From NCBI GenBank assembly GCA_019459285.1, contig JAIBEL010000072.1, forward strand, positions 1 to 64,000: a DNA stretch of 64,000 nt, read 5' to 3'. The position numbers were made by a program, and so were the translations under genes. The notes under the pieces were generated by a model. The model saw nothing but the letters and a program-made list of their open reading frames with translations. It searched no databases and was not told the DNA's origin. The stretch is from Rhizobium sp. (GTDB taxonomy: Bacteria; Pseudomonadota; Gammaproteobacteria; Burkholderiales; Thiobacillaceae). Positions 1-64,000 of the stretch are shown here, piece after piece (within the stretch, counting starts at the first letter, position 1; every line of letters starts with the position of its first letter).

Positions 1-80
1 GGCGCCAGGAATTGACGAATCGCGTACCGCGCTGACGAAGCTTCGTCAGCGCGGTACGCGATTCGTCAATTCCTGGCGCC
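1..80. repeat. Perfect 80-base palindrome at the window edge
   Basis: Bases 1-40 are the exact reverse complement of bases 41-80, with no loop and no mismatch. Natural hairpins of this length without a loop are unstable in bacteria, and the palindrome starts exactly at base 1. A fold-back at a contig end is therefore a likely explanation, although a real large inverted repeat cut by the window edge cannot be excluded. Confidence 0.9.
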
Positions 81-227
81 CCTTGGGGGAAGGGAGGTGG
101 CTTTCGGGAATGGGTGGGCCATGCGAAACAAACGCGGCATGACGGAGTCAACCGTGCACTGGACTGTAAGGATGCCCGACCTGTTCCGACTGTCAGGGTA
201 GCCCCTTTTAATTGATAGGACTCCGTC

Positions 228-1166
228 ATGCCCCTGCGCCCATCCTGCGATATTCTTCCGTCCGAAATCACGCCGCCCGAAATCTACCGGGAACGCCGCC
301 GCTTCATGCAGGGCATCGGTGTGTTGGCAGCGAGTGCCGCCCTGGGGATCGCCCCCGATGTACAGGCCGGCACCAGGCTGGCGGGTGTGCGCAGCAGCGC
401 CTACACGCTGGACGACGAGAAAACCCCTTACAAGGCGGTCACGACCTACAACAACTTCTATGAATTCGGCACCGGCAAGAGCGACCCGGCCGACAAAGCC
501 GGCAGCCTGAAAACGCGCCCGTGGACGGTGACGGTCGAGGGCGAGGCGGGCAAACCGGGCGTTTACGACATCGATTCGCTGTTGAAACTGGCGCCATTGG
601 AGGAGCGCATCTACCGGATGCGCTGTGTGGAGGGATGGTCGATGGTGATCCCATGGGTGGGGTTTCCCTTGAGCGAGCTCATTCGTCGTGCTGCGCCGAC
701 CGGCAAGGCAAAATACGTCGAATTCGTCAGCTTGAACGACCCCAGGCAGATGCCGGGGCAGCGTTCGGGCGTGCTGGACTGGCCGTATGTCGAAGGCCTG
801 CGGCTGGATGAAGCGATGCACCCACTGGCGATACTGGCAGTCGGACTCTATGGCGAAGTGCTGCCCAATCAGAATGGTGCGCCGATCCGGTTGGTGGTGC
901 CGTGGAAATATGGATTCAAGAGTGCCAAGTCCATCGTCAGGATCCGTTTCGTCGAGAAACAGCCGCTGACGGCATGGATGCGCGCGGCGCCGCAGGAGTA
1001 TGGCTTCTATTCCAATGTGAATCCGCAGGTCGACCATCCCCGCTGGAGCCAGGCGAAGGAACGCCGTATCGGCGAATTCCTGAAACGCGACACGCTGATG
1101 TTCAATGGCTACGGCGCCCAGGTTGCGCAACTGTATCGGGGCATGGATCTGCAGAAGTTCTTCTGA
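228..1166 (+). CDS. msrP: MsrP, molybdopterin catalytic subunit of periplasmic methionine sulfoxide reductase
   Basis: 312 residues, the usual length of the YedY/MsrP family. The enzyme reduces methionine sulfoxide in oxidised periplasmic proteins. The N-terminus has a twin-arginine region ([11 protein letters not shown], residues 21-31) for Tat export of the folded cofactor-bound protein. The family molybdenum ligand is Cys133 in [10 protein letters not shown], and the conserved YNNFYEFG and [13 protein letters not shown] stretches are present. The start has AGGA seven bases upstream. The stop overlaps the msrQ start (TGATG), so the two are translationally coupled. No two-component genes of the HprSR type lie beside it here. 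Confidence 0.96.
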
Positions 1167-1783
1167 TGGGCGCGATCCTGCGCAACCCGAAGTTTTGGCT
1201 GTTTGCCGTCTGCCTGCTGCCTCTGGCGCGGCTGTTCGTGCTCGGTTTCGGTGGCGGCCTCGGCGCGAATCCAATCGAGTTCATCACCCATTCAACCGGT
1301 ACCTGGACACTGGTCGGGTTGCTGGTGACCCTATCTGTCACCCCGTTGCGGCGGCTGACCGGGCGAGCCGATCTCATCCGCTATCGTCGCATGCTGGGCT
1401 TGTTCGCCCTTTTTTATGCCATGCTGCATTTCATGACTTACCTATGGCTGGATCAGTTCTTCGATCTGGCGGGTATCGCAAAAGACATCGTCAAACGTCC
1501 CTTCATTACGATCGGCTTTGCCGCCTGCGTGTTGCTCATCCCGCTCGCCGCCACCTCGACCCACGCCATGATGCGCCGTTTGGGCCGCCGCTGGCAGCAG
1601 TTGCACCGCCTGGTTTATCTGATCGCTTCGCTGGGGGTGATCCACTACCTGTGGCTGGTGAAGAAAGACCTGACGCAACCCCTGATCTTCGGTGCGGTGC
1701 TGGTCCTGTTGCTGGCCATGCGCTTGCCATGGGGCCAGAGTGCGCTGCATGCAGTGCGGAACCGGCTGGCATGGGCCAGGTGA
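1166..1783 (+). CDS. msrQ: MsrQ, heme-binding membrane subunit of the MsrPQ system
   Basis: 205 residues starting at the ATG that overlaps the msrP stop; a longer open frame upstream only runs through msrP. The protein is almost wholly hydrophobic, with about six membrane segments and conserved histidines (for example in ATSTHAMMRRLGRRWQQLH) expected to bind b-type heme. In the known system it passes electrons from cytoplasmic flavin or the quinone pool to periplasmic MsrP. The residues GLFALFYAMLHFMTYL are typical of the ferric-reductase-like membrane domain. Confidence 0.94.
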   Translation: MGAILRNPKFWLFAVCLLPLARLFVLGFGGGLGANPIEFITHSTGTWTLVGLLVTLSVTPLRRLTGRADLIRYRRMLGLFALFYAMLHFMTYLWLDQFFDLAGIAKDIVKRPFITIGFAACVLLIPLAATSTHAMMRRLGRRWQQLHRLVYLIASLGVIHYLWLVKKDLTQPLIFGAVLVLLLAMRLPWGQSALHAVRNRLAWAR

Positions 1784-1855
1784 GACACGAAGCCTGACGC
1801 GAAAAGTCGCCAGCAGAGGCCTACATGAACCGAGGGCGGCCTCGCGCGGCATTCA

Positions 1856-1885
1856 AATAAAAAAACGGGGGACATGCCCCCGTTT
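1856..1885 (-). terminator. Rho-independent terminator of the histone-like gene
   Basis: A nine-base-pair stem (AAACGGGGG at 1863-1871 with its complement at 1877-1885) has a five-base loop. On the minus strand it is followed by a run of T. It lies just past the stop of the minus-strand gene at 1909-2244 and faces the end of msrQ, so it may also slow read-through from that side. Confidence 0.8.
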
Positions 1886-1908
1886 CAGATTGGGCAGTGC
1901 CCGACCTG

Positions 1909-2244
1909 TTAGAGCCCGAAAGGCTTGATGACCGGTACCGCCGGTGCGGGGGCAGGCGCAGGAGCCGGCGCAGGTTTGGCGGCAGGAGCCGCTTTCTTCG
2001 CTACAGGCTTCTTGGCCGGGGCCGCTTTTTTCGCTACAGGCTTCTTGGCCGGCGCTGCCTTTTTGGCTGCCGGTTTGGCGGCTGCTTTTTTGGCTACGGG
2101 CTTGGCTGCCGGTTTTTTGGCTGCGACCTTTTTAGCCGGTGCTGCCTTTTTGGCTGCCGGTTTGGCGGCGGCTTTCTTGGCTACGGGCTTGGCTGCCGGT
2201 TTTTTGGCTGCCGGTTTGGCGGCGGGTTTCTTTGCTGTTGCCAT
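1909..2244 (-). CDS. Ala/Lys/Pro-rich histone H1-like DNA-binding protein
   Basis: 111 residues made almost only of alanine, lysine and proline, in repeats of the kind AAKPAAKK and APAKKPVAKK. The last 30 residues switch to a proline/alanine linker and end VIKPFGL. This is the composition of bacterial histone H1-like proteins (AlgP and HC1 type), which bind DNA or RNA through lysine-rich tails. There is no folded domain to see. The low complexity makes homology assignment weak, but the start (with AAGGAGTG just upstream on the minus strand) and a good terminator support a real gene. The repeated DNA makes length variation between strains likely. Confidence 0.8.
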   Translation of the reverse strand: MATAKKPAAKPAAKKPAAKPVAKKAAAKPAAKKAAPAKKVAAKKPAAKPVAKKAAAKPAAKKAAPAKKPVAKKAAPAKKPVAKKAAPAAKPAPAPAPAPAPAVPVIKPFGL

Positions 2245-2536
2245 CTAACACTCCTTAGAAGTTGAACACATTCACTTATCACTACAGCTTGATGCCACGT
2301 GCAGTCAGAATTTGCACTTCCAAAGCGTGGTACCGACAGGCAACTGATTTGCCCGAAACCCGCTAGAAACGGGCGATACCGAGGCTCCGCTTGGTGAGCC
2401 TCATTCTAGTTACTTTTCTCCTGGGTTCAATGAATAGTCAAGGGATGACAAGGATAATTCGAGAAAAAATGTCGCGGTCAAGCAAAATGTATCGAACCGA
2501 TACCAATTTTCCGAAAAAATCCGGTTTGGTAAGTTT
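2245..2536. other. Intergenic region with two hairpins, lysA to histone-like gene
   Basis: About 290 bases without a gene, between the end of lysA and the start of the histone-like gene, both on the minus strand. It holds two inverted repeats: GCCCG at 2351-2355 with CGGGC at 2370-2374, and GAGGCTC at 2381-2387 with GAGCCTC at 2396-2402. Neither has a clear T-run on either strand. The 2410-2536 part is AT-rich and could hold the minus-strand promoter, but no single convincing promoter stands out. Confidence 0.5.
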
Positions 2537-3790
2537 CTAGGAAATCCAGTCTACAAGCCGCTCTCCAGCAATCATGCTGTCTTGCGTCTCGCGTTCCCGG
2601 ATGAGATGGATTTCATTCTTGTCGATCAGTACTTCTGCGGCACGCGGGCGGGAATTGTAGTTCGATGCCATGCTCATGCCATAGGCACCCGCCGAAAGCA
2701 GGGCCAGCAGGTCGCCTTCCTCGATCGCCAGATCGCGCGCAAAGCCAAGAAAATCGCCAGTCTCGCAGATTGGGCCGACGATGTCGTAACGCCGGGTGGG
2801 CGTTGCCCGCTGGTCGACGGCGATGATGTCGTGATACGCCTCGTAGAGTGCGGGCCGCATCAGGTCGTTCATTGCGGCATCGACGATGGCGAAATTCCGG
2901 TCTTCGCCAGGCTTCAGATACTCGACGCGAGTGAGCAGCAGGCCCGCGTTGCCGACCAGCGAACGTCCCGGCTCCAGCAGCAGTTTTTCGCGGCGCCCGG
3001 CAAAGCGCCCAGCCAGCTCGCGGCCGTAGGCGGCGAGGTCGGGCGGCGTTTCGTCGCGATAACGGATGCCGACGCCGCCGCCGAGGTCGATGTGGTGCAG
3101 GACAATGCCTTCGGATGCCAGCGCGTCGACCAGGGTCAGCACACGCCCGGCCGCATCGGCCAGGGGTGACAGGTCGGTCAGCTGCGAACCGATGTGGCAA
3201 TCGATGCCGGTGATGGACAGGTTCGGCAGGGTGGCGGCCAGGCGGTATAGCGCGGGCGCATCGGCGATCGGTACGCCGAACTTGTTTTCCTTGAGTCCGG
3301 TGGAAATATACGGATGCGTCTTGGGGTCGACGTCAGGATTGACGCGGAACGACACCGGCGCCACCTTGTCCAGCTTGCCGGCAACGCGGTTGAGCCGGTG
3401 CAGTTCGCTGACCGACTCGACGTTGAAACAGAGGATGCCGGCGTCAAGCGCGGCGCGCATCTCGTCGGCGGTCTTGCCAACGCCGGAGAACACCACCTTG
3501 CCGGCGTCGCCGCCGGCAGCCAGTACGCGAGCCAGTTCGCCGCCGGAGACGATGTCGAAACCGGCGCCGAGTCGCACAAACAGGTTGAGGATGGCCAGGC
3601 TGGAGTTGGCCTTGACCGCGTAGCAAATCAGATGAGGCGTCCGGGAAAAGGCGTCGGCATAGGCCTGGTAGGCGGACTCAAGTGCCTGCCGGGAGTAGAC
3701 GTAAAGAGGGGTGCCAAAGCGTTCGGCAAGCGTGCCCAGCGCCACGTCCTCGAGATGGAGGCGGCCGTCGATGCGGTGCAAAGTGTTCAA
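2537..3790 (-). CDS. lysA: Diaminopimelate decarboxylase
   Basis: 417 residues, full length for LysA. A PLP-dependent fold-III enzyme that converts meso-diaminopimelate to L-lysine, the last step of lysine synthesis. The PLP lysine is Lys60 in CYAVKAN. HIGSQ, the glycine-rich GGGVGI phosphate site, EPGRS and the CETGDF substrate motif all follow in order. The gene overlaps lptM by four bases (ATGA), the usual betaproteobacterial lptM-lysA arrangement opposite cyaY. Confidence 0.97.
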   Translation of the reverse strand: MNTLHRIDGRLHLEDVALGTLAERFGTPLYVYSRQALESAYQAYADAFSRTPHLICYAVKANSSLAILNLFVRLGAGFDIVSGGELARVLAAGGDAGKVVFSGVGKTADEMRAALDAGILCFNVESVSELHRLNRVAGKLDKVAPVSFRVNPDVDPKTHPYISTGLKENKFGVPIADAPALYRLAATLPNLSITGIDCHIGSQLTDLSPLADAAGRVLTLVDALASEGIVLHHIDLGGGVGIRYRDETPPDLAAYGRELAGRFAGRREKLLLEPGRSLVGNAGLLLTRVEYLKPGEDRNFAIVDAAMNDLMRPALYEAYHDIIAVDQRATPTRRYDIVGPICETGDFLGFARDLAIEEGDLLALLSAGAYGMSMASNYNSRPRAAEVLIDKNEIHLIRERETQDSMIAGERLVDWIS

Positions 3791-3912
3791 TTGGAAGTCC
3801 GTTGCGGTGCGGAAGGATTTTGGGGAAGATACAGGTCACCCTTGGAGCCGCAGGCCGTCAGACCGAGCCCGCACAGCAGCAGGGACACTATATATATGGT
3901 GCGCAGTTTCAT
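3787..3912 (-). CDS. lptM: LptM (YifL/LppL), small lipoprotein of LPS transport
   Basis: 41 residues starting MKLRTIYIVSLLLCGLG with a lipobox LTAC, then GSKGDLYLP, the signature of the YifL/LptM family. LptM is known to help mature the LptDE outer-membrane LPS translocon. The longer open frame upstream is antisense to cyaY and is not coding, so the ATG at 3912 is chosen. It is divergent from cyaY, with only about 25 bases between the two starts, so both promoters must lie in or near the coding sequence. Confidence 0.92.
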   Translation of the reverse strand: MKLRTIYIVSLLLCGLGLTACGSKGDLYLPQNPSAPQRTSN

Positions 3913-3937
3913 GCGCGAAATGTTAGCACGGGACATC

Positions 3938-4261
3938 ATGATGCAAAGCGAATCAAACGAGGCCGACTTCACGAAGGCTGCCGGTGCAACCCTGGCCCGT
4001 ATCGAACAAGTGCTGGAAGACGCCGACCTGGATTTCGAGACGCCGGCCGACGGCATCATCGAGGTCGAGTTCGACGACGGCAGCAAGATCATCATCAATC
4101 GCCACGGCGTGGCGCGTGAAATCTGGGTGGCCGCACGCTCGGGCGGCTTTCATTTCAAACCGCAGGATGCCGGTTGGTTCGACACCAAGAGCGGCGAGCC
4201 GCTCTACGACAAGCTGGCTGCGCTGATTTCCGCGCAAGGCGGCGTCATGGTCCGCTTCTAG
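3938..4261 (+). CDS. cyaY: Frataxin-like iron donor CyaY
   Basis: 107 residues (106 if the second ATG at 3941 is used), matching the 106-residue family length. An acidic helix (IEQVLEDADLDFE) precedes the beta-sheet with the frataxin signature VEFDDGSKIIINRH and the conserved W and GGFHF. CyaY binds iron on its acidic ridge and regulates IscS-dependent iron-sulfur assembly. The start is a double ATG with only a weak ribosome site. It is divergent from lptM-lysA. Confidence 0.95.
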   Translation: MMQSESNEADFTKAAGATLARIEQVLEDADLDFETPADGIIEVEFDDGSKIIINRHGVAREIWVAARSGGFHFKPQDAGWFDTKSGEPLYDKLAALISAQGGVMVRF

Positions 4262-4267
4262 ACGCAT

Positions 4268-4851
4268 TTGAAAAGCCAGGCGCTCACCCTGTTCGATCTG
4301 GTCGAGCGGCTGTCGCTGCTGACCCGGGCCGACTTGCGGCAGGCAGGGGCGGCACAGGGCCTGCAGCCGGTACACCTGCAGGTGCTGTTCTACCTGAACC
4401 AGGCCAATCGCTTCAGCAACACGCCGCAGGCGCTGACCGAATATCTCGGGCTGACCAAGGGCACGGTGTCGCAGACGGTGTTGGTACTGGCGCGCCGGCG
4501 CCTGATCTCGCGCTATGCCGATCCGCGCGACGGCCGGGTGGTACGACTGATCCTGACCGAAGGCGGCACCAACTTGTTGAAAACCCTGAGCGCAGGCGGC
4601 GCCTGGCGTGACATCGTGCAGACGGCGAGCCCGGCGCGGGTGACGTCGGCGATGGTGGTGCTGCGGCAGGTGCTGGCGCAGGTCCAGGCGCAAAGCGGGA
4701 AACGCAGCTTCGGCGTGTGTGCCACCTGCCGCCACAACCAGCGGCTGGGGCCGCGCAGCTATTTCTGTGGGCTGATGCAGGAAAAGCTCAGCAGTCCCGA
4801 GGTGCGGCGGATCTGCCGCGAACACGCGCCGCCGGTGGCGCTGGAGACGGC

Positions 4852-4855
<4 letters not shown>
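4268..4855 (+). CDS. MarR-family regulator with a C-terminal Cys/His cluster
   Basis: 195 residues from a TTG start six bases after cyaY. Residues about 30-110 form a MarR-type winged helix: [21 protein letters not shown] is the recognition part, followed by the wing DPRDGR. Unlike ordinary MarR proteins it has a tail after residue 145 with Cys151, Cys154, His156, Cys167, Cys183 and His186. That arrangement could bind zinc or an iron-sulfur cluster, and its position right after the iron chaperone gene suggests a metal or redox sensor. The target genes cannot be told from the sequence. Confidence 0.85.
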
Positions 4856-6252
<1,397 letters not shown>

Positions 6253-6267
6253 GGGACAAAACGGGGA

Positions 6268-7314
6268 ATGAAAAGAAGGAATCATAACAACCGGCAGGTC
6301 GAATTGCCGAACTTCTGTCACCTGGGGGTGAACCTGCGCATCGCACTGACGGTGGAGGCGGCGCTGGTGGCGTGCGTAGTGGCGCGGGTGGCGGACACTC
6401 AGGCATTCTGGGCCGAATTCATCGGACTGTCGGCGCTTGCGCAACCGGCCTTGTTGTTGACCCTGCTGGCACTGTGTGCGGCGGGACGCTGGTTGCGCAG
6501 CCAACCTTACCGGTTGGGAGTGGCATTCACGCTGTCATTGGGCGTCGCAGTGCCGATGCTGGTCACGCTATGGTTGAGCCCGGTGCTTGCTGGCGGGGAG
6601 ACATATCCACCCATCGGCGTGGCACTATTTTCTCTGTTGCTCGGCGCAGGCCTGCTGGCCTATTTCAATTTGCGCGCCCGCGCACTGTCGCCGGCCATTA
6701 CCGAGGCGCGTCTGCAGGCCTTGCAGGCCCGCATCCGGCCGCATTTCCTGTTCAACAGCCTGAACGCCGTGTTGTCGCTTGTGCGCCGCGACCCGCGCCG
6801 CGCCGAACGTGCGCTGGAAAACATGGCCGATCTGTTCCGGGCGTTGATGGGCAACGCCAGCCAGCTGGCGCCACTGGAAGACGAAGTCGCGCTCACCCGC
6901 GCCTATCTGGAGCTCGAGCAGCTGCGCCTGGGCGATCGCCTGCAGGTGGCCTGGCACATCAATAAAATGCCGGCCGACGCGCTGATCCCCCCGCTGGTGA
7001 TCCAGCCGCTGGTGGAAAACGCGGTCTACCACGGTATCGAGCCGCTATCGGACGGCGGCGAAATCAGCCTCAATGTTTATCGTAGCGCCGACAAGGTCCA
7101 CATCGTCGTGCGCAATCCCATCGCTACCGATGCCGGCCACCACAAGGGCAACCGCATCGCCCTGGCGAACATCCGCGAACGCCTGTTGCTGCATTTCGAC
7201 CTCGATGCCCAGCTCAAGTTGGAACCGCTGGGTGCCGTTTATCAGGTGCACATAGTGATTCCCTATACCCGTGAACGCACCCAACCCGCCCCTGCGCGTC
7301 CTCATCGTCGATGA
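6268..7314 (+). CDS. algZ: AlgZ/LytS-type sensor histidine kinase
   Basis: 348 residues. About four membrane segments in residues 20-135 lead to a His-kinase domain of the LytS/YehU class, with phospho-acceptor His159 in [12 protein letters not shown]. An ATPase domain follows, with [13 protein letters not shown] as the N-box and a G-box near [13 protein letters not shown]. The gene starts 15 bases from divergent argH and overlaps the next gene by 44 bases. The argH-algZ-algR order is common in gamma- and betaproteobacteria, where AlgZ/AlgR controls surface polysaccharide and pili; that role is inferred here. Confidence 0.9.
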
Positions 7315-8035
7315 CGAGGCGCCAGCGCGTCGCCGCTTGCGCGATGTGCTGGCGGATTGCGCCGACCGGCTGCCGGTCGATATCGTCGGTGAGGCCGATA
7401 ACGGGCTGGATGCGCTGAACCAGGTCCAGCAGCAGCCGGTCGACGCGGTATTGCTCGACATCCGCATGCCCGGCATGGACGGCCTGGAATGCGCGGCCCA
7501 CCTCAATACACTGGACAAACCGCCGGCCGTCATCTTCAGTACGGCCTACGAAGCCTATGCCTGCCAGGCGTTCGATCTCAATGCGGTCGACTACTTGTTG
7601 AAACCGGTGCGTGCCGACCGTCTCCTCCGCGCCCTGTCACGGGCACATAGCTTGAGCGACAGCGTGCTGGAACGCTTGCGGGCTGCGCACCCCAAGGCGC
7701 GCACGCATCTTTCGGTCAATGAAAAGGGTCGCATGGTGCTGATCCCCGTCGCGGACATCCTCTACCTCAAGGCGGAACTCAAGTACGTCACCGTGCGCAC
7801 GGCCGCCCGCGAATTCCTGCTCGAGGAATCGCTTACCCGCCTGGAGAGCGAATGGGGCGACACCTTCCTGCGCATCCACCGCAACTGCCTGGTTGCGCGC
7901 GCGCGCATTCGGGAAATCGGCAAGCTGCCTGGCGAAGATGACGGCCACTTCCTGCGTCTGGACGGGTTGGACGAACGACTGATGGTCAGTCGGCGACAGT
8001 ATTCCACGTTGCGCGAGACCTTCAAATCCGCCTGA
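7271..8035 (+). CDS. algR: AlgR-like LytTR response regulator
   Basis: 254 residues from a GTG start inside the kinase gene. A receiver domain (residues 8-125) has acidic pocket DD14-15, phospho-acceptor Asp63 in LLDIRMPGMDG and switch lysine in LLKPV. A LytTR DNA-binding domain follows (about 145-250), with the typical FLRIHRNCLVARARI and the VSRRQ end. It should be phosphorylated by the kinase encoded just upstream. Targets are unknown from this window. Confidence 0.93.
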   Translation: MNAPNPPLRVLIVDDEAPARRRLRDVLADCADRLPVDIVGEADNGLDALNQVQQQPVDAVLLDIRMPGMDGLECAAHLNTLDKPPAVIFSTAYEAYACQAFDLNAVDYLLKPVRADRLLRALSRAHSLSDSVLERLRAAHPKARTHLSVNEKGRMVLIPVADILYLKAELKYVTVRTAAREFLLEESLTRLESEWGDTFLRIHRNCLVARARIREIGKLPGEDDGHFLRLDGLDERLMVSRRQYSTLRETFKSA

Positions 8036-8165
8036 ATGGTGGGTGTTCTCATACGATACTGGCGGCATGGGGGCCGTCAAGCGCATGAGATTGGCAGGAT
8101 GTCCCTCCTTTTCGGGGTGGGGCTTAAAATAAATTCCTTTTCTATCATGTGCTTGGGACGCGTCT

Positions 8166-8305
8166 ACAACTAAAGTTGTATAGCCGGATTTCGTTCTGCT
8201 TCGTAGGATGACGGGGCTTGCTGTTTCGCAGTGAGCAGAAGTTCTCCGCAATGAGGAACGTGTCTCCTCAATTCCGCCGGGTTCGCAAGAACCCGGCATT
8301 TTTTT
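8166..8305 (+). ncRNA. Candidate structured RNA or leader ending in a terminator
   Basis: The 294-base gap between algR and the NUDIX gene holds four hairpins in a row: ACAACT/AGTTGT (8166-8179), TTCTGCT/AGCAGAA (8194-8240), TGAGGA/TCCTCA (8252-8270) and a strong terminator (8276-8297 plus T-run). The terminator ends 25 bases before the NUDIX start. This could be a small RNA, a transcription-attenuation leader for the NUDIX gene, or simply the structured 3' end of the algR transcript. I do not recognise a known RNA family in it. Confidence 0.45.
8276..8305 (+). terminator. Strong Rho-independent terminator upstream of the NUDIX gene
   Basis: A nine-base-pair stem (GCCGGGTTC at 8276-8284 with GAACCCGGC at 8289-8297) has a GCAA loop and is followed by A and eight T. 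It could end the algR transcript or a small RNA. Confidence 0.88.
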
Positions 8306-8329
8306 GCCCGTGCCGGCTATCATGCGGCC

Positions 8330-8959
8330 ATGGAAAAAGACATCACGGATCAGCGCCTGCAAGGGGCAGGCTTGGACGCTGTCCCGGGAGATACCCCTTC
8401 GGATAAAGCGTCAACAACCACGCTCACCGAAACCGAACTGGCCAGCGAAACCGTCTTCAAGGGACGGCTGATGCACGTCAAGTGCGATCGCGTGCGCCTG
8501 CCGAATGGCGGCGAATCGACTCGCGAATACATCATCCACCCCGGTGCCGTCGTGATCATCCCGGTGTTCGAGAACGGCGACCTGTTGCTGGAACGCCAGC
8601 ATCGCTATCCGCTGCGGCGCGATTTCATCGAACTGCCCGCAGGAAAAATCGACCCGGGCGAGGAGGACCTGACCTGCGCAAAGCGCGAACTGGAAGAGGA
8701 AACCGGCTACACCGCTGCCGAATGGCGCGAGGTCACCACCATCTATCCCTGCATCGGCTATTCCGACGAGCGCTTGGCGTTCTATCTGGCGCGCGGACTG
8801 ACACCCGGCAACCATGGCCGTGATCCAGATGAATTCCTGGAAATCCTGCGGGTTCCGTTCGACGAGGCGATGGATTGGCTACGTAGTGGGACGATCTGCG
8901 AAACCAAGACCGTGATCGGGCTGTTCTGGCTGGAGAAGATGCTCGATAAGGGATGGTAA
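8330..8959 (+). CDS. NUDIX hydrolase, ADP-ribose pyrophosphatase-like
   Basis: 209 residues. The NUDIX box (GX5EX7REUXEEXGU) spans residues 105-127, beginning GKIDPGEEDL and ending EEETGY. The beta-strand context PGAVVIIP and the LPAGK lead-in are typical of the NudF/ADP-ribose pyrophosphatase group, which splits ADP-ribose into AMP and ribose 5-phosphate. The first 35 residues look like a poorly conserved extension. The gene stands alone behind a terminator and converges with the Fic gene. Confidence 0.9.
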   Translation: MEKDITDQRLQGAGLDAVPGDTPSDKASTTTLTETELASETVFKGRLMHVKCDRVRLPNGGESTREYIIHPGAVVIIPVFENGDLLLERQHRYPLRRDFIELPAGKIDPGEEDLTCAKRELEEETGYTAAEWREVTTIYPCIGYSDERLAFYLARGLTPGNHGRDPDEFLEILRVPFDEAMDWLRSGTICETKTVIGLFWLEKMLDKGW

Positions 8960-8979
8960 TCCCTGCGGATTTAATCCGG

Positions 8980-10326
8980 TTATACGCTTTCAAGCTTCTG
9001 GCGGATGTCTGGCGCAGGGTAAAACACTTTCTTACGTCTACCGTGTAGGACCTCACTCAATAATCCTAGCTCTGCTAAAGCCATGAGATCAGCGCGTGCC
9101 GTTGCGTAGGCAATTTGGTGCGAGCGCTGATGACTTTCAATTGTGAAATATTCATCTGGGCGTTTGAGTGCATGAGCAAGCAATGCAGTTTGACGATGGT
9201 TTAATTGTTTTTCGCTCGTTTGTAATGCCCTGAGTTTTGCACTTAATTGCGCCTGTTCCTGCTGTTTTTGCTGTAAATATTGGTGTAGTGCAGACAATCC
9301 TTTGAGGATGACTTCTGTCTGATGTAGAAGGAAATACGTGGTGTCTCCGGAGTCTGTTTCAGTTAGTAAGTAAGCGCGAGCATACTGCGCCGGTGCCTTC
9401 CGAAGGATGCGTGAGATGGACAGGTATTCGATTAGCCAGTATCCCTGTTTTGCCATATACCAATAAAATAACGCTCGGCCCGTGCGACCATTGCCGTCTG
9501 CAAATGGGTGGTCGTATCCCACCATAAAATGCAGCAGAATCGCACGTACGATGGGATGGATGAACGTGTTATCTGAAACCGTTGCGTTGGCAAAGTCGCA
9601 CAAGGCCTGCAGGCGTTGTGCTAACTCGCTGTGATGGGGGGGGCGATGTAGCACGAGCCTGTCGTTGTTCGGCGCCACAATTTCAATATCGTCGCTCGTG
9701 CGTAATTGGCCACAGTCTTCGGGGCGTTCCAACGTACCTTCGGTCAAAACGCGTTGCAATTCGATTACGTGGCCAGGTTCCAGCGTGTCTCTGCAAATGT
9801 CGCGGATACGTCGCATTGCCTCGAAATTATTGAAAATCATTCGCTCACTGAGCGTGCCGGGTTTGCGCCCTTCGCGCAACATAGCTTCAGCAACGCGGCG
9901 AGTCGTGGATGCCCCCTCCATCTGGCTGGAGGTAATTGATTCCTCGATTAGGCTACTGATCAAATAGCGCCCTTGATCGGCACGAAGCACGGCACTGTCC
10001 TCCCCGCCTGGAACTAAGCCGGCTCCCCGGTCAATCTCGTGTAGGTTTTTCAGCAAAGGCTCGGGAAGCGTGTAGCTGAACGCCTCTCCTTGTTTGTCAT
10101 GAAAGGGCAGCGTGTTGGCACTAACGCTACGTGCAAGGCGGAGCGCCAGCCACCAGATTTTATGATTCAGTCCTTCAGGTGGGGTGCGGTGACGCAAGTC
10201 ATCCCAATGCAAATAATGACCATTCGCCAAAGGGCCTAACTTTAGCCGGGCAAGCTGAGGTAGTGTTTCAGCACTTGCCTCTTGCATTAATTCATTAAGA
10301 GACGGAGGCGGGAGCGGAATCTTCAT
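8980..10326 (-). CDS. Fic family protein (AMPylation fold) with C-terminal winged helix
   Basis: 448 residues from the ATG at 10326; an alternative ATG at 10371 would add 15 residues. The Fic motif HPFADGNGRTGR begins at about residue 273 with the catalytic histidine. An inhibitory helix motif S-x-x-x-E-G (SSQMEG, Glu137) lies N-terminal to it, making it a self-inhibited class II Fic enzyme expected to transfer AMP from ATP to a protein. The last 70 residues form a winged helix. The base composition is clearly lower in GC than the neighbours, a sign of horizontal transfer. Two dyads sit at its promoter. Confidence 0.92.
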   Translation of the reverse strand: MKIPLPPPSLNELMQEASAETLPQLARLKLGPLANGHYLHWDDLRHRTPPEGLNHKIWWLALRLARSVSANTLPFHDKQGEAFSYTLPEPLLKNLHEIDRGAGLVPGGEDSAVLRADQGRYLISSLIEESITSSQMEGASTTRRVAEAMLREGRKPGTLSERMIFNNFEAMRRIRDICRDTLEPGHVIELQRVLTEGTLERPEDCGQLRTSDDIEIVAPNNDRLVLHRPPHHSELAQRLQALCDFANATVSDNTFIHPIVRAILLHFMVGYDHPFADGNGRTGRALFYWYMAKQGYWLIEYLSISRILRKAPAQYARAYLLTETDSGDTTYFLLHQTEVILKGLSALHQYLQQKQQEQAQLSAKLRALQTSEKQLNHRQTALLAHALKRPDEYFTIESHQRSHQIAYATARADLMALAELGLLSEVLHGRRKKVFYPAPDIRQKLESV

Positions 10327-10328
10327 TC

Positions 10329-10400
10329 GACTATCAGTTTGATGATAATTGATAGTCAAATGATAAGTCATTAACTATCAATTTGATATTGATTGATAGT
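10329..10400 (-). promoter_or_regulatory. Paired TATCA-type inverted repeats upstream of the Fic gene
   Basis: Two perfect dyads share the TATCA core. GACTATCA (10329-10336) pairs with TGATAGTC (10350-10357), and ACTATCAAT (10374-10382) pairs with ATTGATAGT (10392-10400). They lie across the possible start codons and promoter of the fic gene. Their similarity to each other suggests one dimeric protein binds both, possibly the winged-helix end of the Fic protein itself. Confidence 0.65.
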
Positions 10401-10436
10401 GTTTTGATAGGTCGCTTTCTCTTGGTGCGGGCGAGA

Positions 10437-14123
<3,687 letters not shown>

Positions 14124-14338
14124 GATGCGGGCGGACGCGAACAAACCTGAATGGTATCACTGCCGGGCTGGGGCCCTGTCGGCGACTGTTGATATGTCGA
14201 CATTGCTATCGGGTTTGCCACACGGCGGAATACGGCGTCCCGACCGAACAGGCCTGGAAAGCGCCAGCCGGACTGGTCTGATCCTTGCAGTACTTTCGCC
14301 ATGCAAAACGCAAGGTACTCGATTTCACGAGCATTCGG

Positions 14339-17065
14339 ATGACGACAAGAAAACACGTGACCCCAATCCTGCTGGCTCTCCTGTTGGGCGCGCTGTCTCC
14401 TCACCCGGCATGGGCGGCCGACCGCGCGGTGCAAGCCTCGGACTTTTACGAGGATGCGCTGGTGCGGATGCAGAACAAGGACACCAAGGGTGCCATCGTC
14501 CAGTTGAAGAACGCCTTGCAGCAGGACAGCAAAATGCTGCCAGCCCTGGTCCTGCTGGGCAAGGCCTACCTCGACAGCGGCGCGCCGCTGGGCGCGGAAC
14601 GCGTGCTGGCGGATGCGGAGCGGCTGGGGGCGGACCGGTCGCAGATCATCGCCATGCAGGTCGAGGTCTATAACCTGCTGGGCAAGAATCAGGCGTTGCT
14701 GGAGCGCTTTTCGCCTGACGGACTGCCGCCCGAGGTGAAATACAAGGTGCTGGTCACGCGCGCCTATGCGCAGATCGACCTCGAGCAGACGCGCGCGGCG
14801 ATCCAGTCGCTGGAACAGGCCCGGCAGATCGAGCCCAACAATCCGGCCGCGCTGATTGCGCAATCGATGGCCTATTTGCGCAGCGGAAACTTTGCGGATG
14901 CGGCGGCCATGGCGCAGTTGGCCACCACCAAGAAACCGGGCGATCCTGCCGGCTGGAACATGAAAGGCTCGATCGCCCATGCGCAGGGGAACGCCCCGGA
15001 TGCGCTGGCTGGCTATGGCAAGGCGCTGGCGCTGAAGCCCGATTATCTGGATGCGCTGATCGCCCGGGCGTCCTTGCTGTTCGATCTCAACCGCGACAAG
15101 GAAGCGGCCCGGGACGTGGCTGTGCTGAAGCAGAAGTTTCCGGACGACCCGCGAAGCGCCTATTTGCAGGCACTCCAGGCCGGACGGCAAGGAAAGGATA
15201 CGGAGGCGCGCAATGCGCTCACCGCGGCGGCTAGCGCGCTGGATGCCCTGCCCTTCGAGGCGGTGCAGACGCGTCCGCAACTGGTGCTCCTGGGCGGCAT
15301 TGCCCATTACAGCCTGGGCCAGAATGAAAAGGCCAAGACCTACCTTGGCAGTTATCTCAAGAAATATCCCCAGCACATGGGCGCGCGCAAAATCATGACC
15401 GCCATCCTCATGAGCGAGAAGGATTACGCCAAGGCAATCGCGTTTCTGGAGGGACCGGCGCGGGCGCGGCCCAACGACCCCCAGGCGCTGTCCTTGCTGG
15501 CAACCGCCTACATGGCGCTGGGCCAACATTCCAAGGCGGTTTCGCTGCTCGAGCAGGCGGAGGGGATGAACGGCGGCAATACGCCGGATATCGCCGCGAA
15601 TTTCGGCTTGAGCCTGATTGGGGTCGGGCAGGAAGCGCAGGGTATGGCGCAACTGCAAAAGGCCTACGCAAAAACCCCGGGCCGTGCCTATTCGGGCGTT
15701 CCGCTGGCCATCATGTATCTCAAGCAGAACCATGCCAAACCGGCGATACAGGTGCTGCAGGCCGTGCTCAAGAACGAACCGCAGAATCTGACCGTGCTGA
15801 ACCTCCTGGCGGTGGCGCGCGGCGTGGCGAAAGACACGGCTGGCGCCCGAAAGGCCTATGAGCTGGTACTGGAGAAGAACCCGGGTTTTACCCCGGCCAC
15901 GCTCAATCTGGCGCGTCTGGACCGATATGAAGGCAAGCCGGAGGACGCGCGCCGCCGCCTGCTGTCCGTGCTCAAGGATCAGCCGAAGAACCTGGATGCG
16001 TTGTATGAACTGGCTCAGCTGGAACTGGCCGCCGGGCGTACGCAGGATGCGGTGCGATGGCTGGAGAAGGCGCGTTCGTTCAATCCGCAGAGCCTCAGAC
16101 CCAACCTCATGCTGGTCGATCTGTATCTGGGCACGGGCGACGCGCAGAAAGCATTGAACATCGCCAAGGAGACACAGGCGTCCAATCGGGATAATTTACA
16201 GGCCCTGGCGGCGCTGGGCCGATGCTATCTGGCCATCGGCAATCGCGGCCTGGCGCGCGAAAACTTCAAGCGCATTACCCAGCTGGCGGGCTTCGATGCC
16301 GATTGGCAGCAGCGAGCGGCAGAGTTCCAGATCAGCGCGGGCGACTATGAGGGCGCACGCTATTCGCTGGACAAGGCCTTGCTGAGCAAACCGGGCTACT
16401 TTCCGGCGTTGTTGCTCAAGGCCGGCCTTGAAAAATTCTCAGGCAACCTGGATGCGGCCGACAAGCAGGCACGTGCCCTGGCTGCCCAATATCCCCGTGC
16501 CGCCGCCGTGCAGCAGCTGCTCGGCGACATTGCCATGCAACGCCAGCGCTATGGGGAGGCCATCACGGCCTACGGGGCTGCATACAACCTCGAGAAAAAT
16601 GCGACGCACGCGATTGGGTTGTACAACGCCTACAACGCGTCGGGCAACCCGGCCAAGGCGCTGGCATTCATCCAGTCCTGGGTCGGCAGCAATCCGGCGG
16701 ATCCCGCTGCCCGCCGCGTCCTGGCCGGGGCCTATATCCAGGCGGGGCGTCTAGATCTCGCGCAACAGCATTACGAAACCCTGAGCCGGCAATTGCCCAA
16801 CGACGCCAGCATCCACAACGACCTGGCCTATGTCATGCTCAAACGGCGCCAGCCCGGCGCGCTGGCCGTGGCGGAACGGGCTTATCAACTGGCGCCGAGC
16901 GATGCGAATGTGGCCGACACCCTGGGCTGGGCCTGGGTGGAAGCCGGGCAGGTCGAGAAAGGCCTGCGCTATCTGCGCGAAGCCCAGGTGCGGTCGCCGG
17001 AAAACCCCGAGATACGCGACCATCTGGCCGAAGCGCTGAAACGCAAGCAGGCGGGCAGCAAATAA
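14339..17065 (+). CDS. prsT: PEP-CTERM system TPR-repeat lipoprotein-like protein PrsT
   Basis: 908 residues. A signal peptide (ILLALLLGALSPHPAWA) is followed by about 20 tetratricopeptide repeats over the whole length, for example the QAAL/NPQ-type units at residues 150-300 and 560-880. Length and repeat pattern match the PrsT family found with XrtA/PEP-CTERM exopolysaccharide systems. It is thought to act in the periplasm in assembly or export of surface polymer. The start MTTRKHVTP is preferred over an upstream TTG in the same frame. A PEP-CTERM gene follows, but no exosortase is in the window. Confidence 0.88.
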   Translation: MTTRKHVTPILLALLLGALSPHPAWAADRAVQASDFYEDALVRMQNKDTKGAIVQLKNALQQDSKMLPALVLLGKAYLDSGAPLGAERVLADAERLGADRSQIIAMQVEVYNLLGKNQALLERFSPDGLPPEVKYKVLVTRAYAQIDLEQTRAAIQSLEQARQIEPNNPAALIAQSMAYLRSGNFADAAAMAQLATTKKPGDPAGWNMKGSIAHAQGNAPDALAGYGKALALKPDYLDALIARASLLFDLNRDKEAARDVAVLKQKFPDDPRSAYLQALQAGRQGKDTEARNALTAAASALDALPFEAVQTRPQLVLLGGIAHYSLGQNEKAKTYLGSYLKKYPQHMGARKIMTAILMSEKDYAKAIAFLEGPARARPNDPQALSLLATAYMALGQHSKAVSLLEQAEGMNGGNTPDIAANFGLSLIGVGQEAQGMAQLQKAYAKTPGRAYSGVPLAIMYLKQNHAKPAIQVLQAVLKNEPQNLTVLNLLAVARGVAKDTAGARKAYELVLEKNPGFTPATLNLARLDRYEGKPEDARRRLLSVLKDQPKNLDALYELAQLELAAGRTQDAVRWLEKARSFNPQSLRPNLMLVDLYLGTGDAQKALNIAKETQASNRDNLQALAALGRCYLAIGNRGLARENFKRITQLAGFDADWQQRAAEFQISAGDYEGARYSLDKALLSKPGYFPALLLKAGLEKFSGNLDAADKQARALAAQYPRAAAVQQLLGDIAMQRQRYGEAITAYGAAYNLEKNATHAIGLYNAYNASGNPAKALAFIQSWVGSNPADPAARRVLAGAYIQAGRLDLAQQHYETLSRQLPNDASIHNDLAYVMLKRRQPGALAVAERAYQLAPSDANVADTLGWAWVEAGQVEKGLRYLREAQVRSPENPEIRDHLAEALKRKQAGSK

Positions 17066-17181
17066 GTGGTTGGCGTTGGGCTTGGGTCACAGTCGGTTTT
17101 TTTTACACAACACACCAGAAAGCACGGGGCTGGGTAGGATGCTTCGATTTATCTATTTGATAATTAATGAAAAACAATTTT

Positions 17182-17197
17182 TGGTACGGCTGTTGCT
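17182..17197 (+). promoter_or_regulatory. Sigma-54 promoter of the PEP-CTERM gene
   Basis: The sequence TGGTACG-GCTG-TTGCT matches the sigma-54 consensus TGGCACG-N4-TTGCW with one difference. The spacing GG-N10-GC is exact (GG at 17183-17184, GC at 17195-17196). It lies 46 bases before the start codon. PEP-CTERM genes are known to be controlled by sigma-54 with the PrsK/PrsR pair, which fits. Confidence 0.85.
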
Positions 17198-17242
17198 TTA
17201 TGTGAAACGTGTATTCCTTGAGTTAAGTAAGGACAAATCAAA

Positions 17243-18130
17243 ATGACTAGAAAATTTTGGCAAGCAATCAGGGCGGCGAGTGTTCTGGCAATCGGACTGG
17301 GCGTCATGAACACCGCCCAGGCTACGTATTCCGCCAGTCACACGAGTAATTGCGGCGGGGGCGGCACGAGCAACCCCAATTGCGATACCTGGACGTTCAA
17401 CAACCGGACGAACAATACGCAGGGCGGCATCACGGCCACGGCTTCCGGGTGGTCCAATACGGCTGACTCTGCCAATGCCACCAATGTCCTGCTGGACAGT
17501 GCCTACATCACCTTGAACGGCAGCAGCGGCCTGGGTGTCCGCAACAACGACTGCAGCGGCTTTGCCAATTGCACGGGCGGCAGCTCCGGCAGGGATACCA
17601 ACGAAGGGGTCAGCCCCGAGCATGCGATCGATAACAATGGCCGGGTGGACTCCATCCTGTTCTCGTTCACGGACAAAGTGAACCTCACGTCCTTCTCCGC
17701 AGGCTGGGTCTCGACCGATTCCGATTTTTCGGTGCTGGCCTATACGGGGGCAGGCAATCCAACCAGCCTGTCTGGTCAGTCCTATGCGGATCTGCTGTCC
17801 AGTGGCTGGTCGCTGATCGGGAATTTTCTCGCGGGCTCCAGCACCGGGGCACATGACTTCACCAACAGCACCTATTCCAGCTACTGGCTGATCGGCGCGC
17901 TGAACACCATGGTCGGAGGTAGCTCGACCAAGGCCGGCAATGACAACTTCAAGCTGATCTCGCTGGCAGGCTGTACCTGCGACAACGCACCGCCCGGGAC
18001 CCCGGGTTGCAGCACGGGCGGCGGCGGTGGGGGCGTGCCGGAACCTGGCACCCTGTTGCTGATGGGGGCCGGACTGCTTGGTCTGACACGATTCAAGGTC
18101 CGGCGTACGATGTCCGCCGTTGCCGCCTGA
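17243..18130 (+). CDS. PEP-CTERM sorting-domain surface protein
   Basis: 295 residues. A signal peptide ends near AQA-TYS. The middle is a Gly/Ser/Asn/Thr-rich beta-type exoprotein region with paired cysteines. After a glycine run comes the sorting signal VPEPGTLLLMGAGLLGL followed by a basic tail RFKVRR, the target of an exosortase. The protein is expected to be processed and placed in or outside the outer membrane with exopolysaccharide. A sigma-54 promoter lies upstream and a strong terminator downstream, so it is a single-gene unit. The exact function of the mature domain is unknown. Confidence 0.9.
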   Translation: MTRKFWQAIRAASVLAIGLGVMNTAQATYSASHTSNCGGGGTSNPNCDTWTFNNRTNNTQGGITATASGWSNTADSANATNVLLDSAYITLNGSSGLGVRNNDCSGFANCTGGSSGRDTNEGVSPEHAIDNNGRVDSILFSFTDKVNLTSFSAGWVSTDSDFSVLAYTGAGNPTSLSGQSYADLLSSGWSLIGNFLAGSSTGAHDFTNSTYSSYWLIGALNTMVGGSSTKAGNDNFKLISLAGCTCDNAPPGTPGCSTGGGGGGVPEPGTLLLMGAGLLGLTRFKVRRTMSAVAA

Positions 18131-18147
18131 CGGTATCGGTCAAAGTA

Positions 18148-18183
18148 AACCAAGGCCCCGCCAGTCGGGGCCTTGGTTTTTTT
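18148..18183 (+). terminator. Terminator of the PEP-CTERM gene
   Basis: A 13-base-pair stem (AACCAAGGCCCCG with its complement, five-base loop) is followed by a T-run to 18183. Confidence 0.92.
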
Positions 18184-18238
18184 GGGGCATTGAAACCGAT
18201 CTGCTAGGGTGGGTAAGAACGTCACTGCGGAGCGCACG

Positions 18239-18625
18239 ATGAAACATATGACCCCCGGGGAATCCCACGAGTTTTTGCAACTGCATCCTGAGGCGGTGTT
18301 CATCGATTGCCGCTCGGAAATCGAATACCTGTTCGTCGGCCACCCGGTCGGCGCAATCCACATTGCCTGGCAGGACGGACCGGATTGGGACGTCAATCCC
18401 GATTTTTTAGGGCATGCGCGCAAGGCGGCATCGGTCAATCGGCCCGTAGTGCTGATCTGCCGTTCGGGGCGGCGCTCGATGGAAGCAGGACGTTACCTTG
18501 AGAAATACGGATTCCCCGAGGTCTACAACGTGCTGCACGGGTTTGAAGGCGATATGGATGACACACGCCATCGCAGCACAAAAAACGGCTGGCGCCATGA
18601 TGGCTTGCCATGGGAGCAAACCTGA
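18239..18625 (+). CDS. Rhodanese-domain protein
   Basis: 128 residues, a single rhodanese domain. The catalytic loop is CRSGRRS with Cys74, and the upstream FIDCRSEIEY is the conserved CH2A-like motif. Such proteins carry persulfide sulfur between donors and acceptors in the cytoplasm; no signal peptide is seen. The ATG at 18239 has GGAG seven bases upstream and is preferred over an in-frame GTG 30 bases before it. The partner is unknown; in a sulfur-oxidising relative it could serve sulfur trafficking. Confidence 0.9.
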   Translation: MKHMTPGESHEFLQLHPEAVFIDCRSEIEYLFVGHPVGAIHIAWQDGPDWDVNPDFLGHARKAASVNRPVVLICRSGRRSMEAGRYLEKYGFPEVYNVLHGFEGDMDDTRHRSTKNGWRHDGLPWEQT

Positions 18626-18741
18626 GTCTTCCGTTCATGGAGCGCCCTAAGCAGGACTGGGCAAATCGATTGTCGCCGTCTATCCCGGGCACGATTTCCT
18701 GTCTCCTGAATGCTTCGTGGGATTCTCCGTGGACAGAACGC

Positions 18742-19773
18742 TCAGCCCAGCGACACCCCCAGCCAGGCACCGATGAAATAGGTGGCCAGCCCCGCCGCCC
18801 CGCCGATGCCCAGCATGCGCAGGCCGCTCAGGAGGGCGTGACGGCCGGTGAACAGGCTCATGCTGGCGCCGACGGCGAACAGTCCCAGTGCCGTCAGCCC
18901 GATCGAGAGAGTAAGCGCCTGATCGTAGCCGAACAGGAAGGGCAGTAAGGGCAGCGCCGCACCCGCCGTGAAGGCGGCAAACGACGAGATGGCCGCTACC
19001 CATGGCGAGCCGAGTTCGTCGGGGTTCAGGCCGAGTTCCTCGCGTGCCAGGGTGTCGAGCGCGCGTTCGGGATCCTGCATCAGGGTATCGGCCAGCCGTC
19101 GCGCCTCGGCTGCGTCCATGCCCTTGGCGGCATAGATCAGCGCCAGTTCGGCGGCCTCCTCCTGGGGGTATTCGTCCAGCTCGTCGCGCTCGAGGCCGAT
19201 CTGGTATTCGAACATTTCGCGCTGCGAGCGGACCGACACATACTCGCCCGACGCCATCGAGAATGCGCCCGCCAGCAAGCCGGCCACGCCGGTCAACACG
19301 ATGATCGAGGGCTCGGGGGCGGCGCCTGCCACGCCATAGATCAGCGCAGCGTTCGATACCAGGCCGTCGTTGACGCCGAATACCGCTGCACGCAAGGCAT
19401 TGCCCGCCGCGCCGTTCTGGTGGCGCTTGCCGATATCGTCGCGCCGGAGCGGCATGGGATGCGGCGGGTTTTGCGTATAGAGCGCCATGCCGCGCACCTT
19501 CATCGCCGCCAGCACCCCGCGCATGGCACGCGGCTTGAACCTGCGGGTGAGGGTGGCGACGACGCGCGCGCGCAGATCGGGCCGGAACGCGGCGGGCGGT
19601 TGCCCGCCCTTTTGCGTAATGGCGGCCAGCCATATTTCCGCCTGGTCGTCGGCCGCCTGCGCCAGTTCGTTGAACAGCGCTTCGCGCGTCGTGCCGCGCT
19701 CGCATTCCGCGACGACGCGGTACAACCAGGCCGACTGCTTTTCCTCCTGCCAGGATTCGTAGGGATCGCTCAT
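18742..19773 (-). CDS. VIT1/CCC1-family metal transporter with N-terminal ferritin-like remnant
   Basis: 343 residues. The C-terminal two thirds form the VIT1/CCC1 fold: GVNDGLVSNAALIYGVAG and FSMASGEYVSVRSQRE are signature stretches around five membrane segments, with the acidic cytosolic part between. These proteins export iron or manganese from the cytosol. The first 90 residues resemble the rubrerythrin-like domain of MbfA/EVIT proteins, but its expected E-x2-H metal pair appears as D-x2-A (DDQAEIW). The gene overlaps comM by four bases. Confidence 0.88.
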   Translation of the reverse strand: MSDPYESWQEEKQSAWLYRVVAECERGTTREALFNELAQAADDQAEIWLAAITQKGGQPPAAFRPDLRARVVATLTRRFKPRAMRGVLAAMKVRGMALYTQNPPHPMPLRRDDIGKRHQNGAAGNALRAAVFGVNDGLVSNAALIYGVAGAAPEPSIIVLTGVAGLLAGAFSMASGEYVSVRSQREMFEYQIGLERDELDEYPQEEAAELALIYAAKGMDAAEARRLADTLMQDPERALDTLAREELGLNPDELGSPWVAAISSFAAFTAGAALPLLPFLFGYDQALTLSIGLTALGLFAVGASMSLFTGRHALLSGLRMLGIGGAAGLATYFIGAWLGVSLG

Positions 19774-21260
19774 ACCGGGGGCCGTCTGTATTGAATGGCT
19801 TCGGCGAGATGTGCCGGTGCGATCGCGTCGCTGTCCGCCAGGTCGGCCACGCTGCGTGCGAGCTTGAGGACGCGGTGATAGGCGCGCGCCGACAGGTTCA
19901 GCCGCGCGATCGCCTGCTTCAACAGGTTTTCCCCGGTCGCATCCAGTTGGCAGGACTGTTCGATTTCCTGGGTACCGAGCGTGGCATTGGGTTTGCCCTG
20001 CCGCTGTATCTGGCGTGCGCGCGCCGCCTGCACGCGGCCGCGGATGGCGGCGCTGGGTTCGCCGACGCTGGCCTGCATCAGTTCGTCTTGCGTCAACGCC
20101 GGCACGCTGATCTGGATGTCGATGCGGTCGAGCAGCGGTCCCGAAATGCGTCCGCGGTAGCGCGCAATCTGGTCCGGCGTGTCGCGGCAGGCCTGGGTCG
20201 GATGGCCGAGATAGCCGCAGGGACAGGGATTCATTGCGGCGACCAGCTGGAAGCGCGCCGGGAAATCGGCCTGCCGGGCGGCGCGGGAGATCGTGATGCG
20301 TCCGGTTTCCAGCGGCTCGCGCAACACTTCCAGCACCTGCCGGGAAAATTCCGGCAGTTCGTCGAGAAACAGCACGCCGTGGTGGGCCAGCGAAATCTCG
20401 CCCGGACGAGGGTTGCCGCCGCCGCCCACCAAGGCCACCGCCGAGGCAGTGTGGTGCGGCGCGCGGAAGGGACGGCGCTGCCAGTGTTCATGACGGAAGC
20501 CGCCGTTGAGCGAAGCGACCGCGGCCGCTTCCAGCGCCTCGGTCTCGTCCATCGCCGGCAGAATGCCCGGAAAGCGTGCGGCCAGCATCGACTTGCCGGT
20601 GCCGGGCGGGCCTGACATCAAGATCGAATGCCCCCCGGCGGCGGCAACTTCGAGTGCCCGCCGGGCGGCGGCCTGGCCTTTGACGTCAGCGAAGTCGGGA
20701 TAGTCGGGCGCCTGGGGCAAGGCGTCCGGTTCTGGCGCGGAGAGTGCTGTCTGCCCGGCGAGCCAGGCACAGACATCGAGCAGGCTCGCCGCCCCCAGCG
20801 TCTCGATGCCGCTGGCAAGCGCCGCTTCACTCGCCGAAGCGGCGGGCAGCACCAGTTGCCGGCCTGCCGTGCGTGTCGCGAGTGCCATCGCCAGCGCCCC
20901 GCGCACCGGACGCAATTCGCCGGTCAGGGCGAGTTCGCCGGCGAATTCGGCGTGTTTGAATTTGTCGGCCGGAACCTGCCCGGAGGCGGCGAGGATCGCC
21001 AGCGCGATCGGCAGGTCGAAACGTCCGGATTCCTTCGGCAAATCGGCCGGCGCGAGGTTGACCGTGATGCGGCGCGCAGGGAATTCATAGCGCGCATTCT
21101 GGATCGCCGCGCGCACGCGGTCGCGCGCTTCCTTCACTTCGGTTTCCGGGAGGCCGACCAGCGTGAAGGCGGGCAAGCCGTTGGCCAGATGCGCCTCGAC
21201 CACGACCTCCGGCGCATGCATGCCATTCAGCGCCCGGCTTTTGACGACGGCAACGGCCAC
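19770..21260 (-). CDS. comM: ComM (YifB) AAA+ helicase of natural transformation
   Basis: 496 residues. An N-terminal ChlI/Lon-S5-like domain (1-180) is followed by a Mg-chelatase-type AAA+ module with Walker A GPPGTGKS, Walker B VLFLDELPEF and the zinc-type motif NPCPCGYLGH. ComM is known as a hexameric branch-migration helicase that extends integration of transforming DNA. It sits between the VIT gene (four-base overlap) and ubiK (adjacent), probably in one transcript ubiK-comM-VIT. Competence of this strain cannot be judged from this gene alone. Confidence 0.96.
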   Translation of the reverse strand: MAVAVVKSRALNGMHAPEVVVEAHLANGLPAFTLVGLPETEVKEARDRVRAAIQNARYEFPARRITVNLAPADLPKESGRFDLPIALAILAASGQVPADKFKHAEFAGELALTGELRPVRGALAMALATRTAGRQLVLPAASASEAALASGIETLGAASLLDVCAWLAGQTALSAPEPDALPQAPDYPDFADVKGQAAARRALEVAAAGGHSILMSGPPGTGKSMLAARFPGILPAMDETEALEAAAVASLNGGFRHEHWQRRPFRAPHHTASAVALVGGGGNPRPGEISLAHHGVLFLDELPEFSRQVLEVLREPLETGRITISRAARQADFPARFQLVAAMNPCPCGYLGHPTQACRDTPDQIARYRGRISGPLLDRIDIQISVPALTQDELMQASVGEPSAAIRGRVQAARARQIQRQGKPNATLGTQEIEQSCQLDATGENLLKQAIARLNLSARAYHRVLKLARSVADLADSDAIAPAHLAEAIQYRRPPV

Positions 21261-21524
21261 TTAGGCGTCTTGGCTCTGCTGCTTTTCCAGTTCGGTCAGC
21301 CGCGCCTCGAGTTGCGCGAGCTTCGCGCGCGTGCGCGCCAGTACTTCGGTCTGCACGTCGAATTCCTCGCGGCTCACCATGTCCAGTTTGCCGAGCATCG
21401 ACGTGACGCCGGCCTTGAGATTCTGTTCGATGTCCTTGGCGGGGGATTGCTTCATGACCTCGCCCAGCTTGCCGACCAGATCGTTGATGAATGCAGGGGT
21501 GGGGAATTTCGGATTCGGGTTCAT
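21261..21524 (-). CDS. ubiK: UbiK (YqiC/BMFP family), ubiquinone biosynthesis accessory factor
   Basis: 87 residues, mostly helical. The C-terminal half is a coiled coil (VLARTRAKLAQLEARLTELEKQQ) typical of membrane-fusogenic BMFP proteins. UbiK is known to help ubiquinone synthesis by supporting UbiJ and the Ubi complex. The start MNPNPKF has a strong GGAGG site; the longer open frame upstream is not used. It is divergent from torF, with 246 bases between that hold the nitrogen-control sites. Confidence 0.92.
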   Translation of the reverse strand: MNPNPKFPTPAFINDLVGKLGEVMKQSPAKDIEQNLKAGVTSMLGKLDMVSREEFDVQTEVLARTRAKLAQLEARLTELEKQQSQDA

Positions 21525-21597
21525 ACGGCCTCCATGACAGCGAGAGTGTAACAAGCACTGCCCTTGTGGCGTACAGCAGCAACAGGTTGAAGCATGC

Positions 21598-21645
21598 AGC
21601 ACGAAGAGGGTGCATGACGATTTGATGGCGCACCATGAAAGTGCA
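21598..21645 (+). promoter_or_regulatory. Two NtrC-like enhancer sites for torF-glnK-amtB
   Basis: The NtrC consensus TGCACY-N5-RGTGCA is matched at 21629-21645 (CGCACC-ATGAA-AGTGCA, one half-site mismatch) and more weakly at 21598-21614 (AGCACG-AAGAG-GGTGCA). The centres are 31 bp apart, three helical turns, as in the known glnA enhancer. They lie about 96 and 127 bases before the predicted start of transcription. Confidence 0.75.
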
Positions 21646-21706
21646 GTCTATTCTGGGTTGGGCGGGTTGCTTAATTCAACTGTTTGTTTTTAAACAAAAA
21701 AAATAT

Positions 21707-21722
21707 TGGCATGGCTTGTGCT
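21707..21722 (+). promoter_or_regulatory. Sigma-54 promoter of torF-glnK-amtB
   Basis: TGGCATG-GCTT-GTGCT has the invariant GG (21708-21709) and GC (21720-21721) exactly ten bases apart. The -12 box has one mismatch. It is 49 bases before the torF ATG and downstream of the NtrC-like sites. Confidence 0.78.
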
Positions 21723-21770
21723 CATTGTGGAGTGCGATTTTGCGCGCCCTTATTCAAACAGGAGAAATTC

Positions 21771-22553
21771 ATGAAAAAACTCGTACACGCTTTGGTTCTG
21801 ACTGGTCTGGTGGGCGCGCCCGCCTTCGCCATGGCAGATGAACCCGCTTCGCCGCATACCCTGAGCGCCAATGTCAGCCTCACCTCCAATTATGTTTTCC
21901 GTGGTATTTCGCAAACGGGCGGCGAGCCCGCCATCCAGGGTGGTCTCGACTATTCGCACAGCAGCGGTTTCTACCTCGGTACCTGGGGTTCCAATGTGGG
22001 CTGGTTGACCGAGTTTCAGGGTTACAAGAGCGGCAGCATGGAGCTCGACGTTTACGGTGGCTACCGCAATAGCATCGGAGATGTCAGCTATGACGTCGGG
22101 GCGATCCGCTACATGTACCCCGGCAGCAAGAATGCTGATACCAATGCGGCTTTGGGTGCATGGACTTCGGAAGCCTATGTTTCCGCAGGCTGGAAATGGT
22201 TCACCGCCAAATATTCCTACTATCTGAGCGACGCCGTCTTCGGCATCGGCCCGAATGCCAACGGTTCCTATTATTTCGATCTTTCCGGCAGCCTGCCCGT
22301 CGGCGAAACCGGCCTGACCCTGGGTGCGCACTGGGGCACCTTCCACTTCAAGAACGTGAGCACGGCGAGCTACGACGACTGGAAAGTCAGTGCGGCCTAT
22401 GACATGGGCAAGCTGGGCAAACTGGGCGACGGTGTGACCCTAGGCGTGGCGTATACCGACACCAACGCCGACAAGGGATTCTGGACCGATTCGGTTAATG
22501 GCGAATACCTGGGCAAGGGCACGACCACCGTGTGGGTTTCCAAGGCTTTCTAA
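21771..22553 (+). CDS. TorF-family putative outer-membrane porin
   Basis: 260 residues. A signal peptide (LVHALVLTGLVGAPAFAMA) precedes a beta-barrel-like sequence of alternating hydrophobic residues, with the family start LSANVSLTSNYVFRGISQT and an aromatic last residue (VSKAF). The family (formerly Gcw_chp) is found before glnK-amtB in many betaproteobacteria, suggesting outer-membrane passage of ammonium or small nitrogen compounds; that role is inferred from context. GGAG lies just before the ATG at 21771. The longer in-frame start overlaps the sigma-54 promoter and is rejected. Confidence 0.9.
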   Translation: MKKLVHALVLTGLVGAPAFAMADEPASPHTLSANVSLTSNYVFRGISQTGGEPAIQGGLDYSHSSGFYLGTWGSNVGWLTEFQGYKSGSMELDVYGGYRNSIGDVSYDVGAIRYMYPGSKNADTNAALGAWTSEAYVSAGWKWFTAKYSYYLSDAVFGIGPNANGSYYFDLSGSLPVGETGLTLGAHWGTFHFKNVSTASYDDWKVSAAYDMGKLGKLGDGVTLGVAYTDTNADKGFWTDSVNGEYLGKGTTTVWVSKAF

Positions 22554-22561
22554 TGCGCTGA

Positions 22562-22960
<399 letters not shown>

Positions 22961-22971
22961 GGAGCATGAAT

Positions 22972-24504
22972 ATGAAAAAGCTATTTGCTTCGTTGGGCCT
23001 GATGTTTGCCCTGTTGTCTCCCAACCTGGTCCTGGCTGAGGACGCTCCTGCTGCCTCCGCAGCGCAAGCGACCGAAAGCCTGGCCGCGCCGGCTCCCGCT
23101 GCCGCTGCGCCAGCAGAGGCCGCTCCGGCGCCTGCCGCCGCGACCCCCGCGGCTGCACCTGCCGCTCCTGCGGCGGCACCGACGCCCAACAAGGGCGATA
23201 CGTCCTGGATGCTGTTGTCGACGGTCCTGGTCATCATGATGTCGATCCCCGGACTCGCGCTGTTCTACGGCGGCCTGGTACGCAGCAAGAACATGCTGTC
23301 GGTGCTGATGCAGGTGTTTTCCATCTTCTCGCTCATCGTGGTGTTGTGGGCGATCTATGGCTATTCACTGGCATTCACCGAGGGCAATGCCTTCTTCGGC
23401 GGATTCGATCGCTTGTTGTTGAAAGGCATCTTCAATCCGACCGACGGCAGCGTGGCGAATGCGGCAACCTTCAGCAAGGGCGTGGTGATTCCGGAGTTTG
23501 CCTTTGTCGCCTTCCAGGCCACGTTCGCGGCCATCACGGTTGCGCTGGTCGTCGGCTCGTTTGCCGAGCGCATGAAGTTCTCAGCGGTGCTGCTGTTCTC
23601 CGCGCTGTGGTTCACGTTCTCCTACATCCCCATGGCGCACATGGTGTGGTTCTGGACCGGCCCGGATGCGATCAAGGATGCCGCCAGCCTGGCCACAGAA
23701 ACAGCGAAGGCGGGGTGGCTGTTCCAGAAAGGTGCGCTCGACTTCGCCGGCGGCACGGTCGTGCACATCAATGCGGCGATCGCGGGCCTGGTCGGTGCGT
23801 TCGTGGTGGGCAAGCGCATCGGCTACGGCAAGGAATCGATGACGCCGCACAGCCTGACCATGACCATGATCGGCGCCTCGCTGCTGTGGGTGGGCTGGTT
23901 CGGTTTCAACGCAGGTTCTGCGCTGGAAGCGGGCGGCACGGCTGCGCTGGCGTTCATCAACACGCTGAATGCGACCGCTGCGGCGGCCTTGACCTGGAGC
24001 TTTGCCGAATGGCTGCTCAAAGGCAAGCCCTCCATGCTGGGTGCGGCGTCGGGTGCCGTGGCGGGTCTGGTCGCCATTACCCCGGCCTGTGGCTGGGTGG
24101 GCGTAGGCGGTGCGCTGGCCATCGGTGCGCTGGCAGGTGTGGTGTGCCTGTGGGGAGTCACCGGGCTGAAGAAGCTGCTGGGTGCGGACGATGCGCTGGA
24201 CGTGTTCGGCGTGCACGGTATCGGGGGCATCCTCGGCGCACTGCTGACGGGCGTGTTCAACAACTGGAGCCTGGGCGGCACCGGCATCGTTGACTATGTG
24301 AACAACACGGTGGTCAACACCGATATCGCTACCCAGCTCTGGATTCAGGCACAAGCGGTGCTGACCGCGCTGGTCTGGTCGGGTGTGGTGGCGTTCATCT
24401 GCTACAAGCTGGTGGATATCACCATCGGTCTGCGCGTGCCGGAAGAACAGGAGCGCGAGGGGCTGGATACCACCCAGCATGGCGAGCGTGCCTACAGCAT
24501 GTAA
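22972..24504 (+). CDS. amtB: Ammonium transporter AmtB
   Basis: 510 residues. After a signal peptide (KKLFASLGLMFALLSPNLVLA) comes an unusual alanine/proline-rich linker of about 50 residues, then the 11-segment Amt fold. The twin pore histidines are present in GGTVVHINAAIAG and DVFGVHGIGGI. It imports ammonium when external nitrogen is scarce and is blocked by GlnK. The second ATG (22972) lies seven bases from GGAG and is preferred over the first at 22966. A terminator follows. Confidence 0.96.
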   Translation: MKKLFASLGLMFALLSPNLVLAEDAPAASAAQATESLAAPAPAAAAPAEAAPAPAAATPAAAPAAPAAAPTPNKGDTSWMLLSTVLVIMMSIPGLALFYGGLVRSKNMLSVLMQVFSIFSLIVVLWAIYGYSLAFTEGNAFFGGFDRLLLKGIFNPTDGSVANAATFSKGVVIPEFAFVAFQATFAAITVALVVGSFAERMKFSAVLLFSALWFTFSYIPMAHMVWFWTGPDAIKDAASLATETAKAGWLFQKGALDFAGGTVVHINAAIAGLVGAFVVGKRIGYGKESMTPHSLTMTMIGASLLWVGWFGFNAGSALEAGGTAALAFINTLNATAAAALTWSFAEWLLKGKPSMLGAASGAVAGLVAITPACGWVGVGGALAIGALAGVVCLWGVTGLKKLLGADDALDVFGVHGIGGILGALLTGVFNNWSLGGTGIVDYVNNTVVNTDIATQLWIQAQAVLTALVWSGVVAFICYKLVDITIGLRVPEEQEREGLDTTQHGERAYSM

Positions 24505-24529
24505 GCCTTCCTTTCTAGATGGAAGTTTG

Positions 24530-24555
24530 GGGCGCCTTGCGGGGCGCCCTTTTTA
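24530..24555 (+). terminator. Terminator of torF-glnK-amtB
   Basis: GGGCGCC (24530-24536) pairs with GGCGCCC (24543-24549) across a six-base loop, followed by six T. Confidence 0.85.
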
Positions 24556-24711
24556 TTGGCGATCGACCCGCATACACCGCGTGACTCAACGGCCGCGCAA
24601 GGTTTTTGATGTTTCATCCCTACCCTCCGTTTGCATGGCGGTGTCCGCTCTCGGTCAGATTGCGGGATGGCCACCCATGAGGAGCTCCTGTCCCGCTCCT
24701 TCCCTTTCATT
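24556..24711. other. Spacer between amtB terminator and guanidine-operon control region
   Basis: About 155 bases of the 410-base gap between amtB and the ABC transporter gene. I see no gene, repeat or convincing promoter in it; the regulatory signals begin at 24712. Confidence 0.5.
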
Positions 24712-24760
24712 AACGCCAAAACGGTGCATGTGCCCATGCATGTCGCACTAAAAGAATGCC
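24712..24760 (+). promoter_or_regulatory. Possible NtrC sites for the guanidine operon
   Basis: CGCACT-AAAAG-AATGCC (24744-24760) has a good left half-site and a degraded right one. AACGCC-AAAAC-GGTGCA (24712-24728) has a perfect right half and a poor left one. Their centres are 32 bp apart, and the nearer lies about 110 bases before the predicted transcription start. Each site alone is weak; the spacing is what supports them. Confidence 0.5.
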
Positions 24761-24837
24761 CGTTTCACGCTGTAAAAATAGGCATGGGTTGTTGATTAAT
24801 GCTTTGTATTCATATGGATAGATTGAGTTGCAAGCCA

Positions 24838-24853
24838 TGGCATGGGGGTTGCT
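24838..24853 (+). promoter_or_regulatory. Sigma-54 promoter of the guanidine operon
   Basis: TGGCATG-GGGG-TTGCT is nearly consensus, with GG (24839-24840) and GC (24851-24852) exactly ten bases apart. The predicted transcription start is near 24864, 51 bases before the first gene. It ties the operon to nitrogen limitation. Confidence 0.85.
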
Positions 24854-24860
24854 ATTAGGT

Positions 24861-24885
24861 AAGTGAATATTACGAATATTCACTT
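24861..24885. promoter_or_regulatory. Perfect 11-base inverted repeat at the predicted transcription start
   Basis: AAGTGAATATT (24861-24871) and its exact complement (24875-24885) are separated by ACG. It lies between the sigma-54 -12 box and the ribosome site, where a bound repressor would block initiation. A candidate ligand is the NikR-like ribbon-helix-helix protein encoded in the same operon, since such proteins often regulate themselves. In RNA it would also form a hairpin in the leader. Confidence 0.7.
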
Positions 24886-24914
24886 CAGTAATACCTCATA
24901 TCAAGGAGTCCACC

Positions 24915-25913
24915 ATGAATGTGAAGCACATCAGAAGTACCCTGAAGACGTTGTTCACCCGTCTGGTAATTCCTGCCGCGGTGGCCATGTCGATTTCGGC
25001 CCATGCCGCCCAGCCCCTCAAGATCGGTTACAGCGACTGGCCGGGCTGGGTCGCCTGGCAGGTGGCGATCGACAAGGGCTGGTTCAAGGAAGCCGGGGTC
25101 GCGGTCGACTTCGAATGGTTCGATTATTCGGCCTCCATGGACGCCTTTTCGGCCGGCAAAATCGATGCGGTGACCATGACCAACGGCGATGCCTTGGTCA
25201 CCGGCGCGGCCGGCGGCAAGAGCGTCATGATTATGCTGACCGACTATTCCAACGGCAACGACATGATCGTCGCCAAGCCCGGCATCAAGTCGCTGAAGGA
25301 ACTCAAGGGCAAGAAGGTCGCCGTCGAAGAGGGGCTGGTCGAGCACCTGCTGCTGCTCAATGGTCTGAAGAAGGCCGGCATGAAGGAATCGGACGTCACC
25401 CTGGTCAACGCCAAGACCAATGAGATGCCGCAGGTTCTTGCCTCCGGCGACGTCGCCGCAATCGGCGCCTGGCAGCCAATCGCCGGCCAGGCCATGAAGG
25501 GCGTGCCCGGCTCGCGTCCGGTCTACACCTCGGCCAACGAACCCGGCCTGATCTACGATGTGCTCGCGGTCAATCCGGCCAGCGCCAAGCAGCACAAGGC
25601 CGAGTGGCTGAAGGTGGTCAAGGTGTGGGACAAGGTCGTGAAGTACATCAACGATCCCAAGACCCAGCCCGATGCTGTCAAGATCATGGCAGCCCGGGTC
25701 GGCGTCACGCCGCAGGTCTACCTGCCCCTGCTTAAGGGTACCCACCTGCTGAGCCTGGCCGACGGCAAGAAGGTCTACGTCAAGGCTGCAGGCTTCGGCT
25801 CGCTCTATGGATCGTCCAAGGTGGCCGACGACTTCAACGTCGCCAACGGAGTCTACAAGGCGCACCAGGACGTCGACAGCTATATCGACCCGTCCTTCAC
25901 CAACGCCAAGTGA
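24915..25913 (+). CDS. ABC transporter substrate-binding protein (putative guanidine/urea importer)
   Basis: 332 residues with a signal peptide ending SAHA-A. The mature part is of the NrtA/TauA type ([21 protein letters not shown] at the start, then [16 protein letters not shown]). Members encoded next to urea-carboxylase genes have been annotated as urea-binding proteins; the operon here points to guanidine instead. It is the first gene behind the sigma-54 promoter, with AAGGAG before the ATG. It should capture substrate in the periplasm for the two genes that follow. Confidence 0.9.
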
Positions 25914-25948
25914 TCCTTTGACCTATCCAGCCTGAAGACGGAGCGGAG

Positions 25949-26917
25949 ATGAACATGATTGCCAACTGGTTCGGAGGCAGCGCGGATGTGGATGCCCGCA
26001 GGCGCGCGCTGCTCGGAATCGGCTCGTTTCTGCTGCCGTTGCTGGCCTGGTGCCTCATCAGTTATACCCCGTTCATCTGGCATCCCAAGGTGCTCGTCAC
26101 CGATCCGGGCGGCGTGGATTATTTCCAGGTCGACATGCGGGTGGACAAGGCCATGTTCAAGGAAGAGGTCGCCAACATGCAGCAGGCGCACCTCGCCCTG
26201 CCCCAGGGCCAGCCGTCCAACCCGATTTACCTGCCGGCGCCCGATGAAGTGGCGAAGGCCTTCTACAATGGTTTCGTCAATCCTCCGAGCAACACGGATG
26301 TGCCCTCGATGCCCGCCAGCCTGTGGCACAGCATCCAGATCATCTTCTGGGGTTTCCTGCTCTCGTCGCTCATCGGCGTGCCGCTCGGCATCCTGTCCGG
26401 CACCTATGCCACCCTGGGCCGCCTGAACGAGCCCTTCATCGAATTCTTCCGCTACCTGCCGGCGCCCGCCTTCGGCGCCCTGGCGGTGGCCATCCTGGGC
26501 ATCTACAACGGACCCAAGATCGCGATCATCGTCATCGGCACCCTGTTCCAGCAGGTGCTGATCATCGCCAACACCACCCGCAAGCTGGAGACCACCCTGA
26601 TCGAGGCTGCACGCACCCTGGGCAGCAAGAATCTCAAACTGCTGACCAAGGTGGTGGTGCCGGGCATCCTGCCCGACCTCTACCGCGACCAGCGCATCCT
26701 GCTCGGCTGGGCCTGGACCTACCTGATCGTGGCCGAACTGATCGGCACCAGTTCGGGCATCACCTGGTTCATCACCCAGCAGGCCCGCTACCAGCATTTC
26801 GACAACGTCTATGCCGCCATCATGACCATCGGCCTCATCGGATTCGGCAGCGACCTGATCCTGGCCCGGCTCGGCCGGCGGCTGTTCCCCTGGGACCGCA
26901 CCCAGGACCGGCAATGA
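25949..26917 (+). CDS. ABC transporter permease (putative guanidine/urea importer)
   Basis: 322 residues. One membrane segment near residues 25-45, a periplasmic stretch of about 80 residues, then five segments of the BPD-type permease fold. The cytoplasmic EAA loop is [24 protein letters not shown]. It belongs to the nitrate/sulfonate/taurine permease group. The large loop after the first segment is longer than in SsuC or TauC. It lies 35 bases after the binding-protein gene and just before the ATPase gene. Confidence 0.92.
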
Positions 26918-26921
26918 GGAT

Positions 26922-27845
26922 ATGAGCATGAACCTGATGGAACCCATTCTGCCCAGCTATCTCGACCAGTCCGACGCCGTCCGCGAACGCTTCGAGCGTA
27001 TCCGCCAGCGCGAAACCATTCTCGAGGTGCGCAAGCTCGGCAAACGCTACCGCTCGCCCCAGGGCGAGGTCGAAGCGCTGCGCGGCATCGACTTCAGCGT
27101 CCGCCGACGCGAGTTCGTCTGCGTCATCGGTCCCTCCGGCTGCGGCAAGTCGACCCTGATCCGCATCCTGGCCGGCCTCGACAAGCACACCTCTGGCGAG
27201 GCCCTGCTCGACGGCAAGCCGATCACCGGGCCGGGCCAGGACCGCGGCATGGTGTTCCAGGGCTACTCGCTGTTCCCCTGGCTGACGGTCAAGAAAAACG
27301 TCATGTTCGGCCCCCATATGAAGGGCGAGGGCAATGACCAAGCCGAGCGCGATGCCCAGTTATGGCTGGAACTGGTTGGCCTGGAAAAATTCGCCGACGC
27401 CTATCCGCACCAGCTTTCCGGCGGCATGCGCCAGCGCGTCGCCATCGCCCGCGCGCTCGTCAACCAGCCGCGCATCCTGCTGATGGACGAGCCGTTCGGC
27501 GCGCTCGACGCGCAGACCCGCGCCAAGATGCAGTCGCACCTGATCGACATCTGGCGCAACATCGACGTGACGGTGCTGTTCATCACCCACGACCTCGACG
27601 AGGCGATCTACCTGGCCGACCGCATCCTGGTGCTGAAAGCACATCCGGGCGAAGTGCAGGAGGTGATCGAGGTGCCGGTGCCGCGGCCGCGCACGCCCGG
27701 CCAGTTCAACTCGCCCGAATTCCGCGCCACCAAGGCCCGCCTGGAGGCGCTCATCCACCCGGCGCCGGAACCGCTGCCGGAAGACGAGCAGGCCGTGAAG
27801 CCGCACATGATTCGCTTCACTGACGTGCACGACAACGTGGAATAA
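26922..27845 (+). CDS. ABC transporter ATP-binding protein (putative guanidine/urea importer)
   Basis: 307 residues. Walker A is GPSGCGKS, the Q-loop is [10 protein letters not shown], the signature is LSGGM, Walker B is [12 protein letters not shown] and the switch histidine lies in FITHDLDEA. It resembles SsuB/TauB/NrtD but carries about 30 extra residues at each end. The ATPase powers the permease encoded four bases upstream. It is followed closely by the creatininase-family gene, so all are one transcript. Confidence 0.94.
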
Positions 27846-27849
27846 CGCA

Positions 27850-28629
27850 ATGCGCTGGTCCGATCTCACCTGGCCCGAACTCCCCGACGTGCTGGCCCGC
27901 TGCGGCCACGCCGCCATCCTGCCGGTGGGCGCCACCGAGCAGCACGGTCCGCATCTGGGCTGCGGCGTCGATTTCGTGATCGCCGAGCAACTTTGCGCCG
28001 CGGTCGCCGCGCAGACCGGCGTACCCATGCTGCCCACGCTGCCGTACGGCTGCTCGCTCGGCCACAGCCGGCGCTGGCCCGGCACGATCGCGCTGCAGCC
28101 GATCACCCTGATCGAACTGGTCAAGCAGATCGGCGACTGGGCTTATCACAGCGGGGTGCGCCGCCTGTTCATCGTCAACGCCCACGTCACCAATGCCGCA
28201 CCGCTGCGCTGCGCCCTGGAGATGCTGCGTGCCGAACACGACGACCTGATGGTGGCGGTGATCAACACCGCGACGTTGAGCGAACGGGTGCGCCAGTTCC
28301 ACTCCGCCGACGCCGCCGACTGGCACGCCAACGATGCCGAGACCTCGATCATGCTGGCCATCGCCCCTGAGGGCGTGCGCCCGGACACGCTGCTGGAGGC
28401 CGACGACCCCGACCGCACCTGCGGCTGCATCTTTGCCCACCCGGTCAACCGAACCAGCCTGAACGGCGTCACCGGCACGCCCAGCCTGGCCAGTGTGGAG
28501 AAAGGCCAGCGCTGGTTCGACTGGCTGGTGGCCGACCTCGCCGCACTGGTTCGCGCGGGCAGCGTCGAGACGCCGCCGCTCGAGCATTCCTATTTCGGGG
28601 ACGCCGTCCCCGTCGCTTCAACCCGATAG
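27850..28629 (+). CDS. Creatininase-family amidohydrolase in the guanidine operon
   Basis: 259 residues of the creatininase (creatinine amidohydrolase) fold. The family metal motifs [17 protein letters not shown] and [10 protein letters not shown] are present. Two later motifs deviate: NAHVTN stands where NGHGGN is usual, and WHANDAETS replaces the usual HAGE-type stretch. The fold binds two divalent metals and opens cyclic or linear C-N bonds. Its substrate here is unknown; a role in feeding guanidino compounds into the pathway is only inferred from the neighbours. It lies 13 bases before the glutamine synthetase gene. Confidence 0.85.
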
Positions 28630-28642
28630 ACAAGGACGCATC

Positions 28643-30055
28643 ATGAACACAATCGACGACACCGCCGTGCTGGAAAAACCGGACACCAGCGCCCATCATT
28701 CGTCCGAAGCGACAGCCCAACTGCAGCGCGAGCTGATCGACAAGGGCGTGAAATACTGCATCGGCGCCTACGTCGACATCCACGGCGTGCCCAAGGCCAA
28801 GGTCGTGCCGATCGCTCACCTCGGCCAGATGGCAAAAGGCTCCGAACGCTACACCGGTTACGCGCTGGACGGCCTCGGCCAGGCGCCGAACGACGACGAG
28901 CTGACCTCGGTGCCGGACCTCGACCGCGCCATCCAGCTGCCGTGGGAACCGAAGATCGCCTGGATTCCGGCCGACAACCATTTCCAGGGCAAGCCGTATG
29001 CGCTGAACACCCGGGTTGCGCTGAAGAATCAGCTGGCCGAGGCGGCCAAGCTGGGATACGGCATGAACCTCGGCATCGAGTGCGAGATATTCCTGTTGAA
29101 GCAGAATGCCGACGGCAGCCTGTCGGTGCCCGTCGCCGACGACAAGCTGACCAAGCCCTGTTACGACGTGCGCGGCTTCGTCGACAATTTCTCCTGGCTG
29201 GACAAGGTGGCGACCTCCATCAACGACCTCGGCTGGGATCTGTATTCCTTCGACCACGAGGACGCCAACGGCCAGTTCGAATTCGACTTCAACTACGCCG
29301 ATGCACTGACCACCTGCGACCGGCTGACTTTCTTTCGCTTCATGGCCAAGCACTACGCCAAGGAAGAAGGCCTGCTCGCCACCATGATGCCCAAGCCTTT
29401 CGCCGACAAGACCGGCAACGGCGCCCACTTCAACATGTCGATCTACGACCTCGAGACCGGCAGGAACCTGTTCGCCTGCGCGCCCGAGGACGACCCCCAC
29501 GGCATCGGCCTGACCTCCCTCGGCTACAGCTTCGTCGCCGGCATCCTCAAGCACGGCCGCGCCCTGTGCGCGGTGTTCGCGCCGACGGTGAACAGCTACA
29601 AGCGGCTGGTGCGGCGCGGCGCTATGAGCTATTTTTCGTGGGCGCCGGTGTTCAACTCCTGGGGCTCCAACAACCGCACCAACTCCGTGCGCATCCCGGC
29701 CGGCGGCGGCCGCTGCGAATCGCGCAACGCCGACGGCGCGGTCAACCCCTACCTGGCCGCCACCCTGGTCCTGGCCGCCGGTCTGGAAGGCATCCGCGAA
29801 GGCCTGAATCCGGGCAATCCGAACGAGGACAACCTGTACGCCATCGGCGACGACGAACGCCGCGCGCGCGGAATCGAGTTCCTGCCGCAGACGCTGCAGG
29901 AGGCGGTCGCCGCCTTCGCCGCCGACCCGCTGGTCGAAGCCACGCTCGGCAAGGAACTGCGCGATGAGTTCATCCGCTACAAGACCGAGGAGTGGGAGGC
30001 CTACCACCTGTCCGTGAGCAAGTGGGAAGTCGAGCGCTACAGCTACATGTTCTGA
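28643..30055 (+). CDS. glnT: GlnT-type (type III) glutamine synthetase
   Basis: 470 residues, of the glutamine-synthetase superfamily group called type III/GlnT, shorter than the roughly 700-residue GSIII of cyanobacteria. Active-site motifs include GIECEIFLL, the catalytic [23 protein letters not shown] and NRTNSVRIP. The tyrosine adenylylation loop of GlnA is not evident. It would join ammonia released by the pathway to glutamate; some relatives act on methylamine, so another amine acceptor is possible. Start MNTIDD has AAGGA upstream. Confidence 0.93.
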
Positions 30056-30066
30056 AGCAACTGACG

Positions 30067-30528
30067 ATGGCGACGAAAGAGGACAAGGTCTCCATGCTGG
30101 TCAGCCGCATCAGCGTCTCGCTGCCGCCCGACCTGCTGGCCGAACTGGACCGCATGGTCGAGAGCCGCGGCTACGGCAGCCGCTCGCAGGCCATCGGCGA
30201 AATGGTCAATTACCAGCTGGCCGAGCATAAACGCGCGCTTGGCAACGAGGTCATGGCGGGCACCCTCACGCTGCTCTACAACCGCGCCACCCGCGGCCTG
30301 CAAGAGCGGCTGGCGGATATCCAGTATCACCACGTCGCCGAGGTCATCAGCTCGCTGCATGTGCACCTGACCGAGGACCAGATGCTGGAGGTGATCCTGG
30401 TCCAGGGCCCGGCTGCCAAGCTCCAGGCCATCACTCATGAAATGCTCGCCCAGCGCGGCGTCATCACCGGTCGCCTACAACTGCTGGCGGCGGTCATCCC
30501 GCCCCTGCACGCGCCGGCCGCCGAATGA
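30067..30528 (+). CDS. NikR-like ribbon-helix-helix regulator lacking two nickel ligands
   Basis: 153 residues. An N-terminal ribbon-helix-helix DNA-binding part (SRISVSLPPDLLAELDRMVESRGYGSRSQAI) is followed by a NikR-type ACT-like domain. A gap-free comparison with remembered E. coli NikR places its four nickel ligands here as Tyr87 (for His76), His98, His100 and Met106 (for Cys95). Only the two histidines of SLHVHL remain. Nickel sensing is therefore doubtful, and another metal or small molecule is possible. The gene overlaps the next by four bases and may control the operon through the dyad at 24861-24885. Confidence 0.88.
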   Translation: MATKEDKVSMLVSRISVSLPPDLLAELDRMVESRGYGSRSQAIGEMVNYQLAEHKRALGNEVMAGTLTLLYNRATRGLQERLADIQYHHVAEVISSLHVHLTEDQMLEVILVQGPAAKLQAITHEMLAQRGVITGRLQLLAAVIPPLHAPAAE

Positions 30529-31307
30529 AAAACGAAATGCGGGCAATCAACCTATCGACTGGATTACACATGGCCCAACACCTCAACCCCATCCCGCCCG
30601 ACCTGTTCCTTTGGGAAGAAGCCCTGCCCGGAGGTTGCCACTGGTCCGGCATCCTCCGCCGCGGCAACGCGCTGCGCATCACCGATCTGAGCGGCCGCGC
30701 CAACATCGCGGCGCTGTTCTACAACGCCGAGGAAAAGCTCGAGCGCTACAACATGCCCGACACCCTGAAGGCGCAGCACACGGCGCACCTGACTAAGGGC
30801 CACGCGCTCTACTCCGACATGGGCCACGTGCTGTGCTCGGTCATTGCCGATACCTGCGGCTGGCATGACACCGTGTGCGGCGTCAGCAACGCCGAGATGG
30901 TCAAGGCGAAATACGGCGAGGCGACCTATCAGACCCACCGCAATGCCATGTACCGCAACGGCCGCGACGGCCTCTTGGTCGAACTCGGGAAGTGGGGCCT
31001 GGGCAAGCGCGACGTGGTGCCGAACGTGAACTTCTTCAGCAAGGTCGTCGCCGACGACGCCAGCAAGCTGCACTTTGACCAGGCCAATTCGCACCCCGGT
31101 GACTACTTTGACGTGCGCTTCGAGATGAATGTGCTGGTGGTGCTGTCCGCCGCGCCGCATCCGCTCGATCCGCGCCCCGACTACGCGCCAGGCGACGTCA
31201 TGTTGACTGCGTGGAAGGCCGGCGCGCCAGGGGCCGACGACGTCTGTCGCAACCGCTGCGCCGAAAATCAGCGCGGCTTCTATCAAACCGAAATCCTTTA
31301 TCGCTGA
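30525..31307 (+). CDS. cgdA: Carboxyguanidine deiminase subunit CgdA (DUF1989, urea-carboxylase-associated protein 1)
   Basis: 260 residues; a start at MAQHLNPIP (30570) would give 245. DUF1989 signatures are [11 protein letters not shown], with cysteines and histidine likely to hold a metal, and [12 protein letters not shown]. This protein and the next were long labelled urea-amidolyase-associated proteins and were later shown to be the two subunits of carboxyguanidine deiminase. That enzyme converts carboxyguanidine to allophanate and ammonia. It overlaps the regulator gene by four bases (ATGA). Confidence 0.9.
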
Positions 31308-31315
31308 GGCCAGAC

Positions 31316-31975
31316 ATGAGCACCTTCAACCTCGTCGAAAGTCCTTTCGATCCCAGGCATGCTGTCGTCGATGTCGTCGTCGACGCCGGCGATCCGTGGA
31401 TCCACGAAATCAAGAAGGGCCAGGTCTTCCGCATCCTCGACCTCGAAGGCAACCAGGCGGTCGACACACTGTTCTTCAGCGCGCGCGACCCCGAGGAGCG
31501 CTACAGCGCCGCCGACACCGTGCGCGCGCAGGGCGCGCTCTATCTCACTACCGGCACGCAGTTGATGTCGACCGAAGGCAGGGTGATGCTGACCATCACC
31601 GCCGACACCTGCGGCCGCCACGATACCCTCGGCGGCGCCTGCTCGTGCGAGAGCAACACCGTGCGCTACGCGCTCGACAAGCGGCCGATGCATTCCTGCC
31701 GCGACAGCTTCCTGCACGCGCTGGCGCACTATGACGGCGGCCTGACCAAGCGCGACATCACCAGCAACATCAACTTCTTCATGAACGTGCCGGTGACGCC
31801 CGAAGGCGGCCTCACCTTCGTCGACGGCGTGTCGGCGCCCGGCAAGTACGTCGAGATGCGTGCCGAGATGGACGTGCTGTGCCTGATCTCCAACTGCCCG
31901 CAATTGAACAACCCGTGCAACGCCTACAACCCGACCCCAGTGCGGGTGCTGATCTGGGACGCGGCCGCCCAATAA
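31316..31975 (+). CDS. cgdB: Carboxyguanidine deiminase subunit CgdB (DUF1989, urea-carboxylase-associated protein 2)
   Basis: 219 residues, homologous to the gene before it. The paired motif is [18 protein letters not shown], again rich in Cys and His, with [16 protein letters not shown] matching NVNFFSKVV of CgdA. The two are expected to form a heteromeric deiminase. The ATG at 31316 lies eight bases past the cgdA stop. It ends 31 bases before the riboswitch, so the cgdAB message continues into that element. Confidence 0.9.
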
Positions 31976-32005
31976 CAAGCCGAGCCAATAACAATTAACA
32001 ATCCA

Positions 32006-32053
32006 CGGCGGGACGGCCCGCCGCGGAGACTGCACGCGGGACGACCCGCAAGG
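32006..32053 (+). promoter_or_regulatory. Guanidine-II (mini-ykkC) riboswitch before the carboxylase gene
   Basis: Two hairpins in tandem carry the ACGR tetraloops that define this class: CGGCGGG-ACGG-CCCGCCG (32006-32023) and GCGGG-ACGA-CCCGC (32036-32049), joined by 12 bases. The ribosome site AAGG follows at 32050-32053, and the ATG is at 32063. In known examples guanidine binds both loops, which kiss and free the ribosome site. It is placed inside the operon, so it should tune carboxylase and allophanate hydrolase separately from the importer and CgdAB. Confidence 0.9.
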
Positions 32054-32062
32054 AAGCACAAC

Positions 32063-35000
32063 ATGTTCGACAAGGTTCTCATCGCCAACCGCGGTGCCAT
32101 CGCCTGCCGCATCATCCGCACCCTTCGCACGATGGGGGTGAAGTCGGTCGCCGTCTATTCCGAGGCCGACCGCCATTCGCTCCACGTGCGCCTTGCCGAC
32201 GAAGCGGTGGAAATCGGCCCGGCGCCGGCGGCGCAGAGCTACCTGCGTGGAGAAAAAATCCTTGAGGCCGCCCGTGCCACCGGCGCCCAGGCGATCCATC
32301 CGGGCTACGGCTTCCTCTCCGAGAACCCCGGCTTCGCCGAGGACTGCGCCGCCGCCGGCATCGCCTTCATCGGCCCCAGCCCGGACCAGATGCGCGCCTT
32401 CGGCCTCAAGCACACCGCGCGCGACCTGGCCGAGCACAACAAGGTGCCGCTCTTGCCGGGTTCCGGTCTCTTGAGCGATGCCGGTCACGCCCAGGCCGAA
32501 GCCGCGCGCATCGGCTACCCGGTGATGCTGAAGAGCACCGCCGGCGGCGGCGGCATCGGCATGCGCCTGATCTGGAGTGCGGACGAACTGGTCGAAGCTT
32601 TCCAGTCAGTCGAGCGGCTGGCGCGAGCCAACTTCAAGGAAGCCGGCATCTTCCTCGAGAAATACGTCGAGCATGCGCGCCACATTGAGGTGCAGATCTT
32701 CGGCGACGGCAAAGGGCATGTGGTTGCGCTGGGTGAACGCGATTGTTCTGTTCAGCGGCGCAACCAGAAGGTGATCGAGGAGACCCCGGCGCCGGGCCTC
32801 ACCGAGTCTCAGCGGTCGAGCCTGCTGGCTACCGCGGTACGTTTGGGTGAGGCGGTTGGCTACCGTTCAGCCGGCACCGTCGAGTTCGTTTACGACACCT
32901 TGAGCGGGGAGTTCTACTTCCTCGAAGTGAACACGCGGCTGCAGGTCGAGCACGGCGTTACCGAGGAAGTCACCGGCGTCGACCTGGTCGAATGGATGGT
33001 GAGGGAGGCTGCGGGCGAACTGGACTTGTCCGGCTTCCAGGCCGAGCCGCAAGGCGCGTCGATGCAGGTGCGCCTCTATGCCGAAGATCCGGGCAAGGAC
33101 TTTCAGCCCGCCGCCGGCGTGCTGACCGAAGTGGTGTTTCCCGCCGACGCGCGCATCGAGACCTGGGTCGAGCGCGGTTCGGACGTGCCGCCGTTTTACG
33201 ACCCGATGGTGGCGAAGATCATCGTCAAGGGGCGTGACCGCGCCGACGCACTGAGCAAGATGCAACAGGTGCTGGCCAATACCCGCGTCGCCGGCATCGA
33301 GACCAACCTCGGCTACCTCGGCCAGATCGTGCGCGACGACACCTTCAGGGAGGGGCGCCAGACCACGCGCTATCTCAATGCCTTCCACTACCGCCCGACA
33401 ACCATCGACGTCATCGAACCCGGTGTGCAGAGCAGCATCCAGGACTGGCCGGGCCGCACCGGTTACTGGGACATCGGCGTGCCGCCATCGGGACCGATGG
33501 ACGCGCTGGCGCTGCGGCTCGCCAACAAGCTGGCCGGCAACGAAGAGGGCTCAGCTGCGCTGGAACTGACGGTGGCCGGCCCCACGCTGCGCTTCAACTG
33601 TGACGCGCGGATCGCGCTGGCCGGCGCTGACATGGGCGCCGAGCTCGATGGCGTTGCGATTGCCAACTGGGCGGCGCATGCGGTGAAGGCCGGTTCGATC
33701 CTGAAACTTGGCGCGATCAAGGACACCGGCTGCCGCGCCTACCTCGCGGTGCGCGGCGGCTTCGGCGTGCCGGATTACCTCGGCAGCAAGGCCACCTTCA
33801 CCCTCGGCCAGTTCGGCGGCCACGCCGGCCGCACGCTGAGGGTCGGTGACGTGCTGCACATTCCAGCAGCAGCGTCCCTGAGTATCGACAAAGCATTGCC
33901 CGCCGCACTGATCCCCGTCTACAGCCACGCCTGGGAAATCGGTGTGCTGTACGGTCCGCACGGTGCGCCAGATTTCTTCACCGACGCCGACATCGACATG
34001 TTCTTCGCCACCGATTGGGAGGTGCACTACAACTCCAGCCGCACCGGCGTGCGCCTGATCGGCCCGCGCCCGCAGTGGGCGCGCAAGGACGGCGGCGAGG
34101 CCGGCCTGCATCCGTCCAACATCCACGACAATGCCTACGCCATCGGCGCGGTCGATTTCACCGGCGACATGCCGGTGATCCTCGGGCCGGATGGGCCCAG
34201 CCTCGGCGGCTTCGTCTGCCCGGCCACCATCGTGCAGGCCGAGTTGTGGAAGATGGGCCAGCTGCGCCCCGGCGACACGGTGCGTTTCAAGCGCTTGAGC
34301 CAGGTGCAGGCCGAGCAGATGGAGGCGGCGCAGGACGCGGCCATCGCCAGCCTCGACGCCCCGGCCGCGCCCGTCGCTGATAGCGGTCCGCTCGCCGAAC
34401 CCGTGCTCCACCGCACCCCCGAAACCGACAATCCCGTCGCCGTGGTCTACCGACGCGCCGGCGACAAATACCTGCTGGTCGAATACGGCCCGCTGGTGCT
34501 CGACCTCAACCTGCGCTTCCGCGTGCATGCGCTGATGACCAAGCTGCAGGCCGAAGCCGTGCCGGGCATTCTCGATCTCACCCCCGGCATCCGTTCGCTG
34601 CAGGTGCACTACGACTCGCGCGTGCTGCCGCTGTCCCAGTTGATGGAGCTGCTGCTGGAAGCGGAAAAGGCGCTGCCCGCCATCGAGGACATGCAGGTGC
34701 CGACTCGCATCGTGCACATCCCGCTGTCGTGGGACGACGCCGCCACCCAACTCGCAATCGAGAAGTACATGCAGTCGGTGCGCAAGGATGCGCCCTGGTG
34801 CCCGAGCAACATCGAGTTCATCCGCCGCATCAACGGCCTCGACAGCATCGAGGAAGTGAAGCGCATCGTCTTCGAGGCCAGCTACCTGGTGATGGGCCTG
34901 GGCGACGTCTACCTCGGTGCCCCGGTTGCGACGCCGGTCGATCCCAGACACAGATTGGTCACGACCAAGTACAATCCGGCGCGCACCTGGACCCCGGAAA

Positions 35001-35659
35001 ACGCTGTCGGCATCGGCGGCGCCTATATGTGCGTCTACGGCATGGAAGGCCCCGGCGGCTACCAGTTCGTCGGCCGCACCCTGCAGATGTGGAACCGCTG
35101 GCGAGCAACCCGAGACTTCACCGACGGCAAGCCGTGGCTGCTGCGCTTCTTCGATCAGGTGCGCTTCTTCCCGGTGAGCGAGGAAGAACTGCTCAAGATC
35201 CGTGAGGACTTCCCGCTCGGCCGCTATCAATTGAAAGTGGAGGAAACCACCTTCAGCCTGCGCGAGTACAACAGTTTCCTTGCCGACAACGCCGCGTCCA
35301 TCGGCGCCTTCAAGTCGCAGCAGCAGGCCTCCTTCGACGCCGAGCGCGAACGCTGGCGCGCCAGCGGCCAGGCCGACTACGCCAGCGACCTGACCGTGGC
35401 CGAAGCCGCGCCCGACAGCGAACTCGACCTGCCCGATAACGGTCGCGCCATCGCCAGCCACGTCGCCGGCAACGTGTGGAAAGTCGAAGTGGAAGCCGGT
35501 ACCGAGGTGAAGCAGGGCGACCCGCTGGTCATCGTCGAATCGATGAAGATGGAGTTCGCCGTGCTGGCGCCGTGCGACGGCCGGGTTCATAAAGTCTTCT
35601 GCCGCGAAGGCGGGCAGGTGAGCGCCGGGCAGGACCTGCTGGTGCTGGTGAGCGAGTGA
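32063..35659 (+). CDS. uca: Urea-carboxylase-family biotin enzyme, probably guanidine carboxylase
   Basis: 1198 residues. Biotin carboxylase (1-448) has the glycine-rich loop KSTAGGGGIGMRL and EVNTRLQVEHGVTEE. A KipA/AHS2-type carboxyltransferase half (about 453-760) begins EPGVQSSIQDWPGRTGYWDIG, and a KipI/AHS1 half (about 790-1010) contains GGAYMCVYGMEGPGGYQ. A biotinyl domain has Lys1162 in ESMKME. It carboxylates guanidine or urea with ATP and bicarbonate. The neighbouring cgdAB genes and the guanidine-II riboswitch favour guanidine. Unlike fungal urea amidolyase, the hydrolase is a separate gene. Confidence 0.95.
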   Translation: MFDKVLIANRGAIACRIIRTLRTMGVKSVAVYSEADRHSLHVRLADEAVEIGPAPAAQSYLRGEKILEAARATGAQAIHPGYGFLSENPGFAEDCAAAGIAFIGPSPDQMRAFGLKHTARDLAEHNKVPLLPGSGLLSDAGHAQAEAARIGYPVMLKSTAGGGGIGMRLIWSADELVEAFQSVERLARANFKEAGIFLEKYVEHARHIEVQIFGDGKGHVVALGERDCSVQRRNQKVIEETPAPGLTESQRSSLLATAVRLGEAVGYRSAGTVEFVYDTLSGEFYFLEVNTRLQVEHGVTEEVTGVDLVEWMVREAAGELDLSGFQAEPQGASMQVRLYAEDPGKDFQPAAGVLTEVVFPADARIETWVERGSDVPPFYDPMVAKIIVKGRDRADALSKMQQVLANTRVAGIETNLGYLGQIVRDDTFREGRQTTRYLNAFHYRPTTIDVIEPGVQSSIQDWPGRTGYWDIGVPPSGPMDALALRLANKLAGNEEGSAALELTVAGPTLRFNCDARIALAGADMGAELDGVAIANWAAHAVKAGSILKLGAIKDTGCRAYLAVRGGFGVPDYLGSKATFTLGQFGGHAGRTLRVGDVLHIPAAASLSIDKALPAALIPVYSHAWEIGVLYGPHGAPDFFTDADIDMFFATDWEVHYNSSRTGVRLIGPRPQWARKDGGEAGLHPSNIHDNAYAIGAVDFTGDMPVILGPDGPSLGGFVCPATIVQAELWKMGQLRPGDTVRFKRLSQVQAEQMEAAQDAAIASLDAPAAPVADSGPLAEPVLHRTPETDNPVAVVYRRAGDKYLLVEYGPLVLDLNLRFRVHALMTKLQAEAVPGILDLTPGIRSLQVHYDSRVLPLSQLMELLLEAEKALPAIEDMQVPTRIVHIPLSWDDAATQLAIEKYMQSVRKDAPWCPSNIEFIRRINGLDSIEEVKRIVFEASYLVMGLGDVYLGAPVATPVDPRHRLVTTKYNPARTWTPENAVGIGGAYMCVYGMEGPGGYQFVGRTLQMWNRWRATRDFTDGKPWLLRFFDQVRFFPVSEEELLKIREDFPLGRYQLKVEETTFSLREYNSFLADNAASIGAFKSQQQASFDAERERWRASGQADYASDLTVAEAAPDSELDLPDNGRAIASHVAGNVWKVEVEAGTEVKQGDPLVIVESMKMEFAVLAPCDGRVHKVFCREGGQVSAGQDLLVLVSE

Positions 35660-35666
35660 GGCGCGT

Positions 35667-37463
35667 ATGAATCTTTCGCTCGACATCGCCAGTCTGCGCC
35701 AGCGCTACCAGTCCGGCGCACTTACGCCGCTTCAACTGATGGAAGATCTGCTTGCCCGTCTGGCGGGCGAGGACAGCCACGCCATCTGGATCAGCCGCCT
35801 CGGTGCCGATGCGCTGCGTGCTTACGCCAGAAATCTGCAAGGCAAGGACATCGCGAGCCTGCCGCTCTACGGCATCCCCTTCGCTATCAAGGACAACATC
35901 GATCTCGCCGGCCTGCCGACCACCGCGGCCTGCCCCGAGTTCGCCTACACGCCGGAGCGCAGCGCCGCCGTCGTGCAGCGCCTGGTCGACGCCGGCGCGA
36001 TTCCCCTCGGCAAGACCAACCTCGACCAGTTCGCCACTGGACTCAACGGCACCCGTTCGCCCTACGGCGCTTGCCGCAATGCCTTCGACCCCGACTTCAT
36101 TTCAGGCGGCTCCAGTTCCGGCTCGGCCGTCGCGGTAGCGCTGGGCCTGGCGAGCTTCTCGCTCGGAACCGACACTGCCGGCTCCGGCCGCGTGCCCGCC
36201 GCCTTCAACAATCTCGTTGGCCACAAGCCGAGCTGCGGCGCACTCTCCACGCGCGGCGTGGTGCCCGCCTGCCGCTCGCTCGATGCGGTGTCGATCTTCG
36301 CGCTGACGGCCGAGGACGCCGAGCGCGTGCTGGCGGTGGCCGCCGGCTTCGATGTGGAAGATGAGTACTCGCGGCCACTGGCGCCGCACGGCTTCGACTT
36401 CGGCCGCGCGGCCGGTTTCAGGTTCGGCGTGCCGATGCAGACGGATCTGGCGTTTTTCGGCAACGCCGAGGCGGAACGCCTGTTCGGCGAAGCGGTGCAG
36501 CGCATGCAGGCGCTGGGCGGCACGCCGGTCGACGTCGACCTTGCACCCTTCCTCGACACCGCACGCCTGCTCTACGACGGACCCTGGGTCGCCGAGCGCT
36601 ACCTGGCCATCCGCGATTTCTTCGATACGCAACCGGATAAGGTTTTTCCGCCCGTGTGCGAGATCATCGCCGGCGGCCGCGGCATCAGTGCCGCCAACAC
36701 CTTCGCCCATCTCTACAAATTGCGCGCACTCAAGCGGACGTGCGATGCCGTGTGGGATGCCGTCGATGTGATGCTTACCCCGACTGCGGGGACGATCTAT
36801 CGCATTGATGACATGCAGGCCGATCCGATCCGTCTCAACTCCAATCTCGGCTATTACACCAACTTCATGAACCTGCTCGATCTCGCCGCCACCGCCGTGC
36901 CGGCCGGATTCCAGTCCAACGGCCTGCCGTTCGGCGTCACGCTCATTGCGCCGCCGCATCAGGACGGTCCGCTACTGCACCTGGCGTCAAGAATGCAACA
37001 GGCGCTGGGCGGCAAGCTAGGTGCCACCGATCACGCCTTGCCTCCAGCCAGGAAATTGAACCTCCTGCCGGACGGCCAGATCCGGGTCGCCGTCGTTGGC
37101 GCGCACCTCTCCGGCTTGCCACTTAATCACCAGCTCACTGAGCGCAACGCGCGTTGGGTGAGTGCGGCGCAGACCGTGCCGACATACCGCTTCTACGCCC
37201 TGCCAGACGGCAAGCGCCCCGGTCTCATCAAAGTGGAAACGGGCGGCGCATCCATCGCCTGCGAAGTTTGGGAAATGCCCGTCAGCCAGTTCGGCTCCTT
37301 CGTCGACGGCATCCCCGCGCCGCTCGGCATCGGCAAGCTGGTGCTGGCCGATGGTTCAGTCGTGAACGGCTTCATCTGCGAAGGAATCGGCGTGGTCGAT
37401 GCGAAGGACATCACAGAGTACGGAGGATGGCGGGCGTGGTGCGGTGTTTCACCACCCGATTGA
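35667..37463 (+). CDS. atzF: Allophanate hydrolase
   Basis: 598 residues. The amidase-signature domain (1-430) has the Ser-cisSer-Lys triad Lys75 (FAIKDNID), Ser149 (in ISGGSSSGSA) and Ser173 (GTDTAGSGR), with the same spacing as in AtzF. A C-terminal domain (about 450-598), ending around FGSFVDGIPAPLGIGK, completes the full-length type and handles the decarboxylation step. It turns allophanate into ammonia and CO2, the last step of the pathway. It starts seven bases after the carboxylase gene. Confidence 0.95.
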   Translation: MNLSLDIASLRQRYQSGALTPLQLMEDLLARLAGEDSHAIWISRLGADALRAYARNLQGKDIASLPLYGIPFAIKDNIDLAGLPTTAACPEFAYTPERSAAVVQRLVDAGAIPLGKTNLDQFATGLNGTRSPYGACRNAFDPDFISGGSSSGSAVAVALGLASFSLGTDTAGSGRVPAAFNNLVGHKPSCGALSTRGVVPACRSLDAVSIFALTAEDAERVLAVAAGFDVEDEYSRPLAPHGFDFGRAAGFRFGVPMQTDLAFFGNAEAERLFGEAVQRMQALGGTPVDVDLAPFLDTARLLYDGPWVAERYLAIRDFFDTQPDKVFPPVCEIIAGGRGISAANTFAHLYKLRALKRTCDAVWDAVDVMLTPTAGTIYRIDDMQADPIRLNSNLGYYTNFMNLLDLAATAVPAGFQSNGLPFGVTLIAPPHQDGPLLHLASRMQQALGGKLGATDHALPPARKLNLLPDGQIRVAVVGAHLSGLPLNHQLTERNARWVSAAQTVPTYRFYALPDGKRPGLIKVETGGASIACEVWEMPVSQFGSFVDGIPAPLGIGKLVLADGSVVNGFICEGIGVVDAKDITEYGGWRAWCGVSPPD

Positions 37464-37490
37464 CGGTCCGCGATCAGAAATCTTCGTTAC

Positions 37491-38237
37491 TCACGCGGGT
37501 TGGGGAAGCACTTTGCTGACCCGAAACAGATCCACCTCGAAGCCATGAACCGTCCGGTTGTGTCCGGCGCTGAACTTGGCGTGGCTACCGGTCAGTTCGC
37601 ACAGCCATGACTCCTTTGATAGCGGCTCGTTGCGTGGCAGGGCATCGGGGGTGAACAAGGCGACATTCACGCCGCCCCCTGGATCACGCGCAGAGATGTA
37701 CTCGAATGCCTCGATGCCGGTCTGACGCATCTTCGAACCCAGTTCCTGGGTGGCGGCATAGTCGGAAGGATGGGTGAGCTGTTTCCTGTGCACGGTAAAG
37801 GGAGGCGCATGCAACTGCAGGCCTCGCTTGGTCCGGTACTCTGCTTCCAGCATCGTGTGCTGGGTGACCAGTTTGCCCTCGGGCGGCACCGTCATGCCAT
37901 GCCAGAAGACGAAGCGGTAATAGGCCGCCTCGGCCAGCACGGTATTCAAGCCCAGCGAGCCGTAGAACAGACTCGGCGCGATACGCGACCCGAAGCGCGA
38001 GCCATGCTTCAGGGGCGGATAGCGGAAGGGGGTGGCGAGCAGGTAATGCAGCCTTTCCGTCCCTGGCCGCCGGCGCGGCTTAGTGGCTTCCAGCAGATCC
38101 TCCAGCATGGCCTGGCGCTCAAGCGAGCTGACCAGCTGGGTGGTGGCGATTTCTTCCTGGCTTTCGACCAGTCGGAGCAGGCGGCCGGAAATCAGGCCTG
38201 CCGTAGCGCCTGCAAGGCAGGCATCCCAGTCGGCCAC
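37491..38237 (-). CDS. RES-family NAD-degrading toxin
   Basis: 248 residues. The RES domain is named for conserved Arg, Glu and Ser, seen here as RYPP, VLAEAAYYR and EYISARDPGG. Family toxins split NAD+ by phosphorolysis and stop growth. The start is a GTG directly after the antitoxin stop (TAAGTG), so the pair is co-translated. It converges with the end of the guanidine operon, with 27 bases between stops. Confidence 0.9.
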   Translation of the reverse strand: MADWDACLAGATAGLISGRLLRLVESQEEIATTQLVSSLERQAMLEDLLEATKPRRRPGTERLHYLLATPFRYPPLKHGSRFGSRIAPSLFYGSLGLNTVLAEAAYYRFVFWHGMTVPPEGKLVTQHTMLEAEYRTKRGLQLHAPPFTVHRKQLTHPSDYAATQELGSKMRQTGIEAFEYISARDPGGGVNVALFTPDALPRNEPLSKESWLCELTGSHAKFSAGHNRTVHGFEVDLFRVSKVLPQPA

Positions 38238-38597
38238 TTACAGCTTGCCGCGCATGGCGTCCAAGTATTCGAGCACGCTGACAAGGCCTTGCACGGTTTT
38301 GACCTGCGCTGCGGGAACGCCGCCGGTGTGGCGGTTTTCCGTGTTCATCCAGTGGCGCATTTCCTTCTGGCCGCCGCCGACCAATACATAAAGCGCTCGG
38401 TAGCAGCGAATGAACAACAGCGCGAGCTCTCCAGCCTTGCTGTCGGGATCGATCCGGCCCCGGCTAACCACCGTGCGGTCCTTGCCGATGATTTCCCCAA
38501 GGTCGGCCTGACTCATGCCGAGGAATTTGCCGGCATTGCCGAACGCCTCGGACAGCACGCTGGCCTTGTCTGCATCATGGGCGAGTGCGAGATTCAT
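38238..38597 (-). CDS. Xre/MbcA/ParS-type antitoxin
   Basis: 119 residues. The N-terminal part has a helix-turn-helix (GMSQADLGEIIGKDRTVVSRG), and the C-terminal part is the MbcA/ParS/Xre toxin-binding domain (ALLFIRCYRALYVLVGG through MRHWMNTENRHTGGVP). It should neutralise the RES toxin and repress the pair. The start MNLALAHD has AAGGAG upstream; the longer frame runs into the promoter. Confidence 0.92.
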   Translation of the reverse strand: MNLALAHDADKASVLSEAFGNAGKFLGMSQADLGEIIGKDRTVVSRGRIDPDSKAGELALLFIRCYRALYVLVGGGQKEMRHWMNTENRHTGGVPAAQVKTVQGLVSVLEYLDAMRGKL

Positions 38598-38648
38598 GGT
38601 CGCTCCTTGCTGGGTGAAAAATGTTATACACCCACAATATAGCAAAAT

Positions 38649-38665
38649 ATGTGCAAATAGCACAT
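38649..38665. promoter_or_regulatory. Inverted repeat upstream of the RES/Xre operon
   Basis: ATGTGC-AAATA-GCACAT is a perfect dyad in an AT-rich stretch about 52 bases before the antitoxin start. Such antitoxins usually repress their own promoter, so it is a likely operator. Confidence 0.6.
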
Positions 38666-39237
38666 TAAATTGAATGGGCAGGTCCGTGTACCAAAGCCGG
38701 CCTCAATTCAAGTCATGCCCCGTCAAGTCATCACTGGCTTTTGTGAATACACCCTGCAAATCCCTCTTTTGACAGGGGCCTTCCTCACACGCTTTACATT
38801 AAAGAAAGCGCTGATTAATCCGTCATTGCGAGCACTGCCCAGCCGGTTTTTCCATGCTCCTTTGCGCTTACTGTGGAACCCATATGAAATTTGTCCGACC
38901 TCTCATCGCAAAAATGTCATCCAAAGCGCCGACAGGGGACATTATTCGCACTGCAATTTCTGATGCATGGCGCACAGAACCGTAAGAAGCTGGGCATTTT
39001 TGCCGCTTTTAAGGAAATGTCGCAGCGCATCGTGGCCAATCCAGCAAGCTTCGGCTGGAAGCTTGTGTGTGCCTGCGCATGATCTAAGTTGACAGCATCA
39101 CTGGCAGCGGGAGACCTGCCTGGCGCGCATCAAATACTCGCCATCGGCGAGTCACGAGGGGGAGTAGTCGTGCGGCCGCACCCAAATGGAGACGTTACGC
39201 GGAGCGGTGGCGAAGCCGGGTCGGAAATGAACCAGCC
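38666..39237. other. Gene-poor spacer between toxin-antitoxin pair and KaiB-like gene
   Basis: About 570 bases. The only open frames are short, lack ribosome sites and show no recognisable protein. A hairpin AAGCTTC/GAAGCTT near 39045-39065 has no T-run. The lower GC and lack of structure suggest decayed sequence, but I recognise no insertion sequence or phage remnant. Confidence 0.5.
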
Positions 39238-39252
39238 ATGAAAGGCCCCATC

Positions 39253-39528
39253 ATGTTCAATTTCCGGATTTATGTCACAGGCGACTCGCTGAATCCCGCG
39301 CGGGCGCTTTCCAACCTGGCCGCACTTTGTCGTACACACCTGCCGGATCGGCACCAGATCGAAGTCATAGACGTGTTTAAAGATCCGGAGTGCGGCCTGA
39401 TGGATGGCATCTTCATGACACCGACGCTCATCAAGCTCGCGTCGTCTCCCGTCCGAAGAATCGTCTGCACCCTCAGCCACAGACAGACCGTCTTGTTGGC
39501 TCAGGACCTGGAAAGTCACGTCCCGTGA
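39253..39528 (+). CDS. KaiB-like thioredoxin-fold protein
   Basis: 91 residues from ATG 39253 (AAGG seven bases upstream), or 96 from ATG 39238. It matches KaiB across its length: [43 protein letters not shown] and a [13 protein letters not shown] end. KaiB domains serve as the timing protein of cyanobacteria and as the sensor end of SasA kinases. No KaiA or KaiC is in this window. Its stop overlaps the kinase start (GTGA), so it probably works with that kinase as a separately encoded sensory part. Confidence 0.85.
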
Positions 39529-42500
39529 CCTCGGTTAAATCAAGCCTAAGGATGGGCGCTGATGAAGAAGTCACCGCGTTGATCGAGACACTGCACCGGA
39601 CCCAGCAACGCCTGAAGGAACTGACGGGTGGCGAAGCGGACACGGTGGCGGACCGTGACGGCCGCACGGTTCTGTTGCGGCGCGCCCAGAAATACATGCG
39701 TTGCAACGAGGCTACCCAGCAGGCTGCGATTATCAACGCGCTGCCCATGGCTCTCGCTGTGCTCGATACCCAAGGTCTCATCATCTCGGTCAACGAGGCG
39801 TGGCGGCGATTTGGCCGCGCAAATGCGATCAAGCCCGGCGGCGATGAGGTCGGCGTCAATTATCTCGAGGTATGCGATAACGCAATTGGAGAGGAGGCGT
39901 CCGAGGCTCAGCAGGCCGCCAGGGGTATTCGCTCGGTACTGAATGGGGATGTGAAGCACTTTTCAATGGAATATCCCTGTCATTCGCCCACAGAACAGCG
40001 TTGGTTCCTGATGACGGTCACTCCCTTGACTGATGACGCGCCGTGCAGTGTCGTGGTCATGCACCTGAACATCACACAACGCAGGCAAGTAGAAGAAAAG
40101 CATAATCGCCTGGCGATGATCCTCGAATCCACCTCCGACCTTGTCGGTTACGGCGACCCCGCCGGGCGTGTCCAGTACCTCAACCGCGCCGCCCGCACGG
40201 CGTTCGGTGTGGGGCTTCACGAAGACATCACCCAGCTGCAGATTGCTGACTTGATCCCCAACTCCTCCAGTCATCCCACTATGACTGAAGGTATCCCCAC
40301 CGCGATCCGCGAGGGCGTATGGAGTGGCGAGATCGTTTTGCGGGCCCGTGACGGCCGGGAAATTCTGGCCTCCCAAGTCATACTCGCCCATAAATTGCCC
40401 GACGGTACGCTTGACTACTTATCCACCGTCATGCGCGACATCACCGGGCGCAAGCAGGCTGAGAGCGCCTTCGAAGAGTTGTCACGGACAACCGAACGGC
40501 GCGAGCGCATGCTCAGCACCGCGCTCGACTCCACGAGCGACTTCACGCACATCTACGATCGGGAAGGGCGTTTTTTGTTCGTCAATCAGCCGCTCCTCGA
40601 TCTGTGGGGCGTGACGCGGGAAGCGGCATTGGGTAAGAACTTTTTTGATCTAGGATACCCGCAGGAGTTAGCCGCGAAGTTGCAGCAACAGGTGCAGGAG
40701 GTGTTCGCGAGCAAGCAGAGAATCACAGATGAAACAACTTATACCAGCCCCGCCGGGCAGCATGGTGATTACGAATATATTTTTTCGCCGATGCTCGCCG
40801 CCGATGGCAGCGTCGAGTACGTTGTGGGAACCACGCGCGTTATCACCGAGCGCAAGCATGCGGAGAATCAGATCCACGGACTGGCCCAGCGGCTCACGAC
40901 AACCCTTGAGAGCATCACGGATGCGTTTTTCACCGTGGACAGAGAATGGCGGTTCACCTTCCTCAACAGCAAGGCCGAGCAGCTGCTCAGACGAACACGC
41001 ATAGAACTGGATGGCAAAGACATCTGGACGGAGTTTCCCGACACCACCGGATCCACCTTCGAGCGCGAATACCGGCAGGCGATAACGGGCAACGAAACCG
41101 TGGATTTTGAAGCGTTCTACCCGCCACTCAATACTTGGTTCAGCGTTCGCGCCTACCCTTCCGAGCAGGGTCTGGCGGTATATTTCCGCGATATCACCGA
41201 GCTCAAGAAGGAGGAGACGAGACTGCGGGAGGAAGAGGCGCGTCACTTCCGCCAGCGCAATGCTCTGATCGAACTGGCCGAATGGGGGGCAACAGATGAA
41301 GACCTCGGGAACACGCTTCGGCGAATCATGGAGATAGGGGCCAAAACCCTGGGGGTCGCGCGGGTCAGCATCTGGAATTACAACCAGGATGGTACTGCCC
41401 TGCAATGTATGGACCTCTACGAGGCGGACACGGGCATGCACACCGCCGGCATGGAGGTGACTGCCCAAGAGTATCCGGCCTACTTCCGGGCGCTGGCGGT
41501 ACAGCACTCGATTGCCGCGGCGAACGCGCAGGCTGACGCGCGCACGCGCGAGCTCTCTGAGCGCTACCTTCAGCCGATCGGCATCACGTCTATGCTGGAT
41601 GCGCCCATTCACGTGGGCGGCACCCCGGCGGGCGCCCTGTGTTACGAACATGTCGGGCCGATGCGCCAGTGGACGGCTGACGAGGAGTCATTTTCGGTTG
41701 CCGTGGCGAATCAGGTGTCCCTCGCGCTGGAATCGGCGGAGCGCAAGCGTTCTGAGCATGAGATCAAGCGGACAGTACAGCGCCTGAAGGAAGCGCAGCG
41801 CATTGGGCGGATCGGGGACTGGGAGTGGGACATTGCGACCGAAGAAATCATCTGGTCACCGCAACTATTTGAGATTCTGGGACGCGATCCGCGCCAGGGC
41901 CCCCCCCGTAGCCTCGAAGACGCCATCACCTACCTCGATGCAGCGGACCAGGCGCTGGTGAGGGACAAGATTGCCCTGGCAATTGAATCGGGCCAAGCAC
42001 AGGACTATGAGTTTCTGGCACCCCAACTCAACGGCAAGCCCATTGACGTTCTTGGGAGAACGGTGCCTCGCAAGGACGAAAGCGGCAGCGTTGTTGGCTT
42101 ATACGGAACGGTCCAGGACATCGACGAACGCAAAGCCTCGGAGAGGCGGCTCGCCTACCTCAACCGCGTACACGCCATGCTGAGCGGTATCAACACACTG
42201 ATCGTGCGCGTGCAAGACAGCGAGGAACTGTTCAGGGAGGCGTGCAGGGTTGCGGTCGAGATCGGCGGGTTCGGTATGGCCATGATCGGTATCGTGGATC
42301 GGAGTGCGATGAAGATTGTCCCGGTGGCCTCGGTGGGCAAGGACGAATCACTCTTGGGCGCCATCAAAAGCATCCTGTCGGGTGAACTTGCTTCAACCAC
42401 CATGGTCGCCCGGGCGATCAGAGAGAAAAAAAACATCGTCTCCAACGATTCGCAAAGCGATCCCCAGGTTCTATTTGGCAAGAAATATGCCGAAGCCGGA

Positions 42501-44729
42501 ATTCACTCAATGGTCATTTTGCCGCTGCTTGTCGCAGACGAAGCCATTGGCGTGCTCGCGCTTTATGCGACCGAGAGCAACTTCTTCCATGAAGAAGAGT
42601 TGAAACTGTTGACTGATCTGGTGGGCGATATTTCGTATGCCATGGGTTATTTGAAGGCTGAGGCGGCGCTGCGGAGTCTGAATGAAGAACTGGAAGACAA
42701 GGTGGCGATACGAACCGCCGATCTGGAGCAGGCACGGCTCATGGCCGACCAGGCCAACCAGGCCAAGTCCAGCTTTCTTGCCGCCATGAGCCACGAGATC
42801 CGCACCCCGATGAACGGCGTGCTTGGCATGGCCGACGTGCTGCACCAGACCGGCCTAAACGATCAACAGGTAGAGATGGTCGATCTCATCCACGAGTCGG
42901 CGATTTCGCTTCTGTCGATCATCGACGACATTCTCGACTTTTCCAAGATCGAAGCTGGGCGGATGGAAATCGAACAGGCACCCATTTCGTTGGCTGACGT
43001 GGTGGAAAAGGCCTGTGTCATGCTGGACGAACTGGCGGTCAATAAAAACGTGGAACTCACTGTGTTTGTCGATCCCGCGATACCCCAAACGGTTTTGGGC
43101 GATGAGTTGCGTCTACGCCAGGTGCTGATGAATCTTGTTGGCAACGCCATCAAGTTTTCCAGCGGCCGCGAGCAAGCGGGCCGGATAGGGGTGCGTGCCG
43201 TGCAAATCGAGCGTAGCCCGGAGCAGTCAGTCGTGGAAATCCATGTTTCCGATAATGGCATCGGAATCGATGAAGAGACCCAGGCGCGGCTATTCACTGC
43301 GTTTACCCAGGCCGACACCTCGACAACCCGGCGCTTTGGCGGCACCGGGTTGGGGCTGGCCATTTCGCGCCATCTGGTAGACATGATGGGGGGGCATCTC
43401 GGGGTGAAAAGCACGCCCGGGAAAGGATCCACGTTCACCGTGCGCCTGCAATTCACACTGCCGCAAAGTCAGGCAGGTGCGGTCAACTCCGTATCGCAAG
43501 TAGCCGGACTCTCCTGCCTCGTGGTAGGCAACCCGCATGGACTGTCCGAAAATTTTGCTGCGTATCTGGCCCACGCTGGTGCGTGTGTCGAGCGGGCAGC
43601 GGATCTGGTGCAGGCACGCAAGCTGATGCTGGGTTTGCCGCCGGGACTCTGGATCTGGGTCATCGATGCGGTCGATATTCCACTGGCGCTGAATGAACTG
43701 CGCGCCCTTGACCGCGATCTGGCCGACCAGGAAATTCGCTTCGTTGCCATTGAGCGCGGATCGCGAAGGGAACCACGTGTAGAACATACCGGTCTGGTAG
43801 TGGTGGACGGCAACGTGCTGACGCGTCACCGACTCTTCAAGGCAGTCGCCATTGCTGCAGGACACGTACTTGAAGACGCACAAACGCCGCGGTCATGCAA
43901 GAACGGGATGGTAGTCAAACAGCCATCGCACGATGAGGCACTGTGTGATGACCGGCTGATTTTGGTTGCCGAGGATAATGAGATCAACCAGAAGGTGATC
44001 CTATGGCAGCTTGCGCTGCTGGGTTTTGCTGCCGATGTCGCTGACAATGGCAGGCTGGCGCTGGAACGCTGGCAGAGTGGAAACTACGCGCTGCTGCTCA
44101 CTGATTTGCAGATGCCGGAGATGGATGGTTATGCATTGACCGCCGCGATTCGTGCTCAGGAACAGGGCTCGCGCCGCATCACGATCGTGGCCCTGACCGC
44201 CAACACGCTCAAAGGCGAAGCGGGTCGCTGCCAGGCAGTCGGCATGGACGATTGCCTGAGCAAGCCATTGCAACTCGATGATCTTAAAAAAATCCTGGAC
44301 AGATGGCTGCCGTCCGCTGTATCCGGTCTGGATTCCTATGCTGAAGCTGCGCCCCACGTGGCTGCTGATCGCGCGGTGGACGTAAGCGTGCTCGAAAGCA
44401 TCATCGGTAGCGACCCTGCAGTGATACTCGAATTTCTAAATGACTTTCGGATCAGTGCAACAAAGATAGGGGCCGAATTGAAAACAGCGTGTGTCGATCG
44501 TCAACCGGCGCGGGCAAGCCAGCATGCGCACAAGCTCAAGTCATCGGCGCGCACCGTGGGCGCGCTGGCACTGGGTGAGTTGTGTGCGGAAATTGAGGCT
44601 GCCGGTAAAGCGGCCCGCACTGGAGCGCTGGCGGCGCTATTGCCCCTGTTCGAGCAAGAACTCGACGCCGTGAACGCCTTTATCGATTCCTTGCAGGCGC
44701 AGCGTGCAGATCGCCTCGACGATGAATAA
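39525..44729 (+). CDS. Giant hybrid histidine kinase: PAS, GAF, HisKA, ATPase, receivers and HPt
   Basis: 1734 residues from the GTG that overlaps the kaiB-like stop; ATG 39552 is the alternative. By sequence there are about four PAS domains in the first 550 residues, a GAF (about 560-740), another PAS, a second GAF and a coiled coil. Then come HisKA with His1090 ([11 protein letters not shown]), an ATPase with [13 protein letters not shown], a degenerate receiver-like stretch, a true receiver with Asp1527 ([13 protein letters not shown]) and an HPt with His1669 (HAHKLKSSA). It is a complete BarA/ArcB-style phosphorelay with no membrane segment, so it senses cytoplasmic signals. Confidence 0.9.
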
Positions 44730-44741
44730 AAGGCAATCCGT

Positions 44742-45956
44742 ATGAACAAATCAACCATTCGGATCCTAGTGCTCGACGACGAGTCTTTTATGCTCAAGTT
44801 GCTCGGCCATATGCTGGCCAACCTGGGTTTCACCTCGGTAACGACATGCGATAACGGCGCTGCGGCGCTGGAGTGCTTCAACATCCATGGCAACCCACCG
44901 AATCTGATTCTGCTGGACTTACAGATGCCGGAAATGGATGGGATCGAGTTTGTCCGTAAATTGGTCGAGCACAACTACACCGGCAATCTCATTCTGGTCA
45001 GCGGCGAAGACGAGCGTGTTCTGCAAATGGCAGAAAAACTGATTCAGGCACACCGGATCACGGTGCTGGGGCATCTGAACAAGCCTGTTTTATTGGCTCG
45101 ACTCACCGAGCTCATGGAAAAGTCAGTGCATATGCACACTACCCCGCAATCGACAACGCATGCTTATAGCGCAGGCGAACTGCGCACTGCCATCGACGCC
45201 GGAGAACTGGTCAACTACTACCAGCCCAAAGTTGCTGTCAACACCTGCGCGTTTGTCGGCGTGGAGACGCTGGTGCGCTGGCGTCATCCGGTGGACGGGA
45301 TGGTATACCCCGATCAGTTCATCGGCATTGCTGAGGATCATGGATTGATTGATGACCTGACGCGCGTGGTGCTGAAGGGTGCGATGGACCAGAGCAAGGC
45401 CTGGCAGCATGCGGGGCTCCGACTTCGGGTGGCGGTGAACGTATCGATGGACACGCTCTCGTCGGTGGCTTTTGCCGATTTCGTCGCCGAGGCAGCCGCC
45501 GCAACAGGGGTCGCGCCACAGGATATCTTGCTGGAAGTGACGGAAAGCCGACTGATGCTGGACCGGCGCGCACCGCTGGAGGTCCTCACCCGATTGCGCC
45601 TGAAGCGCTTCCGCCTTTCAATCGATGATTTCGGCACGGGCCATTCTTCGTTGACCCAGTTACGCGACATTCCATTCGATGAACTCAAGATCGACCAAAG
45701 CTTTGTGCGCGGCGCATGGCACGACGACACTGCGCGCGCGATATACGACGCCAGCCTTAACCTGGGCAAGCAGCTTGGCATGGCCGTCGTCGCCGAAGGC
45801 GTTGAAGATCGCGATGACTGGGACTTTGTGCGGCGCACACAATGCGACCTGGCCCAGGGTTTTTTCATTGGGCGACCGATGCCTGCAGCTGATCTGCCCG
45901 GCTGGATCGAATTGTGGAACGCGCGTACGCAGCAATGGCAAGCAGACTTACCATGA
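44742..45956 (+). CDS. Response regulator with EAL cyclic-di-GMP phosphodiesterase domain
   Basis: 404 residues. A receiver (1-125) with Asp59 in [11 protein letters not shown] is joined to an EAL domain (about 145-395). The signature motif reads ETL (Glu175-Thr176-Leu177) rather than EAL, but the metal-binding glutamate, DDFGTGHSSL and EGVED are kept, so activity is likely. It would hydrolyse cyclic-di-GMP on command of the kinase encoded 12 bases upstream. The last four bases overlap the next gene (ATGA). Confidence 0.92.
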   Translation: MNKSTIRILVLDDESFMLKLLGHMLANLGFTSVTTCDNGAAALECFNIHGNPPNLILLDLQMPEMDGIEFVRKLVEHNYTGNLILVSGEDERVLQMAEKLIQAHRITVLGHLNKPVLLARLTELMEKSVHMHTTPQSTTHAYSAGELRTAIDAGELVNYYQPKVAVNTCAFVGVETLVRWRHPVDGMVYPDQFIGIAEDHGLIDDLTRVVLKGAMDQSKAWQHAGLRLRVAVNVSMDTLSSVAFADFVAEAAAATGVAPQDILLEVTESRLMLDRRAPLEVLTRLRLKRFRLSIDDFGTGHSSLTQLRDIPFDELKIDQSFVRGAWHDDTARAIYDASLNLGKQLGMAVVAEGVEDRDDWDFVRRTQCDLAQGFFIGRPMPAADLPGWIELWNARTQQWQADLP

Positions 45957-47143
45957 AAGATGAGCGCGCCGCACTCAAACCCATCGAGGCCAGAGCCAGG
46001 ATTCTTGTTGCATCCGATAGTCTCAGCGATGCAGTACTCATCAAGAAGCTGCTCGCGCAGGAGTTTGAGCAGATATTCCTCTCCACCACGTCAGATCTGG
46101 CAGTCAAGGATTTTGAAAGCCGCGCCCCGGACGTGCTGGTACTCGCGTTCAATTCCCTGGAAAAGTCGGAGCGTTATTACCTCGGGCTTTATCGTTTGAG
46201 CGGCAAAATCCATCTACAGCCGCACCGTACCGTTGTACTGTGCAATATGGATGAAGTCAGTCAGGCTTATCAGGCGTGCCGAAAACAATACTTTGACGAT
46301 TACGTCCAGTTTTGGCCGATGACCAACGATGCGCCGCGTTTGCTGATGTCAGTGCATCTCTCACTACGCGATCTGAGCGCAATCAGTGAGGGAGGCCCAT
46401 CGGCGGCTGAGTTTGCCGCCCAGGCACGTCGCTTGGCTGAGCTCGGCAGCATCCTGGATCAACATGTTGCCCAAGGCAGCCAGCGGATTGAAGGGGCCAA
46501 TCGCGCCATGGCGCAGGCGGAACAGGATATCGGCGCGGCACTGGACGGATTTTCCACCAGGCTCGCACAAGGAAATCTGCCGGGCGTGTCCAGACTCAGC
46601 GATATCTCCGGACTGGAGCAGGAGATCCGGCGGCTCAAGCAGGAGGAGATCGGGCAACGCTTTCGTCAGGTCACCGAATTGGTGCAGCCCATCAAGCAAT
46701 GGACCGACGATTTCAGGAATGGGATTGAGCCTCACATTGAATCGACGCGCGCATTGAATGCCATGGCGGACGCTATTCGGCCAATGATTCTGGTAGTCGA
46801 TGACGATGATTTTCAACGCAACATCGTGAACACCTTGCTTGCGGCAGAGAACTATCGTCTGGTATTTGCCGGCGGCGGCGTTGAAGCATTGAACATCTTG
46901 CGCAAGAGGCAACCAGACCTGATCCTCATGGACATCATGATGCCGGATATGGATGGCATAGAAACCACACGACGCCTCAAGACCATGCCGCAGTTTGCAA
47001 AAGTGCCGGTGATTATGGTGACGGGGAAAAGCGAAGGCGCGGCCGTGCGCGACAGCATCAAGGCCGGTGCGGCTAATTTCATTGTGAAGCCATTTGATCG
47101 TGACACATTGTTGGCGAAAGTGGCTCATGCGTTACGCCCGTAA
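45953..47143 (+). CDS. Two-receiver signalling protein, degenerate N-terminal and intact C-terminal REC
   Basis: 396 residues. Residues 15-140 resemble a receiver in which the phospho-acceptor Asp is replaced (LVLAFNSLEKSE). A helical stretch (about 150-260) follows, then an intact receiver with DDDD283-286, Asp327 (LILMDIMMPDMDG) and switch lysine in VKPFD. There is no DNA-binding or enzymatic output domain. It probably acts by protein contact or as a phosphate sink in the preceding relay. The start overlaps the REC-EAL stop. Confidence 0.85.
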   Translation: MKDERAALKPIEARARILVASDSLSDAVLIKKLLAQEFEQIFLSTTSDLAVKDFESRAPDVLVLAFNSLEKSERYYLGLYRLSGKIHLQPHRTVVLCNMDEVSQAYQACRKQYFDDYVQFWPMTNDAPRLLMSVHLSLRDLSAISEGGPSAAEFAAQARRLAELGSILDQHVAQGSQRIEGANRAMAQAEQDIGAALDGFSTRLAQGNLPGVSRLSDISGLEQEIRRLKQEEIGQRFRQVTELVQPIKQWTDDFRNGIEPHIESTRALNAMADAIRPMILVVDDDDFQRNIVNTLLAAENYRLVFAGGGVEALNILRKRQPDLILMDIMMPDMDGIETTRRLKTMPQFAKVPVIMVTGKSEGAAVRDSIKAGAANFIVKPFDRDTLLAKVAHALRP

Positions 47144-47220
47144 GGCTTTCACCCAGGGAGCAGATCTGCCTTGATACCTACAACCCCTTGAAACGGTGGG
47201 TTTTGGGTGGAGGGGGTGGT

Positions 47221-47358
47221 TCACAAAGGCCAGACCCACATCAGCATCGGCAGGTTGACGCCGATGACGATCATATCCAGCGGCAGGCCCATGCGCCAGT
47301 AGTCACCGAACCGGAAGCCGCACGGCCCGAGGATCAGGGTGCTGTTCTGGTGGCTGAT
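47221..47358 (-). pseudogene. 3' remnant of an SLC13-type anion permease
   Basis: Forty-five codons on the minus strand read as the C-terminal end of a SLC13/divalent-anion symporter: HQNSTLILGPCGFRFGDYWR then MGLPLDMIVIGVNLP and a stop at 47221. The expected form is [25 protein letters not shown]. Nothing of the rest of the gene remains; at its broken end it overlaps the CtaG remnant on the other strand. Confidence 0.7.
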
Positions 47359-47640
47359 CGTGGTACCGGAGAAGTACACCGGTCTCAAGCCATTAGGCTA
47401 TGGCCCCCGCATCATCATGCTGTGGGCGATCATGCTGCCGCAGATCGCCATCGGCGCCTATATTGCCTTGAGCAGCACCATTCTTTACACCAGCTACAGC
47501 AGCGTGTGCGGCCGTGCTTGGCCGATTGCCCCGATGACCGATCAGGATATCGGCGGCTTGATCACCTGGGGATCCCCGCCGCCATGATGAGCGCGGTAGG
47601 CGCGCTGATGGTTTGTGGCGGTGGCGCAACGGTAGCCATT
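47339..47640 (+). pseudogene. Remnant of cytochrome c oxidase assembly factor CtaG (caa3 type)
   Basis: The frame LFWWLIVVPEKYTGLKPLGYG through MLPQIAIGAYIALSS and MTDQDIGGLITW matches the last third of the caa3_CtaG membrane family. After GGLITW two extra bases shift the frame; reading on in the other frame gives the expected IPAAMMSAVGALMV. The front two thirds are missing. It is a decayed copper-insertion factor. Confidence 0.75.
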
Positions 47641-47779
47641 CCGAGCGGGCGAGGCAGTCACCGCTTGGCGTCGAGGTGCAGTGACCGTGTTCGGGCGAAC
47701 GCCGCCGCCGGTCGGGTTGTCTCCTCGATGGGCTGGGTCATCAGGCCGGATAAGCACGCACACGATCAATTGAGGCAAC

Positions 47780-48136
47780 ATGTTCCTGAAGGATGTTTCG
47801 CGAAAATCGCTGCTGTGGCTTGCCGCAGCGCTGTGCATGGCGTTTGCCGGCCTGGTGCAGGCCGCGGGGAGTCCCGTGTCTGTCTAGCATGCGCGCATCC
47901 GCTGGCTGCCGGGCGATCTGCCGCTGGCCGGATACTTCGACCTGACCAACACGGGGCCGCGACCGCTCACGCTCACGGGCGCATCGAGCACGGTATTCGG
48001 CGACGTAATGATGCACCGCACGGTTCATCGCGGCGGCGAAACGGGGATGATGCCGGTACACGACTTGAAGGTGCGCACCGGGCAGACGTTGCATTTCACG
48101 CCGGACGGCTACCACCTAATGTTGATGGGGCGTACC
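47780..48136 (+). pseudogene. Broken PCuAC copper chaperone with internal stop
   Basis: A signal peptide (LLWLAAALCMAFAGLVQA) leads into the PCu(A)C domain, with TAG at 47885-47887 where the family has glutamate (VSVEHARIRW). The copper-binding pattern GDVMMHRTVHRGG, MMPV and GYHLMLMG is still readable in the same frame. The last 30-40 residues are gone, and the frame runs into the start of the Sco gene. A nonsense change plus truncation makes it a pseudogene. Confidence 0.8.
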
Positions 48137-48167
48137 CGAATTTTCCTGGCTGCGGCGTTCTGTTCGT

Positions 48168-48719
48168 TTGCGGCCGCTGCTGAGCGGATGCAGCCAGGAG
48201 AAAACCTGGGACCTGGTCAACATTACCGGCATCGTGTCGCCGCTGGCGTTCTCGCTCACGGACGACACGGGACGGCACGTCACGGCAGAGACCTATCGCG
48301 GCAGGATCGTCATGCCGTACTTTGGCTATACGCATTGTCCCGACGTGTGTCCCACGACGCTGGCCACGCTTTCCCAGGCGCTGTCGAAACTCGGGGACGC
48401 TGCCGACAAGGTGCGGATATTGTTCGTGACGGTCGATCCGCAACGCGACACGCCGCAACTGCTCAAACGCTACGCCGAGGCATTCGGGCCTGAATTCATC
48501 GGGCTTCGCACCGACGACCCGGCACTGCGCCAGCTGGCCAAACGCTACCGCGTCACCTACAGCCTCGGCAAACCGGATGCCCACGGCAACTACGAAGCGA
48601 CCCACAGCAGCGCGGTCTTCATCTTCGACGACAAGGGCAAGGCGCGGCTGATGGCGGAATCCTCCAGCAGGGCGGTGGCCATTGCCCACGACGTGCAGCA
48701 ACTCATCGACGGAGCGTGA
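48168..48719 (+). CDS. Sco1/SenC-like copper chaperone, signal peptide probably frameshifted
   Basis: 183 residues from a TTG start. The Sco/thioredoxin fold carries the copper site CPDVC (in YTHCPDVCPTT) and the distal histidine in THSSAVF. The lipobox LLSGC is at the very start, too close for a working signal. A normal signal sequence (MGRTRIFLAAAFCS) is encoded just upstream from 48125 in the neighbouring frame, and removing one T at 48167-48169 would join them. So either a real frameshift or a sequencing error is present. It should load copper into cytochrome oxidase. Confidence 0.75.
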   Translation: MRPLLSGCSQEKTWDLVNITGIVSPLAFSLTDDTGRHVTAETYRGRIVMPYFGYTHCPDVCPTTLATLSQALSKLGDAADKVRILFVTVDPQRDTPQLLKRYAEAFGPEFIGLRTDDPALRQLAKRYRVTYSLGKPDAHGNYEATHSSAVFIFDDKGKARLMAESSSRAVAIAHDVQQLIDGA

Positions 48720-48761
48720 GTACGCGGGGGTCTCCCCTTGTAGATCGGCCGTAAGACTGAG

Positions 48762-48895
48762 GGAAACGCTGAACACGTCCTTCGACAAGCTCAGGACGAA
48801 CGGCAACCAGTTGATTTCGTTCGCGGTGAGCCCTTCGGCGCAGCTCAGGACAGGCTTGTCGAACCACCCGGCAAACCCACTTTTTCAGCGTTTCC
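48762..48895. repeat. REPIN-like repeat, copy 1
   Basis: A 134-base element with ends GGAAACGCTGAA and the complementary TTCAGCGTTTCC. Inside are the paired blocks TTCGACAAGCTCAGGACGAA and GGCTTGTCGAACCACC. It closely matches the copy at 61089-61198 in inverse orientation. It fills the gap between the Sco gene and the stop of the minus-strand gene at 48896. Confidence 0.88.
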
Positions 48896-49843
48896 TTAGC
48901 GGTTGAAGTCCGCAATACAGTTCTTCAGCGCGTTGACGTTATTCGTGCCGAGCGTGCAGTTGCCCGTCTTGAGCGGACGGCTTCTCGGCTCGTCGCGGGT
49001 GCGGCTGGCTAGTAGGTCCCGCCGGGCGCCGGGCGAGGCTTCGGCGACGTTGAGCGCGGCCAGCTGCTTTTCTGCCGCGTCGAGTTGCTTTTGCTTTTCG
49101 TCCATGGCCTTCGAGGACTCGGCGAGCTTTTCCTCTGCTGCGGTGCGCTTGGCCTGTTCTTCCGTCAGCGCTTTGTGCGTTTCAGTGCTGGACTGGGTCG
49201 AGTCGGCCAGGGCTGCCTGCAGGCGCCGGTTCTCCGCAACCTGCTCGCCGATCAGGCTTTCGAGCTGGCGATGGGCGTCTGAGGTGGTGGCCGAGTACGC
49301 GGCGAGGGACGCCGCCAGTTTTTTCTCGGCGTCGGCGCGCTGAGTCTGCTCGTTGTCGAACGCCTTCTGGATTTCGGCGCTGGGACGGGTTTTCTTCGAG
49401 CGCGCGGCTTCCTGGCGCAGGCTGTCGTTGAGCACCTGGTCGAGTTGTTGCTGGAACAGGGTATAGGCGAGGGCGCCGCCGCCGGCGCCACCGGCCAGAA
49501 GCACGCTGACATATATCAGGAGCGCGCGCAGACGGCGTTTCGGCTTGGGGGCTTCGACGGGCGTCTCGACCGGGGCAGCCGATGCGCCGCGCCGCGTCTC
49601 CGACCGGTCCGGCCGGGCGCCGCGCCTGTCATCGGCGTCGTCGGCCTTCTCCGGCTCCCCGCCGGCTTTCGTGCGCAGGCGTTGCAGGAAGCCGATGCCG
49701 GCGTCGAGTACGGCCGTGATCCGGCTACGCACCCTGGTGCGCAATGCACGCCTGGCGTGCGCAGCCAGGGTTTCTTCCGCAGCCGGCGCGTCAGTCGGTT
49801 CGCGGGAGCGTGGGCTCGCGGCAGGGGCGGGGGAAGCGTTCAA
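48896..49843 (-). CDS. Single-pass membrane protein with long coiled coil
   Basis: 315 residues from a TTG start; no ATG is available in frame near the N-terminus. The first 105 residues are charged and Ala/Pro-rich. A membrane segment (ALLIYVSVLLAGGAGGGALAY) is followed by about 140 residues of Ala/Glu/Lys/Gln heptads, a coiled coil in the periplasm. A short end has two cysteines (NCTLGTNNVNALKNCIADF). I do not recognise a function. Its TAA stop is the first three bases of the adjacent REPIN copy, so the original C-terminus may have been changed. Confidence 0.75.
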   Translation of the reverse strand: MNASPAPAASPRSREPTDAPAAEETLAAHARRALRTRVRSRITAVLDAGIGFLQRLRTKAGGEPEKADDADDRRGARPDRSETRRGASAAPVETPVEAPKPKRRLRALLIYVSVLLAGGAGGGALAYTLFQQQLDQVLNDSLRQEAARSKKTRPSAEIQKAFDNEQTQRADAEKKLAASLAAYSATTSDAHRQLESLIGEQVAENRRLQAALADSTQSSTETHKALTEEQAKRTAAEEKLAESSKAMDEKQKQLDAAEKQLAALNVAEASPGARRDLLASRTRDEPRSRPLKTGNCTLGTNNVNALKNCIADFNR

Positions 49844-49926
49844 GCAGATCTCGCATCGGTGTCGTTCTTAGTAGGGGTATCGGCCCGTTCTGGAATAACT
49901 GAATGCAGCGGCCAGGATGCGGCCGG

Positions 49927-51723
49927 TCACTGGTTGAGCTGCAGCGCGGCCAGCCGCGCGTAGAGCCCGCCCTGCTTGCGCAGGTCTTCCGGCGTGCCGG
50001 TTTCCACGATGCGGCCGCCGTCCATCACCACGATGCGGTCTACCTTCTGCACCGTTGCGAGCCGGTGCGCGATGACCAGCGTCGTGCGACCCTGCATGGC
50101 GGCGCCGAGCCCTTGCTGCACCAGGACTTCCGATTCCGCGTCAAGGGCGCTGGTGGCCTCGTCGAGCAGCAGCAGCGTTGCGCCTTTCAGGATGGCGCGG
50201 GCGATCGCGATGCGCTGGCGCTGGCCGCCGGACAGGCGGGTGCCGCGTTCCCCGAGGAAGGTCTGGTAGCCCTCGGGCAGGCGTTCGATGAATTCGTCCA
50301 CCAGGGCGGCCCGGGCCGCCTGGAGGACGTCGTCGTCGCTGGCCGTGGCGCGACCGTAACGGATGTTCTCCAGCGCATTGGCCGAAAAGATGACCGGATC
50401 CTGCGGCACGATGGCGATGCCCTGGCGCAGGTCGTGCAGGCTCAGCTGGCGGATGTCCTGCCCATTGAGCCGGATCGCCCCTTCGGACACCTCGTAGTAG
50501 CGCAGCAGCAGCTGGAACAGCGTGGTCTTGCCGGCGCCGGAGGGGCCGACCAACGCGACGCTTTCGCCCGGCGGGATGTTCAGGCAGATGTCGTGGAGCG
50601 CGTCGGTGTCCGGGCGGGCGGGGTAGCGGAACGTGACGTGATCGAAGCGGATCGCTGCCCGGGCGGGCTGCGTGGGCGTTTGCGGGCTGGGCATCTCGCG
50701 GATGGCCGATTCGGCGTGCAGCAGGTCGAGCAGCCGTTCCGTCGCCCCGGCTGCGCGCATCACGTCGCCCCACACTTCCGACAGGGTACCGACGCCGCCG
50801 GCCACCAGCGCCGCATAGAGGACGAAGGAGGCGAGCTGGCCGCCGGTCAGGATGCCGTCGTGCACCTGGCGGGCGCCGATCCAGAGCACGAAGATGATCG
50901 TCCCCATCACGGCGGTGATGATCAGCGCCGTGAGCGCGGCGCGCACGCGCGTGCGCCGGATCGCGGTGACGAAGCTGGCTTCGGTGCGCACGGTGAAGCG
51001 CCGGGCTTCCTGATGCTCCTGGGTGTAGGCCTGCACCGTCGGCATGGCGTTGAGGATTTCGCCCGCCAGCGCCGAGGCGTCGGCGATCTTGTCCTGCGAT
51101 TCCCGCGAGAGTTTCTTGACCTTGCGGCCGATGGCGAGGATGGGCAGCGTCAGCAGCGCCATCAGGCCGAGGTTGAGGGAAAACAGATAGAGGCTGGTGA
51201 CGGCCAGCATGATCATGCCGCCGATGAACTGGAACAGGCTGCGCAGGCCCATCGAAATCGAACTGCCGACCAAGGTCTGCACCAGCGTCGTGTCGCCGGT
51301 CAGCCGCGACAACACCTCGCCGGTCTGCAGGGTCTCGAAGAATTGCGGCGATTGCGCCAGCACGCGCGCATAGACGGCGCTACGCAGGTCCGCCGTCGCC
51401 CGCTCGCCGATCCAGGCCACGGTGTAGTAGCGCGCCGCCACGGCGAGCGCCCAGATGCACGCCAGGCCGAACAGGACGATGAAATGCCCGTTCAGGCTCA
51501 AGGCGCCGAGCAGGCCGCCACTCGGCTGCGCCGGTTTGCCGAAACCAACGTCGATGAGGTCGCGAAACGCCAGCGGCACCAGCAGGATGGTGCCGGAACC
51601 CAGGCACAGCAGCACGAAGGCCAGCGCAAGCCGGGCCCGGTAGGGCCGCAGGAAGGGCCACAAGCCTGTCAGCGCAGACAGGGGACGGGGGCTGGCCGCG
51701 GAGATAGGGGAAACCTGGGTCAT
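49927..51723 (-). CDS. MsbA-like ABC exporter (fused membrane and ATPase domains)
   Basis: 598 residues. Six membrane segments in residues 25-320 form a type IV exporter fold, joined to an ATPase with Walker A GPSGAGKTT, signature LSGGQ, Walker B LLLLDEATSALD and H-loop IAHRLATV. Full-length half-transporters of this kind act as homodimers. The match is to the broad MsbA/multidrug group; a lipid or drug substrate cannot be told from sequence. ATG 51723 is preferred over the TTG at 51729. Confidence 0.93.
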   Translation of the reverse strand: MTQVSPISAASPRPLSALTGLWPFLRPYRARLALAFVLLCLGSGTILLVPLAFRDLIDVGFGKPAQPSGGLLGALSLNGHFIVLFGLACIWALAVAARYYTVAWIGERATADLRSAVYARVLAQSPQFFETLQTGEVLSRLTGDTTLVQTLVGSSISMGLRSLFQFIGGMIMLAVTSLYLFSLNLGLMALLTLPILAIGRKVKKLSRESQDKIADASALAGEILNAMPTVQAYTQEHQEARRFTVRTEASFVTAIRRTRVRAALTALIITAVMGTIIFVLWIGARQVHDGILTGGQLASFVLYAALVAGGVGTLSEVWGDVMRAAGATERLLDLLHAESAIREMPSPQTPTQPARAAIRFDHVTFRYPARPDTDALHDICLNIPPGESVALVGPSGAGKTTLFQLLLRYYEVSEGAIRLNGQDIRQLSLHDLRQGIAIVPQDPVIFSANALENIRYGRATASDDDVLQAARAALVDEFIERLPEGYQTFLGERGTRLSGGQRQRIAIARAILKGATLLLLDEATSALDAESEVLVQQGLGAAMQGRTTLVIAHRLATVQKVDRIVVMDGGRIVETGTPEDLRKQGGLYARLAALQLNQ

Positions 51724-51770
51724 CCCCAATTATTGTCCAACTCGTTCCCCGGCGTGCGGGAAACCCGTCT

Positions 51771-52643
51771 TCAGCGCTGCTGGGCCCGGGCGAGCTTGGC
51801 CTTGAGTTCGGGCATGACGGCGGCGGCGGCCTTCTCGCCTTCCAGGATGGCGAGATTGCGATCCGCGAAATCGGTGCTGCTCATGGTGGCCGTCTTCGGC
51901 CGGATGACGACGTCCGCGTCTTCCAGTTCGTGGCGGCTGATCGTATGGCCCATGATGGCGAAGGTCTGCAGCAGCACGTCCAGCGTGCCGGGTAGCTTGT
52001 CACGGCGGTTGACGTTGGAAATGTCCACGGCGATGACGAAGTCCGCCCCCATGGCGCGCGCGGCCTGGGCCGGCACCGGCGAGGTGAGGCCGCCGTCCAC
52101 GTAATCCCGGCCGTTGATCTCGACGGGCTGGAACAGGCCCGGCACGGCGCTGGAAGCGCGCACCGCCATGCCCGTGTTCCCCTGGCGGAAGAGCACCATC
52201 TCGCCGCTTTGCAGATCGGTGGCCACCACGCCCAGGAGTTTCGGCAGCCTCTGGATGGGCAGGTTCTTCACCTGCCGGTTGATGAAGTCCTGCAACGCGT
52301 CGCCCTTCAACACGCCCCGGTTGGGCATGACCCAGTCCGTCACCATGTTCTCCTGGATGTCCAGCGCCTGCTTCTGCAGTTCGAATCCGTTCATGCCCGA
52401 GGCATAGAGTGCGCCCACCACCGATCCTGCGCTGGTGCCCACCACCATGCTCGGCACGATGCCTTGGGCCTCCAGCGCCTTGATCACGCCGATGTGGGCA
52501 AAGCCGCGCGCCGCGCCGCCGCCCAGGACCAGCGCAATCTTGAGCGGCGGTTTCGGCGTTGGGGCGGGGACTGTAGGCACCGGCGGCGGCGTGGCACAGG
52601 CGGTGAGCAGGGCAGTGAAGAGGAGCAGGGCGAGGCGGCGCAT
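51771..52643 (-). CDS. Patatin-like phospholipase lipoprotein
   Basis: 290 residues. Lipobox LLTAC gives a lipid anchor, then a Pro-rich linker and a patatin domain: oxyanion loop GGGAARGFAHIG, nucleophile Ser71 in GTSAGS and Asp183 in DGG. It resembles the RssA/NTE group and should cleave acyl esters of phospholipids in the periplasm. It is encoded 47 bases upstream of the exporter gene on the same strand, so both may share a transcript and a role in envelope lipids. Confidence 0.9.
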   Translation of the reverse strand: MRRLALLLFTALLTACATPPPVPTVPAPTPKPPLKIALVLGGGAARGFAHIGVIKALEAQGIVPSMVVGTSAGSVVGALYASGMNGFELQKQALDIQENMVTDWVMPNRGVLKGDALQDFINRQVKNLPIQRLPKLLGVVATDLQSGEMVLFRQGNTGMAVRASSAVPGLFQPVEINGRDYVDGGLTSPVPAQAARAMGADFVIAVDISNVNRRDKLPGTLDVLLQTFAIMGHTISRHELEDADVVIRPKTATMSSTDFADRNLAILEGEKAAAAVMPELKAKLARAQQR

Positions 52644-52862
52644 GGATGAAACCGGACTTTCAGGATGCCGGATTATGGAGGATGGCGGTCGAACCGGGTA
52701 GATGGTCACTGTCCCGCGTGGCCCATTGTGGATGAATGTGTGCGCCTCGTTCAGATTTGGCACCGTTGGCCGGCCCCCGGCGTTCAGTCCAGACCGCCTG
52801 AATCAACCCTAAAGGGATTCGACCACGCCTGGTTGGGTCAGCGTCGAGCCCAGACATTCAAC

Positions 52863-52887
52863 GAAAACCCCGCCACTCGGGCGGGGT
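52863..52887 (-). terminator. Terminator of the peroxiredoxin gene
   Basis: ACCCCGCC (52867-52874) pairs with GGCGGGGT (52880-52887) around a five-base loop. On the minus strand it is followed by TTTT. It lies about 40 bases past the peroxiredoxin stop. Confidence 0.82.
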
Positions 52888-52927
52888 CTCGGGTTGGTAC
52901 AGGACCGATGAATGATCCGTGGCCAGC

Positions 52928-53644
52928 CTATTCCATCGAAGGGTTCCAGACTTTCCATACGTTCCCGACCAGATCGGGTCCCGGCTTCAAAGTCTCTTTG
53001 CCGGGTTCCCAGCCTGCGGGGGTGGCTTCCTTGCCGCCAGAGGCACGCACGAGCTGGTAGGCCTGGAACTGGCGTATCGTTTCGGCGAGCTTGCGCCCGA
53101 CTGGCGCAGTGAGCACCTCCATGGCCTGGATCACGCCGTCCGGATCGATGATGAAGCGACCGCGCATCTCGATCCCCTGGGTTTCGTCCCAGACGCCGTA
53201 CGCCCGCCCGACATTGCCTGCCTGGTCGGAAATCATGTGGTATGGCACGCCGCCCTCCACCATCTTGCTCAATTCATTGTCGTTCCACATCTTGTGGACA
53301 AAATGGCTGTCCACGCTGACCGACAGCACTTCCACGCCCAACTTCTGCAACGCACCATAATGTGCCGCGACCGCGGACACTTCTGTTGCTCAAACGAACG
53401 TGAAGTCGCCGGGGTAGAAGCAGAGCATCACCCACTTGCCAAGATAGTCTGACAACTTGACGTTGGTGAATCCACCTTGGTAATAGGCTGGCGCGGAGAA
53501 ATCAGGGGCTTTCTGCCCGACACGTGCTGTCATTTTGCTTGCCTCGTGTGTTGTGGTGGGTCCGGATTGAGGGGGGGCGTCCTGCGGAGGCGCGTCGATG
53601 ACCGAGCCCGACACCCGCGCGCATCCCTGGGGTTGTTCTTCCAT
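52928..53644 (-). CDS. AhpC-type peroxiredoxin with in-frame UGA at the catalytic Cys: probable selenoprotein
   Basis: Read through the TGA at 53390-53392, this is one 238-residue typical peroxiredoxin in a single frame. The active site reads PGDFTFV-UGA-ATE, where the family has PGDFTFVCPTE, so the UGA is exactly the peroxidatic Cys codon. Downstream [25 protein letters not shown] and [10 protein letters not shown] are intact for 150 residues. Starting at [10 protein letters not shown] (53533) would make the Sec residue 48, the usual place; the start at 53644 also has a strong ribosome site. The usual resolving Cys (EVCPAGW) is Thr (EATPAGW). It should reduce peroxides. Confidence 0.8.
53347..53392 (-). 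promoter_or_regulatory. Candidate bacterial SECIS element directly after the UGA
   Basis: In the mRNA the UGA is followed by GCAAC, which pairs with GUUGC 43 bases on. Inside lies GUG-U-CCGC-GGUC-GCGG-CAC: a three-pair stem, a bulged U, four pairs and the apical loop GGUC. The loop begins 18 bases after the UGA. The E. coli fdhF SECIS that binds SelB also has a bulged U and a GGUC loop about 19 bases after its UGA. Confidence 0.75.
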
Positions 53645-53891
53645 GCTGCTTCCTTTCGTCTGGGCGGGAATATGCCTCTTTGATCTATAGGCTTCGTGCG
53701 GACTCGCGTCAAGCTCGTTTCCGAGAGAGGCGAGGCCAGACTCGCATCAGACTCGCCAGAACAACATCAAATCGCTCGCCTGTCGATGGAGGCGGGTGGC
53801 CACGAAGAACTGCGGACCGCCGCCGGACATTGCAGTACCATGGCATCGCGATATTGCATCATTATCAAGCCGGCTACCGAGAGGGTAAGGA

Positions 53892-54239
53892 ATGCTGCTG
53901 TGGATCATCGGCTTCAGCCTTCTGGGCAGCGTCGGCGCGGTCGCCAGCGCGGCGCTGATGCTGCTTTTTCCCGATGGCATCCGCAGAACGCTCGTTCCCT
54001 GTCTCGTCAGCTATGCAACCGGCACGCTGCTGGGCGCTGCATTTCTGGGCATGATTCCGGCTGGCCTGGAGCAAGCGCCGGCGGCCCCGGTCATGGCAAT
54101 GGTGCTGGCCGGCATGGTGCTGTTTTTCGTACTGGAAAAATGGGTGCTCTGGCGGCACTGCCACGACAGCGAATGCGAGGTGCACGGATGTGCTGGTCCG
54201 CTGATCCTGAGCCTGCCGATTCGAAATTCACGCGCGTAA
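53892..54239 (+). pseudogene. Truncated ZIP-family metal transporter
   Basis: 115 residues. The N-terminal half of a ZIP zinc/iron transporter is clear: three membrane segments with LVPCLVSYATGTLLGAAFLGMIP and VLEKWVLWRHCHDSECEVHG. The frame then breaks off after AGPLIL with an unrelated end (SLPIRNSRA). The metal-binding segments that should follow (HNFVDG type) are absent, and the next gene begins 33 bases on. A deletion has removed about half the gene. Confidence 0.8.
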
Positions 54240-54272
54240 CGTGGTGCTATTTGATTGGATCGGAGAGAAAGC

Positions 54273-55280
54273 ATGAATCAGGTTACCGCAGAGAAGGGCG
54301 GCGGGAGTTTCCGGGGCATCAAGCTGCTGCTGTGCGAAAACCCCTTGCCTCCGCTTGACGAAGCCATAGCAGCGGCGCAGGCCGAGGTGCCGCACGGCAA
54401 CTACTACACCGAACCCTATTCGGCACCACTGAGACAACTCCTCAGCGAGCAGCTCGGCGTTCCCGAACGGCTCATTCACATCAACGCCGGATCCGAGCTC
54501 ATCCTGCGCCAGCTGTTCGTCCGCTTCGGCCAGCAGGTCCATCTGCTGACGCCGACCTATGTGCTGTTTCCCGAAATCGCCCAACGCTACACCGAAACGC
54601 GGCTGCCTGCGGACAAGGATTTTGCCTTCGACCTGGGCGAGCTGGCGATTCCGGAGGGCACCACGCTCGTGGTGATCGTCAATCCCAACAACCCCAACGG
54701 CGGCATTTTCGACATGGCGCCGCTGCCGGATCTGCTGCGCCGCCATCCGCAGATACGCTTCCTGGTCGACGAGGCGTTCATCGGCCTGGCCGGGCAGTCG
54801 GTTGTCCATCTGGTGCCCCAGTATCCCAACCTGCTGGTGACCCGCACCCTGTCCAAGGCCCACAGCCTGGCGGGTTTCCGCATCGGCTACGGCATCTTTC
54901 CGGAAGCCGTCGCCGACGACCTGAATGCTCACAACGACGCCTATCCGCTCGCCCGTCCCAGCCAGGCGGCGGCCATCGCGACACTGCAGCACGAAGACCG
55001 GATTCATGCTCGCTCCACGCAGCTGCATGCCTGGACCGAGGCGCTTGCGGCCGAGCTGCGTGCGCTGGGCGTGAAGACGTATCCGACCCATACTTATTTC
55101 TTTCTCGCCGATCTTGCACCCCACGACGCGACGGAGATTGCCGAGCAGCTGCGCCGCCGGGACATCCTGGTCAAGCCCCTGAACGATCCGGCGCTCGCCC
55201 CGGGTTTCATGCGCATCACCACGGCGCTGCCCGATGACAATCGGCGCTTTGTCGACGCGCTGCGCGTATTGCTGACGTAA
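54273..55280 (+). CDS. Histidinol-phosphate aminotransferase-like PLP enzyme
   Basis: 335 residues of the class I/II aminotransferase fold. PLP lysine is Lys195 in TRTLSKAHSLAGFRIGYG, with NPNNPNGG, the PLP-aspartate in FLVDEAF and Arg in MRITTALP. Closest in pattern to HisC, which makes histidinol phosphate, or to CobD-like decarboxylases. No other histidine gene is nearby, so it may be a second copy or act on another amino acid. ATG 54273 has GGAGAG upstream. Confidence 0.85.
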   Translation: MNQVTAEKGGGSFRGIKLLLCENPLPPLDEAIAAAQAEVPHGNYYTEPYSAPLRQLLSEQLGVPERLIHINAGSELILRQLFVRFGQQVHLLTPTYVLFPEIAQRYTETRLPADKDFAFDLGELAIPEGTTLVVIVNPNNPNGGIFDMAPLPDLLRRHPQIRFLVDEAFIGLAGQSVVHLVPQYPNLLVTRTLSKAHSLAGFRIGYGIFPEAVADDLNAHNDAYPLARPSQAAAIATLQHEDRIHARSTQLHAWTEALAAELRALGVKTYPTHTYFFLADLAPHDATEIAEQLRRRDILVKPLNDPALAPGFMRITTALPDDNRRFVDALRVLLT

Positions 55281-55294
55281 CACGGAGATAAACC

Positions 55295-55762
55295 ATGTAC
55301 TCGAAAATTCTGGTGGCGGTGGACGAGAGCGATACGTCTCTACATGCACTGAAGCACGCGATCGAACTGGCCAGAACGCTGTCGGCCTCATTGCGCATGA
55401 TTCATGTCCTGGACATGAGCTGGTTGCCAATCGGACCGGAGATGGCGATCGACACCGCGGCGTTGAGTGCGGCCCGACGCAGCGTGGGTGAAAACGTCAT
55501 CGCAGCAGCCCGTGAGACTGCCCAGCAGGTAGGGTTCGAGGCAGAAGCCGGGTTGACGGAAACCGAAACACCGATCCAGCAGATTGCCGAAGTGATTGCC
55601 AGGGAGGCTTCCCGCTGGGGCGCCGACCTGGTGGTGATGGGAACCCATGGCCGCCGTGGCTTTCAGCATCTGATGCTCGGCAGCGTGGCTGAACGAATGG
55701 TCAGGCTGTCATCAGGCCCGGTCCTGCTGATTCCTTCGCCCGGAAGGTCGTCGCCAGCCTGA
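55295..55762 (+). CDS. Universal stress protein, UspA family
   Basis: 155 residues. It begins with the typical YSKILVAVDESDTS and has the ATP-binding pattern G-x2-G-x9-G-S at GTHGRRGFQHLMLGS, so it is the nucleotide-binding subgroup. Such proteins help survival in stress; targets are unknown. It lies 14 bases after the aminotransferase gene with a GGAG site. Confidence 0.94.
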   Translation: MYSKILVAVDESDTSLHALKHAIELARTLSASLRMIHVLDMSWLPIGPEMAIDTAALSAARRSVGENVIAAARETAQQVGFEAEAGLTETETPIQQIAEVIAREASRWGADLVVMGTHGRRGFQHLMLGSVAERMVRLSSGPVLLIPSPGRSSPA

Positions 55763-55934
55763 TGAAGCATCGGCCTGGCCCACTGCCGGTGCTCTGCCTT
55801 TCAGACCGTCCGTTCGACCGGATGGGGGGTGATCGATTCAATCCCTTGTGCGGACGGTTGAAACTGCAGTCGATAGCGGACATTCGTTTCCAACATCCTG
55901 CCGTTTGATCAATCGGTCAACGCAAGCAGCTTTT

Positions 55935-56504
55935 CTACGGAGTCCCTCTCGTCTTCCTGTAATACCCCACCAATTCGCTCTGCGCCAAGATGTGCCCCTG
56001 CATCGCCTTTTCCAGCGTGGCCTTGGTCGCCGACCAGAAAACCGGCAGTCGGGTGTCGAGTGCGTATAGCTTGAAGACATAGCGATGGCGGCCGATGGGC
56101 GGGCAGGGGCCGCCGTATCCTGTGCGCTGCCAGTCGTTGAGGCCTTCGCGCGTGCTGGCCGGCAGCCGCGTCGTGGTCATGCCGGCGGCGAGTCCGGGGG
56201 TGCTGGGCGGGAGGTTGTAGAGCACCCAGTGCACCCAGGTCGTTTTCGGCGCAGCCGGGTGGGGGGCATCGGGGTCGTCGACGATCAGCGCCAGGCTTCG
56301 GGTCTCGGCCGGTACGCCGGTCCACGCCAGCGGGGGCGACAGGTCGCTGCCCTCGCAGGTATGCAGGCTGGGAATATCGGTGTTCTGGGCGAATGCGCTT
56401 GAAGTCAGTTCCATAGTCGTGTGCCTTTCCGTGGCATATGCGATCCCGCCTGCCAGAGCGAGGGCGATAACCGCACCCATCGAGTTGCGTGCCAAATTCG
56501 GCAT
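55935..56504 (-). CDS. YbhB/YbcL-family (PEBP) protein with signal sequence
   Basis: 189 residues. A hydrophobic start (MGAVIALALAGGIAYA) suggests export. The PEBP fold follows with the ligand-pocket motifs LALIVDDPDAPH, TTWVHWVLYNLP and GYGGPCPPIGRHRYVFKLYALD. Bacterial members have no settled function; lipid or small-molecule binding is possible. Cytoplasmic homologues would start at the internal MELTSSAF. Confidence 0.88.
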   Translation of the reverse strand: MPNLARNSMGAVIALALAGGIAYATERHTTMELTSSAFAQNTDIPSLHTCEGSDLSPPLAWTGVPAETRSLALIVDDPDAPHPAAPKTTWVHWVLYNLPPSTPGLAAGMTTTRLPASTREGLNDWQRTGYGGPCPPIGRHRYVFKLYALDTRLPVFWSATKATLEKAMQGHILAQSELVGYYRKTRGTP

Positions 56505-56586
56505 GCGTCATCCATTCGTTCAGTTTGAATGAAATATAGACAGTCAGGCCGGCCGTGTGCGTGGGATCGCGCAACGCGCCATCCAT

Positions 56587-57294
56587 TCAGGGCTGCACGC
56601 CGCGTTCCTCGCACAGTCTACCCACCAATCCCTTCAGGGCGTCGATCTCGGTTTCCAGTCGCGCTACATGCGCCTTGAGCGCGGCGATTTCGCCCAGGCC
56701 GACGGTGTCGCCGGGGTCGAATGCGGCGGTAGGCGCTGCCGGGATTGCCTCGATATCCGGGGTGCCGCTGAGCAGATGCGCCCAGCGGTTTTCGCGTGAG
56801 CCGGGCTGGCGCGGCAATTCGGTCACCAGAGCACCCTCGGGCCGTTCGGACAGTTCCTGCAGAAAGGCTTCCACCGCCGAGATGTCGGCGAAGCGATGCA
56901 GGCGTTCGCTGTTGATGCGCAACTCGCCCGCGGTTTGCGGGCCGCGCAGCATCAGCACGGTGAGCAGGGCGACGGACTGGGCGGGCAGGCGCAGGACTTT
57001 TTCCGTGTTGTGGGCGTAGCGCGTCACGCGGCCGCCGCTGGATTCGATGACCAGGGCCGGCCCCTTGAGCGTGTCGATGGCGGCCTGTACCTCGGCCTCG
57101 CTGGCTTCAATGATGGGATGACGGCTGGTCTTCTGGTTGCAGCCGGCCACCAGGGCGTTGAGCGACAGCGGATAGGTGTCGGGTACGGTGTGCTGCTTTT
57201 CGTAAAGCACGCCGAGGACGCGGGTTTCGAGCAGGGACAGGACGGGCAGGCGCGGGAGGGTCATGACGGAGCCGGAAGTATCGAGAGCAGTCAT
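56587..57294 (-). CDS. YceH-family (DUF480) protein
   Basis: 235 residues. It has two winged-helix-like units typical of YceH: LSLLETRVLGVLYEKQHTVPDTYPLSLNAL near the start and SVALLTVLMLRGPQTAGELR in the middle. A C-terminal coiled coil (EIAALKAHVARLETEIDALKGL) follows. The molecular role is not known. Start at 57294; MTLPRLPVL at 57264 is also possible. The gene stands alone between the PEBP gene and the divergent LapA-like gene. Confidence 0.9.
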   Translation of the reverse strand: MTALDTSGSVMTLPRLPVLSLLETRVLGVLYEKQHTVPDTYPLSLNALVAGCNQKTSRHPIIEASEAEVQAAIDTLKGPALVIESSGGRVTRYAHNTEKVLRLPAQSVALLTVLMLRGPQTAGELRINSERLHRFADISAVEAFLQELSERPEGALVTELPRQPGSRENRWAHLLSGTPDIEAIPAAPTAAFDPGDTVGLGEIAALKAHVARLETEIDALKGLVGRLCEERGVQP

Positions 57295-57425
57295 TATGCA
57301 TCGAGGCGGCGGACGGCTTGCCGGATAGGAACGCTGGCGGATGATCGGCGGGAACCGTGCGCAGGCAGCCTATTTTCTCACGTGTCTATACTGGGTGTAC
57401 CCCTACAAGAACTGAAGGAATAGCA

Positions 57426-57917
57426 ATGAACGTACTCGGCGCAGTCATTCTGGTGGCCTTGTTTCTGCTGGCGGGCTTTACCCTGGCCAACTGGTCGGTA
57501 CTGACCGCCCCCACCCTGTTGTCGTTCGTGGCCTTCCATGTCGAGGGGCCGCTCGGGGTGATCCTGCTGGGCGTGACGCTGGTGCTGGTGGCGCTGTTTG
57601 TCCTCTATGCCTTGATGTTACGCACGAACATGTTGATGGAGTCACGTCGTCACAATCAGGAATTGCAGGCACAGCGCAAACTTGCGGAAAGCGCCGAAGC
57701 TTCGCGCCTGAACGAGTTGCGCACTCAGGTCACGCATGAATTCGCGCAGTTGCGCGATGCGATCGGGCAGGCCGATGTCCATATGGACAAGATGGAGCAG
57801 TCGATGCGGCAATCCATGAACGAAGCTGCCAATGGCCTGGCCGCGCTGGTCGGCGAGATGGACGACAAGATCGACCGCGCGCTTGCGCGGAATACCACCG
57901 AATCGAAAGGACTCTGA
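57426..57917 (+). CDS. LapA-domain membrane protein with coiled-coil tail
   Basis: 163 residues. Two membrane segments (VILVALFLLAGFTLANW and GVILLGVTLVLVALFVLYALM) match the LapA/DUF1049 family. An 85-residue helical tail rich in Glu, Gln and Met follows. LapA proteins work with LapB in LPS control, but here there is no LapB and the tail is longer, so the function is open. Strong GAAGGA site. It lies one base before the next coiled-coil gene. Confidence 0.85.
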   Translation: MNVLGAVILVALFLLAGFTLANWSVLTAPTLLSFVAFHVEGPLGVILLGVTLVLVALFVLYALMLRTNMLMESRRHNQELQAQRKLAESAEASRLNELRTQVTHEFAQLRDAIGQADVHMDKMEQSMRQSMNEAANGLAALVGEMDDKIDRALARNTTESKGL

Positions 57918-57918
57918 C

Positions 57919-58209
57919 ATGAGTACCCGCGACGAATATGTGCGCAAGATGCATGCCCTGCTGGACAAGGGCAACGCCGAGATCGATGCGCTGGCAGCCA
58001 GGATGGAGCATGCCGAGGCGGGCGCGCGCGACGCGTATCAGAGGCAGATCGCCACGCTGCGCACCCGCCAGGACGAGGCACGCGCCCGGCTGGAGTCCTT
58101 GCGCAATGCGAGCGAGGGCGCCTGGCAGGATATGAAGGCCGGCGTCGAGTTGGCATGGGACGCCATCGGCGAGGCGATCGAATCCGCCCGGTCCCGCCTC
58201 GGGAAATAA
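57919..58209 (+). CDS. Small coiled-coil protein cotranscribed with the LapA-like gene
   Basis: 96 residues, all helical. Heptads run through DKGNAEIDALAARMEHAEAG and RTRQDEARARLESLRN, followed by an amphipathic end (WQDMKAGVELAWDAIGEAIES). It resembles small stress-related coiled-coil proteins. The ATG follows the lapA-like stop by one base, so it is coupled, and the two may interact through their helices. Confidence 0.82.
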   Translation: MSTRDEYVRKMHALLDKGNAEIDALAARMEHAEAGARDAYQRQIATLRTRQDEARARLESLRNASEGAWQDMKAGVELAWDAIGEAIESARSRLGK

Positions 58210-58214
58210 TTCGC

Positions 58215-58300
58215 ATGGATAAGATGGAAAGTCGATGTAGCTCTCCCTCAAGGAAGCTGCCGACAGCCTGGCTACCCTGATCGGGGGGCTGGACGCGGGT
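58215..58300 (+). pseudogene. Degraded duplicate of the LapA-like gene's 3' end
   Basis: Starting ATGGATAAGATGGAA it follows 57781-57865 of the lapA-like gene (MDKMEQSM, then NEAANGLAALVGEMD) with many changes, a lost base and a stop. It reads MDKME, then EAA and LATLIGGLDA in shifting frames. It is a remnant of a tandem duplication that covered the end of that gene. Confidence 0.65.
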
Positions 58301-58478
58301 CGGGCTCGTCCGGAATCTTCTGGCGGCTGGGGTGATTTTCTTTGCGATCGATTCGCGTGTGCGATGCGGTCATTTCATCGAGCATCGGTTTGCCATGGCG
58401 GGAGCCGCCCGCCAGTGCCTTGCCGTGTCCTGGTGGCGGCCTGAAAAGACGGTCGGGGTCGGGCGATGAGGTTCGCCT

Positions 58479-60971
58479 TTACCGCGCGTCATTGCCCCGA
58501 ATGAGCAGGGAGGCAAAATCCTCGGCGGACACGGGGCGGCTGAAATGGAAGCCTTGCCCCTCGTCGCATTGCCGATCCTGCAGGAACACAAGCTGTTCGT
58601 GCGTTTCCACGCCCTCGGCTATGACCCGCTGATGGAGGTTTCTCCCCATCCCGATCACAGCGCCCACGATGGTTGCATCGTCTGCATCGGTGACGATGTC
58701 GCGCACGAACGACTGGTCAATCTTCAGGGTGTCGATCGGGAAGCGCTTCAGATAACTCAGACTCGAATAGCCGGTGCCGAAGTCATCGATGGCTAGCTGT
58801 ACCCCCATGGCCTTGAGCGCCTCAAGCACCGACGCCGACGATTCGGCATCGTGCATGAGGATGCTTTCGGTCAATTCCAGCTCGAGGTAGTGCGGTGCCA
58901 GACCGGTTTCCTTCAGGATAAGCGCAACGCCCTCCACAAAACCTTCGTGCCTGAACTCCATCGCGGAAATATTGACCGAGACAGGCACGGCGGGCAGGCC
59001 TGCATCCAGCCAGGCCTGAACTTGCCGGCAGGCCTCGCGCAGCACCCAGCGACCGACCGGAACGATGAGGCCATTGTCTTCCGCGATCGGTACGAATTGT
59101 GCCGGGTGGATGAGTCCGAGGTCCGGGTCCTGCCAGCGGATGAGCGCCTCGGCGCCGGTTATCCCGCCGGAAGCGAGATCGATCTTTGGCTGGTAATGCA
59201 GCAGGAACTCGCCCTGTTTCAGGGCGCGGCGCAGACTGTTTTCGATAAGCAGCCGGCGCACCGCGCGGGTGTTCATGTCGGCTCGGAAGAACTGGTAGGT
59301 GTTGCGGCCGCTTGCTTTGGCGTGATACATCGCGGTGTCAGCGTTCTGCATCAAGGTCGCCACGTCGGCGCCGTCATCCGGAAAGACGCTGATGCCGATA
59401 CTCAGGCTGATGTGGAGTTCGTGTCCGCCGATCGTGTGGGGAACGGAAAGCGCGGTACGCAAGGTGTCCGCGACGTGTGCCGCATCCTGCGGCTGTCCGA
59501 TTTCGGCGAGCAGGATCACGAACTCGTCGCCGCCCTGGCGGCATACCGTGTCGGTGGCGCGCACGCACTCAACCAGGCGGTTCGCAATCGACTGCAGCAG
59601 CTGGTCGCCGACCGCATGCCCCAGCGAATCGTTGATGTGCTTGAAATGGTCCAGGTCGAGGAACAGCAGCCCGACCTGTTTCTTGTGGCGCTGGGCCAGC
59701 CCGATCGCATGGGCCATGCGTTCCGAGAGCAGGAGCCGGTTGGGCAGGCTGGTAAGAAAGTCGTGCTGGGCCAGATGGGCCATCTCCAGCGCCATGGCCC
59801 GCGATTCGCTGACGTCGTGGAAGACGATCACCGCACCGATGACCTGGCCGTCCCGGCTGTGGATGGGGGCGGCGGAATCCTCGATCGCGGACTCGGACCC
59901 GTCACGGCGGATCAGCACGCAATTCGTATCCATTTCCACTGTCCGGTTTTCTGCGATGGCGCGCAGAATCGGGTTCGCCGCCGCCAGTCGCGTCGTGCCT
60001 TCGAGGATGGTGAATACCTCGGAAATCGGCCGGCCCAGCGCTTCCTTTCGAGGCCAGCCGGTCATCGTCTCCGCCACCAGGTTCAGATAGGTCACGTTGC
60101 CCAGAAGATCGGTGGTCAGCACGGCATCGCCGATGGAATTGAGCGTCACCTGGGCGCGCTCCTTCTCTTCGAACAGGGCTTCTTCCGCCGCCTGCAAGAC
60201 GAACTCTGCCGACTTGCGTTCGGTGATGTCCTCGACTGTTTGCACCAGGCCGAACCATTTCTTTCCGTTGAGCATGGCGGCACTGTTGACGCGCGTCCAG
60301 ACGATGTGACTGTCCTGCTGAAGGAAGCGGAACTCCGTCTGGAAGGGCGCATGGCCTTGCGCAGCGTCGCGCCACTCGGCCAGGACGCGTTCGCGATCCT
60401 CCGGGTGGATTGCCGTGCTCCAGTTGGTGCCCAGTGTCTGTTCCTGTGTCAGCCCCGATATTTTCTGATACGCCGTGTTGGTATAGATGCAACTCCCCTC
60501 GGCATCGGAGACGAAAATCCCCAGCGGGGAGGCATCGCTCATCGCGCGGAAACGTTCCTCGCTGCTCTGCAGCGCACTCCGGACAGTCTTGCGGTCAATG
60601 ACGTAGCGCAGGGCACGCGGCAGCCAGTGGGCGTCGACGTGGCCTTTGGAGAAATAGTCGTGGGCACCCCGTTCCATGGCCTGGCGCGCAGTGTCTTCAT
60701 CGGTCAATCCGCTGAGGACCAGAATCAGCGAATCGGGCGCCACCTGGAATACCTGGTCGAAGGCTTCGAGGCCTGCGCTATCCGGCAACGACAGATCAAG
60801 CAGGACCACCTCGAATTCCCGACTGGCCAGCCGTTTGAGCGCATCGGAGAGACGAGGTACCCATTCGACACGAAACGGCTTGCTCCCCGTACCCGCAAGC
60901 GCATCCTGGATCAGCCTGGCATCGTCCGGGTCGTCTTCGATGAGCAGGACGTTGGTCGCGGCATCGTTCAT
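58479..60971 (-). CDS. REC-PAS-PAS-GGDEF-EAL cyclic-di-GMP signalling protein
   Basis: 830 residues. A receiver (1-125) has Asp59 in VVLLDLSLPDSAG. Two PAS domains (about 140-260 and 270-400) follow. The GGDEF domain (about 410-570) has the intact RQGGDEFVILL. The EAL domain (about 585-825) has the intact GAEALIRW, DDFGTGYSSL and EGVET. Both catalytic sites look active, so it could make or break cyclic-di-GMP depending on its state. No kinase gene is adjacent. Confidence 0.94.
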   Translation of the reverse strand: MNDAATNVLLIEDDPDDARLIQDALAGTGSKPFRVEWVPRLSDALKRLASREFEVVLLDLSLPDSAGLEAFDQVFQVAPDSLILVLSGLTDEDTARQAMERGAHDYFSKGHVDAHWLPRALRYVIDRKTVRSALQSSEERFRAMSDASPLGIFVSDAEGSCIYTNTAYQKISGLTQEQTLGTNWSTAIHPEDRERVLAEWRDAAQGHAPFQTEFRFLQQDSHIVWTRVNSAAMLNGKKWFGLVQTVEDITERKSAEFVLQAAEEALFEEKERAQVTLNSIGDAVLTTDLLGNVTYLNLVAETMTGWPRKEALGRPISEVFTILEGTTRLAAANPILRAIAENRTVEMDTNCVLIRRDGSESAIEDSAAPIHSRDGQVIGAVIVFHDVSESRAMALEMAHLAQHDFLTSLPNRLLLSERMAHAIGLAQRHKKQVGLLFLDLDHFKHINDSLGHAVGDQLLQSIANRLVECVRATDTVCRQGGDEFVILLAEIGQPQDAAHVADTLRTALSVPHTIGGHELHISLSIGISVFPDDGADVATLMQNADTAMYHAKASGRNTYQFFRADMNTRAVRRLLIENSLRRALKQGEFLLHYQPKIDLASGGITGAEALIRWQDPDLGLIHPAQFVPIAEDNGLIVPVGRWVLREACRQVQAWLDAGLPAVPVSVNISAMEFRHEGFVEGVALILKETGLAPHYLELELTESILMHDAESSASVLEALKAMGVQLAIDDFGTGYSSLSYLKRFPIDTLKIDQSFVRDIVTDADDATIVGAVIGMGRNLHQRVIAEGVETHEQLVFLQDRQCDEGQGFHFSRPVSAEDFASLLIRGNDAR

Positions 60972-61088
60972 GGCATGGCCTTCCCGGAGGATGCGACCGT
61001 GCCCTCGCCTTCATGGCTGGGTGAGGGAGAATACCTTCGCGTCATTGCGGAGGGCTGGGCCGAACGCATGACTATGCCGATACCTTAT

Positions 61089-61198
61089 GGAAACGCTGAA
61101 CAAGTTGGTTAGCTGGGTGGTTCGACAGGCTCATCGCGAACGGAATCAACCACTTGCCGTTCGTCCCGAGCTTGTCGAAGGACTTGTTCAGCATTTCC
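61089..61198. repeat. REPIN-like repeat, copy 2
   Basis: A 110-base element with ends GGAAACGCTGAA and TTCAGCATTTCC. In inverse orientation it matches copy 1 at 48762-48895 but lacks about 20 inner bases. It lies between the signalling gene and the stop of the small His-rich protein gene, whose TAA it supplies. Confidence 0.88.
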
Positions 61199-61621
61199 TT
61201 AATGACCATGACCCTTGCCATGATCGTTGCCGTGACCCTTGTCGCGGCGGTCATGCTTTTCGTTGCGCCGATCGTCGCGTCGATCGCCATGCTGCTTCTG
61301 GTAACGCGGAACATACTCGCGGTCATACCAGCTGTCCTGCACAAAGTAGACCCGCTCGCCGCAGGCGTTGTATTCGTGGCAGTGTTTGCGCCAGTTCCTG
61401 GCATGGCCCGGGGGCACGTGCAGATAGACTGGCGGGCGGTTCACCGCGATGCGCTCGATGACTCTCGGTTCCCGGTAGATCACCCGGGGCGGCGGATAGC
61501 CACCGATATCGATCTGGCCATAGAAGCCGGGCTGCCCGACGCTGATCGACACGCCGACGTCGGCCGCGAATGCCGGAATGGCGGCGGTGGCCAGTATGGC
61601 TGCGAAGAGTAAATGTTTCAT
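61199..61621 (-). CDS. Small exported protein with His/Asp/Arg-rich tail
   Basis: 140 residues. A signal peptide (LLFAAILATAAIPAFA-A) precedes a Pro/Tyr-rich domain with NWRKHCHEYNACGERVYFVQ, where two cysteines may pair. The last 35 residues are RRDDRRNEKHDRRDKGHG-like, rich in His and Asp, so metal binding is possible. The function is unknown. The stop is the first codon of REPIN copy 2, and the repetitive tail may partly result from that insertion. Confidence 0.8.
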   Translation of the reverse strand: MKHLLFAAILATAAIPAFAADVGVSISVGQPGFYGQIDIGGYPPPRVIYREPRVIERIAVNRPPVYLHVPPGHARNWRKHCHEYNACGERVYFVQDSWYDREYVPRYQKQHGDRRDDRRNEKHDRRDKGHGNDHGKGHGH

Positions 61622-61857
61622 GTTGGCTTTCCTGTTGTGAGCGGTTTTTGCTTGATGCGTGCGGGGGAGCCACGCCCGATCGTGGCCACAATCGGGTTCG
61701 GAGACGTCATCACGCCACTTTCGTCTGCGTGACGCCAGTACTCGCACCGGGATTCGCCACCTGTGCCGATTATCCCCCTTGCAGGGCCGGAAGGGTCGCG
61801 ATCGGTCTGTCTGCATACGCCAACGCCTTGCTGCGTTCCGACTGCGGCGGCGGTGGG

Positions 61858-62670
61858 TTATTCCCGGGGCTCGCCCCACTCGTTGACGGTCACGGTGGGC
61901 CCCGGAGGCGAGGTCATCTGCATGCGATGCGCCTCACCGCGAAAGTTGTAAGAAACATTCCAGTAGTCGGGATGAGCCTGGTCGGGCACGCTTTCGCAAC
62001 GCTGGACGTCCCGGGTTTGCACCGGCTCTCCGCCGCCGTTGCGACCGACGTTGGCACCTACCGCGGCCCCCGCGACAGCCCCGCCGGCAGTGGCGATGTC
62101 CTGCCCCGTTCCGTTGCCGACCTGGTGGCCCAGGATGCCGCCAATGACGGCCCCGACAGCCACCCCGGGAACATTGAGTCCGCGCCGTTCCTGAGGAATG
62201 GCTTCCTGCTCGACCCAGCATCGCTGCCCCGGTGTTCCGAGTACCGCATGCACCGACGTGACGTCCGCCTCGTACAGCCGCTCGTCGTGACGACGCTGGA
62301 AGCCATGGTCGGCGACAGGCGCAGGGACATAACGGTGGTCATCGATACGCGCGTCTGCGCGGACGCGCCGCGCCGACGAAACACGGTTGTTCAAACCCAT
62401 CGCGGCCAGCGACGGATATCGGCCCGGACGCAGGACGACACACTGGCCGCTGAAGCGGGCATCCTCACACACTTCCCAACGGTCTTCACTGACAATGGCC
62501 GACGATGCGCGGTCATTGAAACCGTGGCGCGCGAAGTTGCCGATCTGTTTCTGTGTGGTGAAAGACTGGCCTTCAAATCCCAAGCGTTCGTAAAAGGTGA
62601 CCTGTGCAGCCACATGCGGAGCAACGGTAAAGACGGCAACCGCTGACGCGAGCCTGAATAGCGCATGCAT
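61858..62670 (-). CDS. Beta/gamma-crystallin and glycine-zipper envelope protein
   Basis: 270 residues. After a signal peptide (LASAVAVFTVAPHVAA) comes a beta/gamma-crystallin-type domain of two half-motifs (FYERLGFEGQSF and VCEDARFSGQCVVLRPG). A linker follows, then a glycine-zipper segment of the 17-kDa surface antigen type (GVAVGAVIGGILGHQVGNG). Such domains may bind calcium and sit in the outer membrane. The role is unknown. ATG 62670 has AGGA seven bases upstream; the longer frame is not used. Confidence 0.85.
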   Translation of the reverse strand: MHALFRLASAVAVFTVAPHVAAQVTFYERLGFEGQSFTTQKQIGNFARHGFNDRASSAIVSEDRWEVCEDARFSGQCVVLRPGRYPSLAAMGLNNRVSSARRVRADARIDDHRYVPAPVADHGFQRRHDERLYEADVTSVHAVLGTPGQRCWVEQEAIPQERRGLNVPGVAVGAVIGGILGHQVGNGTGQDIATAGGAVAGAAVGANVGRNGGGEPVQTRDVQRCESVPDQAHPDYWNVSYNFRGEAHRMQMTSPPGPTVTVNEWGEPRE

Positions 62671-62975
62671 GGAAATGTCCTGTAAGAGGCTGTGCAAGGG
62701 GAGGCAATGCCGGGCCGGGGTACGCGATGCAGTCGCTCGACACAGCCCGGCGATCAATATGTTGCATGATCAGGGTCCGAGTCTGTTCGGGAACGTACAT
62801 AACGAGGCGATTCATCCCCAGCCAGGTCAGGTTCCAATGTTCGATAGCGCACTGAAGTGTGCGTGACATTCGCCTAGGCTGTCGACCTTCCGGCTTCGGC
62901 ATTCAGCCGAGTCGGTTGGCTTGCGGACGGCTTGAAGTCCTATGCGCCATATTGTCCACTTCTAAAGGATTGATC
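62671..62975. other. Divergent promoter region
   Basis: About 305 bases between the divergent crystallin-domain and collagen-like genes. It must hold both promoters, but I see no clear consensus box, repeat or RNA gene in it. Confidence 0.5.
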
Positions 62976-63275
62976 ATGAATCGTTCATTACTGATTTCTG
63001 CACTGCTTGCAACGCTGAGTCTCGCGGCCTGTGACAAGCCCACCGTGGTCAACGTTCCTGCCACGGCTCCAGCCCCGGCTGCCCCGGTTCCAGGCCCGGC
63101 AGGTCCCCAGGGCGCCACCGGCACTCAGGGCGAGACCGGTAGCCAGGGCGCAACGGGTAGCCAGGGCGAGACTGGATATCAGGGTACCGAGGGGGCCCAG
63201 GGCGAGACCGGCAAGTCTGGCACTGGCACCACGGTGATCGTGGCGCCCGCCGAGAGCACTGCACCAACCAACTGA
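62976..63275 (+). CDS. Small lipoprotein with collagen-like Gly-X-Y repeats
   Basis: 99 residues. A lipobox (LSLAAC) gives a lipid anchor. Then comes an Ala/Pro linker, followed by about 14 Gly-X-Y triplets (GPAGPQGATGTQGETG and on), interrupted only mildly, and a Thr/Ala-rich end. The repeats could form a trimeric collagen-like rod on the cell surface. AAAGGA lies before the ATG at 62976. The function is unknown. Confidence 0.82.
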   Translation: MNRSLLISALLATLSLAACDKPTVVNVPATAPAPAAPVPGPAGPQGATGTQGETGSQGATGSQGETGYQGTEGAQGETGKSGTGTTVIVAPAESTAPTN

Positions 63276-63367
63276 ATCCGTCCTCCGTTCGGGTCGCGTT
63301 TCGAGCGAGGGGCCAAACGGATTTCGTCCTGACCGGCACCTTCGACGCATCCCGGGATCGCGGAGGG

Positions 63368-64000
63368 CTACGGCGACGTCTGCTGACGCAGATATTCACT
63401 CCGCTTCATTGCGATATAGGCGGGTCGGCTGACTTCGTGCAATTGTCGGGGATATTGCTCGGTGGCGGTGAACCAGCTTTGCAGGCGTTTCTGGAGCTGC
63501 AAAGGGGGCGGCGTGGCCAATGCGCCGAGATAAGCCTCGATGGCGAGGTAATAGCGCATGGTGTTGCGTTCGACCACGCCACGCATGCCGCCAATATATT
63601 CGGGCGGTCCTTTGGATGGCTTGCGGGTCAGGGTGAATCCCACCTTGCCGCGTCCGATTGTGGCGAGATACGTCTTCATGGCGAGTCGCCCAGCCAATCC
63701 GAAATCGTATGAATAGGTAAGATGCAGAAAGGTCTGACCGTTTCCAACCGGTACCGCCTGCAGCTGGATGCGATAGTTGCGGGTACTCAGCGGCCCCGTC
63801 TCGGCATTGAGCCGAATCTCCAGGTATTGCGGCGTCGCCGCGCCGAGGCGATAAGCAAACTCGAGGGAATAGGCATCTTTGACGGGCTGGGGAGTTTTCT
63901 TGCCAATGTAGACCGTCAGGACCGTGGGCGACTGGCTGCTTGCGGCACGACAGTATTTGGTGTTGACATGGAGGATCATTACGTCACACCAGTGCCCCGG
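63368..64000 (-). CDS. Conserved exported or envelope protein, N-terminus cut by window edge
   Basis: The frame stays open to the last base of the window: 210 codons to base 64000, with no stop upstream of the internal MILHVNTKYC. The visible part has a run of beta-like segments (YLEIRLNAETGPLSTRNYRI, FLHLTYSYDFG) and a conserved GGMRGVVERNTMRYYLAIEAYL. I do not recognise a named family. It is most likely partial rather than starting at the internal ATG. Confidence 0.7.
   Translation of the reverse strand, partial: PGHWCDVMILHVNTKYCRAASSQSPTVLTVYIGKKTPQPVKDAYSLEFAYRLGAATPQYLEIRLNAETGPLSTRNYRIQLQAVPVGNGQTFLHLTYSYDFGLAGRLAMKTYLATIGRGKVGFTLTRKPSKGPPEYIGGMRGVVERNTMRYYLAIEAYLGALATPPPLQLQKRLQSWFTATEQYPRQLHEVSRPAYIAMKRSEYLRQQTSP

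Follow-up and report, generated by a model that had tools for sequence, protein, structure and literature searches.

On its minus strand, the window (the whole 64,000-nucleotide stretch of DNA analysed here) carries prxU, a gene for a predicted selenocysteine (Sec) peroxiredoxin that spans positions 52928 to 53644 and comprises 238 codons and a stop codon (ATG at 53644..53642, stop codon at 52928-52930). The frame has a sole interruption, a UGA at codon 85 (53392..53390), where it terminates under the standard code. A preliminary description had placed a selenocysteine peroxiredoxin at 53347..53644, which is the right gene but covers its first part only, as prxU extends to 52928. The start ATG is favoured by the N-terminus held in common with a related locus (L024), and by eye AAGGAAG lies a few bases 5' of it. 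A scan of 52700-54000 returned no promoter-like sites and two terminator-like sites, each on the strand opposite prxU (shuffles gave 1.1), and a search of 53300-53900 for inverted repeats gave no pairs at seed 9.

The UGA occupies the position of the peroxidatic residue, aligning with the peroxidatic Cys of AhpC (1we0). As had been described from the letters, the minus strand reads PGDFTFV-UGA-ATE (the reverse complement of 53390-53392 gives the UGA), and the frame stays open 3' of it for 153 residues (150 in the preliminary description), giving 238 in all. Read through the UGA, the protein matched the NCBIfam family NF040737 (peroxi_PrxU) at 388.2 bits (cut-off 270), and the alignment was near full length (PrxU residues 6-236 on positions 2-232 of the 233-position profile). 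Pfam matches were to AhpC-TSA, Redoxin and 1-cysPrx_C, and the match to NCBIfam TIGR03137 (AhpC) fell below its cut-off (195.7 vs 272 bits). The AlphaFold model had a mean pLDDT of 69.4 (28 sequences in the alignment), and its PDB neighbours in Foldseek were Prx3, Prx2, plant PrxA, AhpC and other proteins of the Prx1/AhpC type, showing an AhpC/Prx1 fold. We saw no difference that would exclude the protein from NF040737; prxU is thus a well-supported further member of the already curated PrxU family, and no new phenomenon.

Conservation of the UGA among PrxU relatives

The window's sequence was compared with 81 relatives from other assemblies, comprising 80 relatives plus a further locus found in a different genome of the window's class (82 sequences in all). 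The 80 were kept from 123 found in a contig scan with two-sequence alignment that used the peptide patterns HFVHKMW and M[EA]EQPQGC. By record title they belong to Pseudomonadota, Chloroflexota, Acidobacteriota and Actinomycetota, with one Spirochaetota bin and one sequence of no assignment; two loci (L024 and L062) may represent one species. The nearest relative was a Thiobacillus bin with 96% identity. TGA stood at the codon-85 position in all 82 sequences, and the UGA can therefore be put down neither to a sequencing error nor to a recent mutation; this recurrence across assemblies also serves in place of the resequencing of 53390-53392 that the preliminary description had named as a check. 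Its remark that a random TGC-to-TGA mutation would hardly be accompanied by such a hairpin is borne out by this conservation and by the covarying stem described below.

Among 369 sampled genomes of the window's class, PrxU exceeded the cut-off in two (the window's own included), each with one TGA, and no Cys form of PrxU was found over the cut-off in these 369 genomes or in eight carrier genomes. One locus (L090) had an extra stop inside its PrxU match. Two weaker matches to the profile were also recorded. A second match in the genome of locus L080 (G395:C178:3305-3898; 160 bits, below the cut-off) contains one TGA and is perhaps another Sec peroxiredoxin, and a weak match in the window's genome (G000:C69:18448-18867) has one TAA inside it and may be just the profile overrunning a gene end.

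The hairpin downstream of the UGA

A SECIS-like hairpin lies at 53362..53380 (minus strand), starting nine bases 3' of the UGA, with the sequence GUG-U-CCGC-GGUC-GCGG-CAC. Its lower stem is GUG/CAC, its upper stem CCGC/GCGG, and its GGUC loop (53372..53369) begins 17 nt 3' of the UGA. The preliminary description had reported this hairpin with the same loop at about 18 bases and with a bulged U (53377) below the upper stem. The hairpin and its loop stand, and the bulge depends on the length folded. In the 20-nt fold alone the U is bulged (-10.6 kcal/mol, vs -7.6 kcal/mol with a C bulge), and in the lowest-energy fold of a 45-nt stretch (-15.4) the upper stem and loop are kept while the U is paired and a C is bulged opposite. 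The upper stem and GGUC loop are therefore firm, and a bulged U in the window's hairpin is likely. The hairpin region had no Rfam match at gathering score; a lone match beside it, to an unrelated family, was at chance level (9.3 bits vs a gathering score of 43).

The fdhF-type SECIS of Escherichia coli is a hairpin right after the UGA with a bulged U below the upper stem and a GGU-type loop. The prxU hairpin resembles it in its position after the UGA and its GGU-type loop; a bulged U below the upper stem is favoured by the 20-nt hairpin and disfavoured by the 45-nt fold. Most non-proteobacterial prxU hairpins differ from the fdhF type in having this U paired within an unbroken stem. A small apical loop containing guanosine has been given as a feature of bacterial SECIS elements in the relevant section of an earlier survey (PMC1088965).

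Across the 82 sequences, the GGUC loop was identical throughout and three of the four upper-stem pairs were invariant. The fourth pair varied (G-C in 64, C-G in 12, A-U in 5 and U-A in 1) and was paired in every sequence. Both of its bases are third codon positions, one in the codon of residue 90 (Ser in 81 of 82) and the other in that of residue 93 (Ala in 82 of 82), so its changes are silent. Codons 91 and 92 were GCG GTC in all 82. Excess synonymous conservation in prxU peaked in the eight-codon windows whose first codon lies within 84-91 (0.31 to 0.41), with 0.26 as the next value and a median of 0.073 over 206 windows.

We examined a seven-pair stem in 82 sequences (78 distinct rows) against 500 shuffles. 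Paired cells made up 91.0% (84.6% in shuffles), cells with a double change numbered 34 (7.0 in shuffles) and covariation was 0.186 (0.062 in shuffles), and for each of these measures none of the 500 shuffles was as high. Two measures were weaker, with 88 of 500 shuffles as high for pairs with a double change and 19 of 500 for pair types. Sliding the partner strand reduced both pairing (to 27-77%) and covariation at every slide. The bulged register, taken over all phyla, was 65.8% paired with a covariation of 0.105 and was beaten by some slides (66.8% paired at slide -3, covariation 0.134 at slide +3) since the proteobacterial clade is the main group in which its lower pairs form. What lies directly 3' of the UGA is thus a covarying stem with an invariant GGUC loop; a chance hairpin was considered and rejected on the invariant loop, the covariation and the peak of synonymous conservation.

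The lower stem takes two forms. Using the label proteobacterial as assigned from record titles (16 of the 82 sequences), pair counts favoured the bulged form in 14 of 16 proteobacterial sequences and the unbroken form in 65 of 66 others, the exceptions being L060, L120 and L117. All three unbroken lower pairs were present in 53 of the 66 non-proteobacterial sequences and in none of the 16. Of the 16 proteobacterial rows, 13 formed all three lower pairs whether the U or the C was bulged, and for 14 the 20-nt hairpin had the lower energy with the bulged U. The bulged U proposed as a hallmark of the element therefore fits the proteobacterial clade, where it has a rival register, and does not extend to most other PrxU stems, which are unbroken.

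The protein tree united 15 of the 16 proteobacterial rows in one clade (support 100/97, from a bootstrap not quite converged). Stem form tracks this clade, and the form therefore follows the gene lineage. The outlier, L120, fell among Chloroflexota, and its stem form is likewise theirs; this bin, titled Proteobacteria, may be mis-binned or hold a transferred PrxU. Residue 94 is Ala in 15 of the 16 proteobacterial sequences and Asp in 61 of the 66 others, and by this comparison it appears to have changed together with the stem form; a single change may explain the bulged and unbroken stems. As a single gene family with two hairpin forms, PrxU lends itself to a natural comparison of SelB recognition.

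Selenocysteine genes and the surroundings of prxU

The genome (3.38 Mb in 74 contigs, estimated 100% complete) encodes a full set of Sec genes. The preliminary description had made its reading depend on selA, selB, selC and selD, above all on selB and selC, and all four are present: selA (580.7 bits), selD (434.2 bits) and selB (484.9 bits) exceeded their curated cut-offs, and selC, the tRNA-Sec, did so at 74.5 bits and was called by ARAGORN as tRNA-SeC with anticodon tca. A second tRNA-Sec match over the gathering score (contig C36, 47.7 bits) was discarded, as ARAGORN identified it as tRNA-Ser.

Contig C5 carries, in transcription order, genes of formate dehydrogenase-N, fdhE, selA, about 1.1 kb with no family match, selB and selC. 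The fdnG of this cluster has one in-frame UGA at the active-site position (ARV-U-HGP; L138, G000:C5:59000-64500, minus strand), which gives the genome at least one likely selenoprotein gene besides prxU. The selA-selB gap of about 1.1 kb corresponds to L053:9797-10881, where an ORF (9758-10948, minus strand) had no NCBIfam match, and the gap is of similar size in L055 and L059. An integrase-domain gene (L053:6340-7596, minus strand) adjoins the tRNA-Sec (7731-7827), as is common where an element has inserted at selC.

We searched for selB (cut-off 242.25 bits) in the genomes behind 40 of the 80 loci, and 35 of these 40 carrier genomes had it over the cut-off. The five others were counted against the Sec reading. 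Two of them had partial selB matches at or near a contig end (G373 with 241.7 bits, G382 with 235.3 and 208.3 bits), and the best matches in the remaining genomes were 195.9 bits (G371), 131.9 bits (G384) and 82.3 bits (G378).

Neighbouring genes were scanned over up to 6 kb on each side of prxU, with less available at many loci, and selB matches of less than 30% identity and 250 residues were removed. Within this range, 6 of 81 loci, each with a proteobacterial title, had prxU next to sel genes and on their strand. In five (L055, L058, L059, L067 and L068) it lies 5' of selA, with selB and selC beyond where the contig extends that far, and in L060 it lies just 3' of selA, selB and selC. In these six loci prxU is placed as if it were part of a sel cassette. 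The window's own genome has prxU on contig C37 and selA, selB and selC on C5, an arrangement counted against the Sec reading.

Resolution of oxidised selenium and competing explanations

PrxU shares its fold and active site with AhpC (1we0, TIGR03137). It is unlike AhpC in having a predicted Sec in place of the peroxidatic Cys, a Thr at the resolving Cys, and, ahead of the domain, a tail of some 40 residues that carries Cys8. The Thr208 codon (53021..53023, minus strand) aligns with the Cys of EVCPA in 1we0, and at this canonical resolving site the 82 sequences had Thr in 72, Met in 9, Ala in 1 and Cys in none, so PrxU lacks the arrangement of a typical 2-Cys peroxiredoxin. With the canonical resolving Cys absent, a selenenic acid formed on PrxU would therefore be resolved otherwise than in AhpC, and the missing residue makes the catalytic cycle of PrxU a testable question.

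Two other cysteines are retained. Cys75 (codon 53420..53422, minus strand) lies ten residues before the Sec, in a predicted strand (71-77), and is Cys in 82 of 82. Cys8 (codon 53621..53623, minus strand) lies in the N-terminal tail and may be a resolving thiol; an early Cys occurs in 82 of 82, a conservation that is partly by construction since the search pattern M[EA]EQPQGC includes it. At 13 of the 80 loci the match begins as late as residue 6, 7 or 8, and the early Cys is present all the same. Residues 1-36 of the AlphaFold model have pLDDT below 50, and Cys8 is not placeable in it.

The PrxU family match, the model's Prx1/AhpC-type neighbours, the sel genes, the UGA-containing fdnG, the UGA in 82 of 82 sequences, the covarying hairpin, selB in most carrier genomes searched and the six loci with prxU next to sel genes together uphold the selenocysteine peroxiredoxin reading first proposed; on the other side, besides the points already named, stand the negative Rfam search, a bulged U confined to part of the family and the two weaker shuffle measures of the stem. 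We infer from sequence comparison that prxU almost certainly encodes a Sec-containing peroxiredoxin of the AhpC/Prx1 type, with the UGA decoded via SelB and the hairpin in the cell and the selenenic acid resolved by another thiol. SelB would bring Sec-tRNA to the codon-85 UGA, guided by the hairpin, and decoding would yield a 238-residue protein where termination would leave a stub of 84 residues. The selenol of residue 85 would then reduce hydrogen peroxide or organic hydroperoxides and become a selenenic acid, which may be resolved by an internal thiol (Cys8 or Cys75) or by an external one, e.g. thioredoxin.

The closest competitor accepts a true selenoprotein and differs on the last step only: PrxU would use external thiols alone (a 1-Sec type), and Cys8 and Cys75 would be kept for a tail disulfide or for structure. 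We give it an even chance, as the lack of Cys at the canonical site in all 82 sequences, the 1-cysPrx_C domain match and the unplaced Cys8 tail agree with it, whereas the retention of two Cys in all 82, one of them in a conserved tail, suits a resolving role. A UGA read as an ordinary amino acid (tryptophan or cysteine), or leaky termination there, is compatible with the sequence alone; it is very improbable given the full Sec machinery in the genome, the catalytic position of the UGA, a SECIS-like hairpin under selection, selB in most of the carrier genomes searched and the loci with prxU beside sel genes. Least credible of all is a decayed or misread AhpC gene in which a Cys codon became TGA by mutation or sequencing error, leaving a truncated, non-functional product, since the standard-code stop and the Cys of AhpC at that site are outweighed by the same UGA recurring across assemblies and phyla, a conserved protein 3' of it and a covarying hairpin.

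Building on the Sec-containing peroxiredoxin, we can sketch a more specific and rather doubtful scenario. Sec would be obligate in PrxU, which would have a new layout: Cys8 in a flexible N-terminal tail would stand in for the lost canonical resolving Cys through a Sec85-Cys8 selenylsulfide. The gene would travel with the sel locus in Proteobacteria, and its SECIS would have gone from unbroken to bulged as an adaptation to SelB of that group, residue 94 (Ala in the clade and mostly Asp outside it) altering in step with the RNA.

Sec peroxiredoxins, other Prx selenoproteins and the curated PrxU family are already known. COG0450 is the AhpC group. Among the selenoproteins of the Sargasso Sea survey, the part of the report on peroxiredoxins gives 43 Prx (COG1225) and 22 Prx-like (COG0450) (PMC1088965); the latter are peroxiredoxin-like as PrxU is and, likened by description, may be the same family. 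The Sec peroxiredoxin of Eubacterium acidaminophilum (Soehling 2001) is cited in passages of PMC13188914, PMC9312934 and PMC8533274. It and the bacterial Prx selenoproteins of the TxxU type have in common with the window's predicted selenoprotein (T82-F-V-U85) a Sec at the peroxidatic site. In review tables this group is filed under PF00578 (PMC13188914) or COG1225 Bcp (PMC9312934), and the labels of those tables set it apart from the AhpC/Prx1-like PrxU. Excerpts of the cited selenoprotein papers gave no description of two stem forms, a lost resolving Cys or a sel neighbourhood of prxU, and in a literature search by title and abstract, with subscription papers largely outside its reach, none among the papers listed dealt with this gene or with two SECIS forms in PrxU. 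According to the portion of a 2006 survey that covers them, Betaproteobacteria had one selenoprotein family, formate dehydrogenase (PMC1794560), and prxU adds a likely second selenoprotein for a Thiobacillus-like lineage. Standard gene callers would split such UGA-containing genes in two. Upstream of prxU, on the plus strand at 53892-54239 of the window, a 115-residue membrane-like ORF resembles, by eye, a shortened ZIP-type metal transporter.
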